Assembly (NCBI GenBank): GCA_017994055.1
Contig: JAGOLL010000009.1
Coordinates: 1-49,817, forward strand
DNA: 49,817 nucleotides
DNA from: Methanothrix sp.
GTDB lineage: Archaea; Halobacteriota; Methanosarcinia; Methanotrichales; Methanotrichaceae
Direction: 5' to 3'
This document shows, piece by piece, positions 1 through 49,817 of this stretch. The position numbers and the translations under genes are program-made. Within the stretch, counting starts at the first letter, position 1. The number at the start of each line of letters is the position of its first letter. The notes under the pieces were generated by a model. The model saw nothing but the letters and a program-made list of their open reading frames with translations, had not been told where the DNA came from and did not search any database.

Positions 1-275
1 CGGGAATAGGCGCCGGCCGATCGGCGGTGATGGAGGTCTTCGAGGAAAAGTACAGAGAAGACCTGGAGATGGACGAGGCCGTTCTTTTAGGCCTGGAGGC
101 GCTCTACAAGGCAGCCGAGGGCAAGGTGGAGGCGGCCACAACCGAGATCGGAATCATCAAGCTCGGCGACAGAAAGTTCTACAAGCTGTCTGAGGGCGAG
201 GTTGCCGCTTATGTAGAGCGGATGAAAAACAATGTAGCTGCCGATAAAAGTGAGGGAGACAAAGGAGAGGCTTAG
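1..275 (+). CDS. psmA: Proteasome alpha subunit, C-terminal part (5' end outside window)
   Basis: The open frame is already running at the left edge and reads GIGAGRSAVMEVFEEKYRED, the typical stretch of archaeal 20S proteasome alpha subunits, followed by a helix and the ending strand region (TTEIGIIKLGDRKFYKLS). Alpha subunits form the outer heptameric rings of the 20S particle and gate substrate entry to the beta chamber. About 91 residues of a usual ~240-260 are present. The charged, flexible tail (DKSEGDKGEA) is normal for the family; the very C-terminus of alpha rings is not the ATPase-docking element but lies near it. It is followed after two bases by the SBDS gene, the standard head of the archaeal exosome superoperon. 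Confidence is high because both sequence and context agree. Confidence 0.93.
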   Translation, partial: GIGAGRSAVMEVFEEKYREDLEMDEAVLLGLEALYKAAEGKVEAATTEIGIIKLGDRKFYKLSEGEVAAYVERMKNNVAADKSEGDKGEA

Positions 276-277
276 GG

Positions 278-976
278 ATGGTCAGACTGGATGACGCCGT
301 CCCCGCCCGGCTCAAGACCCATGGGACCACATTCGAGGTTTTGGTGGACCCGGACGGAGCCCTGGCCCTGAAGCGGGGCGAGAGCGTCAACCTGGAGGAG
401 ATCCTCGCGGTGGAGGATGTCTTCGAGAATGCCTCTCGAGGCGACCGGAGCCCGGAAGAGGATCTTCAAAAGGCCTTCGGCACCACCCAGGTTCTGACAA
501 TCGCCGAGGCCATAATCAAGAAGGGCGAGATAAGCCTCACCGCCGAGCAGCGCAAGCAGTTCATTGAGAACAAGCGCAGGCAGGTCATTGAGATCATAGC
601 CAGAAATGCCATCAACCCCCAGACCAAGACTCCTCATCCGCCGGGAAGGATAGATCAGGCCATGACCGAGGCCAGGGTCAACATCGACCCCACCAAATCC
701 ACAGATGAGCTGGTCAAGATAGCCATGAAGGCCATCCGGCCACTCATACCCATCCGGTTCGAGGAGGTGGAGGTGGCGGTGAAGATACCACCGGAATATG
801 CTCCCAAAGCCTACGGCGAAGTCGCCGCCTTTGGCAAGCTCAATCGGGAAGCGTGGCAGAACAATGGCGCCTGGATCGGAGTGGTCCAGATACCGGCAGG
901 CATGCAGACGGAATTCTACGCCCTGATCAACCGTCTGACCAAAGGAGAAGCGGAGACGAAGCTTCTCAAGCATTGA
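278..976 (+). CDS. SBDS/Sdo1 ribosome maturation protein
   Basis: The 232-residue product has the length and order of archaeal SBDS proteins: N-terminal FYSH domain (about 1-90, beginning MVRLDDAVPARLKTHGTTFE), a central helical domain (about 95-165, with IEIIARNAINPQTKTPHPPG) and a C-terminal ferredoxin-like domain. In eukaryotes SBDS works with the GTPase EFL1 to release eIF6 from the large subunit; in archaea it is thought to act in late 50S maturation with EF-2. The ATG lies two bases after the psmA stop and the gene leads into rrp4 with a short spacer, so it is part of one transcript with the exosome genes. Nothing unusual is seen. Confidence 0.95.
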   Translation: MVRLDDAVPARLKTHGTTFEVLVDPDGALALKRGESVNLEEILAVEDVFENASRGDRSPEEDLQKAFGTTQVLTIAEAIIKKGEISLTAEQRKQFIENKRRQVIEIIARNAINPQTKTPHPPGRIDQAMTEARVNIDPTKSTDELVKIAMKAIRPLIPIRFEEVEVAVKIPPEYAPKAYGEVAAFGKLNREAWQNNGAWIGVVQIPAGMQTEFYALINRLTKGEAETKLLKH

Positions 977-996
977 ATGCGGGAGTCGAAAACGAA

Positions 997-1662
997 ATGG
1001 ATCGCAAGGTGGTAGTGCCGGGTGATCTTCTCTCTGAGGATGCCAAGAGGTCGGGCGAGGGGACGTATATCCGCGATGGGAGCGTTTATTCCTTGCTGTA
1101 TGGCCTTGCGAACTTTAGGGATAAGATAAATGTCATACCTCTGGCGGGCAAGTATGTGCCCGGACCGGGGGATAACGTCATCGGAGTGGTGAAGGATATC
1201 ACCTTCTCCAACTGGATCGTGGACATAAACTCGCCCTATGACGGGCTGCTGCACATCTCCGAGTTTCCCAAGAGGATTGAATCGGAGGAGATGAGCAAGT
1301 ATTTGCATATCGGCAGCTCCATCATGGCCCGGATTAAGGATGTGGACCCCACCATGAAGGTGGAACTCACTTTAAACGACCGCAAGCTGGGGTTGATAAG
1401 GGCCGGCAGGGTGGTGGAGATAAGCCATACCCGGGTTCCGAGGCTCATCGGCAAGGGCGGATCCATGATCGGCATGCTGAAGAAAGAGTTGAACTGCAGC
1501 ATCTTCGTGGGCCAGAACGGAAGGATCTGGATTAACGGAGGGGCAGAGGATACGGATCTGGCCTTGAAGACCATCAGCCTGATCGAGAAGGAGGCCCATA
1601 CCAGCGGCCTCACGGACCGGGTAGTGGCATACCTCAAGAAGGAGAAAGGGGCCAGAAGTTGA
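997..1662 (+). CDS. rrp4: Exosome complex RNA-binding protein Rrp4
   Basis: The 221-residue protein begins [12 protein letters not shown] and shows an N-terminal domain, an S1 domain (about 61-125, [20 protein letters not shown]) and a KH domain with its GxxG-type loop IGKGG at about 151. These are the marks of Rrp4, one of the two alternative caps (with Csl4) that thread RNA into the archaeal exosome ring of Rrp41/Rrp42. The frame is open upstream into the SBDS gene, but the ATG at 997 gives the family N-terminus; a TTG at 973 is a weaker alternative. The stop overlaps the start region of rrp41. The gene sits in the expected order rrp4-rrp41-rrp42. Confidence 0.95.
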
Positions 1663-1667
1663 TCGCT

Positions 1668-2417
1668 ATGGATGAGACTGATATATCATTTTTCAAGGAC
1701 GGACTGCGCCTGGATGGCCGGAAGGCGGATGAGCTACGTCCGGTGAAGATCGAGGTGGGAGTCCTGGCCAGAGCAGACGGCTCATGCTACATCGAGATGG
1801 GAGGAAACAAGGTCATAGCCGCGGTTTACGGGCCCAGGGAGGTGCATCCCAGGCACCTGCAGGAGGTCACCCGGGCCATTGTGAGATACAGATACAACAT
1901 GGCCTCGTTTTCAGTCGAGGAGAGAAAGCGGCCCGGGCCGGACAGGAGATCCTATGAGCTGTCCAAGGTAAGCCGGGAGGCTCTGGAGCCTGTGATTATC
2001 ACCAGCTTCTTTCCCCGATCGGTCATAGACGTATTTGTGGAGGTGCTCCAGGCGGATGCCGGAACCAGGACCGCAGGGATCAATGCGGCGGCAGTGGCTT
2101 TGGCCGATGCCGGAATTCCCATGAAGAGCATGATCTCCTCCTGTGCGGCGGGAAAGGTGGCCGACACCATAGTCCTAGATCCCATGAAGGAGGAGGACAA
2201 CTTCGGCCAGGCCGATCTGCCCATAGCCATGACCCCCAGCGGGGAGATCACCCTGATGCAGATGGACGGCGGGCTGACCCCGGAGGAGTTCCACCAGGCG
2301 GTGGAGCTGGCCATGAAGGGAGCCCGGGACATATACGAGCTGCAGAGAGCAGCATTGGTCAAGAAGTACAATCAAATGACTGAGCCGGGACAGGCGGAGG
2401 TGCATGCCTGTGACTAA
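1668..2417 (+). CDS. rrp41: Exosome catalytic subunit Rrp41 (RNase PH fold)
   Basis: This 249-residue RNase PH-like protein starts [20 protein letters not shown], the classic Rrp41 N-terminus. It keeps the phosphorolytic active-site features: the RRSYELS segment around 93-99 for RNA/phosphate contact and GQADLPIAM with the catalytic aspartate near 183. Rrp41 forms a hexameric ring with Rrp42 and degrades RNA 3' to 5' using phosphate, and can add tails in reverse. The ATG at 1668 was chosen over an upstream TTG at 1659 that overlaps the rrp4 stop. The end overlaps rrp42 by 14 bases, implying translational coupling that would help equal synthesis of the two ring subunits. Confidence 0.96.
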
Positions 2418-3186
2418 TGTCATCTCCGAGATCAAGAAGGACTTCATCTACAATTTGCTGCTCAAGGGAGAGAGGATCGACGGTCGATCGTTCCACCAGT
2501 ACCGGGAGATATCCATAGAGATGGATGTGATCCGGAAGGCGGAGGGAAGCGCGCTGGTAAAGCTCGGCTCCAGCCAGGTTCTGGTGGGGGTCAAGATGCA
2601 GCCGGGGGAGCCCTTTCAGGATACGCCCAATCGGGGCGTGATCATCACCAATGCCGAACTGGTGCCCCTGGCCTCTCCATCATTCGAGCCCGGCCCGCCC
2701 AGCGAGGTGGGAATAGAGCTGGCCCGTTTGGTGGATCGTGGCGTGCGCGAGTCCAAGGCCATTGACCTGGAGGCCCTCTGCATTGAGCCGGGCAAGAAGG
2801 TGTGGATAGTATTCATTGATGTTCATATACTGGATGACTGCGGAAACATACTCGATGCCGCATCTCTGGGAGCCATTGCCGCCCTGCTCTCAACCAAGGT
2901 GCCCGCCAGCCGCTTCGGCCTGGGGGAGGACTACATCCTTCCCGTGAGAGACATCCCCATAGCCACCACCGCCATTGAGTTCAATGATGTTCTCATGTTC
3001 GATCCGGGAGTGGATGAGGAGGCCATAGCCAACACCAGGCTGACCATCATCACCACGGCGGAGGGCAACATCTGCGGCACTCAGAAGAGCGGCACGGGAA
3101 TGCTCCGGCCGGAGCAGGTCTACCGCATCATTGATATAGCATGTGAGAACGCGAGAGAGATCCGGGAAAAGTTTCTGGAAGCATAA
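2404..3186 (+). CDS. rrp42: Exosome ring subunit Rrp42 (inactive RNase PH)
   Basis: The product is 260 residues, RNase PH family, beginning [19 protein letters not shown]. It aligns with archaeal Rrp42: conserved [11 protein letters not shown], a [18 protein letters not shown] segment and the ending region that in Rrp41 would carry catalytic residues but here reads [20 protein letters not shown], lacking the acidic catalytic pair. Rrp42 is structurally required for the hexameric ring and contributes to RNA binding. It starts within rrp41 (14-base overlap) and is followed after 15 bases by the ribosomal protein gene. Assignment rests on sequence and gene order. Confidence 0.95.
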
Positions 3187-3201
3187 ACGGAAGTTATAGA
3201 A

Positions 3202-3483
3202 ATGGCTAAGCAGACTACCAAAGGAAGGAAGAGCAGATCGGCAGCCAGGTTCGGCCCCAGGTACGGCCGCAAATCAAGAAAGCTCGTAGCTGATCTGGAA
3301 GAGAAGAGCCGGGCATCTTATGATTGCCCTCAATGCGGAAGAAACAGGGTCACCAGAACCAGCACGGCTATATGGAGCTGCAGCAAATGCGGCTATACAT
3401 TTGCCGGCGGCTCGTTCATGCCCGAGACCTCCTTGGGCCGCTCAGTGCTGCGGTCTTTAAGGAAGACTCTTGAGGCGGCCTAA
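3202..3483 (+). CDS. rpl37ae: Large ribosomal subunit protein eL43 (L37Ae)
   Basis: This 93-residue basic protein begins [20 protein letters not shown] and carries a four-cysteine zinc ribbon at 42, 45, 60 and 63 (CPQC and CSKC), separated by RTSTAIW. Length and pattern match L37Ae of archaea and eukaryotes, a component of the 50S subunit. The gene sits between rrp42 and rpoP, three bases before the next ATG, as in other archaeal exosome superoperons. No anomalies are visible. Confidence 0.96.
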
Positions 3484-3486
3484 GAG

Positions 3487-3624
3487 ATGGCTTATAAGTG
3501 CACCAGATGCAAGAAGACTGTGGAGATTGATTACGAGTACAGCGGCATACGCTGTCCCTATTGCGGGCACCGCATCTTGATGAAGGAGCGGCCCACCACA
3601 GTCAAGAAGATGAAAGCCATCTGA
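3487..3624 (+). CDS. rpoP: RNA polymerase subunit P (Rpb12 homolog)
   Basis: A 45-residue protein, [18 protein letters not shown] followed by [17 protein letters not shown] and a basic tail. The two CxxC knuckles (C5, C8, C23, C26) form the zinc ribbon of RpoP/Rpb12, which bridges the Rpb2/Rpb3-like subunits in the archaeal RNA polymerase. The start lies three bases after the eL43 stop, and the TGA stop shares its last base with the ATG of the following Brix gene. It is too short for many gene finders but sequence, length and position are all as expected. Confidence 0.95.
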
Positions 3625-4043
3625 TGTTCATCACCACATCGAGAGACCCATCCGCCAAGGCCAGGCGCTTTGCCCGAACTCTGGCCTCCTTTCTCTCTAT
3701 CGATTATATCAATAGAGGAAAGCAGAGGCCGAACCGGGTGGATGCCATGCTGGTGGTATTAGAGGATCACGGCAATCCTGCCGCCCTGGCCAAGCGCAGC
3801 TCTGAGGGCGAGGAGAAGCTCAGCTTTCGGCTCTCCGGCGAGATCGGGGCGCATCGGCTGCAGGCGGCGGCAGCAGAAGCAGTGGTTGTGGGCGAAAAAG
3901 AGATTGCCCTTCTCATTGCCTGCTTCCTGGAGCTGGAATGGATGCCAGAGGCAGGCAGGGCCCAGGGGCGTCGGATCCTGGTGGAGCCGGGGAGAATCGA
4001 GTTCCTGGATGGAGATAATGCCTGGATCAGGCTGAAGACATGA
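3624..4043 (+). CDS. Brix domain protein, Imp4-like ribosome biogenesis factor
   Basis: The 139-residue protein starts [20 protein letters not shown] and has the archaeal short Brix/Imp4 form: the initial strand with TTSRxPS, FLSIDYINRGKQ, and an internal LSFRLSGEIGAHRLQ segment. Brix proteins bind pre-rRNA during ribosome assembly; archaeal members are single-domain and their exact role is not settled. The chosen ATG overlaps the rpoP stop by one base (TGATG), and the gene ends in a four-base overlap (ATGA) with pcc1. Its place in this operon is the usual one. Assignment to the family is confident from the first 30 residues and synteny. Confidence 0.88.
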   Translation: MFITTSRDPSAKARRFARTLASFLSIDYINRGKQRPNRVDAMLVVLEDHGNPAALAKRSSEGEEKLSFRLSGEIGAHRLQAAAAEAVVVGEKEIALLIACFLELEWMPEAGRAQGRRILVEPGRIEFLDGDNAWIRLKT

Positions 4044-4267
4044 AGTGCTGTGCAGAGCTGGAATTTAAGAGCAGCCGGGCGGCGGAGATCTATGAATCTC
4101 TCCGGCCTGAGCTGGATGACGACCTGCACCGCTCCAGTGTGACCCTGCAGAAAAGAGATGGCCTTATTCAACTGAAGATCAAGGGGGACGACACAGTCTC
4201 CCTCCGGGCAGCCTTAAATACCTGGATAAGGTTGGTTAAGATTGCATTTGAGATGGTGAGTTTATGA
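4040..4267 (+). CDS. pcc1: KEOPS complex subunit Pcc1
   Basis: A 75-residue protein with the small alpha/beta Pcc1 fold: strand MKCCAELEFKSS, helix AAEIYESLRPEL, strands and a final helix with LRAALNTWIRLVKIAFEM, a hallmark of the family. Pcc1 is the dimerisation subunit of KEOPS, which with Kae1, Bud32 and Cgi121 makes threonylcarbamoyl-adenosine at position 37 of ANN-decoding tRNAs. It overlaps the Brix gene and the prefoldin gene by four bases each. The Bud32 subunit of the same complex is encoded separately at 36,530-37,102 in this window. Confidence 0.88.
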   Translation: MKCCAELEFKSSRAAEIYESLRPELDDDLHRSSVTLQKRDGLIQLKIKGDDTVSLRAALNTWIRLVKIAFEMVSL

Positions 4268-4626
4268 GTGGCGAATTGCCTCCGCAGATACAGAATCAAT
4301 TGGCTCAGCTGCAGCAACTTCAGCAGCAGGCCCAGGCGGTTATGACCCAGAAGGGCCAGATCGAGGGGCTGATCCGGGAGACCGAGGCGGCGCTGAAGGA
4401 GCTGGAGAAGAGCCCTGACGACGCAATTATTTATAAGAGCGTGGGGGAGCTTCTCTTCAAGTCGGAGAAGCCCAAGCTGCTGGAAGAGCTGAAGGAGAGA
4501 AAGGATATGATGGATATCCGGCTCAAGACCATGGCCAAGCAGGAAGAGAGGATCCAGGGCCGCTTCAATCAGCTTCAAGAGCAGCTTAAGATATCATTAG
4601 GCCAAATGCCGCCCAAGGGCGGCTAA
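4264..4626 (+). CDS. pfdB: Prefoldin beta subunit
   Basis: The 120-residue protein has two long amphipathic coiled-coil helices (about 8-50 and 75-112) joined by a short beta hairpin region (SPDDAIIYKSVGELLFKS), the exact form of prefoldin beta. Prefoldin is an alpha2-beta4 jellyfish-shaped holdase that passes unfolded proteins to the thermosome. The beginning MSGELPPQIQNQLAQLQQLQ is typical of archaeal beta subunits. It overlaps pcc1 by four bases and is the last protein gene of the superoperon; a tRNA gene follows after nine bases, suggesting that the transcript may run into it. Confidence 0.95.
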   Translation: MSGELPPQIQNQLAQLQQLQQQAQAVMTQKGQIEGLIRETEAALKELEKSPDDAIIYKSVGELLFKSEKPKLLEELKERKDMMDIRLKTMAKQEERIQGRFNQLQEQLKISLGQMPPKGG

Positions 4627-4635
4627 ATTATTTGC

Positions 4636-4712
<77 letters not shown>

Positions 4713-4740
4713 TTATAGTTTTTCATTTTAGGGAGGTTTT

Positions 4741-4926
4741 ATGTGCGAGCTTAAGGTCTTTCTCTTGAAAGGAGAAGTGCGGGAGAAGGTTATGGACGGC
4801 GTTGTCAGGATCACGGTCCAGGATGGCAGTGTGCTATTAGAGGGCATCTTCGGGGAGTCGAAGAAGGCGGTGGGCAGGCTTGCCAGGGTGGATATAATTG
4901 CTCAGACGGCGGAGATTGTTTCATAA
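4741..4926 (+). CDS. CooT-family small nickel-binding protein
   Basis: A 61-residue protein starting MCELKVFLLKGE, with Cys at position 2 and a short beta-rich body (VVRITVQDGSVLLEGIFGES). This is the pattern of the CooT family, whose bacterial member binds nickel through Cys2 and helps load the CO dehydrogenase active site. A methanogen of this kind depends on nickel enzymes (CODH/ACS, methyl-CoM reductase), so a nickel chaperone is plausible, but no such target gene lies nearby. A good ribosome-binding site (GGGAGG) precedes the ATG. The link to CODH is an inference from the family. Confidence 0.75.
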   Translation: MCELKVFLLKGEVREKVMDGVVRITVQDGSVLLEGIFGESKKAVGRLARVDIIAQTAEIVS

Positions 4927-5027
4927 TTCATCCAAAAATGCTGAAAACGGACACTTTAACTGACATTTTATTGCGGTTATCGACTACGGATGCCCTGATA
5001 CCCGATTTTTAACTTTTTTCTGCTTCG

Positions 5028-5279
5028 ATGATCTGCATGACACGGAGCGACTTTGCAGGGGCGGTCTTTATCTTCACCAGCGTCAAGGGAAGCGTGGTGG
5101 CATTTGGGCTCCTGACCCTGTCCGGGAATAATGTCCCGGCCTACCATCTGCACTTTAAAACCAATGACAGAAAGGCGGACGGGCATATCCTGGAGATCCA
5201 GGTTGAAAGTGCCACGGCTCAGTTGGATGCCACAGCCGGATTTGCCATAGAGCCTCTCAGAAGTGGCAACTTTCTCTGA
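5028..5279 (+). pseudogene. Remnant of alpha-acetolactate decarboxylase (C-terminal third)
   Basis: The open frame of 83 codons resembles only the C-terminal part of acetolactate decarboxylase: a strand with VFIFTSVKGSVVAF, then NVPAYHLHFKTNDRKADGH and a final strand ILEIQVESATAQLD. The two histidines of YHLHF and the histidine of DRKADGH match the three zinc ligands of the enzyme. Full enzymes are about 240-260 residues, and the 100 bases upstream are AT-rich, contain stops in this frame and show no N-terminal domain. The fragment has no convincing ribosome-binding site. It most likely is a truncated remnant; a short functional derivative cannot be excluded. The family match is by motif recognition, not by a search. 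Confidence 0.65.
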
Positions 5280-5366
5280 GATCGACCTTACCAGAGATCT
5301 GCAGGCGGATCTGAAGCCGACCGAAAAGTGAGATGTTTGTTGGAGAGATAAGATCTAAATCATTTA

Positions 5367-5450
5367 TGCGGGGTACGGGATTCGAACCCGCGAACTCCTG
5401 CGAGACGGGATCTTAAGTCCCGCGCCTTTGGCCAGCTTGGCAAACCCCGC
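5367..5450 (-). tRNA. tRNA-Leu (anticodon TAA)
   Basis: On the minus strand the gene reads GCGGGGT ... ACCCCGC plus discriminator A, with anticodon loop ACTTAAGA containing TAA, a long variable arm (type II tRNA) and T loop GGGTTCGAATCCC. Length is 84 bases, no intron, no encoded CCA. It reads UUA codons. Confidence 0.94.
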
Positions 5451-5755
5451 TTTTAACTTTACGCCAAAGCCCTTCCCTCCGGCAAAATCCAGAAGAGGAC
5501 CGAGCATTGAGCATGTATGGTTCTGAGATAAGTACTTTCCCGAAGCCATAAGACCTGATAGATAGACCGCAATAGCGGATCAAAAATGAAATGCTGCCAA
5601 GCCTTTTCATCCGGCTAAAGACGGCATCTATATTTTATCCTAAATGTGCCATCCATATCTTCACTATCAAGGGCAGCCTGAGGAAAAATAAAAGATCTGG
5701 GGGGCAGAAGCTTGCTTGCCCCATGTTCTCTATACTCTAGTTATCTCTTGACCGC
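5451..5755. other. Intergenic stretch with no gene seen
   Basis: About 300 bases between tRNA-Leu and a secreted protein gene. Short open frames on the minus strand run through the tRNA and have no start signals or recognisable content. For tRNA-Leu on the minus strand this stretch would hold the promoter; an A+T-rich segment (ATCTATATTTTATCC) lies near 5628-5641, rather far from the tRNA. Nothing else is evident. Confidence 0.5.
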
Positions 5756-6337
5756 TTATTCAGGAGGAAATACCTGCCCGCCGGTGGCAGTAGCCATGGC
5801 AGGGGCTTCTCCTTTTGCGATGCTCAGGCTGGAGAGCAGGCCCTCAGTAACATCCGAGGGATAGGTGGAGGTGATGGTGACGCTGGTGGTGCCGGCAGAG
5901 ACCGGCCCGAAGTCCTCGCTATCCATCCAGTACATGGCCTTATAAATATTGCTTGGCGCCTCGGCGGCGGCCTGGAATGGCTCGGCTGTGATCAGGAAGC
6001 CATCCTTTCCATCAATGGTCATGTCTTGCACATCTGTAGAGTTGAAACCCTGGAGCATCAAGCTCATTGTATTCAGAGTCTTATGCATATTCAGAGTTGC
6101 ATCTGTCTGTTCGGCATACTCGGCAACGGCTATGCTGGCGCCGGTGGAATTGTCTATGAAGAGTGCTATGCTATAGACCGTGCCAATCTCGCTCTCCATG
6201 GGCTCTGCAACCTGAACCTGGTAATCGGCATCCAGATCAAAGGATACCATATAAGGTCCAAACTGCTGGCTGTCAGGCGCTGCCATTGCTACTGCAGACA
6301 TCATCAGCATCAAAGCTGCCGCATATAATAACTTCAC
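5756..6337 (-). CDS. Secreted protein of unknown function
   Basis: The product is 193 residues with a clear signal peptide (MKLLYAAALMLMMSAVAMA, cleavage before APDSQQ). The mature part is acidic, rich in Ser/Thr, with predicted beta structure and several N-glycosylation sequons (NST). No known domain is recognised; the phrase IGTVYSIALFIDNSTGASIAVAEY and DMTIDGKDGFLITAEPF suggest a compact beta-sandwich or lipocalin-like fold, but this is a guess. It stands alone, convergent with nothing close, and has a spacer of 130 bases to the divergently oriented DUF123 gene, giving room for promoters on both sides. Confidence 0.8.
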   Translation of the reverse strand: MKLLYAAALMLMMSAVAMAAPDSQQFGPYMVSFDLDADYQVQVAEPMESEIGTVYSIALFIDNSTGASIAVAEYAEQTDATLNMHKTLNTMSLMLQGFNSTDVQDMTIDGKDGFLITAEPFQAAAEAPSNIYKAMYWMDSEDFGPVSAGTTSVTITSTYPSDVTEGLLSSLSIAKGEAPAMATATGGQVFPPE

Positions 6338-6470
6338 TTACTTTTCACCCCAAGCCCATTGGCTTGTTCATCCTAGAAAAGTCTTCCTTTAATATGCATC
6401 TCGTATATCTCCTCCATAAAACCTCCACAAGTCAGCAAGCTGAAATATTAGGTCGTATGATGTCGGTCTT

Positions 6471-6908
6471 ATGCCGAGTCACGGCAGCGAGCCTGGAATC
6501 TATACCTTGATCCTATATCTGCCCAGTACGGAGCAGATTGCAGTCGGCGCACTGGGCTGGATTCATTTTCCAGAGGGCTTCTACTCCTACACCGGCTCGG
6601 CCCGGGGTCCGGGCGGTCTCAGGCGCCTGGACCGACATGCAGCGGTTATGGCTGGAAAAAGCCGTATCAGAAGGTGGCATATCGACTATCTGCTGCCCCG
6701 CTGCGAATTGAGGCAGGAGGCCATCGCCAAAACCGATCTTGATCTGGAGTGCTGCATCGCCAGGGGAATTGGCGAGAGGCTTGAATCCGTGCCAAACTTC
6801 GGGTGCAGCGATTGCCGCTGCCCCAGCCATCTGCACTACTCGGAGAGCGAAGAGGAGATGAAGCAGGCAGTGCTCCTGGCCCATGCCAATGCCTATGCTC
6901 TTCTCTAG
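6471..6908 (+). CDS. DUF123 / GIY-YIG-like (Uri-type) protein
   Basis: The 145-residue protein shows the DUF123 core: PGIYTLILYLPS near the N-terminus, GWIHFPEGFYSYTGSARGPGGLRRLDRH, KSRIRRWHIDYLL, and CSDCRCPSHLHY near the C-terminus. This family is related to GIY-YIG nucleases; the Y-Y-S/TGSA and R residues match the modified catalytic motif. In many archaea DUF123 is found alone or fused to endonuclease III, so a role in DNA repair is suspected but not shown. Start at 6471 (ATG) gives the normal length. It is a single-gene unit followed by a convergent secreted protein gene. Confidence 0.82.
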   Translation: MPSHGSEPGIYTLILYLPSTEQIAVGALGWIHFPEGFYSYTGSARGPGGLRRLDRHAAVMAGKSRIRRWHIDYLLPRCELRQEAIAKTDLDLECCIARGIGERLESVPNFGCSDCRCPSHLHYSESEEEMKQAVLLAHANAYALL

Positions 6909-6961
6909 GAAAAGCCTTGAGTCTATAAAATGGTCTATAGAGCCCACCCGTCCCATTTCAT

Positions 6962-7660
6962 TCATGGGCAGGGCAGGGTCAGGACGGATGTATTTCCTGC
7001 CACCAGCTCAGAACGAATCTGGGCATAGCCCATGTACTTGCCGTTCATAATATAGGTCGGCGAGGTTCTGGCATTCTTCTGGACCCTCTGGCCGATCCTA
7101 GCCGTTCCCTGTATTTCAGAGCTGATCTCATAGACGGAGAAGCTGTCATTCTGGTAGATCTTGGTGTCCTTGATCAGATCTTTATCTATATTATAGCTCT
7201 CAGAGAAGACCGAGCCCACCTCATAGTTCTTGGCGCAGAGGGCGTTCTTGAGATCGCTCTGGGTCATGGGCGGGATATAAGGCCGGTAATCATAATTGCC
7301 GGAGATGGTGAGCGATATCCCCTCTACCATGCGTTTGTCGGGACCGCAATCCTCAAGGCCATTATAAACCACTGAGTCTATGGTCCGGGTGGCCATTCCT
7401 GAGCCACTGGTGCCGAGAACCACCTTCTGCCCGGCAAATCCGGCATGGGTCTGCAGTATTCTGGACTCCTCCAGATAGCCGTTGACGAATATCCAGGAAT
7501 GCTCGCTGACGTTCTGGATGATCTCATTATCCGGTACTTGAGATATAGGACCGAAATAATGGGGTGTTGGGTCTGGAGGGGATATAAAAGCGGTTGTGCT
7601 GGCCATTGCTAATAATATGATAATAAGTCCCAAAGCCACGCTTCTTATTAGCCTTCTCAT
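6962..7660 (-). CDS. Secreted protein of unknown function
   Basis: A 232-residue product with an N-terminal signal sequence (basic MRRLIRS, hydrophobic core LGLIIILLAMASTTAF). The mature region contains two cysteines (near 106 and 142), a PYIPPMTQSDLKNALCAKNYEVGS segment and a C-terminal region of beta strands with KNARTSPTYIMNGKYMGYAQIR. No known domain is recognised. It lies between the convergent DUF123 gene and a divergent bactofilin-like gene; the shared upstream region (7661-7771) carries an ATATAA box for the rightward gene. Confidence 0.75.
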   Translation of the reverse strand: MRRLIRSVALGLIIILLAMASTTAFISPPDPTPHYFGPISQVPDNEIIQNVSEHSWIFVNGYLEESRILQTHAGFAGQKVVLGTSGSGMATRTIDSVVYNGLEDCGPDKRMVEGISLTISGNYDYRPYIPPMTQSDLKNALCAKNYEVGSVFSESYNIDKDLIKDTKIYQNDSFSVYEISSEIQGTARIGQRVQKNARTSPTYIMNGKYMGYAQIRSELVAGNTSVLTLPCP

Positions 7661-7771
7661 TCCCGCACCACGATCGGAATATTAGTCTCATCTCAGGGCA
7701 TCGAATATAAACCTGATCCCGTCTACATCGATTATTTATTGTTGAAGAGCCGAAATAAGGCTGTGATTGGA

Positions 7772-8767
7772 ATGTGGTTTATAAAATCGACTCTGGTTCT
7801 GATCCTGGCAATTCTATTCTCTCCTCAGGCTCTAGCCCTGCAGACATTCTCCGGTGATACTATCTCCATAGATGCTCATGTTGCCGATGATATAATCGCA
7901 GCCGGCGATATGGTCAGCATCAATGCCCCGACCGATTCTGTCATCGCTGCCGGCGGCACGGTGACCATCAACGCCCCGGTCAAGGGCGATGTCCTGGCCC
8001 TGGGCGGCCAGGTCTATGTCAACTCCGATGTGGGTGGAAAGGTGGTGGCAGCTGGTGGAACGTTGCGCCTGGGAGGAGATGTCGGAACCAATCTGGTGGC
8101 GGCAGGGCAGAGTGTTAAGCTGCTGCCAGGAAGGAAGGTGGGCCGCGATGCCTATATCGCCGGAGAAATGGTATCCAATGCCGCCAATGTCAATGGCACA
8201 CTCTCCGTCAGCGCCAATAGATTCAACAATACGGGCACGTCCGGCGAGGTGAAGTTCCACAAGGTGGAGGATCAGGGCAGGAGCGGAGATGATTTCAAGG
8301 GCGGATACAGCATCTTCAGCCTGGTCTACCTCTTGGGCTACTTCGTACTGGGCCTGATACTGGTCCGGTACCTTCCCGGCATCTTTCGGGAGGTGGATGC
8401 GGAGGCAAGACACTCCACTCTATTCAAGATCCTCATCGGATTCGTGATGATCGTGGCCGCATTTATGGCTCTCATTCTGGTGGCGGCGAGCATCATAGGG
8501 CTTCCCGTAGCTCTGATATCGGGCCTGCTCTTTTTCGCCGCCCTTCTGCTCAGCGGCAGCTTCATCTCCTTCAGCCTGGGAAGCTGGATCAACCAGAAAG
8601 CCAGGCTGAAGAGGGGGGATCTAGCCAGCTTTGCCCTAGGCTTTGTAATCCTGAATCTCCTATTCTATCTGCCCCTGATTGGCTGGCTGATCAAGGTGAT
8701 ATCCATGAGCCTGGGCTTTGCCTCCATAGTCTATGCCTCCCGCCGCCTGGCCGCCGTCTGCCGCTGA
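7772..8767 (+). CDS. Bactofilin-like repeat protein with C-terminal membrane domain
   Basis: The product starts with a signal or anchor (MWFIKSTLVLILAILFSPQALA), then has about 140 residues of short repeated strands of the form DDIIAAGDMVSINAPTD and GDVLALGGQVYVNSDV, the beta-helix pattern of polymer-forming bactofilin-type proteins. The C-terminal third has about four hydrophobic segments (YSIFSLVYLLGYFVLGLILV, IGFVMIVAAFMALILVAASI, a long one near 260-285, and a last one near 300-325). Such proteins are probably envelope-associated scaffolds. The start is uncertain: an upstream TTG at 7739 is in frame, but the ATG at 7772 gives a normal signal sequence and about 40 bases of leader from an ATATAA box at 7705. 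Confidence 0.78.
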   Translation: MWFIKSTLVLILAILFSPQALALQTFSGDTISIDAHVADDIIAAGDMVSINAPTDSVIAAGGTVTINAPVKGDVLALGGQVYVNSDVGGKVVAAGGTLRLGGDVGTNLVAAGQSVKLLPGRKVGRDAYIAGEMVSNAANVNGTLSVSANRFNNTGTSGEVKFHKVEDQGRSGDDFKGGYSIFSLVYLLGYFVLGLILVRYLPGIFREVDAEARHSTLFKILIGFVMIVAAFMALILVAASIIGLPVALISGLLFFAALLLSGSFISFSLGSWINQKARLKRGDLASFALGFVILNLLFYLPLIGWLIKVISMSLGFASIVYASRRLAAVCR

Positions 8768-8849
8768 GGCTGCCCGGCCCATTCGGCACTTTTTTCCCCA
8801 ATATCCCAGAGGCGGAATAGCTGCGACCTGGACCGCCGCCGGGGCGCAT

Positions 8850-9632
8850 TTACTCCTCTGGGCCCGGGCCTGTTCTCTCTGATGTTCCTGTTTTGCATCC
8901 GTCGGCAGGCTTCCTGTCCATTGCCCCTATCCGCCAACGGATGTTCTTGATCAATCCCAGCAGGGTCCGAGCCTCCCGCTCTGTAAGCTCCGCCCTTCCC
9001 AGGATGCGCCGCAGCATGAGCAGGGTATAGTCAACCTTATGCAGGGGATAGCTGACCTCATGGAGCAGAGCCCCGGTTCTCTCCGCCAGCAGGTCCAGGC
9101 TCTCCCGCCGGGCCATCTCCACCCTGCCGCAGCCCAGGCTCTCCCGTCGGGCCAGCTCATAAAACAGAACCGCTGCAGAATGGGAGAGGTTCATCACCGG
9201 GTACTCCTCTGAGGTGGGAATGGAGATCAGCATGTCGCAGAGGGCCAGCTCCTCGGAGCAGAGGCCGCAGTCCTCCCGGCCCAAGAGCAGGGCCACGGTT
9301 CCTTCCATTCCCTGCAGCTTGTCTGCCAGCTCTTCCGGGGTCAGGCAGGGCACCCGCAGATGCAGGCGTAGATGGTGCTGGGCCGTCTCCAGCCTCTTTC
9401 CGGTGCTGCCCACCACCAGATTGGCTCCCGCAATGGCCTCGCTAAGGCTGGTATAGCTGCGAGACATCTGCAGCACATCCCGGGCATGAGAGGACATAGC
9501 CAGGCCGAAGTCCTCTATGGGGCAGGGATTGACCATTACCAGATCATGAAAGCCGAAGTTCTTCATGGCCCGGGCCACTGAGCCCACATTTCCCTCGTAT
9601 AAGGGCTGGACCAGAACCACCCTCAAATGCAT
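8850..9632 (-). CDS. TrmJ-like tRNA 2'-O-methyltransferase (SPOUT family)
   Basis: The 260-residue protein has the three SPOUT motifs: NVGSVARAMKNFG near 15-27 (with the catalytic Asn/Arg), LLLGREDCGLCSEEL near 117-131, and IPTSEEYPVMNLSHSAAVLFYEL near 137-160 that forms the knot binding S-adenosylmethionine. The order and length fit TrmJ, which methylates the ribose at position 32 of tRNAs, followed by an extra helical C-terminal domain. The last 20 residues (KPADGCKTGTSERTGPGPEE) look disordered. The gene stands alone on the minus strand, with its end facing the bactofilin-like gene. Substrate position is inferred from the family. Confidence 0.87.
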   Translation of the reverse strand: MHLRVVLVQPLYEGNVGSVARAMKNFGFHDLVMVNPCPIEDFGLAMSSHARDVLQMSRSYTSLSEAIAGANLVVGSTGKRLETAQHHLRLHLRVPCLTPEELADKLQGMEGTVALLLGREDCGLCSEELALCDMLISIPTSEEYPVMNLSHSAAVLFYELARRESLGCGRVEMARRESLDLLAERTGALLHEVSYPLHKVDYTLLMLRRILGRAELTEREARTLLGLIKNIRWRIGAMDRKPADGCKTGTSERTGPGPEE

Positions 9633-9698
9633 CGGATTAATTCCTTGGGGCCACTATTTCAGCTTTGCCTAGGCATCTGCCGGGCCATTATCAAGAGA

Positions 9699-10271
9699 TT
9701 AATGCGCCGGTCCGGCTTCCTCTTTGAGAATATCGCTCTCGGAGTCGGCCTTTTCGTCCTTCATCTTGACTAAAAGCCATCCTCGCTTGGTTTGGATGAG
9801 GGAAAAGCCTCCCGAGAGCCTCTCTCCCTCCAGCCAGAATGCGGCATGGCCCTCTTGTAGGGCCTGGGCCAGGGAGATCTCCTTTCCATCTTTGCGGGAT
9901 ATGTTCACATATCTGCCGCGATCCCATATCTCCACTGTTCCCGCACCGTACTCTCCTTCCGGTATACTGCCTTGAAATGAGGCATACTCCAGAGGATGGT
10001 CCTCTGTCTGTATCGCCAGGCGCTTGTCCCTGGGATTCATGGAAGGGCCTTTGGGAACGGCAAACGACTTGAGGACCCCATCCACCTCCAGGCGCAGGTC
10101 ATAGTGCAGTCGGCGAGAGCTGTGCTTCTGGACCACAAAATTCTGGCCTGGAGAGCCGACAGCTTTTTCCGGCGGAGGGGGCTCGGTTGTGATATTAAAA
10201 TTTCTCTTATCCCGATAGGCTTTCAGAGAGTCTGAATGAAAAGGTAGCGATCCTTTCCCGATCCCGGCCAT
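9699..10271 (-). CDS. Stand-alone LigD-type 3'-phosphoesterase
   Basis: The 190-residue protein matches the phosphoesterase (PE) domain found at the N-terminus of bacterial LigD. The active-site residues are in place: H50 and H56 in QKHSSRRLHYDLRLE, D58, R60, and H92 in EDHPLEYASFQG. Such enzymes remove 3' phosphates or ribonucleotides at DNA ends before ligation. No ligase or polymerase domain follows, and no Ku gene is seen in the window, so it acts as a separate enzyme, as in several archaea. The start at the ATG (minus strand 10271) gives a plausible N-terminus (SLKAYRDKRNF); the frame is open further upstream but there it runs through the next gene. Confidence 0.88.
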   Translation of the reverse strand: MAGIGKGSLPFHSDSLKAYRDKRNFNITTEPPPPEKAVGSPGQNFVVQKHSSRRLHYDLRLEVDGVLKSFAVPKGPSMNPRDKRLAIQTEDHPLEYASFQGSIPEGEYGAGTVEIWDRGRYVNISRKDGKEISLAQALQEGHAAFWLEGERLSGGFSLIQTKRGWLLVKMKDEKADSESDILKEEAGPAH

Positions 10272-10357
10272 AAGGACACCTGCGATATGGATTGCATCAA
10301 ACAGAGATTTTCGGTTTTGATCGTCTATGCATACCGAAAAATTATTGGTTGGCGGCT

Positions 10358-11194
10358 TCAACGCCTCCTTTGATTTTGGTTGCTGCTGTAGGTCCAATAG
10401 GTGTAGTAGGTATGCCCCGTGGGCGGATAGGTATAGGTTATGGGGCTGTCCCAGTAGGGATATCTGGGCGGTTCGGGATTGGGCCTGGGATTGGGATTGA
10501 CCCAGTAGTTGCCGCCTCCATAGACATAAATGTAGGCGTAGTTGCTCCATCCGCCGCAATGGTACTGGAGGATGTGCCAGCCGGGAGTATCGGCGTAGAA
10601 CCATCTCTTGTACCAGCCGGGGAAGGAGATATATCCTGCATACTGGGTATCCAGAGTGCCGCTGGGATACCACTCATAAAACCAGATGTTTCCGGCCCTG
10701 GAATTGGACATCCATAATGGCAGGTGGGTGTAGAGGTTGCAGCTGGCCACAGTGCGGGGAGCGTAGGAGACATAGAGCTTGTTAGGGGCAATGCCACCGG
10801 AGGGTACGATCATCTTATTGTAGGCCGGATAGGTTGCAGTTGACTTGGCTGCTGCGGGAGCTGAAGAATAGGCTGCCTCCTGAGTTGATCGCATCACTAC
10901 CTGAGTATTTTCCTGGGCAGAAGGAGCCTGCAGGCCTGAAGATGCATCTGAAGGGATGGTGATCCCCAATGATTCCGGGCTCTTCGGAGATGGGGGGACG
11001 GGGGCTCCGCCTGATGTGGTGGTGGAGAAGTCTACAGGGGATCTCTGGCCGCCGATGAAGGTATCAGGGTCGATGTAAGTATTATCTGGATAAGCGGGAT
11101 TCAAGTAATCAGTACCGGGATATGTGGTCCACTGTCCTGATGCTACTGCGCATATCAGCATCATCAAGCCGGCTAGCAATATAGGCCATTTCAT
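10358..11194 (-). CDS. Secreted aromatic-rich protein with a shared Methanothrix-type module
   Basis: The 278-residue product has a signal peptide (MKWPILLAGLMMLICAVASG) preceded by GAGGTG at good spacing, which fixes the start. After a low-complexity Ser/Pro/Ala region (about 60-125) comes a module of about 90 residues (NKLYVSYAPRTVA, then YPSGTLDTQYAGYISFPGWYKRWFYADTPGWHILQYH) rich in Trp and Tyr, and a Pro/Asn/Tyr-rich tail. A related module occurs in the secreted protein at 33,958-34,950 (see findings). The function is unknown; the composition suggests a surface or sheath protein. It is transcribed divergently from nre with a spacer of only about 75 bases. Confidence 0.78.
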   Translation of the reverse strand: MKWPILLAGLMMLICAVASGQWTTYPGTDYLNPAYPDNTYIDPDTFIGGQRSPVDFSTTTSGGAPVPPSPKSPESLGITIPSDASSGLQAPSAQENTQVVMRSTQEAAYSSAPAAAKSTATYPAYNKMIVPSGGIAPNKLYVSYAPRTVASCNLYTHLPLWMSNSRAGNIWFYEWYPSGTLDTQYAGYISFPGWYKRWFYADTPGWHILQYHCGGWSNYAYIYVYGGGNYWVNPNPRPNPEPPRYPYWDSPITYTYPPTGHTYYTYWTYSSNQNQRRR

Positions 11195-11230
11195 CTTTGA
11201 GCACCTCATGCTATTATTGTTACTATGAAT

Positions 11231-11240
11231 GTATATATCT
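11231..11240 (+). promoter_or_regulatory. TATA box of nre
   Basis: The sequence GTATATATCT lies about 35 bases before the ATG at 11271. Archaeal transcription normally starts 23-27 bases after the TATA centre, that is near 11,260, which argues for the 11271 start rather than the in-frame ATG at 11229 that lies inside this box. Confidence 0.55.
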
Positions 11241-11270
11241 AACCATGAAGCTGAGCCCATTGAAAAGAAG

Positions 11271-12518
11271 ATGGCTGAGAACTCGTTTGGCAGTGAACTC
11301 ACTTTCGCGCCCCATGCCTCCTCCTTTTATTGGCATCTGCAGGCTATGGATATTGTGATCAAGGGCAAGGAAGCCTATCTAAAGAAGCTGACGGCCAGCA
11401 TGTATATCCCCTCCCACGAGATGGGGATGGAGATCGATGGAAGCTCTCCGCCATCTGTATTTGTGGGAAGCTGGAACTATCCCCAGGTCTTTGCCGGGCC
11501 AATGATCGCACCGCTTCATGGGGATACCATGATAATGGACCAGCCAGAGTCCTGGCTGCCGGAAAAAAAGACTCAGGAGGAGATAATAAGATACCGTCTC
11601 AATCTGGTGAGAGGCAAGCAGAAAGTCAAGGTCACCAATCTGAATGACAGATTCATAGGAAAGCTGCGGGATATAGCCCTCTCCTCCCGCTCTCTGGAGA
11701 GCCAGGCAGAGTTTCAGCAGGCTCCCAGGGGGGTCACATTCAGCCCGGATCATGCCCCTTTCGGCCCCAGCGCATCCCTACAGCGGCTGGATATAGAAGA
11801 TTCCCGTTGGGAGCAGCATCTGGAGAAGGCCTATTATGATGACGATCTCCGGGCGGCTGAGGCTGTGGCCCGTCTTCATGAGAGGGGTCTGCCCTTCTCC
11901 AGCATTGAGAAGGCATTCTCCCTGGGATGTCTCGGAACTGGCAAGCGGCGACGCCTGGTCCCCACCCGCTGGGCTATCACGGCCTGCGACAGCGCCCTGG
12001 CCCGCCGGCTGCTGCAAAATGTGAGAGCATACGAGCCCATCGACTGCTGCCAGGTGAGGGAGTTTTCCAGCCTCAACAACTACTATGCCGTCCTGCTCCT
12101 GCCCACCGCCTGGCAGTATGAATGGATGGAGGCTTTTTTGCATATACTGGGCCGCGAGGAGCTGATCTTCTCCGACTACGAGAACAATGGAGGCAAGAAG
12201 GGCTATTCCCGGGTGGGAGGATGCTACTACTCCTGCAAGATGGCGGTGCTCGATGCTCTCGCCAGGGAGAAAAAGCAGGCAGGGGCCATAGTCCTCCGGG
12301 AAGCCTATCCCGGATATGTCCCTCTGGGGGTCTTCAACGTCCGGGAGAATGTGAGAAATGCCATGCGCCAGCCGGGGCAGGAGTTCGAGAGCATGAAGAC
12401 GGCGCTGCAGTATATCTCCGCCAGGCTTGAGCTGCCGATCAAGAGGTTCATTGAACAGAGCGACCTTCTCCAGGAGCAGATGCGAAGCAGGCAGACGACA
12501 TTGAGCTGCTTTTCTTGA
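11271..12518 (+). CDS. Nre family DNA repair protein
   Basis: The 415-residue protein carries the archaeal Nre (DUF650/DUF651) signature [17 protein letters not shown] near the N-terminus, [17 protein letters not shown] in the middle, and [18 protein letters not shown] and [12 protein letters not shown] further on. Nre proteins take part in DNA repair after alkylation or crosslinking in haloarchaea and bind PCNA. A C-terminal PCNA-interacting peptide is visible, QTTLSCFS. The N-terminal cysteine zinc motif present in some members is not seen here. The ATG at 11271 is preferred because a TATA box overlaps the alternative at 11229. The last 47 codons are duplicated as a fragment at 45,564-45,704. 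Confidence 0.87.
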
Positions 12519-12551
12519 TCTCTGTCTGCCGCTCCGGGGCATCCTGAAGGG

Positions 12552-13148
12552 CTAGGATGAGGCAGCCGCAATGATCTCCAGTATCAGCTGCCACCAGCTT
12601 TTTTCTTCCACCTCGTTCTGCCTCCGGATATCTGAGCCTGCCTCTAGAGTGTAATTAAATTGATCCAACTGCCCTGTGCTGTATTCTTCCTCGATAGACT
12701 GCTCCTCCCAGTACCAGCTCTCGGGATCGAATTCATTGTTCCTGAAGTCCTTCTTGGCCGCATGGCCGGAGTCTATAAGCATGCGATTATAGTTTCTGCC
12801 GTCTTCCAGATAGCAGACCGCCATCCACCGGCCGTAGTCGTCTTGTCCGTTCTTGTCATCGATGTCCAGCGAGACGAGATTGTCCATCAGATTGGAGCGG
12901 GTATACTCACCGGCAATCCTGCCTGCTTCACATGCCCTCTCCCCATACATCTCCGGGGAGTCAAGGTCTGCCAGCCTGACCCGGATGACCTCATCGGAGA
13001 TGCGGTCATCATGGCTGGAGAGCCTCACATCAAAGGTATCCCCGTCAGTAACATGGATCACCCGGCCTGCCGCTTCGTCCGGAGCGGCGCTGGCCGATGC
13101 AATCAGAAGCAATATATGGATCATAAAGAAGGCTTTTATGAATCTCAT
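12552..13148 (-). CDS. Secreted thermonuclease (SNase domain), copy 1
   Basis: A 198-residue protein with signal peptide (MRFIKAFFMIHILLLIASASA) and an SNase domain. Compared with staphylococcal nuclease the key residues are kept: D35 and D37 in DGDT (calcium ligands), R58 in RVRL, D63 and E66 in DLDSPEM, and R107 in YGRWMAV. After the core comes a family-specific segment NNEFDPESWYWEE. Enzymes of this type cut DNA and RNA outside the cell. The start at 13148 was chosen because the paralog at 45,740-46,336 begins at the same place, while the upstream ATG is followed by a stop there. It converges with nre, 33 bases apart, and the whole block is duplicated. Confidence 0.88.
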   Translation of the reverse strand: MRFIKAFFMIHILLLIASASAAPDEAAGRVIHVTDGDTFDVRLSSHDDRISDEVIRVRLADLDSPEMYGERACEAGRIAGEYTRSNLMDNLVSLDIDDKNGQDDYGRWMAVCYLEDGRNYNRMLIDSGHAAKKDFRNNEFDPESWYWEEQSIEEEYSTGQLDQFNYTLEAGSDIRRQNEVEEKSWWQLILEIIAAASS

Positions 13149-13282
13149 GAACTCATTCATCCCTTTGCATGCCCTGTTCATGCCCCTGCAATGTAAAAAT
13201 GCTTTGCTGCAAGGAGAATGGATGCAAAGCCGTTGCTCCAGCTGATTTACTGCCGCAGAGGCAAAAAAAAACAAACTTTAAT

Positions 13283-13300
13283 TTTGATTTATTTATATTA
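13283..13300 (+). promoter_or_regulatory. A+T-rich promoter region with TATA-like box
   Basis: TTTTGATTTATTTATATT lies between the divergent thermonuclease and DUF11 genes, about 75-85 bases before the latter's ATG. It could serve the rightward gene; which TATA element is used cannot be told from sequence. Confidence 0.35.
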
Positions 13301-13370
13301 TCTTTGCTTGGTTAAACTTAATAACTATAACCTCCGATATGCCTAAAAAAATGCTCATAAGTGATGTCCA

Positions 13371-13889
13371 ATGCATTTCCCAAGGATGATCGATTATTGG
13401 GGATTGGTTTTTCTTGCCCTCTTACTGATATTGACCTTCTCCACCCAAGCGGCTTATCCTCCCCAGGCAGACCTGAGCGTCTCAAAAGAGGCCTCTATAG
13501 AGGGAAATGTCGCCTTGGAGGTCCATCCCGGTGAGGCATTCGACTATGTGATAACTGTTTCCAATAAAGACCCTTTGAGACCTGCGGTCATGGTTGTGGT
13601 CACAGATAAGCTGCCCTATGAGGTTGCCTTACGGTCCATAAATGTGAGCTCCAGTCTGGGATCAAATACAGTAGAAATGTCCGGAGACCTGATCTATGTC
13701 CGCTTGGACGAGATCCCGGCGAACCGCACTGGCAGGATCGTCATCTCCGTGACTGCCCCCGAGCAGGCGCCCACAACCCTCTACAATATAGCCAACATCA
13801 GATACGCCAACGATCCCAACCAGAGCAACAACCGGGCCACAGTCAGCACCTATGTTCCTCTGCTGGGATACGACCGTCTGGGTGCATGA
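13371..13889 (+). CDS. Secreted DUF11-domain protein
   Basis: The 172-residue product has an N-terminal hydrophobic signal (YWGLVFLALLLILTFSTQAA) and one DUF11-type immunoglobulin-like repeat: ADLSVSKEAS, VHPGEAFDYVITVSN, VVVTDKLPYEV, GRIVISVTAPE and NIANIRYANDPNQSNNRATVSTYV. Such modules are common in cell-surface proteins of methanogens. It holds a single repeat and no C-terminal anchor, so it is probably released or bound to another surface protein. ATG codons at 13371 and 13386 are both possible starts. It precedes the marker 14 gene by about 100 bases. Confidence 0.8.
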   Translation: MHFPRMIDYWGLVFLALLLILTFSTQAAYPPQADLSVSKEASIEGNVALEVHPGEAFDYVITVSNKDPLRPAVMVVVTDKLPYEVALRSINVSSSLGSNTVEMSGDLIYVRLDEIPANRTGRIVISVTAPEQAPTTLYNIANIRYANDPNQSNNRATVSTYVPLLGYDRLGA

Positions 13890-13986
13890 GAGAGGGATAT
13901 GGAGCAGTTAGGCAAGGGTGGCATGGTCCCGGAGCCGGCTCTGCCCACCCAAAGCTTTATTCTATCCTCCTGCTCTTCTTGCCAGC

Positions 13987-15507
13987 ATGAATCTCGGTCG
14001 GCTCTTCAAGTCCAAACCTACTCCTCGCATCGCTGCAAGCCCGCCATTCAACTATCTGGAGTTGCGGACCAAGCCCTACTACATCGTAGCCTCGGTGGAG
14101 GTGGGCAACACCACCACCAAATGCGTTCTCACTGCCACGGACATGAACACCGGCAAGACCTATATCGTGAACAAGACGGTGAAGATGACCCGGGATGTGC
14201 GGCTGCCGAGGCCCGGCGAGGAGATCTTCGCCCACACTATCAACGGCACGCCTTTGACCGAGCAGTCCATTGCCGAGCTGGTCAAGAGCACTCTGATCGA
14301 GAGCCACGAAAGAGCTAGGCTGGACATCAAGAGCGATCTGCATTTTGTGGTCCGATCCACGGGAGTGGTGGCGGAACTGGACTCCCCGGACCAGGTGGGA
14401 GCCTTCATCCAGGCCCTGGCCAAGGGCTGCCTGGATGCCGGAGTTCCTCCCAGGCTGATGACCCCGGCCATGTCCATCCACAACATCCTGGACAAATTCA
14501 AGCGACTGACCATGATCGAGAAGGTCATATTCATGGGAGCGGTGGCCTCCTGCTTCCCGCCGCAAGGATCTACGGGGGTAGAGGTGGTGGCCAATGAGAT
14601 GGAAGGAGAGCTGGCCACGGCGGGCATCAAGGAGGGCAGCCGCTGGACTGATGTGGACTTTCGAAATCCGTGCCTCTCCATGGACTTCGGCACCACCCTG
14701 GATGGCAGGGTGACCAGTGACGAACTACCCTATGCCCATACCATAGGCAACCTCCTGGGCCTAGCCGGAGCCATACCTGATGCTGTGGTCCAGGGAACTG
14801 GTCTCGTGGACAAGTTGACCGGCGCCGCCCTGGACATATTCGACGGCAAAACCAAACCGGATTACGGCAAAGAGGCCCAGCAGTTTGCCCGGCAGATAGA
14901 CGATCTGGTCAAGATCGAGCGGGTTCCACTCTCCCGCACCAAGTATGGTCTGGTCCCGGTCAGCCCCGTGGCAGCAGCCGGAAACAATGTGGTTCTCATA
15001 GGCTGCGATGTGGGGGTGAACGGCAGCGACCTCTCCAAGCTCACCCGCATCGGCTCCGACCTCTACCAGTCCAAGAACCTGAGAATCTTATTCGGAGCCC
15101 TGGATCTGGCCATGGCCGGTGTGGCTCGCCGGCTGGTGCAGGTGGGTGTAGAAGAGGGAGTAGTGACCGGCAAGACGGCTATAGGAGTCACCGGCCGGGC
15201 AGGAATAAGTGGCGGCAAGCCAGCTCTGATCATAGAGGAGATAGAAAAGCTCAAGCTGTATGATGAGCCGGAGAAGAATGTGGTCTTCGTGGACGACGGC
15301 CTGGCCAGGGGAGCGGCGGTGATGGCCCGCTGCATGAACTCCATGGGCACTCCCAAAAATCCCCTGGGCGGCCTGCGGGGCAGCAGATGCATCCTCAAGG
15401 AGAGGATGCAGTATGAGGCGGCCAAGGGAGCAGCGCCCGTACCTCAATTGGAGCGGCCGGACCAGGATACCCATGCCTATTTCCAGGAGGGCCACGAGAG
15501 AGCATAA
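13987..15507 (+). CDS. Methanogenesis marker protein 14
   Basis: The 506-residue protein matches methanogenesis marker 14 (an actin/Hsp70-fold family restricted to methanogens): KPYYIVASVEVGNTTTKCVLTAT near the N-terminus, LHFVVRSTGVVAELDSP, CLSMDFGTTLDGRVT, and GVTGRAGISGGKPALI near the C-terminus. The glycine-rich GNTTTK and DFGTTLDGR segments resemble the phosphate-binding loops of ASKHA ATPases. Its cellular role is not known. The ATG at 13987 gives the usual N-terminus; the frame is open further upstream without conserved content. It is coupled to the next gene by a one-base gap. Confidence 0.92.
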   Translation: MNLGRLFKSKPTPRIAASPPFNYLELRTKPYYIVASVEVGNTTTKCVLTATDMNTGKTYIVNKTVKMTRDVRLPRPGEEIFAHTINGTPLTEQSIAELVKSTLIESHERARLDIKSDLHFVVRSTGVVAELDSPDQVGAFIQALAKGCLDAGVPPRLMTPAMSIHNILDKFKRLTMIEKVIFMGAVASCFPPQGSTGVEVVANEMEGELATAGIKEGSRWTDVDFRNPCLSMDFGTTLDGRVTSDELPYAHTIGNLLGLAGAIPDAVVQGTGLVDKLTGAALDIFDGKTKPDYGKEAQQFARQIDDLVKIERVPLSRTKYGLVPVSPVAAAGNNVVLIGCDVGVNGSDLSKLTRIGSDLYQSKNLRILFGALDLAMAGVARRLVQVGVEEGVVTGKTAIGVTGRAGISGGKPALIIEEIEKLKLYDEPEKNVVFVDDGLARGAAVMARCMNSMGTPKNPLGGLRGSRCILKERMQYEAAKGAAPVPQLERPDQDTHAYFQEGHERA

Positions 15508-15508
15508 G

Positions 15509-16222
15509 ATGCCCTCGAAAAAAAATGCTCCTCCAGAAGATGAGGGTGATGGCTCTCCTATATCGGTACAGTCCATAGAGCGGCGGGAGGAGTTGCTCTG
15601 GATCAGCCATGAGCCGGCGAGCCGGGATGCCTTTCCCCCCTGTATCAAGGCCATACTCTCGGGAAAGCGGGACGGCCCGGGCAGGCATCGCACTGCAGCC
15701 ATATTGGCCTCATTCCTTGGTCAGGTGGGATACGGCAGGGATGAGGCATGGCGGATCTGGCAGGGAACGGAAGATGTTGAGGAGAGGATCTTCGGGGATT
15801 GGTTTTGCCGCATGCACTGCCCCAAGTGCAGGGCTTTACAGCGAAAAGGCAAGGGCTATCCGGATCTGGGAGTTGCCGATCTGGGGCTGTGCCATCCGGA
15901 TCAGCTCTGTGCCAGCTTCGAGGGTCCGGTGGAGTATGCCTGCCGGATGATATCGGAGGAGGATCGCAGCAGAGGCTTTCTTGCTCCCATCAAGATCAGA
16001 TATCGCATCAGGATCTTTGACTGGTCCTCGGGAAAAGAGGGCGTAATTGAGCTCTCAGAGGCTGAAAAAGAGGCGCTGGAGACCCTCCTGAGGGAAAAGG
16101 CGGCCTGCCGGGGGAAGATTCTGGTCTATAAAAAGGTCCGGATCAAGGGAAGGCTGCGACCCTGCTTTTTTTTGCGCATTCAGGATGAGCCAAGGAAGCA
16201 GATTCTCTCCGATCTGATCTGA
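15509..16222 (+). CDS. PriL C-terminal-like Fe-S domain protein
   Basis: The 237-residue protein has the layout of the iron-sulfur domain of the DNA primase large subunit: FPPCIKAILSGKRDGPGRHR (C45), AAILASFLGQVGYGRDEAWRIW, DVEERI, then CPKC (C104, C107) and GLCHPDQLCA (C128, C134) followed by the VEYACR segment that parallels HPLxYY. It is shorter than PriL, which has a large N-terminal domain, so it is a separate protein and not the replicative primase subunit. A binding role at primer or DNA ends is possible but inferred. It starts one base after the marker 14 stop. The cysteine spacing differs from canonical PriL. Confidence 0.62.
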   Translation: MPSKKNAPPEDEGDGSPISVQSIERREELLWISHEPASRDAFPPCIKAILSGKRDGPGRHRTAAILASFLGQVGYGRDEAWRIWQGTEDVEERIFGDWFCRMHCPKCRALQRKGKGYPDLGVADLGLCHPDQLCASFEGPVEYACRMISEEDRSRGFLAPIKIRYRIRIFDWSSGKEGVIELSEAEKEALETLLREKAACRGKILVYKKVRIKGRLRPCFFLRIQDEPRKQILSDLI

Positions 16223-16248
16223 TAAAGGGATCTGCTCTCTCCTGCCTC

Positions 16249-16851
16249 TCAGCCGACTACCTCAATCTCCAGGGCATTCCTGAACCGCGCCTCCTCCTCG
16301 GGAGAGGACGCCAGGATGTCCACTCTGTATGATCCCGGCGGGACATCGGCCACCCAGTTGCTGAAGTATCGATTTGCGGATGACCTGATCAAAATCAGCC
16401 TCTCCGCCTCGGCCCCCGCTGAATCCTTGATCAAAGCCTGGACCGAGAGCTGCGTCTCTCCCAGGCTCAGCCTCTCCGATTGATTGACGGCAAAGACAGC
16501 GGTGATAAGGGTCGTGCCCCCCGATTTTACCGTGGCTATAGTGGCATTTATGCTTTGCAGAGAGATTATCCTGGAATAATTTCCCGCCTCATCTGCTTCC
16601 ACCACAGTTTCCCGGGCTGCCATCTCCTTCTGGGCGGGCAGTGCAGCCTGATTTACAGGTTGATTTGCAGCCTGATTGATGCCGAAGGCGGCAGGCTCTT
16701 CTCCCGTGGGATCCCAATTCATGAACTCATCGGCGCTGCGGCTCCAGTCTGCTTCACCGCCGCATGATGAGCAGGCGGCAAAGGCATTGCTGGCCATGAT
16801 AAAGAGTGCGGCCAGGATTGCCGATATACAGAGCACTGTCGATCCTCTCAT
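16249..16851 (-). CDS. Secreted CSSC protein, paralog A
   Basis: A 200-residue protein with signal peptide (MRGSTVLCISAILAALFIMASNAFA) and a mature N-terminus ACSSCGGEADWSRSADEFMNWDP. After a variable Gln/Ala-rich linker comes a C-terminal domain of about 95 residues (SLQSINATIATVKSGGTTLITAVF to FRNALEIEVVG) with beta-sandwich character. The neighbouring gene at 16,952-17,536 encodes a clear paralog with the same CSSC-EADW start and the same end EIEVVG/QIEVVG. Function unknown; the paired cysteines right after the cleavage site could hold a metal, a disulfide or a lipid-like anchor. Confidence 0.8.
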   Translation of the reverse strand: MRGSTVLCISAILAALFIMASNAFAACSSCGGEADWSRSADEFMNWDPTGEEPAAFGINQAANQPVNQAALPAQKEMAARETVVEADEAGNYSRIISLQSINATIATVKSGGTTLITAVFAVNQSERLSLGETQLSVQALIKDSAGAEAERLILIRSSANRYFSNWVADVPPGSYRVDILASSPEEEARFRNALEIEVVG

Positions 16852-16951
16852 CTGACCTCATCCTCGCATAAGTCCATTTTCATATACTGCCAGCTAATCT
16901 CCTCTCAGGCCTGATGCTATCCTGAGCAGAGCGGGCAATCTTTCCGGCCGC

Positions 16952-17536
16952 TCAGCCGACTACCTCGATCTGCATGGCATCCTTGAAGCTTGCTGCTCCA
17001 TCCAGGGAGAATGCGGCTATATCTATTCTGTAGATTCCCGTCGGAACGTCGGCCGTCCAGTTGGCGGAATACAGGCCGGCTGATTGCCGAATCAATGGCA
17101 GCTTGTCCACCTCGCTCCCGGCGGAGTTTTTAATCATTGCATTGGCAGAGAGCTGCATCTCCCCCTGATTTGTCCGCTCAGAGCTGTTGATATCGAATGC
17201 TACCGTGATCTTGGTCGCGGCCGAGGAGTTGATGACTGCCGGGGTGGCATTGATGCTGTGCAAGGCTATGCTTGCCGAACCAGGATCTGAAGCACTTTCT
17301 TCCGTAGCCGGGGCTCCTTCTGTTCTTTTCTCGAATTGAGATGACTCGGCCCTGGCCACCTTTGGCCCGAATGCAACCGGTTCATCGCTCATGGTTCTGC
17401 CCTCTAAAAAAGCGCTGGCCGTCTCACTCCAGTCCGCTTCCTTAGCGCAGGATGAGCAGGCAGCATGAGCGCTGCCGGCCAGAACAAGAATAGAGGCCAG
17501 AATGGCCATTATAGAGAGCATGCTCAAGTATTTCAT
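16952..17536 (-). CDS. Secreted CSSC protein, paralog B
   Basis: A 194-residue paralog of the gene at 16,249-16,851: signal peptide (MKYLSMLSIMAILASILVLAGSAHA), mature start ACSSCAKEADWSETASAFLEG, variable linker, and a C-terminal domain ALHSINATPAVINSSAATKITVAF to FKDAMQIEVVG. The two genes run in the same direction with a 100-base spacer, so they arose by tandem duplication and may be cotranscribed. N-glycosylation sequons (NAT, NSS, NWT) are frequent. No function can be assigned. Confidence 0.8.
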   Translation of the reverse strand: MKYLSMLSIMAILASILVLAGSAHAACSSCAKEADWSETASAFLEGRTMSDEPVAFGPKVARAESSQFEKRTEGAPATEESASDPGSASIALHSINATPAVINSSAATKITVAFDINSSERTNQGEMQLSANAMIKNSAGSEVDKLPLIRQSAGLYSANWTADVPTGIYRIDIAAFSLDGAASFKDAMQIEVVG

Positions 17537-17665
17537 AAGATATCCTCTTTATCCTTCGTTCAGCTAATATCAATGAGTTTTCTCCTCTGCGGATTCGTAT
17601 CCTATTTATATCATCCTGGCGGCCAATATATCTGGATCGGGCTGCGGTGCAGCCGGGAGAGGAGA

Positions 17666-18346
17666 ATGGCAGGCATAAAGAGACCATTCCGGATCATAGC
17701 TTTGGCGGATCTTCACGATTGCTGGGCCATGCTGGGCCGGTTGCGGGGAATTGATGCCGATCTGATAGCCTTTTGCGGAGACCTGCATAATGGCGGCAGT
17801 CGGGAGACCGCCCGTCCGACAGCGCTTGCTCTGAGGGAAATTGGCCCCCCGGTCCTTATAGTACCCGGAAATATGGACCATAAAAATTTTGTCCCCGATC
17901 TCTGGAAAGAGACGGGCTTTAAGATGCTGCATGGCTCTTCCCTGATGTGGGGGGAGATCGGTTTTATTGGTCTCGGAGGTATGGTCGCCAGAGACCCTCG
18001 CCGCCTGGGCCATCCTGCCCGCTACTATCATGGCGACGAAGAGGTCTATCCCATTCTGGCCCGATGCCACCAGGAGATCGCCGGGGCTAGAGTCAAGATC
18101 ATTCTCTCCCATCAGCCGCCCAGAGGGGCTCAGGACACCCTTTATAACGGCGAGAGCTCGGGGTCCACTGGCCTGCGCCGCTTCCTGGAGGATTTCGAGC
18201 CCCATCTCCTCTTATGCGGCCACATACACGAGGCCCGGGGGGAGAGCCTCGTGGGCGAATGCCGGGTGGTCAATGTGGGAGAGCTGCGGCAAGGATTCGC
18301 AGTTATGGTGGAGATTGGAAATGGGATCTCAGTGCACTGGATCTGA
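17666..18346 (+). CDS. Calcineurin-like metallophosphoesterase
   Basis: The 226-residue protein has the metallophosphoesterase motifs in order: ADLHDCW (variant of DxH) near 15, FCGDLHNGG (GDxx) near 40, PGNMDHKN (GNxD) near 75, ILSHQPPRG near 153 and CGHIHEARG (GHxH) near 190. These bind two metal ions for phosphomonoester or diester hydrolysis; the substrate is unknown. The ATG at 17666 is preceded by GGAGAGGAG. The following cysteine-cluster gene starts 14 bases after the stop, so the two are likely cotranscribed. It is divergent from the CSSC pair. Confidence 0.88.
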   Translation: MAGIKRPFRIIALADLHDCWAMLGRLRGIDADLIAFCGDLHNGGSRETARPTALALREIGPPVLIVPGNMDHKNFVPDLWKETGFKMLHGSSLMWGEIGFIGLGGMVARDPRRLGHPARYYHGDEEVYPILARCHQEIAGARVKIILSHQPPRGAQDTLYNGESSGSTGLRRFLEDFEPHLLLCGHIHEARGESLVGECRVVNVGELRQGFAVMVEIGNGISVHWI

Positions 18347-18360
18347 GAAATGGAGAGGAT

Positions 18361-19176
18361 ATGAGCTCTGAGGTAGAAGCCGCTTTCCAGGCCATGAGAG
18401 ATCTATGCCGCCTCATTCCTACGGGCGGCCTGAAAGACCGGGAGAGGGTGGAGAGGGATATGGAAGAGATGATCTCCCGGGACTATGAGCCCTACTTTTC
18501 GGGTAATGCCGCTTTGCACCTTTTGGCGGCCTGCCAGAGATGCGGCAGATGCTGCCGGGAGGAGAAGAGAGTTGCCGTCACCATAGAGGACTGCCGCAGG
18601 ATAGCCCGGCACCTGGGCCTCTCTCAAAAGACATTTATTATCAAGTACACCCAGCCCCATGCCTTTAAGGGAGCGGCAGTAGGCTCGGCCAGGTTGCTCT
18701 GCAAGGCGGAGGGAGAGCCCTGTCCTTTCTACGATCCTTTTTTGCCCGGCTGCCGGATTCATCCCGCCAAGCCCCAGGTCTGCCGGGCCGCCTTCTACCT
18801 CTCCAAGATGAACCTGCTTTTCTGTAGGGAAGAGAGGGAGATCAAAGCCATACCGGACTGCCCCGCCGATGCTCTTCTGCGAGAGAGGCTGGCTCAATTT
18901 CAAAGCAAAATAAAGGACGAGCCTGGGGAGCGGGAGAGGCTGGATGCCCTCTTCACCTCACCCGGGCCGGAGGTGGAGCTCTTTTTGCTGCTACTGCGCC
19001 TCAAGGGCCTGGAGATCTATTTCGGAGGAGACAGGGCAGAGCGTCTGGCCCGCCGGCTGGGCCTGCCAAGGCTGGTGCAGGAGGATGAGCTGAGGGAAGG
19101 GGCTCTATTATATGCGACAGCTCTCAGATACGGCTGCCTCTCTACAGGCGCAAAGAAAAAAGTGACTGAGGATTGA
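18361..19176 (+). CDS. YkgJ-type cysteine cluster protein
   Basis: The 271-residue protein contains the zinc/iron-chelating cysteine cluster: CQRCGRCCREE near 58-68, VAVTIEDCRRIARHLGL, CPFYDPFLPGCRIHPAKPQVCRAAFY near 120-145 and further cysteines at the C-terminal side. This family (YkgJ/FliB-like) is thought to bind an Fe-S cluster, and some members act in protein methylation, but the role here is not known. The C-terminal hundred residues are helical and charged. It follows a phosphoesterase by 14 bases and is convergent with a secreted nuclease-like gene. Confidence 0.8.
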   Translation: MSSEVEAAFQAMRDLCRLIPTGGLKDRERVERDMEEMISRDYEPYFSGNAALHLLAACQRCGRCCREEKRVAVTIEDCRRIARHLGLSQKTFIIKYTQPHAFKGAAVGSARLLCKAEGEPCPFYDPFLPGCRIHPAKPQVCRAAFYLSKMNLLFCREEREIKAIPDCPADALLRERLAQFQSKIKDEPGERERLDALFTSPGPEVELFLLLLRLKGLEIYFGGDRAERLARRLGLPRLVQEDELREGALLYATALRYGCLSTGAKKKVTED

Positions 19177-19183
19177 TAGAGGC

Positions 19184-19834
19184 TCAGAGGCCCATCTGGG
19201 CCTTGAACCACTGCCACATCTCCCTGGCCGCCCGGTCCAGGGCGCTCTCTGCCGACTCCTCGATCCTGGGAAGCAGCTCTTCTCTTATGTCCTGGCTTAC
19301 ATCCTCCAGGGCTCCACTGGAAAAGCGGGATGGACCATCATCCCACCAGTATTGGGGATCGAACTCATTCTCGGTGGAGTTATCCAGCCGGGCGTGTCCG
19401 CTGTCCACCAGCAGGCGGTTGAAGTTGGGCCATGCCAGGGGCTGGCCGTAGGCTCCGGACAGGCTGACCACGCAGACCAGGCTGCCTTCGGCATCCCTGC
19501 CGGCGGGAGAGAGGTCATCAAGGTCATCAATATCCAGGTAGACTCTCCTGCCCTGTAAAACGGCATAGGTGAAGTCCCGAGCGGCAGGTCCATCTGCCGT
19601 CTTCATTTCCGGACAGTCTACATCGGCCAGCCGCACCCTCTCCGTCCTTTGCTCGACCCTGGGATCGGCCTTCTCTATCTCAAGATCGAATGTAGCTCCG
19701 TCCAGGATATTGGTGACCGTGCCATAAACCTCGTCCGGCGCAGCCAGGCAGATAGAGGAGAAGACGATGAAGGCCATTGATGCAAGCGATATTGCCGAAA
19801 TGGTCGGCAATCTTTTACTAGAGCCGAGCATCAT
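19184..19834 (-). CDS. Secreted SNase-like protein with altered metal site
   Basis: A roughly 216-residue exported protein of the SNase family: signal sequence (LASMAFIVFSSICLAAP), VTNILDGATFDLEIE, RVRLADVDCPEM, YLDIDD, FNRLLVDSGHARLD and NEFDPQYWWDDG. Compared with the two DGDT copies in this window the second acidic residue of the motif is Ala (DGAT), which removes a calcium ligand, whereas the RVRL arginine and the DxxPE acidic residues remain. The catalytic-arginine region also carries an insertion (GRDAEGSLVCVV). It may be weak or inactive, or work with another metal. The start at 19834 was chosen because GGAGG lies nine bases upstream; ATG 19843 abuts that site. Confidence 0.78.
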   Translation of the reverse strand: MMLGSSKRLPTISAISLASMAFIVFSSICLAAPDEVYGTVTNILDGATFDLEIEKADPRVEQRTERVRLADVDCPEMKTADGPAARDFTYAVLQGRRVYLDIDDLDDLSPAGRDAEGSLVCVVSLSGAYGQPLAWPNFNRLLVDSGHARLDNSTENEFDPQYWWDDGPSRFSSGALEDVSQDIREELLPRIEESAESALDRAAREMWQWFKAQMGL

Positions 19835-19896
19835 CCCTTCCATCCTCCGACTTCTTTTGTATCTGTCTCATCCTGCCATCTTCCGCCTTCCAGCTC

Positions 19897-20271
19897 TTAA
19901 GGCCGATCCACCATGATCTTGAGAGTCATGGACCGGTTTTCAGTGCCGTTTATCGCTGCAATCCAGTACTCGGTGGTCTCATTGAGCTTTACCCGGACCG
20001 AGCCATTGAGATCAACTTCCCCTACATCCGGGCCGATCAGCACCCTCTCCGCCCCGATTACGCTCCAGGTGATGTTGGAGGCTCCCCCAGGGCTGACCAC
20101 CACCGGATCGGCATGAAAGGACTCTATGACCGGATACTGGTGGCCGAAGAAATTCAAGGCTAAGAGGCCTCCGCCCAGAAATGCCGCCAGCAGGAGGATC
20201 CAAATCGCTATTCCCGCCGGGGTCTTCCAGAATGACTTCTGCATCTCCCAGTAGTTCTTCCTTTCAGCCAT
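19897..20271 (-). CDS. Membrane-anchored Ig-like small protein
   Basis: The 124-residue product has a short charged N-terminus, one transmembrane segment (about 18-42, GIAIWILLLAAFLGGGLLALNFF) and an extracellular beta-sandwich of about 75 residues: FHADPVVVSPGGASNITWSVIGAERVLIGPDVGEVDLNGSVRVKLNETTEYWIAAINGT in shortened view begins with VSPGGASNITWSV and ends in TEYWIAAINGTENRS. This resembles single bacterial/archaeal Ig-like 'N-anchored' domains seen in surface proteins. Function is unknown. It stands alone; its upstream region faces a divergent lipoprotein gene. Confidence 0.72.
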   Translation of the reverse strand: MAERKNYWEMQKSFWKTPAGIAIWILLLAAFLGGGLLALNFFGHQYPVIESFHADPVVVSPGGASNITWSVIGAERVLIGPDVGEVDLNGSVRVKLNETTEYWIAAINGTENRSMTLKIMVDRP

Positions 20272-20363
20272 CAGAAAAGGGTTCTTGGGATTTCAGGTAG
20301 ATATAATCTGCTGTTTTCCACTCTTATTCAAGTCAAGATCATCCGGTTACTCTGATAAGGCAT

Positions 20364-20380
20364 TATAAGTAGAATTATAA
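20364..20380 (+). promoter_or_regulatory. TATA-like element upstream of lipoprotein gene
   Basis: TTATAAGTAGAATTATA sits about 55-70 bases before the ATG at 20436. Two overlapping TATAA-type boxes are possible; the spacer implies a short untranslated leader with GGTGGG as ribosome-binding site. Confidence 0.4.
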
Positions 20381-20435
20381 GGGATATAGTCGCCAAGATA
20401 ATTCATGCAGATATCAAATAGGTGGGATTGGCACT

Positions 20436-21212
20436 ATGAAAATGATTAAAGTTATTTGTGTAACATCCATTTTAGTTGCTGCTATATTCTCTGGATGCAT
20501 GGAGAAGCAAGCGGCAAAAGACCCTATCCAGGAGACAAATCCCGACGGTGAGAACATCTCCGGGGGAGCAGCTTCCGACTTGAAGGTCGCCGATGAAAGC
20601 CTCTTTCTGAAGGATTTTGACCTTGTGAACGATCCTTACAAAAAGACACTCTTCGCTACAGGGCAGGGACAGAGGAATGATTCAGTCAAATATTATATGA
20701 ATTTGACCGACTCGTTAGCTCTATTCCAGGAGAAGTATAAAGATCATCTTCCTCCTGAAATCAATTCCGATAAACAGTTTTCAGAGGACATTATGAATGT
20801 CTCTTCAATTGTCTCCGGAGTAAAGGATGATGTTTACACCGGCAATCTCACCCAGGCTCATTTGAAGCTTGAAGCTGTAAGGCCGATCTTTCAGAATATT
20901 TTGATCCGAAATAATCTAATGTCCCTGAGCGTAGCCCTGGTTGATTTCCATGATATTATGGAGGTGGTGCTGGATGCTGCCAATGACAGGGATGCGGCAG
21001 GCGTATTAGACGCTTATCCCAAGGCAGACGAAAAATTGAGCGCCGTGGAAGCTATTAGCGATGAGTCTGGAATAAAGGCTATAAGAGCGAACCTGGATGG
21101 ATTAGCGAATTTGGCTGAAAAGAATAAAACGGAAGAGCTTCCTGCCAAGGCATCAGATCTGAAGACGAGCTACGTTAAGGTCTACCTGGCAACCAGCATC
21201 TTTGGCAATTAA
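20436..21212 (+). CDS. Lipoprotein-like secreted helical protein
   Basis: The 258-residue product starts MKMIKVICVTSILVAAIFSGCMEK, with a lipobox-like FSGC ending the signal peptide at C21. The mature part is acidic and helical, with no known domain. Segments such as SVKYYMNLTDSLALFQEKYKDHLPP and ALVDFHDIMEVVLDAANDRDAAGVLDAYPKADE in part suggest a helical-bundle protein. Codon use is slightly more AT-rich than the surrounding genes. It is a single-gene unit with its own TATA element; function unknown. Confidence 0.78.
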   Translation: MKMIKVICVTSILVAAIFSGCMEKQAAKDPIQETNPDGENISGGAASDLKVADESLFLKDFDLVNDPYKKTLFATGQGQRNDSVKYYMNLTDSLALFQEKYKDHLPPEINSDKQFSEDIMNVSSIVSGVKDDVYTGNLTQAHLKLEAVRPIFQNILIRNNLMSLSVALVDFHDIMEVVLDAANDRDAAGVLDAYPKADEKLSAVEAISDESGIKAIRANLDGLANLAEKNKTEELPAKASDLKTSYVKVYLATSIFGN

Positions 21213-21315
21213 ATCCGGAACTCTATTGGGAAAAGGCGTTTTGCTCTAAAATCTAAAAAGAATAATAGGGGGGACTCTCAGCCAAATCACCTCGAAGTCA
21301 CCCCTTTCATCTATC

Positions 21316-21963
21316 TTACTCCAGGATCTCAACCAATCCTGAATCCAGGTGGTAGCGTGCGCCCAAGATCATCAGCTCTTCCCTCTCTACCTTTTCCGAG
21401 AGGATCGGCTGGCTGTTCTCCAAGGCCTCGACGATGTTATGGACGTTGTTGTCTATGGAGCTGTTGAGCAGATCGCCTTCCTGGCCCATCTCTCTGGCCT
21501 GGTTCACAGATGGCGAAATGAAATCCATCAAAGAGCCCAGATGGCCTTCTACCTCTCCTCCTTTCACCGCTGCTGTGACCGCGCCGCAGCTATCATGGCC
21601 CAGCACCATCACCAGAGGCACTCCCAGATGATCCACGGCGTATTCGATGCTGGCCAGGGAGGCATTATCGACAACCTCTCCCGCCGTGCGGATGACAAAG
21701 ACATCTCCCAGCCCCTGATCGAAGATCAGCTCGGGTGGAATCCGGGAGTCAGAGCATCCCAGGATCACCGCAAAGGGATGCTGGCCGGAGACAAGCTCAG
21801 CCCGCCGCTCCAGGGATTGGTTGGGATGGCTGGCATTGCCGCTGGCATAGCGAAGGTTGCCGTCTATGAGCTTTTGCAGGGCCAGTTCAGGGGTGATGCT
21901 GCTTTCCTCTTCCGAGGCGGATGCCATTATGATCGCCAATGATGCTATCAGAGCTATTGTCAA
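21316..21963 (-). CDS. Exported beta-class carbonic anhydrase
   Basis: The protein carries the beta carbonic anhydrase motifs: GCSDSRIPPE (zinc Cys and the Asp/Arg dyad), FVIRTAGEVVDN, SIEYAVDHLGVPLVMVLGHDSCGAV (zinc His and Cys) and a C-terminal GARYHLDSG. It converts CO2 and bicarbonate; in acetate-using methanogens extracellular carbonic anhydrases are proposed to help remove CO2 outside the membrane. The N-terminus is a signal sequence (LLTIALIASLAIIMASASEEE). The start is uncertain: TTG at 21963 is the only canonical codon, but the ribosome-binding site AGGAGG lies 25 bases upstream and the signal peptide reads on upstream through ATA and ATC codons (see findings). Confidence 0.88.
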   Translation of the reverse strand: MTIALIASLAIIMASASEEESSITPELALQKLIDGNLRYASGNASHPNQSLERRAELVSGQHPFAVILGCSDSRIPPELIFDQGLGDVFVIRTAGEVVDNASLASIEYAVDHLGVPLVMVLGHDSCGAVTAAVKGGEVEGHLGSLMDFISPSVNQAREMGQEGDLLNSSIDNNVHNIVEALENSQPILSEKVEREELMILGARYHLDSGLVEILE

Positions 21964-22206
21964 AAGAGCTTTTCCTATTATGATAAATTCCTCCTGGTTC
22001 CGGCCAGAGAGATTTTGAAATAAAAATCTTTTCCTTAGAGAAATACAAATTGATTATTATTAATCCTATCAATTGCCTGAAGGGAAGCGCTGAGCCGACC
22101 TGAGAGGAAGGCCGCATTTCAGCGGTCACCAATAGTTCCTTTAAAGGACGACCATAGATATCTTTACTTACGATTAAATCCCCTCCCTTTGCCAGAAGGT
22201 GATCAT

Positions 22207-22602
22207 ATGTTTCCGGGACTAGGAGGTCTGGGCGGAAGGGGCGGCATGAGCCCCAAGAAGATGAAGGGCATGCTCAAGAACATGGGCATAAATATCGAAG
22301 AGCTGGAGAATGTCGTCGAGGTGGTCGTGCGCCTGCCCGATCGGGAGATCGTCATATCCAATGCCTCAGTGGCCATAATGGATGCCCAGGGCCAGAGGAG
22401 CTATCAGATATCGGGAGATGAGTCCGAGCGGCCTCTCTCCGTCGAGGCGGCCCGGGCGGCAGAGCCGGCGCTGGAGATCCCTGAATCGGATGTGGAGCTG
22501 GTCTCAGCTCAGACCGGGGCCAGCCAGGACCAGGCGAAAGCAGCTCTCCTGGAGGCAGGAGGCGACCTGGCCGCGGCCATAATGAAGCTGTCTGCAAAAT
22601 AG
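22207..22602 (+). CDS. nac: Nascent polypeptide-associated complex protein
   Basis: The 131-residue protein begins MFPGLGGLGGRGGMSPKKMKGMLKNMGI, then has the NAC beta-barrel core (VVEVVVRLPDREIVISNASVAIMDAQGQRSYQISGD in abbreviated form DREIVISNASV) and a C-terminal UBA domain (DVELVSAQTGASQDQAKAALLEAGGDLAAAIMKL, shortened). Archaeal NAC is a homodimer that binds ribosomes near the exit tunnel and shields nascent chains. The ATG at 22207 follows AAGGTGAT at a suitable distance; an upstream TTG is unlikely. It is followed after about 30 bases by an HD-domain gene on the same strand. Confidence 0.93.
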   Translation: MFPGLGGLGGRGGMSPKKMKGMLKNMGINIEELENVVEVVVRLPDREIVISNASVAIMDAQGQRSYQISGDESERPLSVEAARAAEPALEIPESDVELVSAQTGASQDQAKAALLEAGGDLAAAIMKLSAK

Positions 22603-22636
22603 ATGCTGTAGAGGGCGGCCTAATTTTTTTGCGAGC

Positions 22637-24385
22637 ATGCCGGCAATCATTCGCGATCCGGTTCATGGGGCCATATGCCTGGATGAGCTGGAGAAAGAGC
22701 TTTTCCTCTCCCGCCCCCTGCAGAGGCTGAAGGGCATCAGGCAGTTGGGACTGGTGGATTCCGTCTATCCCGGAGCAGCACACAGCCGGCTGGAGCACTC
22801 TTTAGGCTGCATGCACATGGCCGGCCGCATGGCCGAGCACCTCGGCCTTCCTGCCGAAGATGTTAGAAAGGTGCGCCTTGCCGGGCTGCTTCACGACCTG
22901 GGCCACTCCGCCCTCTCCCATGCCGTGGAGGGGGTGCTGAGCCGAAATCCGGACATGCAGCCGGTCATGGACGGCAGGCCGGTCTTCCGGCATGAGCAGT
23001 TCACCCGTCGCATCATCATGGAGCATCCATTCGGTGAGGAGGTTCTGCGGCTTGCTGAAAAGCTCTATGGCCAGCCCGATGAGCTGTTCTCTGATATCGC
23101 CGAGATCGCCTCGGGTATGAGGCCGCCCCTGGGCCAGATCATTATGGGAGATCTCGATGCCGATCGGATAGATTTTCTTCTCCGCGACTCCCACCATGCC
23201 GGGGTCTCTCTGGGCCTGGTGGATACGGACCAGATCCTGCAGGCCTTGACGGTCAAAGAAGGGCGGATTGTGCTGGCTGGGCAGGGCGACTATGCCGAAG
23301 AGATGTCCCAGACCGCAGCCGAGTCCATGCTCATTGCCCGGGCTCATCACTATAATGCTCTCGTCTACAACCCCCGGGTCCAGTCCCTGCGGGCCATGCT
23401 CCTCTCGGCATTGGAGAGGGCGCTGCAGGGATTGCCGGTAAATGAGGCCCGGAGCAGCATCATCCTGTTCTTCCGGGAGTACACCGATCCGGATCTTCTG
23501 GATTTCATACGCAGGAATGGCGATGAAGTCTCGCTGAGCCTTCTTGGCGGCATAATCTTTGGCCGGGCCCTGCCCCTTGTGGCCAGATTTGACCACCGAT
23601 CCCTGCCACCTGATATCAGGATGGCTCTCTCCACCATCTCCCGCCACGGGCGGATGAGAAAGCTCTTCGAGGATTCATTGAGCAGGAAATATGGGGCCTT
23701 GGTGGATGTTACTGTGGGCAGCGGTGTGCCCCGCTCCATGAGAACGGAGGCGGGAGCATTTCTCTATGATGATTCCGCCCTGGCAGCAGGATTGGTCAGG
23801 TCCCTCACCCGCCAGATAGCCATATCCTTCTTCTCGAAAGATGCCCCCCAGATATCCCTGCCGGAGATAAGAGACCAGGCGGAGAGGCTCCTCTCCTTTA
23901 TCCGCTCCGAGAGCAGCCTTCCCATAGACGGGCTGTTGCTGCTATTCTTTGCCCTGCACTGCATGCTCTCAGAGAGCTTCGGGGAGAAGGTCCTGGTGCC
24001 ACGCATCAGAAACATAACCTGGCTGTACCGAACCGTGGCCAGAATAAAAGAGCAGGGGCCTTCAGAGCTGTCCGGACTCTTCGACTACAGCTTCCATGTC
24101 CACTACGGCTTTCCCTACAGCGAGAGGCTTTTCGAGGACATCCAGATCCTGGTGGCCAGCGGCATGGTCTATCAGGATATGAGACACTACCAGCGTGATG
24201 GAAGGTGGCTGCTGCGATACGAATACATGCTCACTTCAGAGGGAATAAGATATGCTGAGACTATCAGCAATTCATACCAGAGAGAGCGGGACGCCCTGGC
24301 CAGTCATCTGAGGCTGGAGAAGCATTCCATCCCCTATGATGTGGTGAGCCTCAATCTGCGGAGCTATTCTGGAAAGATGGCCTGA
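22637..24385 (+). CDS. HD-domain phosphohydrolase, SAMHD1/dGTPase-like
   Basis: The 582-residue protein shows the SAMHD1-type HD core: IRDPVHGAICLDELE at the N-terminus, FLSRPLQRLKGIRQLG, AHSRLEHSLGCMHMA (first His), LAGLLHDLGHSALSHAVE (the HD pair) and GDLDADRIDFLLRDSHHAG with the last metal aspartate. Homologs hydrolyse deoxynucleoside triphosphates or act on unknown nucleotides. The C-terminal 250 residues are helical and not assigned to a known domain. It starts 35 bases after nac; the gene pair may share a promoter. The exact substrate is not known. Confidence 0.86.
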   Translation: MPAIIRDPVHGAICLDELEKELFLSRPLQRLKGIRQLGLVDSVYPGAAHSRLEHSLGCMHMAGRMAEHLGLPAEDVRKVRLAGLLHDLGHSALSHAVEGVLSRNPDMQPVMDGRPVFRHEQFTRRIIMEHPFGEEVLRLAEKLYGQPDELFSDIAEIASGMRPPLGQIIMGDLDADRIDFLLRDSHHAGVSLGLVDTDQILQALTVKEGRIVLAGQGDYAEEMSQTAAESMLIARAHHYNALVYNPRVQSLRAMLLSALERALQGLPVNEARSSIILFFREYTDPDLLDFIRRNGDEVSLSLLGGIIFGRALPLVARFDHRSLPPDIRMALSTISRHGRMRKLFEDSLSRKYGALVDVTVGSGVPRSMRTEAGAFLYDDSALAAGLVRSLTRQIAISFFSKDAPQISLPEIRDQAERLLSFIRSESSLPIDGLLLLFFALHCMLSESFGEKVLVPRIRNITWLYRTVARIKEQGPSELSGLFDYSFHVHYGFPYSERLFEDIQILVASGMVYQDMRHYQRDGRWLLRYEYMLTSEGIRYAETISNSYQRERDALASHLRLEKHSIPYDVVSLNLRSYSGKMA

Positions 24386-24474
24386 GAACGACAGCCTGGT
24401 TTTCAGGAATTCACGATGGAGATAAAAAAAATTAATGGCAGACAGCATTAAAGCCTGCCTGGTAATCGGCAGTT

Positions 24475-24948
24475 CTAATTCATCTGGTGCTTCTTGAAGG
24501 GGCTCTGCTCATAGGTCTGGACGGCGCTGGTGGGGGTCCAGGTATCGCTGAGGAAATCGTAAATGGCCTCTCCGGTCCAGGCCAGCTCTCCACCCTTCTT
24601 GGCTCCTGTGGCAGTGTATACGGGAGGCTCTGCGGCCGGTGGGGTATAATTTTCATCCAGGAAGTCGAGAATGGCATAAGTGGAGTTATTCAGGGTGGTG
24701 TTGTTTCTAGTCATATTTCTCTGCACCGCCAAGGCCTGATCGGCCAGGGGGGCCTCAAACTTGCTGGGGGTCCAGCTGTCATTGAGGAAGGCGGCCTGAG
24801 TGGCAGTGGTCAAGATTGAACTCTCGGCTGGTTCAGCCGTAGCCTTGACTTTGTCTTTCAAAACCGGTGCCGCAGGTTCGGCTACAATGGCGGGCAGCAG
24901 CCCGCTTAGAGCCACCAGAGCAATTAGAGCAAGTATAATATGTCTCAT
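24475..24948 (-). CDS. Secreted protein with three FLxDxWTP repeats
   Basis: The 157-residue product has a signal peptide (MRHIILALIALVALSGLLPAIVA) and a mature part with a threefold repeat: AAFLNDSWTPSKFEAP, ILDFLDENYTPPAAEP and IYDFLSDTWTPTSAVQ, separated by Thr/Asn-rich linkers with sequons (NNTTLNNSTY). The motif alternates a short helix and a WTP turn, suggesting a repeated binding peptide rather than a globular enzyme. No known family is recognised. The frame is open upstream of the ATG but the signal sequence fixes the start at 24948. Confidence 0.72.
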   Translation of the reverse strand: MRHIILALIALVALSGLLPAIVAEPAAPVLKDKVKATAEPAESSILTTATQAAFLNDSWTPSKFEAPLADQALAVQRNMTRNNTTLNNSTYAILDFLDENYTPPAAEPPVYTATGAKKGGELAWTGEAIYDFLSDTWTPTSAVQTYEQSPFKKHQMN

Positions 24949-25004
24949 GGGGCCTTCATTACTTTCCAGGTATCCATAAAGCTTTCCGTCGGCCCAGGGT
25001 ATAG

Positions 25005-25958
25005 TCAATGGATCTGTTTTTTGTCCCGCCGGGCTTTCAACTCTGCAGCCGTGGCCCCGGGATGCTCGGCCAGGTATGCCGCCACCTGGGGCAGGTGCAC
25101 CAGAGTGCAGTTGATGCAGCTCCAGAACCGCTTCCTTTTTTTGGTTCTCACATAGCCACCCAGCTCCTCGTCTTTGCAGGGGTAGAGAGGACAGAAGCAA
25201 TGGGTACAGTCCTGCTCCGGGAGGTGATGGCAGGGATAGTAGGGGCAATTGTCTCTTCCCGTGGCCTGAGCTGGCTGGTCTGCCGTATCCCGAAGCAGGC
25301 ATGGATCATCGGTGACCAGGCCGTCCGCCCCCAGGCGCAGCATCCAACCTCCTTCCTCTCGGCTGTTGACCGTCCAGGGATAGACCGCCAGGCCCTGCTG
25401 ATGGGCCTCTTTAAAGAGCCTGGCATTGACCCTGCGGGGAAAGATGGCAGAGGCTCCTGCCTCCAGAGCCAGCCGGACGGGATTGATGGGCAGAGCGGAG
25501 ATGATGATGCCGGTTTTAAGAGTGGATATCTCCGAGAGTTCGCAGAGGCTGGTGTGATAAAAGGAGGTCACCATGCAGTCCTCTCCAGAGATGCACTCTG
25601 CAATCAGACCCTCCAGCCCCTCCTCTTTCATCTCTATGACCAGTCCCAGCTCCATCTCTCCGGCCAGGTGTACCGCCTCTTGGAGGGTGGGAACCGCCGA
25701 GTTCTGGTCCATGCTGCCGTCGCGATTGCGGAGATGCAGGCCCTTTAGCTCCTCCAGGCTGGTCTCTCCCACCAGCCCGCAGCCGCTGGTGGTCCGGTCC
25801 AGCCTCTCATCATGCATCAAAACCAGCTCGCCATCGCGAGAGAGCCTTACATCCAGCTCCACCCAGTCTGCCCGGCACAAGGCAGCCTGCCTTATCCCCT
25901 GTAGGCTGTTCTCCGGAGCAAGGGCGGCAGCCGTCCTATGAGCTATGACCAGAGCCAT
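25005..25958 (-). CDS. Glycerophosphodiester phosphodiesterase fused to a Cys-rich domain
   Basis: The 317-residue protein has an N-terminal GDPD domain (about 1-225): VIAHRTAAALAPENSLQGI, DWVELDVRLSRDGELVLMHD, VIEMKEEG, and YPWTVNSREEGGWMLRLGADGLVTDDP. The usual HRG is HRT. A C-terminal domain of about 80 residues has ten cysteines: DNCPYYPCHHLPEQDCTHCFCPLYPC and WSCINCTLVH (pfam04071-like small cysteine-rich domain). GDPD cleaves glycerophosphodiesters; the zinc- or Fe-S-binding domain of this kind is normally found alone or with CobZ-type proteins, so the fusion is unusual. It is divergent from pscS over a 76-base region. Confidence 0.84.
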   Translation of the reverse strand: MALVIAHRTAAALAPENSLQGIRQAALCRADWVELDVRLSRDGELVLMHDERLDRTTSGCGLVGETSLEELKGLHLRNRDGSMDQNSAVPTLQEAVHLAGEMELGLVIEMKEEGLEGLIAECISGEDCMVTSFYHTSLCELSEISTLKTGIIISALPINPVRLALEAGASAIFPRRVNARLFKEAHQQGLAVYPWTVNSREEGGWMLRLGADGLVTDDPCLLRDTADQPAQATGRDNCPYYPCHHLPEQDCTHCFCPLYPCKDEELGGYVRTKKRKRFWSCINCTLVHLPQVAAYLAEHPGATAAELKARRDKKQIH

Positions 25959-25973
25959 CGAATTTGATATGTG

Positions 25974-25990
25974 GCGAAAATATATCCTTT
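25974..25990. promoter_or_regulatory. Bidirectional TATA region between GDPD and pscS
   Basis: GCGAAAATATATCCTTT contains a TATA-like box readable in both directions, 45-60 bases before the pscS ATG and about 20-30 bases before the GDPD start on the other strand. One box could serve both; that is inference. Confidence 0.4.
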
Positions 25991-26004
25991 TTTTGCTACT
26001 ATAG

Positions 26005-27186
<1,182 letters not shown>

Positions 27187-27323
27187 CATTCTAGGCTATC
27201 GGATCGTGCCGGATACATCCTGAGCTTGGCCCTCCGAATATATCTTTCCCGGGCCGGATATGATGCGGCCCGCAGGGGGAGGCGCGGTCTCAAGGATCAT
27301 AGCCATCTGCGATTTCGCTGCAA

Positions 27324-28088
27324 TTACAGGCACAGCTGCTTCTCCAGCCTAACCCTCTGCAGCAGTTGTTCCGTCCTCTCCATCTCCTCATCGTCTCCCT
27401 TTACCGCCAGCCAGACCGCCCCCTCTGCGCCGCCTATTCCTCCTGCGGCAATCATCTCCGCCTCGGCCCCGGTCATGAGCCTGATTGCCTCGATCTCTGT
27501 GAAGACCTCTCCTGGAAGTGGGAGCAGCCTGGGGCCGCTATTTCCAGGGAGATTGAGCCGGGAAGCGAGGTCACTAAGATCGCCAACAATTCTCTTTTCC
27601 AGGCCCACCGGAAGAATGAGCCTGACCCGGCGGCCCACTGCTGCCTGCAGGGCGGCCATTGCCGTCCCTCCCTGAGGATGGCCTATGAGCACCGCCGCTT
27701 GCCTATGTTCCAGGTCAAGAGCATTGGCTCCCTTGAGAATGATGTCTCCCTCCTTTAAATCCGGGGCCACATCAAATATGCTCGTTCCCCTTTGCCAGCC
27801 CCCTCTTTCTATCACCACATCGCCCGGAAATCCGGTCTCATCGGGCAGCCTTCCCTCGGCAGTGGTCTCTCCCGGCGGAAGGACCACCCCCCTGAAGAAC
27901 CTCTTTCGAGAAAAACCATCTGACTGGCCCAGGCTCTTGAGGATCTCCTCGGCCACATAGCCATTGGTGGTCCCAGCCACCACGACCAGGGTTTTAGAGT
28001 GGAGGGCTTTTTGTATGGCAGGGTGAACGGTCAGGGCATGGGCTATTAGCCTCTTGCCTGCGGCTGGGGTGACAAGGAACTGCTTCAT
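27324..28088 (-). CDS. Conserved archaeal protein of unknown function
   Basis: The 254-residue protein is not recognised. It begins [23 protein letters not shown] and has a segment [19 protein letters not shown] near 32-50 (Rossmann-like strand and loop), FRGVVLPPG near 66, [29 protein letters not shown] near 113-142, [13 protein letters not shown] near 154 and ends with a helical segment. No transmembrane parts. The order of strand-loop-helix elements with Gly-rich turns suggests a nucleotide- or sugar-phosphate-binding fold, but this is a guess. It is convergent with pscS. I do not assign a function. Confidence 0.75.
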
Positions 28089-28475
28089 CTATTTATGATG
28101 ATTTTTTGAAGAGATAAAACCAATGGTGATGTGGGGGAAGCATTTCTGGATCAGCAGGCCCCTCGCCGAGATATAAAAATAACCGCGTCTGGCAGGCATT
28201 GCGGCCGGACAGAATGCCGATGCTTAAGTGAAGTTGAGATAGCTACATCCAAAATCCAGGCCGCTCCTTTCGATTGTCGGAATGTATGAAGTGACCGGGC
28301 TTCCTGTACTGGATGAGCTTAGATTCCAGGTGTATATCGAGATCTATCTCATCATGATCAGACTGCATATGGATACGAACGCTGAAGGACTCTCTGAGAG
28401 ATATACACCCCGAGAAAGCATGATTCGCTTTCTTCGGGCATTGATATTGTCCTCGCCATATTGGCCCTTTGCGTC
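28089..28475. other. Intergenic stretch, mostly noncoding
   Basis: About 390 bases between the unknown minus-strand genes. An AT-rich TATA-like GAGATATAAAAATAACCG lies near 28168-28185. A plus-strand open frame (28282-28500, 72 codons) overlaps the start of the next gene's stop and has no ribosome-binding site, so it is not called. Nothing else recognised. Confidence 0.45.
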
Positions 28476-28796
28476 TTATTCATTCCATTTGTACAGATAA
28501 ATCCAGTGACCGCATCTCGGATTTTCTTCCTTGCTGATTGCCCAATCAGTCTCATCGGGACATTGAGCGGATAGGCCATCATCTGCCTTCTTTATAGCCA
28601 GGCCAGCCATTATCCCCTTGAGGAAGGCAGATCGATGGTCTTGATTGATGTTGCCGATGATATAATTAATATATCGTCCCATTGTTATTCCCGGAATCGA
28701 TTTATAGACATCCAACTCATCCGAAATCCGATATAGTTCCTCCTCAGAGAAGCCAAAGCTGGCCAGGAGCGATCTTATTTTGATATCCTTGTGCAT
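28476..28796 (-). CDS. Small hypothetical protein
   Basis: The 106-residue product (MHKDIKIRSLLASFGFSEEEL to WIYLYKWNE) is helical with a middle segment DHRSAFLKGIMAGLAIKKADDGL. It has no signal sequence or known domain. An in-frame ATG at the start is followed by AT-rich upstream DNA (ATATAATCC), giving a plausible promoter. Codon use resembles that of neighbouring accessory genes. No function assigned. Confidence 0.55.
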   Translation of the reverse strand: MHKDIKIRSLLASFGFSEEELYRISDELDVYKSIPGITMGRYINYIIGNINQDHRSAFLKGIMAGLAIKKADDGLSAQCPDETDWAISKEENPRCGHWIYLYKWNE

Positions 28797-28982
28797 GCAT
28801 ATGGATAACGCTCTAAAAGGATATAATCCTTAACATTTGAAGATGATATTATCTGGACGTGATACCCGGCCAAAGGCTGGGATAAAGCTGAGATCTCTTC
28901 TGCTCATGGCCCAGTCTGAAGCCTCCCCTGGCCAGAATCTCCTCCGCACTTCCGGCCGGTGATCAGGGGAAATAGCCAATAA

Positions 28983-29642
28983 TCAATCAAATACGGTATA
29001 TTCCTCAGAATTACTCTCTCGCTGGCTCTTAGCAGCATTTTTCTTGGCATCGATCAACCTCTGCAGCCCATCTACGTCCAGTGCAGCCAGCTCCCAAACC
29101 CTGGACTTATAAGCAAGGGGATAGATTCTGAGGCTCCTGCTTCCCCGCCGCACCGACTCGGACTTGATATCCAGCTTTGAGAGCGCCTTTCCCAGGCTCC
29201 TGCTACCCATCCCGGCTGCCTTCGATGCCTGATCCGGTGTAGGCTCGCGATTGCCGTCGAACTCCGATTGGATATAGTCCAGGGCTCTCTTCAGCGCCTC
29301 CATATCCAGGGCGACCGTTTTAGCCTTTCTCGCTATTGCTTTCCTTTTGGCAACTCTCTTCGGGCTGGATAAAGCGGGTTCATTGGGCTCAGTGTCAGCA
29401 GTTATTGCGGCTGCCAGGCAGGGCTCCCATTCGCTCAAGGAGAATACCATGGAACGACCGCGTTTCTCCATAACGATCTTGTTTTCCCGACCCAGCCAGC
29501 CCAAAGCCCCAAAGACCTCTTCGCGGCTCAGAGATGTAGTTTTAACAAGATCGACAATATTTTTCGGTCCATTCTGGCTCAGCGTCCTCCAGACAATCCC
29601 CGCATTTGCGCCAAAAATTGATTCTACCGTCCTTTCATTCAT
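28983..29642 (-). CDS. Winged-helix protein with C-terminal extension, paralog A
   Basis: The 219-residue protein begins with a winged helix-turn-helix of the DUF2582 type (about 1-70): GIVWRTLSQNGPKNIVDLVKTTSLSREEVFGALGWLGRENK in shortened form VFGALGWLGRENK. A linker with basic residues (KRVAKRKAIARKAK) leads to a second helical domain (PDQASKAAGMGSRSLGKALSKL) that looks like another helix-turn-helix. Likely a DNA-binding regulator. Its first 70 residues are about 75 percent identical to the protein at 33,343-33,741. Targets are unknown. Confidence 0.78.
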   Translation of the reverse strand: MNERTVESIFGANAGIVWRTLSQNGPKNIVDLVKTTSLSREEVFGALGWLGRENKIVMEKRGRSMVFSLSEWEPCLAAAITADTEPNEPALSSPKRVAKRKAIARKAKTVALDMEALKRALDYIQSEFDGNREPTPDQASKAAGMGSRSLGKALSKLDIKSESVRRGSRSLRIYPLAYKSRVWELAALDVDGLQRLIDAKKNAAKSQRESNSEEYTVFD

Positions 29643-29805
29643 GGATAGTCAATATGTTTTTCCGCATATTAAGATACCGCATAAGCATAAGAGGTATGCA
29701 ATCCTTTAAAAGAAAGGGCCTTTCAAGCCTTATAGCAAGTAAAAGAGGCTCTTTTTATCCCCTATGCTTCGGGCTTTGAGAGGGGCATAAATCAGACAAT
29801 CCATT

Positions 29806-30478
29806 CTATCCATAGATCTCCCTGATCAATCCCAGAGCGGCTCTTTGCACCAGATCCACTGCACTCCCCGGGATATAGGAGCGGGGGGTCTGAGAGCGGG
29901 CCAGGCAGATGAAGGCGGGACGGCCTACACTCTGCAACAGCGGCCTCACCGCATCTATCCTCTTCCTGAGCAGCAGCTCTACCGGACCCCTGTCGCCATT
30001 GCTATAGAGGCCATCCAGGTCTATGCCCAGGGCCACGGGATTCATGCAGTCCTCCATATCCCTCTGAAAGTCATGCAGGTTTATGTGCCGGGGCAGGGGA
30101 GCGGTCTTGGGGCTGGCCTCGTCTCCTGCCAGGTCGATTTCCTCTCCATCCCAGAAGATCCATCTGCTCCCTCCCGGGCGGCTTTTCACTCTGGTCTTGG
30201 GCGGGCCTTCCGTCTCCGATCCTCTGGCCCTGCCATAGGCCTCCAGACGCTCCCGGCCGGGATGGTAGCCTCTCCCGGCCCTCCAGGGCGGGCAGGGCGG
30301 GGCAGCAGTGGAACATGTCGTGGTGGGCGTCTATGCGCAGGGCTATCAGGCTGCATTTGCGGCGGAGGAATTCCATAAACCAGTAGGGCATGATCTCATT
30401 GTGGGGATCGACGATGATGGTTTTGATCCCATTGATATCAAGCTCCACATGAGGGAAACGATCGGCAAAGGAAGACAT
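29806..30478 (-). pseudogene. UPF0489-family gene interrupted by a frameshift
   Basis: The gene starts at 30478 with MSSFADRFPHVELDINGIKTIIVDPHNEIMPYWF and LIALRIDAHHDMFHCC, the N-terminal metal-binding signature of UPF0489 (DxH and DxHxD). That frame then turns into nonsense and ends at 30071. The proper continuation lies in another frame: SRWIFWDGEEIDLAG, CMNPVALGIDLDGLYSNG and LARSQTPRSYIPG to the stop at 29806. The switch must occur between about 30,200 and 30,310, inside GC-rich sequence. Either the gene is broken or an indel error exists in the assembly. If intact it would be about 223 residues, a normal length. Function of the family is unknown. Confidence 0.72.
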
Positions 30479-30592
30479 CGAGCTACCCCTGGGATCTCAG
30501 AGTAAAGATAACTATTATTCATGCATATTGTTCTGCAAAGCTAGATAAATTTATCGCGCCGTTGGCTGCTTTGTGAGATGGAGGAATGAATC

Positions 30593-31159
30593 GTGGGCTA
30601 TGATATCCCCTTGAAGCTAGCCTGGGATGAGCTGGACCGTCTGGGCCTGGAGACTTGCTCCATTCCCTTTTTGGGAGAGGATTATCTGATTCGAAAAGGC
30701 GAGAGGGCAGTGCGGGAGCCCTCGGACCAGCCGGCCGGGGAGATGGAAGCGGTGCTGATTCTGCACTACCTCATGGGCATGGCCGGGCGCGCCTTCTCTC
30801 CCACGGGAAGCTGGATCTCCTTCAAGGAGGCGCCCGCCGGGGTGACCTTCTGGCCCGCTCTGGAGAAGAGCACCATCAGGCCGCTGGCGGAAGCCCTGCA
30901 GAAGGAAGGCCGGGAGTTGATGGAACTCCTGCAGAAGCGGCGGGGATGGAGAAGGATAGAGGGCGGGGATATGGCTCTGGAGGTGGAGGCCCTTCCCGGC
31001 ATCATGGTCCGGGTGATATTCTGGGAGGGAGACAGGGAGCTGCCGCCGGAGGTTGTTATGCTCTTCGACCGGGCGCTGACGCAGGTATACTGCACCGAGG
31101 ATGTGGCGGTGCTGCTGATGGCAGTGGCGCAGAGGATAATGGAGGCAGGGCGAGGGTAG
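30593..31159 (+). CDS. DUF3786 family protein
   Basis: The 188-residue protein has the DUF3786 pattern: KLAWDELDRLGLE near the start, ILHYLMGMAGRAFSPTGSWISFKEAPAGVTFWPALEKS in shortened form GSWISFKEAPAG, ALEVEALPGIMVRVIFWEGDRELPPEV and LFDRALTQVYCTEDVAVLL. The family is frequent in methanogens and anaerobic bacteria, sometimes as a domain of corrinoid or Fe-S proteins, but its role is undetermined. The start is GTG at 30593, supported by GGAGG eight bases upstream; the nearer ATG is followed at once by a stop. It is divergent from the UPF0489 remnant. Confidence 0.85.
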   Translation: MGYDIPLKLAWDELDRLGLETCSIPFLGEDYLIRKGERAVREPSDQPAGEMEAVLILHYLMGMAGRAFSPTGSWISFKEAPAGVTFWPALEKSTIRPLAEALQKEGRELMELLQKRRGWRRIEGGDMALEVEALPGIMVRVIFWEGDRELPPEVVMLFDRALTQVYCTEDVAVLLMAVAQRIMEAGRG

Positions 31160-31191
31160 ATATTTATCTGAAAAGTGGTCTTATCAAAAAC

Positions 31192-31332
31192 ATGCGATAG
31201 GTCGTGATCGATCCGGGAGAAGACGGCTATTTCGTGGCCGAGGTGCCCAGTCTTCCCGGTTGCATAAGCCAAGGGAAGAGCAGGGAGCATGCTGTTGCCC
31301 TTCGGTTAAATATGAAAGCATCAATCGTTTGA
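31192..31332 (+). pseudogene. Broken HicB-like antitoxin
   Basis: Reading from the ATG at 31192 gives M R stop, then VVIDPGEDGYFVAEVPSLPGCISQGKSRE, the unmistakable N-terminal half of HicB antitoxins (usually MRYTVVIEPGEDG...). A TAG replaces the expected tyrosine codon at position 3, and the conserved part ends early at a TGA (31330). HicB proteins bind the HicA mRNA interferase. No HicA gene is seen next to it. It lies 32 bases after DUF3786. The remnant is too short to be functional. Confidence 0.75.
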
Positions 31333-31430
31333 GCAGGAACAGGTGATCCCTTTAGGCTCAAAAAGCCCTTCTCCATTGATGCCCCAATCTGCGCCTCAAT
31401 CTGCACTTCTGCTCAGCCATTGCACAGCGG

Positions 31431-31781
31431 CTATTTCGCCCCCATATCCATCTCCCATATGCCAAATACATTGCCTTCTGTGTCCTGGCAGATCACAAAA
31501 TAGCCCATGCCCGGAACAGCAGTCTTGGGCATAAGAACCTTGCCCCCAAGCCCCTCCACCTTGACCGCATACTCATCCACCGAAGGCACACCAAAGTAGT
31601 CTGTGATCTGCTGTCCCGGATGCACCCGCTTCATCATCCCTCCACCCGGGCCGTAGGTGTCTATCATCATGTAGTCCATGCCAGAAAAGCTCTCGATCTT
31701 CCATCCAAAGAGATTGGTGTAGAATTCTCGCGCCCGGTCGAGGTCATCGGCCGGTATCTCAAAATGAACTATGCTCGGCAT
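31431..31781 (-). CDS. VOC (glyoxalase/bleomycin-resistance) family protein
   Basis: The 116-residue protein has the vicinal-oxygen-chelate betaalphabetabetabeta fold in both halves: MPSIVHFEIPADDLDRAREFYTNLFGWKIE and GYFVICQDTEGNVFGIWEMD. Metal positions are H6 and E113, roughly as in glyoxalase relatives, but a substrate cannot be named. The ATG at 31781 is preceded by GGAGGAAGAG, so the nine upstream codons in frame are not used. It is a single gene. Confidence 0.85.
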   Translation of the reverse strand: MPSIVHFEIPADDLDRAREFYTNLFGWKIESFSGMDYMMIDTYGPGGGMMKRVHPGQQITDYFGVPSVDEYAVKVEGLGGKVLMPKTAVPGMGYFVICQDTEGNVFGIWEMDMGAK

Positions 31782-31890
31782 TTCTCTTCCTCCTATATCT
31801 TTATCCAACAGATATTTCGCCTTACACCTCTAAATAGTCTCTCCAGCCGTACCTATCCAAGAACATAGATGTAACCTCAGGCTTTTATAA

Positions 31891-32052
31891 ATGGAATTCA
31901 GGCAGGAGAAGGGAATGCGCTGCAGCAACTGGTGCTACTGGGCGGAGGGCTTGTGCTCCAGATCTATCTTGGAAAAAGTCTTTGAACAGGTTCTGGATCG
32001 GATGCAGATCGTGTGGCAGCAGGCAGTTTATGAAAATTGCCCCCTGGTGTGA
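31891..32052 (+). CDS. Possible small cysteine-containing protein
   Basis: A 53-codon open frame gives MEFRQEKGMRCSNWCYWAEG and then LCSRSILEKVFEQVLDRM, ending ENCPLV. Cysteines at 11, 15, 22 and 50 could bind a metal. A TTTTATAA box lies just before the ATG, but that is too close for a promoter of this start; it overlaps the end of the convergent hydrolase by 25 bases. The amino-acid content looks protein-like, but there is no family recognised. Confidence 0.4.
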   Translation: MEFRQEKGMRCSNWCYWAEGLCSRSILEKVFEQVLDRMQIVWQQAVYENCPLV

Positions 32053-32987
32053 TCGAGGATGTGTTTCTGCATGGTACTTCGGATAGTTGACTGTTCCACA
32101 CTCAAGATGAGGTGTCCCCCTCTATTGAAACTGACCAGATGGGCATGGGGAATGGTAGAGGCAGCAAACTCGGCATTGTGGTACAGCTGCAGTGAATCAT
32201 CTTTAGCATGGAATACTAATGTCGGGGCGCGGATAGCGGCAATCCTCTCATTCGGCATCGCAGCCTTGTTGTCGAAAGCTGCTCCACCCGATCGCAGCGA
32301 AACCGGATTCATATAGTCGATAATCCTGTCAATCAATTCCTTTTGGCCGGGACTGAGACTGGAAACGACAGCATCGTCAGCGCCCATCAGCTCTATGAGC
32401 TGCTTTTTGAACAGCTTGGTTGCGGCCCAGTAAATGGAGTCGTACTTGAAGATCGTCACCCACATATCGCCTTTCTGGTTCGCCTGAACCTGATCCTTTG
32501 AAGACGAAGAGGCAACGCCACAGGAGATAAGGGTCAGCGATGATACTCGTTCAGGATACAATGCTGCAAAGAGGAGAGCGGAAGGTCCGCCGTGAGATAA
32601 TGCGACGACAGCAACCTTTTTGATTCTCAGATGGTCGAGCAGGTAAGCATAGGCATGGGCCTGGTCGTCGAATGTGGCATTTTCATGAAAAGTCGATTGA
32701 AGGTATCCAAAACGTGAAGGGGCAATCCAGTGGAATTGGCTGCCAAGCCCGGCCTGCACAAGGAGCTCTCCTTGATCATAGCCACCCCCACTGCCATGAA
32801 CTACCAGGACATCGGGACCAGATCCGCCTTCTGTGAATTCGATATCCCCGTAGGGAGAAGATATGATTGTGCTCTTTCCACTGACCCTCTCATAGGCCCG
32901 ATTGATATCCCAGAGATATGCTGCAGAAACTAAAACTAGGGCCAAGATCAAAACCACCGCAGTGTAGCGAAGAGACCCTCTTAACAT
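32028..32987 (-). CDS. Membrane-anchored alpha/beta hydrolase
   Basis: The 319-residue protein has an N-terminal transmembrane anchor (about 8-26, TAVVLILALVLVSAAYLW) and an alpha/beta hydrolase domain: SPYGDIEFTEGGSGPDVLVVHGSGGGYDQG in shortened form VLVVHGSGGG (oxyanion region), VAVVALSHGGPSALL with the nucleophile serine in a variant of GxSxG (LSHGG), LVFHAKDDS with the acid, and FNRGGHLIL with the histidine. It probably acts outside the cytoplasm on an ester or amide substrate. The gene stands alone. Confidence 0.83.
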   Translation of the reverse strand: MLRGSLRYTAVVLILALVLVSAAYLWDINRAYERVSGKSTIISSPYGDIEFTEGGSGPDVLVVHGSGGGYDQGELLVQAGLGSQFHWIAPSRFGYLQSTFHENATFDDQAHAYAYLLDHLRIKKVAVVALSHGGPSALLFAALYPERVSSLTLISCGVASSSSKDQVQANQKGDMWVTIFKYDSIYWAATKLFKKQLIELMGADDAVVSSLSPGQKELIDRIIDYMNPVSLRSGGAAFDNKAAMPNERIAAIRAPTLVFHAKDDSLQLYHNAEFAASTIPHAHLVSFNRGGHLILSVEQSTIRSTMQKHILDHTRGQFS

Positions 32988-33342
32988 CTTGCTCTCCTTT
33001 CGAGTGTAAACTATTTGGCTGTTTCCTTGCCTCCTCGGTTCTTCTCGTAAGGCGGCAGATAGTTGAATGCACCGGGGCCTCTATTTTGATGCTGCACCAG
33101 ATGCTTTCGATCCTGTCAGTTTCCATAGGTCCTGGATGGAATCGACTTGAGGATCTCCAACTGGAGTTCTGTTGGTTTTAATGGCCAGCGCTTTGTGCTT
33201 TCCGGCAACTCTGCCCTGCCAAACCAGAGCAAGTTCTCCAGACTCTTATCCTATCAACCGCAGAATAGCATTCGCTGCGCCGTCTTTGAGTGCCATGATG
33301 GCTATCAGATTGCGAGGCTTCTCTATCTATGCTCTGTTTGGG
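32988..33342. other. Stretch with no convincing gene
   Basis: About 355 bases between the hydrolase and a winged-helix gene. Two overlapping short open frames on the plus strand (33147-33404, 33172-33354) and one on the minus strand (32890-33126) have no ribosome-binding site or known content. The A+T content is average. It may hold remnants of an older gene, but none is recognised. Confidence 0.4.
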
Positions 33343-33741
33343 CTAATGAAGTAGATACTCCGCCATCCTGTCTGGCTCTTTGGCTGGGCTTTCGGTTGGT
33401 TTAGCCGGAGATTTGACCGAGCGGATCATTCCATTCTTTTTTGGCTGATTGGCCTTGCGATGCTTTGACCTTGGTTTTGGTGCATGTTCAATATTTATTT
33501 CATCGTCCATTATCAAACCGCCTTCTTCACCTCTAAGAGAGAAGACCATTGCCCGTCCTTTCTGGGCCATCACCAGCTTGTTCTCCCGACCAAGCCAGCC
33601 CAATGCACCAAAGACCTCTTCGCGACTTAAGGATGTAGTCTTCACAAGATTGCGAATATTGCTCGGTCCATTCTGATTGAGAGCCCTCCAAACGACACCA
33701 GCGTTAGTGCCGAATAATGATTCTATGGTTGATGTATTCAT
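33343..33741 (-). CDS. Winged-helix protein, paralog B
   Basis: A 132-residue protein whose first 70 residues are a winged helix of the same type as the gene at 28,983-29,642: GVVWRALNQNGPSNIRNLVKTTSLSREEVFGALGWLGRENK with only a few replacements. The remainder is a basic, probably disordered tail (PRSKHRKANQPKKNG) in place of the second domain of paralog A. It most likely binds DNA. Its orientation and distance suggest duplication followed by domain loss or fusion. Confidence 0.76.
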   Translation of the reverse strand: MNTSTIESLFGTNAGVVWRALNQNGPSNIRNLVKTTSLSREEVFGALGWLGRENKLVMAQKGRAMVFSLRGEEGGLIMDDEINIEHAPKPRSKHRKANQPKKNGMIRSVKSPAKPTESPAKEPDRMAEYLLH

Positions 33742-33957
33742 AATCCAAAGGTTACGATTCTCCTATATGAACATTAAGTGGAAGTGGATTATTTTATCAG
33801 ATCATTTCACCTTCCAGGGCAATATAGAACTTATGTCAGCCCTACATGAAAAATACGATCTTATTCTCCGCTATTCCAATGGTCTTCTTGCAGGGGAGAG
33901 CAAAAACCCCTCAGTGCAATCAGAGCAAACAAGGATGGTCAAGAGGAGATTAGCAGG

Positions 33958-34950
33958 ATGAATAAGTCATTGATATCGATTGCCCTCATCATGGCATTGA
34001 TGGGGAGTGCAGCCGCTTTGGGTGGAAAGCCTGGGGTAGAACTTCAACCGGGAGAGGCAGCCGCAGAGATGCTATTTAACAATGGAATTGGTGAGCCCTG
34101 GATAGGAGGCAATCCATCCTATACAAGTGAATCCTATTCACTGTATTCGCAATATTTCTCGATAAGCGCCGATTCCTCCTTCAGCCAAGGATCGACTGAC
34201 AAGAAGGCTGCCAAAAAGGCTCCGAAAAAACATATCGAGACCCAAAAGAAGCACAGCCCGACAGGAGCAAAGCCTAGTGCAGTGTACTTAACCCATAAGA
34301 TGGAGGCTGTGCCCTATGCTAAATATAAGACCTATTCCACTTATGCCGGCGGAAATGAACTCTGGATTCTAGGAACATCAAGCTGGACCCGGTATGCTCG
34401 GGTCCCACAAGGTGCGAGTCTATCGCTATTGGCTACTTCTTCCGCAGGAGGCAATGGATACCTCTATGAGATTGATCCTGATGGGACCCTGTCCCAGAAC
34501 CGCCTTAACTTCTTCCCAGGAGACAATCAGATAGGATTCTATGCCGACTCAATTGGGCAGCACATATTGCTCTTCATTACAAACGGCCAGGCGAGCAACG
34601 CAATAGTTGTCGAGGTTGAAAGCTACCATCCGCCGTATCAGCCGCCTGTGATTTATCCATCCACCAGGCCACCGACAACATCGCCATTCTCAACATACGG
34701 AGATACGCCTGTCACCATAGTATCACAAGGCATGAGGGGATACCAGGTATTCCTGGACGGCGATCTCATCGGCACTGAAGGGAAGGGCGGAGATCGGTCA
34801 GATGGAAGGTTCAGCTTCAGGCTAGCCGGGAACCAGAACCATGAGATAAGAGTCTACGATGGCCAGTTTAACTACCCCAAGACGATGTACTTCCAGAGAG
34901 GCGTCCAGAAGATAATCAATGTCGAGCCCGGAACGGCGGTCTATATTTAG
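33958..34950 (+). CDS. Secreted protein with a shared beta module and PEGA-like domain
   Basis: The 330-residue protein has a signal peptide (MNKSLISIALIMALMGSAAA) with GAGGAG-type ribosome-binding site before the ATG. A Lys-rich linker (about 80-110) leads to a module of about 90 residues (NELWILGTSSWTRYARVPQG to FYADSIGQHILLF) like that of the protein at 10,358-11,194. A Pro/Thr linker is followed by a PEGA-like domain (about 250-330: QGMRGYQVFLDGDLIGTEG, IRVYDGQFNYPKTMYFQRG). It is probably a surface protein. No enzymatic role is seen. Confidence 0.8.
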   Translation: MNKSLISIALIMALMGSAAALGGKPGVELQPGEAAAEMLFNNGIGEPWIGGNPSYTSESYSLYSQYFSISADSSFSQGSTDKKAAKKAPKKHIETQKKHSPTGAKPSAVYLTHKMEAVPYAKYKTYSTYAGGNELWILGTSSWTRYARVPQGASLSLLATSSAGGNGYLYEIDPDGTLSQNRLNFFPGDNQIGFYADSIGQHILLFITNGQASNAIVVEVESYHPPYQPPVIYPSTRPPTTSPFSTYGDTPVTIVSQGMRGYQVFLDGDLIGTEGKGGDRSDGRFSFRLAGNQNHEIRVYDGQFNYPKTMYFQRGVQKIINVEPGTAVYI

Positions 34951-35382
34951 ATCGCCTCTTTCATTTTAAATCCCCTTTTCATTTTAGATCGTCTCATTCA
35001 TATTCTGGGTGATATAGGATTGATTTGAAAGCAGCATCAAAATGGCTTTCTCTATCCATACGACCTGTGACATGAGAATACTTTCGCGCCGCATGGCCGA
35101 GCTATAATAGCTACTATTACACTCATACAGTCCGGAGACAGCCCTTACCCTTCGAGCTACTCCCTTTCGCGGCTGGCTCCCTTATCCCTTCTTTCTGGGA
35201 GGGAGAAAACTGATATCATGGGGCGCAGTGAATGCGGCTCAGCAATCCTGAGGTAACAAAGATACGAGAGGCCGCAAATCCCAGGGGCCTCTCATCGCTC
35301 TGCCCGACCCTAGCCGATCAGATCCCATAAATCAATCAAGAACCATATTTCTCATCCGCTCTATTCCGACTCCCGAACCAGC
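34951..35382. other. Long intergenic region
   Basis: Some 430 bases without a gene. It holds a short direct repeat of the phrase CATTTTA in the first 40 bases and, at 35266-35293, an inverted repeat. No protein-like open frame of more than 25 codons with a start signal was found. Confidence 0.5.
35266..35293. repeat. Inverted repeat (8-bp stem, 12-base loop)
   Basis: GAGAGGCC (35266-35273) and GGCCTCTC (35286-35293) form a perfect stem with a 12-base loop. It lies about 90 bases beyond the end of the HIT gene on its minus strand and could act as a transcript-end or processing hairpin. Confidence 0.5.
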
Positions 35383-35859
35383 TCATCCAAGCGCCCCTTT
35401 CAGCTTCCCGTAAGTGGCCGCAAGCCCCTCCGATATCACCCTGGTATCGGATATTACCGGCATGAAGTTGGTGTCCCCATTCCAGCGAGGGACGACGTGC
35501 AGATGCAGATGATCGGCTATGCCGGCTCCTCCCACCAGGCCCATGTTGATCCCCAGGTTGAAGCCGTCCGGGCGCATGACCCTCCTGAGCAGCTCCACAC
35601 ACATGGCGGCAAGCTGCATCATCTCCTGCTGCTCTTCCGCCTGCCAGCCGGAGAGGCTGGAGGTGTGCCGGTAGGGGATCACCATCATATGGCCGTTGTT
35701 ATAGGGATATGCATTCAGCATAACGAAGTTGTGCCTGCCCCGAAAGAGGATGAAGTTCTCCTCATCCTTATCCTGGGCCGGCTTGTCGCAGAATATGCAT
35801 CCCTCCGGTTTCTGGCTCAGGATATAATCGATCCTCCAGGGCGCCCATAGATTCTCCAT
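35383..35859 (-). CDS. HIT family nucleotide hydrolase/phosphorylase
   Basis: A 158-residue HIT protein: MENLWAPWRIDYILSQKPEGCIFCDKPAQD start (with a CxxC), HMMVIPYRHTSSL, and the histidine triad HLHLHVVPRW near 116-125. Members cleave AMP- or nucleoside-linked substrates. The MENLWAPWR start and CxFC are typical of archaeal HIT proteins near Ap4A phosphorylase. It starts three bases after purN, thus part of the four-gene minus-strand operon. Confidence 0.91.
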   Translation of the reverse strand: MENLWAPWRIDYILSQKPEGCIFCDKPAQDKDEENFILFRGRHNFVMLNAYPYNNGHMMVIPYRHTSSLSGWQAEEQQEMMQLAAMCVELLRRVMRPDGFNLGINMGLVGGAGIADHLHLHVVPRWNGDTNFMPVISDTRVISEGLAATYGKLKGALG

Positions 35860-35862
35860 CTC

Positions 35863-36498
35863 TTATCCCTCCACCCTTCTCACATCTCTCTGCCAGACTA
35901 TTCGTCTTCCCTCGATCCTGGGACTATCCTCTATAAACATCTTTATGGCCCGGGGATAAGCTCTGTACTCCGCCCTCTGTATCCTGGCCTTGAGGCTCTC
36001 GTTGCTGTCGCCCTGCCGCACCGGGACAGGCCTCTGGTAGACTATGGGGCCGTGGTCCACATCCTCGTCCACCAAATGCACCGTGGTCCCGGTCCACCGG
36101 ACTCCCCACTCCAGAGCCTGGGAGAAGGCATCCAGGCCCCGGAAGGAGGGAAGAAGGGCGGGATGGATGTTCAGTATCCGATCTTTAAAATGACGCACGA
36201 ACTCGGGAGAGAGGATCCTCATGTATCCGGTGAGTATGACCAGATCCACCCCCGCCCCATCCAGCCGCTCCATAAGCCGGCGGTCGTACTCCTGGCGGGA
36301 GAGGCCGAAAGGATCGATGAACTCATGAGGGACTGAGAACTCTGCAGCGATCCGCAGCGCCCCTGCCTCGGGCTGGTCCGCCAGCACCACTGCCACCCGT
36401 GCCGGCAGCCATCCCTCCTGCTCCGCCTGGAGGATGTAGCGCAGGTTCTCTCCCCGCCCCGAGGATATGACCCCCAGATTAGCCCTCTCATTCGTCAA
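35863..36498 (-). CDS. purN: Phosphoribosylglycinamide formyltransferase
   Basis: The 211-residue protein is PurN, which transfers a formyl group from 10-formyl-tetrahydrofolate in step 3 of purine synthesis. Diagnostic features: LGVISSGRGENLRYIL at the start (phosphate loop), LVILTGYMRILSPEFV, ILNIHPALLPSFRGLDAF with catalytic Asn and His, and GTTVHLVDEDVDHGPIVYQ with the catalytic Asp. It is followed by the HIT gene after three bases and preceded by bud32 by 31 bases. Nothing unusual, except that methanogens often use PurT instead. Confidence 0.92.
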   Translation of the reverse strand: MTNERANLGVISSGRGENLRYILQAEQEGWLPARVAVVLADQPEAGALRIAAEFSVPHEFIDPFGLSRQEYDRRLMERLDGAGVDLVILTGYMRILSPEFVRHFKDRILNIHPALLPSFRGLDAFSQALEWGVRWTGTTVHLVDEDVDHGPIVYQRPVPVRQGDSNESLKARIQRAEYRAYPRAIKMFIEDSPRIEGRRIVWQRDVRRVEG

Positions 36499-36529
36499 AT
36501 TCCAACCTCAGCCATAGCCCACCATTTCT

Positions 36530-37102
36530 TCAAAGGTATCTCCCCCTCGCCTTTATCTCCTTAACCCTCTGGAGCACCGCCTCGGCCTGGGGATTGGTCT
36601 TAATATAACCGGCTGCAAACGCCCCAATGAGCTCCTCGGGCCGGTCATGGCTGCTCTCCAGAGTCTGGAAGTAGACATGGACATCCACTCCCTGCGCCTC
36701 CACGGTCTTCTCATAATAAGATAGACCGAAGTCAATGAGGCAGATCCTGCCCCGGGAGAGGATCATATTGGAGGTGGTAAGATCCCCATGGATGATGCCC
36801 CCACGGTGCAGCTTTCCCACCGTCTCCCCCACCATCCGGGATAGCTCTGGACTGATGACATCCTTCAGCTTCTCCCCCTCGATCCTCTCCATCTTCAGCT
36901 CAAAACGGGATACATCCCTGATAATGGGAGTCAGGACCCCCTGCCTTCTGGCCTCCGAGGTGATCCTGGCCTCACGCAGCGTCCTCTCCGTCCGTATCCT
37001 GCTGTCCAGATCCGGATGGCGGTAGCTCTTGGCCGGCCGGCTCTTTTGAACCGTATCCCCCTCCAGGGTGATGATTGCTTCCGCTCCTCTGCCTATCTCC
37101 AT
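36530..37102 (-). CDS. KEOPS kinase/ATPase Bud32 (stand-alone)
   Basis: The 190-residue protein has the reduced protein-kinase fold of Bud32: the N-terminal GRGAEAII and the lysine in VQKSRPAKSYRHP, DSRIRTERTLREARI, the catalytic loop IIHGDLTTSNMIL and metal-binding LIDFGLSYY, with a basic C-terminus. In the KEOPS complex it acts as an ATPase helping Kae1 in t6A synthesis. In many methanogens it is fused to Kae1; here it is free. It overlaps DUF1786 by 10 bases and precedes purN by 31 bases. Pcc1 lies at 4,040-4,267. Confidence 0.93.
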   Translation of the reverse strand: MEIGRGAEAIITLEGDTVQKSRPAKSYRHPDLDSRIRTERTLREARITSEARRQGVLTPIIRDVSRFELKMERIEGEKLKDVISPELSRMVGETVGKLHRGGIIHGDLTTSNMILSRGRICLIDFGLSYYEKTVEAQGVDVHVYFQTLESSHDRPEELIGAFAAGYIKTNPQAEAVLQRVKEIKARGRYL

Positions 37103-38130
37103 AAATCCTCTCTATTCTTCCAGGCCTCCAGAAGGCCTATGCATCCGGTGATCATCATATCCCCTCCGGGAGAGGAAGCCACTGCTCCTGGTATCGCCCC
37201 GCAGGAGAGAAAGCTCTGCCGGCGTGGGCCGGTGACCAGGATCCTCTCCACCTTGCCGGGTATGCTCTCCACATATGCTCCGTGGCCGCCATCCTGGAAG
37301 ACATCGCCGCTTTTAATGGTTCCCTGACATAACTCCCCGACCAGGCGACGCAGCTTTTCCGGGGAGAGCTCCGAGGTATGATGCTCGAAGATGCCTGTGA
37401 TCCGACCGGCGGAAAGCACCGCAGCAACTGTGTGGCCGTTTCCGAAATTAATGACCAGAGCCGGCCGGTCATCTTCCAGAGACAGCGCTGCGCCAAAGAG
37501 CGCTGCCGGACCGGTGTCCATGAGCAGAGGCCGGAATCCTGCCGCTTTGAGCAGGTCATGCACTGCCAGCATCCGGGTCATATTCCTGGGAGGCTCTCGG
37601 TAGGCGAAATCCTCCAGCCGGCCCCCGGATCGGATGGCCTCAGCCAGACACTCAAAGCGGTATAGGCGGTTGGACCGGTGGGGGGAGAAGCCATGATCCT
37701 GCACCGCCACAGCAACATCATGGGGCAAATCGACATCAAACAGGCCAAAAGCACTCTTGAGGGCATCTATATCGATATCCCCGGTCACCACCTTCATAGC
37801 GTGAGAGGGTGGCTCATCGCAGATGACGATCCCTAAGGCCGCCGCCTTCTCCAGATCATCATTGATCGTCGCTGCTGCAGAGGGAGTGGCAAATACCCCC
37901 AGCCCCGCCGCCAGATGCCATCTCACCGCTGCTGTGGAGGAGCCGCCGCCCATGGTCGGGCCGCATAAAAATACATCTCTGCCCATCAACCTGGCCCGGT
38001 TGACCCTGTTTCCCACCAGCACGGTCTGGCTGGGGAGGACCATCTTGGTCGAGCCCTCCAGGGGAACCTCGGGATCGTAGAGCAGTATGTCCTGGGTGCC
38101 TGCCCCCACATCGATAGCTAAAAGCGACAT
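37093..38130 (-). CDS. DUF1786 (ASKHA-fold) protein
   Basis: The 345-residue protein begins MSLLAIDVGAGTQDILLYD (ATPase phosphate-1 motif DxGxGTQD) and has LFLCGPTMGG-like, ALFGAALSLEDDRPALVINFGNGHTVAAVL (phosphate-2 like DxxxGNGH), and a final ILVTGPRRQSFLSC segment. Homologs are restricted mostly to methanogens and some anaerobic bacteria, and the role is unknown. Start ATG at 38130 was preferred over an in-frame codon nine residues upstream. It is the first gene of the operon leading to bud32, purN and HIT, with a ten-base overlap with bud32. Confidence 0.85.
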   Translation of the reverse strand: MSLLAIDVGAGTQDILLYDPEVPLEGSTKMVLPSQTVLVGNRVNRARLMGRDVFLCGPTMGGGSSTAAVRWHLAAGLGVFATPSAAATINDDLEKAAALGIVICDEPPSHAMKVVTGDIDIDALKSAFGLFDVDLPHDVAVAVQDHGFSPHRSNRLYRFECLAEAIRSGGRLEDFAYREPPRNMTRMLAVHDLLKAAGFRPLLMDTGPAALFGAALSLEDDRPALVINFGNGHTVAAVLSAGRITGIFEHHTSELSPEKLRRLVGELCQGTIKSGDVFQDGGHGAYVESIPGKVERILVTGPRRQSFLSCGAIPGAVASSPGGDMMITGCIGLLEAWKNREDLWR

Positions 38131-38192
38131 GGACTCTATGTATCCCGCATTCACGGGAAAAATTTTATCCTCCGCCTTCCCATCGATCTGGC

Positions 38193-38666
38193 ATGATCAT
38201 AGATGTGGTGGTCGCGAGCACATCCCGCTATAAACGCTTTGGATCTGTGAGAAACCCGGAGGAGGCAGAGGATCTCTCCGGCCAGCTGATCCTGGAGAGG
38301 ATAAATGGGGCCGGACATATCGCCCGCTATGCACTTTTGCCAGACGGCCTTGGCCTGAGGCAGGCAGCGGAGAAGAGCGAGGCTGATGCACTTATCATCT
38401 GCGGCGGAACTGGGCTGACCAAGTCCGACCTGACCCTGGAGGCAGTCGAACCCCTATTTGAGAAGAGCCTTCCTGGATTCGGAGAGATCTTTCGATATAG
38501 AAGCCTGGAAGAGGTGGGATACCGGGCCATGCTGACAAGGGCGGCAGCAGGGATTTACCATGGCCTGCCCATATTCTGCCTCCCCGGCTCACCAGGAGCG
38601 GCACGACTGGGCATGGATCTCATCCTGCCAGAATTGGGGCATATCATTGGACATATAAGGGAATAA
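38193..38666 (+). CDS. MoaB-like molybdenum cofactor protein
   Basis: The 157-residue protein has the MoaB/MogA fold with the signature LIICGGTGLTKSDLTLEAVEP near 68-88 and FCLPGSPGAARLGMDLILPEL near 127-150. These proteins adenylate molybdopterin before metal insertion. In methanogens this supports tungsten or molybdenum enzymes such as formylmethanofuran dehydrogenase. It is divergent from the DUF1786 operon and 107 bases before the CBS genes. Confidence 0.88.
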   Translation: MIIDVVVASTSRYKRFGSVRNPEEAEDLSGQLILERINGAGHIARYALLPDGLGLRQAAEKSEADALIICGGTGLTKSDLTLEAVEPLFEKSLPGFGEIFRYRSLEEVGYRAMLTRAAAGIYHGLPIFCLPGSPGAARLGMDLILPELGHIIGHIRE

Positions 38667-38713
38667 TAAGAAAAAATAATATTAATCATATTAAATACAG
38701 TTCGTGCGCAGTA

Positions 38714-38724
38714 GCCTTTTATAT
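38714..38724 (+). promoter_or_regulatory. TATA box of the CBS operon
   Basis: CCTTTTATATG lies about 50-60 bases before the first CBS gene and has the form of an archaeal TATA box; transcription would begin near 38,745. The preceding stretch is A+T rich (AATAATATTAATCATATTAAAT). Confidence 0.5.
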
Positions 38725-38773
38725 GATTAGCACTCTGGTAAGGATATAGAGCTATCAGGGGGAAGATTGGCCA

Positions 38774-39328
38774 ATGGAGACGGAGATCCCAGTGCGAGAT
38801 ATCATGACCCGACCGGTTATCACAGCAGGTGCCGACTTGGACATATTAAGCGCTGCCAAGAAGATGGGCTCGGCCAATGTGGGAAGCCTGATCATTACTG
38901 CCGACGGCATTACCACAGGCATTTTAACCGAAAGAGACCTGGTCAAGAAGGTTTTGGCAGAGGGAAAAGACCCCCGCACCATCAAGGTGGCCGAGATCAT
39001 GAGTTCCCCGGTTGTCTCCATTGAACCGGAGGCCAGCCTAAGAGAAGCAGCGGCCCTGATGCTTCGCTCCGGAGTGAAACGGCTGCCGGTTATAGCCGAT
39101 GGAAGGCTGGTTGGCATAATCACCGATACCGATCTGGCCTCGGGCTCATCCGTGGGCATGAACGATATTTTAAGCGACCTATTGGAGATGCACCGGGAGA
39201 GCGTTCACTTTGAAACGCCCCAGGGACTGACGAGGGGCATATGCGAGGTTTGCGGCATGCTATCCGATTCCCTGGAGAACGTTGACGGGCAACTGCTCTG
39301 CTGGAGCTGCAGGGACGGAAATAGATAG
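38774..39328 (+). CDS. CBS-domain protein 1 (two CBS motifs plus zinc ribbon)
   Basis: The 184-residue protein contains two CBS motifs, one beginning VRDIMTRPVITA and one IMSSPVVSIEPEAS, each ending with GIxTExDL/GIITDTDLAS. A C-terminal zinc ribbon follows (about 155-180: GICEVCGMLSD and LLCWSCRDG). CBS pairs bind adenine nucleotides or S-adenosylmethionine and sense energy or methyl state. The zinc ribbon suggests nucleic-acid or protein contact. It is the first of a five-gene run in one direction; 32 bases separate it from the next. Confidence 0.9.
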   Translation: METEIPVRDIMTRPVITAGADLDILSAAKKMGSANVGSLIITADGITTGILTERDLVKKVLAEGKDPRTIKVAEIMSSPVVSIEPEASLREAAALMLRSGVKRLPVIADGRLVGIITDTDLASGSSVGMNDILSDLLEMHRESVHFETPQGLTRGICEVCGMLSDSLENVDGQLLCWSCRDGNR

Positions 39329-39360
39329 AACATAATCGCTGGACAGCGGAGGAATCGCAT

Positions 39361-40140
39361 TTGTTAGTCGAAGACATTATGTCCAGAGATCCTCTATACG
39401 TCGAGGATTCCACATACCTCACCAAAGCGCGTCAGATTATAAGGGACAACCATGTGCGCGGGTTGCCGGTACTGAGCAGCAAGGGCACAGTTCTGGGGAT
39501 TGTCACCAACCAGGATATGCTGAGAGTGACCTCGACCAGGTCAAATGTGACCGTGTCCGGTTATGTGGTCTCGGTTCCCAGTGTGACTGGAAAGACGCCC
39601 CTTCTTGATGCCGCCAGGCTTATGCTCAGGGAAAAAAAGGGCCTGCTTCCGGTCATCGAGTCAGAGGAAAAACCGGTGCTGAAGGGCGTGGTAAGCCTTC
39701 TGGATGTGTTTATGAACATCGATCTGGAGAGCGTGCCAAAAAAGCAGGTATCAGAGATTATGACCGGCAAGGTTGTAACTACCCGCCCCGATGATCCCAT
39801 AACCAAGATCTGGGATCTCATGATTGACAGGGACTTTACCGGCCTTCCCGTGGTCAAGGACGACAGGACGGTGGGGATGATCACCAGATTCGATATGCTG
39901 AAGGGCACAGCCAGGATAGGCAAAGAAAGTGAGAGAAGGCCTTCGGACTCGATGCAGATGCCAGTTGAAAAATTTATGAGCACGCCACTGTACAGCGTAA
40001 AGCCAGAAGATAGCGTGTGCTCCGTGATAGAGTTGATGCTCAAGCATGGCGTGGGCAGGATGTCCGTAGTGGACGACGGCGGAATGCTCGTGGGAATTGT
40101 GGATAGAAACGATCTGATCAAATGCTACCTCGGTGAGTGA
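39361..40140 (+). CDS. CBS-domain protein 2 (four CBS motifs)
   Basis: The 259-residue protein holds four CBS motifs: IMSRDPLYVEDST, YVVSVPSVTGKTPL, IMTGKVVTTRPDDP and FMSTPLYSVKPEDS, each followed by GLPV or RMSV strands. It begins with TTG at 39361, supported by GGAGG eight bases upstream. It has no catalytic domain. Four motifs form two Bateman modules able to bind several nucleotides. Spacing to the next gene is two bases. Confidence 0.9.
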   Translation: MLVEDIMSRDPLYVEDSTYLTKARQIIRDNHVRGLPVLSSKGTVLGIVTNQDMLRVTSTRSNVTVSGYVVSVPSVTGKTPLLDAARLMLREKKGLLPVIESEEKPVLKGVVSLLDVFMNIDLESVPKKQVSEIMTGKVVTTRPDDPITKIWDLMIDRDFTGLPVVKDDRTVGMITRFDMLKGTARIGKESERRPSDSMQMPVEKFMSTPLYSVKPEDSVCSVIELMLKHGVGRMSVVDDGGMLVGIVDRNDLIKCYLGE

Positions 40141-40142
40141 AG

Positions 40143-41120
40143 ATGAGCAAAGGACCAATGACGGGAAAGGATGTAACCAGAATACCGCAAAAAAGCGATC
40201 GCATGCCTGTGGCCCCTGGATCGGGGGAGAGAGCGCCCCTTCAATTTGACTCCCGAAATGCCAAGAGGGCCAGCAATGTGGTGGGAGTGGCATCGCCGGA
40301 TGTGGTAACAGTTCCGCCAACCACCACCATCATGGGGGCCATAAAGACAATGATATTCTATGGCTTCTCCCGGCTGCCCATAGCCGACCCGGGCACAAAG
40401 AGGCTGATCGGATTTGTCACATCGGTAGATGTAGTCGATTTCCTGGGAGGGGGGCTTCGGCACAATCTCCTGGCCGAGAAGTATGGCGGAAACATCTACA
40501 CCGCCATCAATGCCGATATCAGAGACATCATGAGCAGCAATCTCACCTATACCGACGACAGGGCTTCTTTAAATGACGTCCTGAAGTTGATGTATGAGAG
40601 AAATGTGGGAGGCTTGCCCATATTGGACGATGATCTCCGGATCAAGGCCATAATCACGGAAGAGGATTTCGTTCACTTCTGCCGCGGCCTGGATACGGGG
40701 CTGGAGGTGGAGTCTTTCATGAGCCCCAATGTGGTGACCGCTCCCGCCCAGACCACCATTGAGAAGATGACCAGGATGATCATCCAGAAGGGATTTAGGC
40801 GCATGCCTGTGGTCCAGGACGGAGTGCTGATGGGCATGGTCACCGCATCGGACATCATGAAGTATCTGGGCGGAGGAGAGGCCTTCCAGAAGGTTATCAC
40901 CGGCGATATCACCGAGGTCATGAAGCAGCCTATAAAAAGCCTTATAAAGAGAAGCCTGCTGTCCACAGAGAGGAAGGCCGACCTGGGCCAGGCGGCCAGG
41001 AAGATGATGGACAATGACGTCGGATCTCTGCCGGTTATGGACCGGGGGTCTCTGGCCGGCATTTTGACCGAGAGAGACTACGTTAGGGCTTTGGCCGAGA
41101 ACAGAGGTATTCTACCATGA
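40143..41120 (+). CDS. CBS-domain protein 3 (four CBS motifs)
   Basis: The 325-residue protein has an N-terminal 45-residue basic, disordered segment and four CBS motifs (SPDVVTVPPTTT, IMSSNLTYTDDRAS, FMSPNVVTAPAQTT, VMKQPIKSL with a longer insert). Phrases GFSRLPIA, VGGLPILDD, FRRMPVVQDG and VGSLPVMDRG mark the beta strands. The ATG at 40143 is preceded by GGTGA. The stop overlaps the start of the next gene in ATGA, implying translational coupling. Confidence 0.9.
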   Translation: MSKGPMTGKDVTRIPQKSDRMPVAPGSGERAPLQFDSRNAKRASNVVGVASPDVVTVPPTTTIMGAIKTMIFYGFSRLPIADPGTKRLIGFVTSVDVVDFLGGGLRHNLLAEKYGGNIYTAINADIRDIMSSNLTYTDDRASLNDVLKLMYERNVGGLPILDDDLRIKAIITEEDFVHFCRGLDTGLEVESFMSPNVVTAPAQTTIEKMTRMIIQKGFRRMPVVQDGVLMGMVTASDIMKYLGGGEAFQKVITGDITEVMKQPIKSLIKRSLLSTERKADLGQAARKMMDNDVGSLPVMDRGSLAGILTERDYVRALAENRGILP

Positions 41121-41977
41121 TCATAAAGAAAGTCAAAGACTACATGAGCGCTCCCATATATGTCATCGAGCGAAATGAGCCCATTCAGAGAGCCAGGAAT
41201 CTAATGTTCAAGTACGGCATCGGCAGGCTGCCTGTGATGGAGGACGGACGGCTGGTGGGCATTGTAACCAAATACGATATCACTAACAGGCTCAACCAGG
41301 CTGCACCGGAGTGGCGACGCAGGCCCATAGACAAGGTTCCCATTCAGGTGGTGATGACTGAGAAGCCCATCACCATATTCCCCGATGCCACCATGCCCCA
41401 GGCAGCAGAGCTTCTCATTGAAAACGACATATCCGGGCTTCCCGTGGAGCGGGAAGGCCAGATCGCAGGAATGATCACCTCCCGGGATATGATGAGATAC
41501 TTCTCAGAGCAGGACATCAAGGCCACCGTGGGAGACCTTATGACCAGGAATATCCTGGGAGTTCACCGCCACCATACCATAGGCCATGTTCTGGAAGAGA
41601 TGAATGTGCAGGGGCAGAGCCGGGCCCTGGTATACGAGGACAGCAACATGCCGGTGGGAATCGTCACCCGCTCCGGGCTGACATTCTCCGAGATCATGGG
41701 GCCGAAGGATGAGATGGAGACCAAGAACATCAAGATGACCAGAAAGGACAGTACCGCCGGCAGAAAGCAGTATCGCTATGTCAAGGAGGTGCCCTTTGTG
41801 GCCGAGGACATCATGACGGCACCCATCTTTTCCATCGGAGTGGAGGAGAAGGCGGTGGCAGCCAGCCGCATGCTGGTGGACAAGAACATCATCGGCATGC
41901 CGGTGCTGGACAGAGATGAGGTAGTGGGCTATTTCTCTGCCGATGAGATCATCACTGAGATTGGGAGGTGGAAGTAA
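41117..41977 (+). CDS. CBS-domain protein 4 (four CBS motifs)
   Basis: The 286-residue protein carries four CBS motifs: YMSAPIYVIERNEP, VMTEKPITIFPDAT, LMTRNILGVHRHHT and IMTAPIFSIGVEEK. A linker of basic residues (MKMTRKDSTAGRKQY in shortened form TRKDSTAGRKQ) precedes the fourth. It starts in an ATGA overlap with the previous gene and its TAA shares a base with the next ATG. No enzyme domain is present. Confidence 0.9.
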   Translation: MIIKKVKDYMSAPIYVIERNEPIQRARNLMFKYGIGRLPVMEDGRLVGIVTKYDITNRLNQAAPEWRRRPIDKVPIQVVMTEKPITIFPDATMPQAAELLIENDISGLPVEREGQIAGMITSRDMMRYFSEQDIKATVGDLMTRNILGVHRHHTIGHVLEEMNVQGQSRALVYEDSNMPVGIVTRSGLTFSEIMGPKDEMETKNIKMTRKDSTAGRKQYRYVKEVPFVAEDIMTAPIFSIGVEEKAVAASRMLVDKNIIGMPVLDRDEVVGYFSADEIITEIGRWK

Positions 41978-42756
41978 TGCAGGTTAAAGAGATCATGAGC
42001 GAGCCGGTGAAAATAGACAAATCGGAGCGGCTGGGCCATGCCCTGGATCAGATGGAGAAGAACGATCTGCGAAGGCTTCTGGTCACCAATAAGGATAAGC
42101 TGGGAGGGGTGATCACCACCAGGCAGATCGCCCGGGTTCTGGGCGCCCGAAAGTCCCTGGGAATGCCCGCCTCATCTCTGCATGTTGCCTCCGCCACCAT
42201 GGACTCGCTGATCAAGGTGCTTCCCGATATGCAGGTTGATGATGCCCTGGCTCTGATGCAGAAGACAGGCGTCCTGGTGGTCATGGATGGAGAGAAGGTC
42301 ATGGGATGGGTCCGGCCCAGGGAGGTTCTGACGGCGGTCAAGGTGAGCGGCACAGCCGGCGATGCCATGAGGGTTCCCCTCACCGTCAATCCCAACGATC
42401 GACTGGTCCATGCCCGGCGCATGATGCTGGACCGGGATGTAGGACGTCTTCCGGTGGTGGAGGGCGGCCGTCTGGTAGGAATCATATCCGAGAGGGATAT
42501 AGCCAGGTCACTGCGGGCCTTCCGGGACCTCAATGACACCGCCAGCAAGCAATATGCCAGAATCTACAACATACTGGTCTCCGATGTCATGACCCATGAT
42601 GTTCAGTATGTTTATGTGGACACCCCCCTGGATGAGGTCAAGAGGATCATCCTGGAGGAGGACCGGGGCGGACTGCCAGTCTTGAACCACAGGGAAGAGG
42701 TGGTGGGCATGATCACCCGCCGGTCCATACTGGATTATCTGGCGAGGACCAGATGA
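41977..42756 (+). CDS. CBS-domain protein 5 (four CBS motifs)
   Basis: The 259-residue protein contains four CBS motifs: IMSEPVKIDKSERL, ASATMDSLIKVLPD, AMRVPLTVNPNDRL and VMTHDVQYVYVDTP, with the second degenerate. The ATG at 41977 overlaps the TAA of the previous gene and has GGGAGGTG as ribosome-binding site. Its stop overlaps the RNA ligase start in ATGA, so the two proteins are made together. Confidence 0.9.
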   Translation: MQVKEIMSEPVKIDKSERLGHALDQMEKNDLRRLLVTNKDKLGGVITTRQIARVLGARKSLGMPASSLHVASATMDSLIKVLPDMQVDDALALMQKTGVLVVMDGEKVMGWVRPREVLTAVKVSGTAGDAMRVPLTVNPNDRLVHARRMMLDRDVGRLPVVEGGRLVGIISERDIARSLRAFRDLNDTASKQYARIYNILVSDVMTHDVQYVYVDTPLDEVKRIILEEDRGGLPVLNHREEVVGMITRRSILDYLARTR

Positions 42757-43874
42757 ATCTGGCCCGAGTGGCACAGATACTGGGAATGACAGAGAGCAGG
42801 CTGCAAGGCCTGCAAGAGACCATAATTCGAGAGTCTGCCTGGCCCGAGCCCCGATTGATCCGCTTTGAGAAGGAGGCATCGGGGGTCGAGGCAGGCACAG
42901 TTGTTTTTGAAAACGGCGACATTGTCTTCGGCTATCCCAAGATTCGCAGGCCACTGTTTTTGGCCCCGGCTATAGAGCGCCACTTCTCCGGGGCGGTGGC
43001 AGTGGAAGAGAAGATGAACGGCCACAATGTGCGGATCTTGTCTGTAAGCGGCGAGACCGTGGCCTTGACCAGAGGCGGATTCATATGCCCCTACTCTACC
43101 GAGGTGGCCCGGCGGCTGATTGAGGAAGAGATCTTCGAGAAGAATCCCAACCTGGTTTTATGCGGGGAGATGGTGGGGCCGGAAAATCCCTATGTGGCCA
43201 AGGAGATCTATCCCACCGACAGCATCGACTTTTATCTCTTTGATGTGGCGGAGAAGAACCGCAAGGGTACTGCGGGTGTGCATAAGACTCACGAGCTGGC
43301 GGAGCGGTTTGGACTCAAGGCCACTGCGTTTCTGGGTCAGTTTCAGAAGGATGTGGCAGCGGAGAAGATCCGGCAGATAGTGCTCCGCCTGGGCCGGCAG
43401 GGCCGTGAGGGAGTGGTGCTCAAGGACCCGGAAAACCTGGTCTCTCCAATAAAGTACACCAGCTCGGCCACAAACTGCAGCGACATTGCCATAGGCTTTC
43501 GATACTATAACGATTATGCCACGGACTTCTTTCTCTCCCGGGTGGTGCGGGAGGGCTTTCAGTCCGTGGAGTGGAATGAGTCGGAGGAGGAGAGGGGAGA
43601 TAGGGCGCAGCGGATAGGGGAGAGCATTCTTTTGCCCATGATTGAGACCATAGAAAAGAAGCGCGCCGGAGAGAATATAGTACAGAGGGTGGTAATTCAT
43701 GTCAAAAGCCTTCAGACGGCCAGGGACTTCGAGTACCACCTGCGCCGGAGCGGAATTCGGGCCATATTCGATCCCCCCATGCCGGACGATGAGGGCTATC
43801 AGATAGGAATCACCAAGCTGATCATGAGCACAAATGATAAGACCCAGGCGCTCTTAGACGGTGAGATGTGGTAG
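42753..43874 (+). CDS. ATP-dependent RNA ligase, archaeal Rnl3 type
   Basis: The 373-residue protein matches the archaeal RNA ligase family exemplified by MTH1221 and Pab1020, which circularise single-stranded RNA. The nucleotidyltransferase motifs are visible: motif I VEEKMNGHNVRI with the adenylated lysine (KMNG in place of the more usual KxDG), LCGEMVGPENPY (motif III), GREGVVLKDPENL (motif IV) and SPIKYTSSA (motif V). A helical C-terminal dimer domain follows. The gene is translationally coupled to five CBS genes and leads to ornithine cyclodeaminase after 13 bases. Confidence 0.9.
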   Translation: MNLARVAQILGMTESRLQGLQETIIRESAWPEPRLIRFEKEASGVEAGTVVFENGDIVFGYPKIRRPLFLAPAIERHFSGAVAVEEKMNGHNVRILSVSGETVALTRGGFICPYSTEVARRLIEEEIFEKNPNLVLCGEMVGPENPYVAKEIYPTDSIDFYLFDVAEKNRKGTAGVHKTHELAERFGLKATAFLGQFQKDVAAEKIRQIVLRLGRQGREGVVLKDPENLVSPIKYTSSATNCSDIAIGFRYYNDYATDFFLSRVVREGFQSVEWNESEEERGDRAQRIGESILLPMIETIEKKRAGENIVQRVVIHVKSLQTARDFEYHLRRSGIRAIFDPPMPDDEGYQIGITKLIMSTNDKTQALLDGEMW

Positions 43875-43887
43875 AAGGCCGAGGATT

Positions 43888-45132
43888 ATGAGTGAGATTG
43901 CAGACATAGAGATGCAGGGGCATCTCATCGACTCCCAGATGATGACCCGGGTCCTGGACAAGATCATGGACATGGGCGGGGAGTTCGAGATCAAGAACTT
44001 TCAGATAGGCCAGAAGAAGAACGACACCAGCTATGTCCAGATAACCATCACCGGCGAGGATGCATCCCATCTGGACCGGATACTCCTGGAGCTGCATGCC
44101 CTGGGAGCCCGGCTGGTGGAGATGGAGGATGCCAAGACAGCCATCGCCCCAGGGGATATGGTTGTCCCCAGAGGATTTTATTCCACCACCAATCATCCCA
44201 CCTACGTCCGCTACCAGGGGACATGGGTTGAGGTGGAGCACAATCACATGGACTGCCTGATTGTGCTGGAAGACGGCCGGGCCCGCTGCACCCCCATCGG
44301 CCATATCAAGAAGGGAGACAGGGTGGTCATCGGCACCGCTGGAGTGAAAGTCGTCCCCCCGGAGCGGCCCAGGGAGAAGACATTCTTCGGATTCATGTCC
44401 AATGAGGTCAGCTCGGAGCGGCCCAGCGGGGAGCTGGTGCGCCAGCTTGCGTCAGAGATCGTGAGGACCAAGACCGCAGGGGGCAAGATCGCCGTGGTCT
44501 GCGGCCCGGCGCTGGTTCACACCGGGGCAGCCCCTGCCCTGGCCCGGCTGATCCGTGAGGGCTATGTGGACGTCCTCTTAGCCGGAAATGCTGTGGCGGT
44601 GCATGACATCGAGCGGCAGCTCTTTGGAACCAGCCTGGGGATGAACTGCCAGGGCAATGCTATCTCCGGCGGCCACAGAAATCACCTTTACGCCATAAGC
44701 GAGATCATGGCCAGCGGCTCGATCAAGAATGCCATAGCGGAGGGCAAGCTCAAGGGGGGTATCATGTATGAGGCCACAGAGAAGGGCATCGACTACATCC
44801 TGGCCGGCTCCATTCGCGATGACGGCCCCCTGCCCGAGGTGATCACCGATACCGTCCGGGCCAAGGACGCCATGGACAGGGCTTTAAAGGGCGTGGACAT
44901 GGCCATAATGCTGGGGACAATGCTGCACTCCATAGCTGTGGGCAATCTGCTGCCCTCCTATGTCAAGACCATCTGCGTGGACATCAACCCTTCAACGGTG
45001 ACCAAGCTCATGGACCGGGGATCGGCCCAGGCCATCGGCCTGGTAACGGACATAGGCATCTTCCTGCCCCGGCTGGCAGAGGAGATAGAGAAGATTGAGA
45101 AGGGCGGAGAAGAGAAGCAGATCCCCTGCTAG
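43888..45132 (+). CDS. Archaeal ornithine cyclodeaminase (TIGR00300 family)
   Basis: The 414-residue protein has the TIGR00300/LOR-SDH organisation: an N-terminal domain (DASHLDRILLELHALGARLVEMEDAKTA in shortened form LHALGARLVEMEDA), TPIGHIKKGDRVVIGTAGVKVVPPERPR and a Rossmann-like C-terminal half (DVLLAGNAVAVHDIERQLFG, GGHRNHLYAISEI). The Methanococcus member converts ornithine to proline and ammonia. Start ATG at 43888 gives a normal N-terminus. It follows the RNA ligase by 13 bases, so all seven genes from 38,774 may be one transcript. Confidence 0.88.
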   Translation: MSEIADIEMQGHLIDSQMMTRVLDKIMDMGGEFEIKNFQIGQKKNDTSYVQITITGEDASHLDRILLELHALGARLVEMEDAKTAIAPGDMVVPRGFYSTTNHPTYVRYQGTWVEVEHNHMDCLIVLEDGRARCTPIGHIKKGDRVVIGTAGVKVVPPERPREKTFFGFMSNEVSSERPSGELVRQLASEIVRTKTAGGKIAVVCGPALVHTGAAPALARLIREGYVDVLLAGNAVAVHDIERQLFGTSLGMNCQGNAISGGHRNHLYAISEIMASGSIKNAIAEGKLKGGIMYEATEKGIDYILAGSIRDDGPLPEVITDTVRAKDAMDRALKGVDMAIMLGTMLHSIAVGNLLPSYVKTICVDINPSTVTKLMDRGSAQAIGLVTDIGIFLPRLAEEIEKIEKGGEEKQIPC

Positions 45133-45186
45133 GTTATCGGAAAACTTAAATTGGCAGGGGATGCTTCACCTCTCCTGCATCAGCGG

Positions 45187-45261
45187 GCCGCCGTGGCTTA
45201 GCCCGGTTAAAGCGGCTGATTCGTAATCAGCAGTTCATGGGTTCGAATCCCATCGGCGGCT
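45187..45261 (+). tRNA. tRNA-Thr (anticodon CGT)
   Basis: GCCGCCG (45187-45193) pairs with CGGCGGC (45254-45260), discriminator T (45261). The anticodon loop TTCGTAA carries CGT and the T loop is GGGTTCGAATCCC. Length 75 bases, no intron or encoded CCA. It lies at the edge of the AT-rich island. Confidence 0.93.
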
Positions 45262-45563
45262 TTCTATTTTGATCAAGAGTTGTGATCAGATTAGTTCGCC
45301 AACTAAGTAGTAATGATATCTCGGTCTAAGTCCGTTGACTGTTGACCTTTTCCAACTCCGAGATTTATTAAGCGGTCCTTCAGGTGCATTGAGACTCGAC
45401 CAAATCATTAAATATAAATATACAAAGAGATAAAACATAATCTCATGAGCTTCATGCGAGGGAAGAATTATGTGTTTCAGTATAAAACCAAATTAATATC
45501 TTCTTTATCTTATCTTGAATACTTGGATGTCTCACTTTATTTTTTAATAATAGATGGCCTGCC
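45262..45563. other. AT-rich intergenic stretch after tRNA-Thr
   Basis: About 300 bases with no gene seen. A TATA-rich stretch TTAAATATAAATATACAAAG lies near 45409-45428. Reading frames are short or run into the duplicated fragment. No direct repeat of the tRNA 3' end was found here. Confidence 0.45.
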
Positions 45564-45704
45564 CAGGAGTTCGAGAGTATGAAGACAGCCCTGCAGTATG
45601 TCTCTGCCCGGCTTGAGCTGCCCATCAAGAGGTTCATTGTACAGAGCGACCTTCTCCAGGAGCAGCTTCGGAGCCGCCAGACCACATTGAGCAGCTTTTC
45701 CTGA
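45564..45704 (+). pseudogene. 3' fragment of nre (duplicate)
   Basis: Forty-six codons reading [20 protein letters not shown] and ending QTTLSSFS, nearly the same as the last 46 codons of the Nre gene (12,378-12,518), including the PCNA-binding end peptide. Sequence before 45564 is unrelated and AT-rich, so there is no start or body for this gene. It is the left edge of the duplicated block. Confidence 0.85.
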
Positions 45705-45739
45705 GTTACGTCTGCCGCTCCGGGGCATTCCCTCAAGGG

Positions 45740-46336
45740 CTATGACGAGGCTGCGGCAATAGTCTCCAGAATCAATTGCCACCAGCACTTATTCTCGGCT
45801 TCCTTCTGCTGCACGATATCTGAACCGGCCTGGGGACTCTGATCCTCCTGATCGGACTGCACCGGGCTGTATTCTTCCTCAATAGGCTGCTCCTCCCAGT
45901 ACCAGCTCTCGGGATCGAACTCATTGTTCCTGAAATCCTTCTTGGCCGCATGGCCGGAATCGATGAGCATGCGGTTGAAGTTCCTGCCGTCCTCCAGATA
46001 GCACACCGCCATCCACCGGCCATAGTCGTCCTGGCCGTTCTTGTCATCGATGTCCAGAGAAACAATATTGCCCATCAGATTGGAGCGGGTATATTCACCG
46101 GCAATCCTGCCTGCTTCACATGCCCTCTCCCCGTACATCTCAGGGGCGTCAAGGTCTGCCAGCCTGACCCGGATGACCTCATCGGAGATGCGGTCATCGT
46201 GGCTGGAGAGCCTCACATCAAAGGTATCGCCATCGGTAACATAGATTACCCGACCTGCCGCCTCGTCCGGAGCGGCGTTGGCTGAAGAAATCAGCAGCAA
46301 TAGGGGTACTATAAAGAAGACCTTAATCGATTTCAT
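45740..46336 (-). CDS. Secreted thermonuclease (SNase domain), copy 2
   Basis: A 198-residue paralog of the thermonuclease at 12,552-13,148, with signal peptide (MKSIKVFFIVPLLLLISSANA) and the same catalytic set: DGDT with two metal aspartates, RVRL arginine, DLDAPEM and YGRWMAV arginine, then NNEFDPESWYWEE. Sequence differs mainly in the signal peptide and C-terminal tail (GQLDQFNYTLEAG versus QSDQEDQSPQAG). It converges with the nre fragment as its partner does with nre. The start agrees with the other copy. Confidence 0.87.
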   Translation of the reverse strand: MKSIKVFFIVPLLLLISSANAAPDEAAGRVIYVTDGDTFDVRLSSHDDRISDEVIRVRLADLDAPEMYGERACEAGRIAGEYTRSNLMGNIVSLDIDDKNGQDDYGRWMAVCYLEDGRNFNRMLIDSGHAAKKDFRNNEFDPESWYWEEQPIEEEYSPVQSDQEDQSPQAGSDIVQQKEAENKCWWQLILETIAAASS

Positions 46337-46597
46337 GAACTAATTCATCCCTTTCTACGCCCTTTCATGCCCTTACAGTGTAATAATACTTCGCTATAGT
46401 GATTTACAGAAAAGATATGCCTGCCATAGGTCCGGCATCTAGCCATGAGGTCTTGTGGTACAGGGATTTACCGGGCGGAAGATGACAGTGTATAATTCAT
46501 ATTCATCATCTCCAGATCATCGGAGAAGCTGCCAACGATCTCTCTCGCGGAACTGACATAATGGAGTCATGACATCCCCGGATAAGTCGCATTTTTC

Positions 46598-47200
46598 TCA
46601 AGACGTATCTCTTTTAAATTCGCTTCTTAAAATTATATGAAATCTTTTTAGTATCATAAATAAATTTAATATGAAAATAGATACTAGATAATAAATTAAA
46701 AATGCGAGCAAATAGGGCATTGTCTGGGCATCGAGTAGCGCGAAATCGTAAGCCTCATTTGTATTATTGCTCGATATATTTATATTATTTGAAATGACAT
46801 TATGATTTGTTAAAACATCAGATGTAGTCGCAAGTGAGAAAACTAACAATAATATTATAGTAACTACAGATATCAAAATTCCAAAGGAGATATTAGATGA
46901 CAATTCTTTGAGGAGAGTGGCTCTTAGCGGTCGTTTATTTGAATTTGGCTTTCCAATAATGTCATAAACTAATAATAGCAAATTAAATAGTAAACCGGCA
47001 AAAACCGATAAAGACATTACAAGGACATTAACTAATTGGTCACTTAAAATCACTTTAAAATATATAATAATAGAAGATACAAAAATTGGTAATATAAAAA
47101 ATATGAACAAATCAAGTATACTATATCTACCATTATCGTAGTCCTTAAGTGTCGAAATATGATCTTTAATAATGTTGATAACGCTTAGTTTATTGCTCAT
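46598..47200 (-). CDS. Cassette protein C: four-helix membrane protein
   Basis: The 200-residue protein (MSNKLSVINIIKDHISTLKDYD start) has four hydrophobic segments: LFIFFILPIFVSSIIIYF, LVNVLVMSLSVFAGLLFNLLL, ISFGILISVVTIILLLVF and LLAFLIYYLVSIFILNLFM. A loop with sequons (NINISSNNTNEAYD) lies between the third and fourth. No known family is recognised. The gene is very AT-rich and overlaps the upstream 71-residue gene by 11 bases (ATGAGCAATAA), so it is the last member of a tight three-gene unit. Confidence 0.72.
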   Translation of the reverse strand: MSNKLSVINIIKDHISTLKDYDNGRYSILDLFIFFILPIFVSSIIIYFKVILSDQLVNVLVMSLSVFAGLLFNLLLLVYDIIGKPNSNKRPLRATLLKELSSNISFGILISVVTIILLLVFSLATTSDVLTNHNVISNNINISSNNTNEAYDFALLDAQTMPYLLAFLIYYLVSIFILNLFMILKRFHIILRSEFKRDTS

Positions 47201-47405
47201 CGGGATTCCATCCCATAGCATCAGATAGATCCTTTAATAGATAGCGGGCATTCTTATCTATGCTCTCAAAAACTGGATGTCCGTTTTCCATGCGAACCTC
47301 TTCGGTTATATCATAAAAAGCTCTTATCTTATATAAATTAGACAAATCAATAGTCCTAGTTCGCTTATTCACCTCTAACTCAAGCTTGATATTATTATTA
47401 TTCAA
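47190..47405 (-). CDS. Cassette protein B: small protein of 71 residues
   Basis: The start is TTG at 47405, with AAGGAG eight bases upstream inside the end of the previous gene; the stop of that gene lies in the overlap. The protein begins MNNNNIKLELEVNKRTRTIDL and has a middle segment YKIRAFYDITEEV and a helical end (NARYLLKDLSDAMGWNPDEQ). It is acidic at the end and has no known domain. Its overlap with both neighbours points to a subunit or adaptor made in fixed ratio with them. Confidence 0.65.
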   Translation of the reverse strand: MNNNNIKLELEVNKRTRTIDLSNLYKIRAFYDITEEVRMENGHPVFESIDKNARYLLKDLSDAMGWNPDEQ

Positions 47406-48159
47406 AATTATACTCCTTGAGCTCAATTAATCTCTGCAACTCGCGGTCACCTTTTAGGAACTCTTTTAGTCGCCCCTTTAATGGAAGATATTTGCCAAAT
47501 CCTCTCTCAGCATGAGCTATGAGTTCCATATATCCTTCTTGTTCTTCGTGATCACTCCGATCATATGCATCCTCAATATTCTTGCCCATTCCAAATCGAA
47601 TAAATCTTATTTTCTTTAATCCGCCACGATTTAAATAATAATCTATAAGTTTTTGTGTAACCAGAGGATTCATTTCTACACGAAATTGGGGAAACATCCG
47701 GGTAAAATATTTATTAAAGCTATTTAAGAAGATGCTTCTTACTCCTTTTTGGCCGAATCTCTCGAGAATGACTATGCCTTCATCACGACCTTTAGGTAAG
47801 GACATGAGGAAATAGAAAGGCAATATTTCGGCTTCGCTGACAATCCTCTTATGAGAGAGCGATTTTTCCGGCACATTTATTAACTCACTTTCAAATCCGT
47901 ATTCACCTGTTTTAATTATCCCGCATAAGGTACGATTTTCATTTCTATCATCTACTGTAAGATTATCTATCTTAATTAATTTCTTAATTTCACTATTATG
48001 ATCATATTCGGATGAAATCTTGTTTAGGTATTTTAACAATTCCTGAAAAACATCCGGGGTTTTGGTTTTTGAGTTTTCATCTTCATCGCTATCAAGCACA
48101 ATATTTCGTTTCTTATTAGATACCCTAAATGAATAACCGGAAAGATATATGTTAGTCAT
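47398..48159 (-). CDS. Cassette protein A: soluble protein of about 253 residues
   Basis: The ATG at 48159 is preceded by GGTGTGAT. The protein begins MTNIYLSGYSFRVSNKKRN and has charged helical segments (about 35-65), a strand-rich middle (CGIIKTGEYGFESELINVPEK near 79-100), PFYFLMSLPKGRDEGIVILERFGQKGVRSIF near 112-142, and a C-terminal part with YLNRGGLKKIRFIRFGMG and HAERGFGKYLPLKGRL. The rhythm of strands and the Gly-rich stretch suggest a globular effector or sensor. No known family is recognised. An alternative TTG at 48231 would add a hydrophobic leader. Confidence 0.68.
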   Translation of the reverse strand: MTNIYLSGYSFRVSNKKRNIVLDSDEDENSKTKTPDVFQELLKYLNKISSEYDHNSEIKKLIKIDNLTVDDRNENRTLCGIIKTGEYGFESELINVPEKSLSHKRIVSEAEILPFYFLMSLPKGRDEGIVILERFGQKGVRSIFLNSFNKYFTRMFPQFRVEMNPLVTQKLIDYYLNRGGLKKIRFIRFGMGKNIEDAYDRSDHEEQEGYMELIAHAERGFGKYLPLKGRLKEFLKGDRELQRLIELKEYNFE

Positions 48160-48520
48160 AATCGCATCACACCATAATATCAAAACTATTATTAAATTTA
48201 GCAATACAATTGGAGTTACCTGAAATCGCAATTATTCTTTTCATTGTTGCACCATCTGATAGATCGGAATCCAATGTATTTAAACTTTTATTACTAGATA
48301 TTTTATAAAGTAATCATACAAAATAAAAACATTTACAGCCCCCGAAACGCGAGCCCCTCAGGCCCGCGCTTCTGGAACTGCTCCTCCCTCCTTTTTTTGG
48401 TAGTTGGTTTTTAGGTTATAATCGTGAAATCCCGAGGCCATAAGAGCACGGCATCGCATCCGGCGGGCCTCATCAGCCGCGCCGTCCGAGACCATGCTAA
48501 GACCTCCCATGATATAAAGC
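48160..48520. other. Region between the cassette and ilvC
   Basis: The left part (48,160-48,330) is AT-rich and holds likely promoter elements for the cassette on the minus strand (for example CTTTATAAAA near 48301-48310). The right part (48,340-48,520) is GC-rich; a minus-strand frame of 50 codons from 48510 (MGGLSMVSDGAADEARRM start) follows ilvC but has no clear signals and is not called as a gene with confidence. Confidence 0.4.
48348..48368. repeat. GC-rich inverted repeat
   Basis: CGCGAGCC (48348-48355) and GGCCCGCG (48361-48368) form a stem with one mismatch and a five-base loop. On the minus strand it is followed by TTTC, so it could end the ilvC transcript. Weak evidence. Confidence 0.35.
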
Positions 48521-49516
48521 TTACTTCTTGGCCAGCCAGGTCATCATCGCCCTCAGCTCCGCACCCACCTGCTCTATGGGGTGCTCGGCTTCAATCTTCT
48601 CCAGGGATTTCTTGACCGGCAGGCCGGCCTGGCTCTCCAAAATCCATTCCCGAGCGAACTCACCGGACTGGATCTCCGCCAGAATGTCCTGCATCTCTGC
48701 CCGGCTCTCCTCATTGATTATCCTGTGGCCGCGGGTCATGCCTCCGTACTCGGCGGTATTGGAAACATTGTTCCACATGCGCATGAATCCGCCCTCGTAG
48801 ATCAGATCCACAATCAGCTTAAGCTCATGGCAGGCCTCAAAGTAGGCGATCTCCGGCTGATAGCCGGCATCGACCAGCGTCTCGAAGGAGGCCTTGATCA
48901 TCTCTGTTACCCCGCCGCATAGATCCACCTGCTCTCCGAAGAGGTCTGTCTCTGTCTCCTCGGTGAATGTGGTCTCTATGACACCGGCCCGGGTGCCGCC
49001 GATGCCCTTGGCATAGGCCAGAGCGCGCTTTAAAGCTGAGCCGGAGGCATCCTGCTCCACAGCCACCAGGCAGGGAACTCCCTTGCCTTCCTCATAGGTG
49101 CGGCGCACCAGGTCGCCCGGACCCTTGGGGGCGACCATGACCACGTCCACATTCTCCGGGGGCACTATCTGGAAGTAGCGGATATTGAAGCCGTGGGAGA
49201 ATCCCAAGATATTTCCTTCCTCCAGGTTAGGGGCTATCTGCTCCCGGTAGATCTTGCCCTGGTACTCGTCGGGCAGGAGTATCTGAATGTAATCCGCCGC
49301 CTTGGCCGCATCGGAGACGGACATGACCCGGACTCCATCCTCCTCTGCCCTCTTCCAGGCCCGCGAGCCGGGCAGGTCTGCCGCTATGACATCCAACCCG
49401 GAGTCCTTGAGGTTCTCCCCCTGGGCGTGCCCCTGATTTCCCCAGCCCACTATGGCTATGGTCTTATCCTTTAAAACTCTCAGATCTGCATCTTTTTCAT
49501 GGTATATCTTAGCCAA
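48521..49516 (-). CDS. ilvC: Ketol-acid reductoisomerase
   Basis: The 331-residue class I KARI makes the second step of valine and isoleucine synthesis. Diagnostic parts: [20 protein letters not shown] (nucleotide-binding loop), the catalytic [12 protein letters not shown] and [17 protein letters not shown] (magnesium acidic residues), and [10 protein letters not shown]. The cofactor loop reads [12 protein letters not shown] (43-54), where typical NADPH enzymes have an Arg and two Ser (see findings). It is followed at 125 bases by ilvN in the same direction, the usual order ilvB-ilvN-ilvC. Confidence 0.95.
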
Positions 49517-49641
49517 ATCTCATTCCTCCATGTTCTCTGTTTCTTGAGTTATAATCATGATTACAGTCAAAATAATGGATCATAGACCGATCCTTGCCCG
49601 GCAAGGAGGATCGGCCCTGAAATCCCATTAATTCCGCCGCC

Positions 49642-49817
49642 TCAGGCCTTGATCGACCTCGCCCCCCGGATCATGGATATCTTGCCGGTGCGAACCAGCT
49701 CCTTTACCCCGAACTGGCGCAGCATCCCGGTGATGGCATCGATCTTCTCCTCATCCCCCGTGACCTCAATGATCATGGAGCGGTGGGATACATCGATGAT
49801 CTTGGCCCGGAAGATGT
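49642..49817 (-). CDS. ilvN: Acetolactate synthase small subunit, C-terminal part
   Basis: The frame open at the right edge ends at 49642 and reads IFRAKIIDVSHRSMIIEVTG, then KIDAITGMLRQFGVKELVRTGK and RGARSIKA. This is the second half of the regulatory subunit IlvN/IlvH, which controls acetolactate synthase by valine. Only about 58 codons are inside the window. It is upstream of ilvC, completing the branched-chain amino acid order. Confidence 0.92.
   Translation of the reverse strand, partial: IFRAKIIDVSHRSMIIEVTGDEEKIDAITGMLRQFGVKELVRTGKISMIRGARSIKA

What the first reader, a model, noticed from the sequence alone, without database searches (positions are those of the whole stretch)
46598..48159. 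AT-rich three-gene overlapping cassette of unknown families
Three genes on the minus strand overlap each other (7-8 bases and 11 bases), which means fixed-ratio synthesis: a soluble protein of about 253 residues, a 71-residue protein starting with TTG, and a four-helix membrane protein of 200 residues. None is recognised by motif. The DNA is markedly more A+T rich than the flanking GC-rich genes, which points to horizontal gain, and it lies between a tRNA gene with a truncated duplicate and a core gene. A soluble sensor, a small linker and a membrane effector is an arrangement seen in antiviral abortive systems such as Kiwa, so defence is a fair hypothesis, but no homology to those was seen.
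Basis: partly seen in the sequence, partly recalled or inferred. Interest (0 to 1): 0.75.

Follow-up and report, generated by a model that had tools for sequence, protein, structure and literature searches.

The report
RexAB-like antiviral gene pair in methanogen
Two neighbouring genes in an archaeon that carries the methane-making enzyme, one of them broken in this copy, belong to a gene pair found across archaea, bacteria and phages, whose soluble protein is predicted to fold like the phage lambda exclusion protein RexA and whose membrane partner, predicted to have four helices, would make the membrane leak when a virus infects, so the pair is likely a distant kind of RexAB defence.

Summary
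The three "genes" are two. The 253- and 71-residue frames are the front and back of one broken gene: intact relatives of 321-336 residues (nearest 98% identical) cover both. The second gene encodes a predicted four-helix membrane protein. The pair sits in a 1.9-kb segment of 33% G+C that is missing at the same site in a close relative.

It is a fixed two-gene unit: in all 36 loci fetched with the membrane protein (23 genome, 13 viral contigs), and in 29 of 29 from later viral scans, a relative of the soluble gene lies directly upstream on the same strand. No Pfam or PADLOC model names it; PADLOC's RexA and RexB models miss 8 of 8 family proteins tested.

The parts
47398..48159 (-). N-terminal piece (253 codons and stop) of the broken RexA-like soluble gene
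   Evidence: P0004, 321 aa, is 98% identical over all 253 residues; profile positions 1-248; ATG at 48159 aligns with the starts of P0004-P0006
47190..47405 (-).
   Evidence: Aligns to the C-terminal end of P0004-P0007 (87% identical to P0004); profile positions 244-310
47398..47405 (-). Frame break: the first piece stops and the second is already open; intact relatives read through here
   Evidence: Sequence against P0004-P0007
46598..47200 (-). Membrane protein gene, 200 aa, four long predicted helices, RexB-like by position
   Evidence: 59 homologs; model pLDDT 86.8 with helices 28-47, 54-82, 90-141, 152-199; a soluble partner directly upstream in 36 of 36 and 29 of 29 fetched loci
46396..48330 (.). 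A+T-rich segment absent from the same site in genus relative G025 (which has 138 unrelated bases there)

Best explanation
The locus is a broken, likely horizontally gained copy of a widespread two-gene unit that likely works as a RexAB-type exclusion (abortive-infection) system, in which a soluble protein predicted to fold like lambda RexA would sense invading DNA and switch on a membrane protein, predicted to have four helices, that would make the cell membrane leak. Steps: (1) shown by sequence: two genes, soluble then membrane, adjacent, on one strand, kept together in archaea, bacteria, phages and plasmids. (2) Predicted: the soluble protein has the RexA/RdgC/Iml3 fold. (3) Inferred from RexA, its homologs and RdgC: it dimerises around DNA without sequence preference. 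(4) Inferred from lambda RexAB and P. putida RexABpp: the membrane protein forms an oligomeric pore kept silent until the soluble partner, triggered by viral DNA or replication intermediates, activates it, so that growth stops before the virus can spread. (5) Here the soluble gene is broken in frame, so this copy is probably inactive unless a restart at the TTG makes the C-terminal piece; intact copies exist in close relatives.
Confidence: 0.68

Rival explanations
1. It is a divergent Kiwa system: a membrane sensor (KwaA) and DNA-binding KwaB that bind incoming phage DNA at the membrane rather than making the membrane leak.
For: Same overall make-up: a four-helix membrane protein and a soluble DNA-binding partner (Kiwa as described in PMC12904381, passages read).
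Against: KwaB family PF16162 gives no match to the intact relatives or the own genome; profile comparisons E 0.32 (KwaB) and 0.12 (KwaA); gene order opposite to 4 of 4 archaeal Kiwa-type loci; best fold is RexA, although KwaB structures are in the PDB.
Confidence: 0.07
2. The pair works like the Butters phage system: the soluble protein is the toxic effector and the membrane protein holds it inactive.
For: Butters gp30/gp31 is a RexAB-like pair with reversed roles (PMC12894663 discussion); the fixed pairing fits an inhibitor-effector couple as well.
Against: Three other RexAB-like systems and lambda use the membrane protein as effector; the membrane protein kept several invariant residues (H14, P38, M182, L184, R186), which fits a working part; roles cannot be told from sequence.
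Confidence: 0.15
3. The pair serves a mobile element (for example lysis-lysogeny control, or DNA maintenance at the membrane) rather than defence.
For: Lambda RexA also biases the lysogeny switch (PMC11077077 discussion); several viral copies lie by CI repressors or integrases.
Against: Also found as a lone chromosomal pair, as in this window with no element around it in the 1.9-kb insert, and beside type I restriction genes in L011 and L017.
Confidence: 0.13
4. The frame break is a sequence or assembly error and the copy is intact and working in the cell.
For: The nearest intact relative is 98% identical, in a cluster with 15 member sequences; the membrane gene is open and its cluster (100% hit) stands for 14 contigs; both pieces stay open and well conserved.
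Against: No reads at hand; shortened or split genes also occur in other loci (L010, L015, L029, L030, L079, L081, L083), so true decay is not rare in this family.
Confidence: 0.35

Closest known systems
Lambda RexA-RexB exclusion system
   Same: Predicted fold of the soluble protein; order soluble then membrane; multi-helix membrane partner; in some phage copies CI-repressor genes nearby
   Different: No significant sequence similarity of either protein; here about 311 and 184 residues (family medians) against 279 and 144; spread over archaea and many bacterial phyla, on chromosomes as well as phages
Pseudomonas putida RexABpp (PP_5643-PP_5644)
   Same: RexA-fold DNA-binding protein plus four-TM protein of similar sizes, both needed for defence (PMC12894663)
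   Different: Sequence relation untested here because its sequences were not at hand; possibly the same family
Kiwa (KwaA-KwaB)
   Same: Four-helix membrane protein with a soluble partner of about 300 residues
   Different: Opposite gene order, no sequence similarity, different best fold match
RdgC
   Different: The family here is always next to a membrane gene in the loci examined and is patchily distributed
PHROG families 15676 and 15250
   Same: The soluble piece hits 15676 at 3.1e-11, the membrane protein 15250 at 0.0057 over most of its length: likely the phage branch of this family
   Different: Both listed as unknown function, not as a pair

Membership tests
RexAB (lambda type) | Soluble protein matches RexA sequence models (PF15969, PADLOC RexA) | tested here: not met
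   Lambda RexA hits both; no match for P0004-P0007 in Pfam or PADLOC at E<=10, nor for 4 family soluble proteins in PADLOC and 2 in Pfam
RexAB (lambda type) | Remote sequence homology to RexA | tested here: inconclusive
   Profile comparison E 0.64, 0.11 and, for the phage branch, 0.012 in roughly the same order along the proteins; probability at most 3.6%
RexAB (lambda type) | RexA/RdgC-type two-domain fold of the soluble protein | tested here: met
RexAB (lambda type) | Soluble gene directly upstream of a multi-helix membrane gene | tested here: met
   70 of 70 loci, same strand; 4 of 4 divergent archaeal loci
RexAB (lambda type) | Membrane protein related to RexB (PF15968, PADLOC RexB) | tested here: not met
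   No model match; profile comparison E 0.36
RexAB (lambda type) | Non-specific DNA binding, activation of the membrane partner, phage exclusion | not testable with these tools
   Needs bench work
Kiwa | KwaB domain PF16162 | tested here: not met
   No match in the intact relatives; 0 in the own genome while 4 of 60 phylum genomes match, 3 over the cut-off
Kiwa | kwaA before kwaB | tested here: not met
   4 of 4 archaeal Kiwa-type loci are membrane gene first; here soluble first
Kiwa | KwaB fold | tested here: inconclusive
   KwaB structures are in the PDB but are not among the 50 rows shown; absence from such a list is no proof
RdgC | RdgC fold without a dedicated membrane partner | tested here: not met

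The most novel reading that the evidence does not exclude
Lambda RexAB is one small outlier of a large, ancient two-gene immune superfamily: a RexA/RdgC-fold DNA clamp wired to a four-helix membrane pore, spread over archaea and many bacterial phyla and shuttled by phages and plasmids, that current defence models miss. Archaea would then use RexAB-type membrane-leak immunity, and the conserved membrane signature (H14, T17, P38, the LLFNLL core and the C-terminal M-x-L-K-R) would be the gate and trigger that lambda genetics never resolved.
Probability: 0.5. Interest if true: 0.78.

Novelty: new variant of a known kind. Interest (0 to 1): 0.62.

Why it matters
RexAB was the first abortive-infection system tied to anti-phage defence, yet how RexA senses infection and opens RexB is still open, and the 2026 P. 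putida paper counts only five RexAB-like systems, all in phages or prophages. A deep, diverse family makes co-variation between sensor and pore, and tests in many hosts, possible at once. DefenseFinder reported RexAB only in Proteobacteria, with the caveat of limited models (passages read); archaeal copies would extend it. I found no printed report of archaeal RexAB in three searches (listings seen, most subscription papers and preprints are not held).

Tried and rejected

Defence enrichment: 122 flanking ORFs of 34 of the 36 loci (L010 and L043 left out as near-duplicates) hit 267 PADLOC families at E<=1e-5, none in more than 2 ORFs, only the first 25 families shown; Pfam on the same 122 shows 4 with phage integrase and otherwise at most 2 per family among the 25 shown; 3 of 10 flanks picked by hand hit PADLOC at 1e-10 (L011, L017, L019). 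There was no background, so no enrichment is claimed; no recurrent third gene appears. For one search, 23 of 29 loci were used (six near-duplicates dropped) and 86 of the 90 listed ORFs (left out: two small upstream ORFs of L061, and the pieces of the soluble gene in L079 and L081). The gap figures use the first possible start of each ORF, so the 38 of 62 overlaps are an upper estimate; L079 counts there as full length although its soluble gene is split.

Full report
What is in the sequence. The first, 47398-48159, stops after 253 codons. The second, 47190-47405, opens at TTG eight bases before the end of the first, in another frame. The third, 46598-47200, encodes a 200-residue membrane protein and starts 11 bases before the second ends. 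A search of 5.8 billion proteins with the first frame gave four proteins, of 321, 322, 323 and 336 residues, 98, 79, 68 and 59% identical, and all four run on into the sequence of the second frame. A profile of 58 relatives hits the window in two adjacent pieces (1-248 and 244-310 of 311 positions). The '71-residue gene' is therefore the tail of one broken gene. Whether the break is decay or a sequence error cannot be told without reads; intact copies exist.

Host and acquisition. The own genome (2.38 Mb, 126 contigs, 86% complete) carries McrA (among 14 control genomes only the two methanogens match). The cassette has 32-33% G+C against 55% for the rest of the window. In genus relative G025 the DNA on both sides is present with only 138 unrelated bases between, where the window has 1,935. 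In 10 of the other 11 relatives fetched the match on the ilvC side ends at 48,323-48,364 (in L117 and L119 at or near a contig end), in one (L121) at 48,533; none shows the cassette. The pair was found in 2 of 99 relatives by single sequence and in 6 of 196 genomes of the phylum by profile, own genome included in both: the patchy spread of an accessory unit.

A two-gene family. The membrane protein found 59 homologs. An alignment of it fetched 23 loci from genome contigs (cyanobacteria, Methanothrix, a Thermoplasmata archaeon, Caldisericaceae, Chloroflexi, Bacteroidetes, Verrucomicrobia, Gemmatimonadetes, Armatimonadetes and others by record title) and 13 from viral contigs. A profile of the soluble protein, built from protein-search hits and three earlier loci but not from these, hit an ORF directly upstream in 36 of 36 (weakest E 1.3e-7). 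L013's hit is short because of an N gap, L028's because of a contig end; L010, L015 and L029 have shortened or split soluble genes, L010, L029 and L030 shortened or split membrane genes. Two further viral scans gave 28 and 1 loci, two of them again the contigs of L042 and L043, with both genes in 29 of 29. The pair is also in filamentous phage PfAC16 and a second P. aeruginosa phage (2 of 50,697 phage records with P0004) and on two Acinetobacter plasmids (2 of 72,556). Over 70 loci (36, 29 and L003-L007) both genes lie on one strand; in the 62 counted as full length the median gap is -2.5 bases. Four divergent archaeal soluble genes (L126-L129) found by profile also have, directly downstream, a membrane ORF that the membrane profile recognises weakly (1.3e-5 to 9.7e-9). 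No third gene recurs in the flanks shown.

How it likely works. Shown: pairing, order, insertion, frame break. Predicted: folds. Inferred: the soluble protein is a dimeric, non-specific DNA clamp that senses viral DNA or replication intermediates and activates the membrane protein, whose opening stops growth. The inference leans on lambda RexAB and on P. putida RexABpp, where a RexA-like DNA-binding protein and a four-TM partner are both needed for defence, and raising RexApp gives RexBpp-dependent growth arrest and membrane damage (PMC12894663: abstract, sections 7, 8 and 12, and passages). In 23 phage-type loci, 5 of 86 flanking ORFs match the CI-repressor family and 4 phage integrase; in lambda, rexAB lies next to cI. 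Two chromosomal copies lie by type I restriction genes (L011, L017). Against it: no sequence tie to RexA or RexB beyond chance level and no experiment. One RexAB-like system, in phage Butters, has the roles reversed, which stays a rival.

Comparison with known systems. By the sequence models that define them it is not RexAB and not Kiwa. By predicted fold, order, topology and phage context it works like RexAB. I therefore file it as a RexAB-like variant, not a member. A study of Pf phages that looked for defence systems lists a TA pair and PfsE for PfAC16 (PMC11878078, passages read), although ORF1-ORF2 of that phage, annotated as hypothetical, are this pair. PADLOC's RexA and RexB models find lambda and none of eight proteins of this family.

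Novelty. The kind (RexAB) is known; its presence in archaea and many bacterial phyla as a sequence-distinct family that the models miss is, as far as the searches show, not in the held literature. The 2026 paper counts five RexAB-like systems, and DefenseFinder reported RexAB only in Proteobacteria.

Noticed in passing
L004 412-1883 (phage PfAC16, OR863247.1) and L005 2524-3995: ORF1-ORF2 of filamentous phage PfAC16, annotated hypothetical, are this pair beside the phage repressor; the paper's table lists a TA pair and PfsE as that phage's defence systems.
   Followed up: partly
L006 and L007 (Acinetobacter plasmids): The pair lies near a BrnT/BrnA toxin-antitoxin pair in both plasmids; in pKPC-8dee a predicted tet(39) gene is also nearby and the soluble ORF is shorter (286 against 305 aa).
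   Followed up: no
L003 7968-9597 and 10000-16000 (genome G072): The pair of this same-class archaeon lies near ORFs that look like a rolling-circle Rep protein and a resolvase-like nuclease (recognised by eye, not searched), suggesting an integrated element.
   Followed up: no
L126-L129: Divergent archaeal branch of 347-366-residue soluble frames (stop to stop) with a downstream membrane ORF only weakly recognised by the membrane profile.
   Followed up: partly
flanks of L061-L089: 5 of 86 flanking ORFs match phage P2 tail gene D and 4 match gene U families: a P2-like insertion spot may recur; which loci these are was not listed.
   Followed up: no
window 45740-46336 (-): A 198-aa ORF with a signal-like start that looks like a staphylococcal-nuclease-type protein (by eye, not searched); it lies in the stretch shared with G025, whose match ends at 45557 on the far side.
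   Followed up: no
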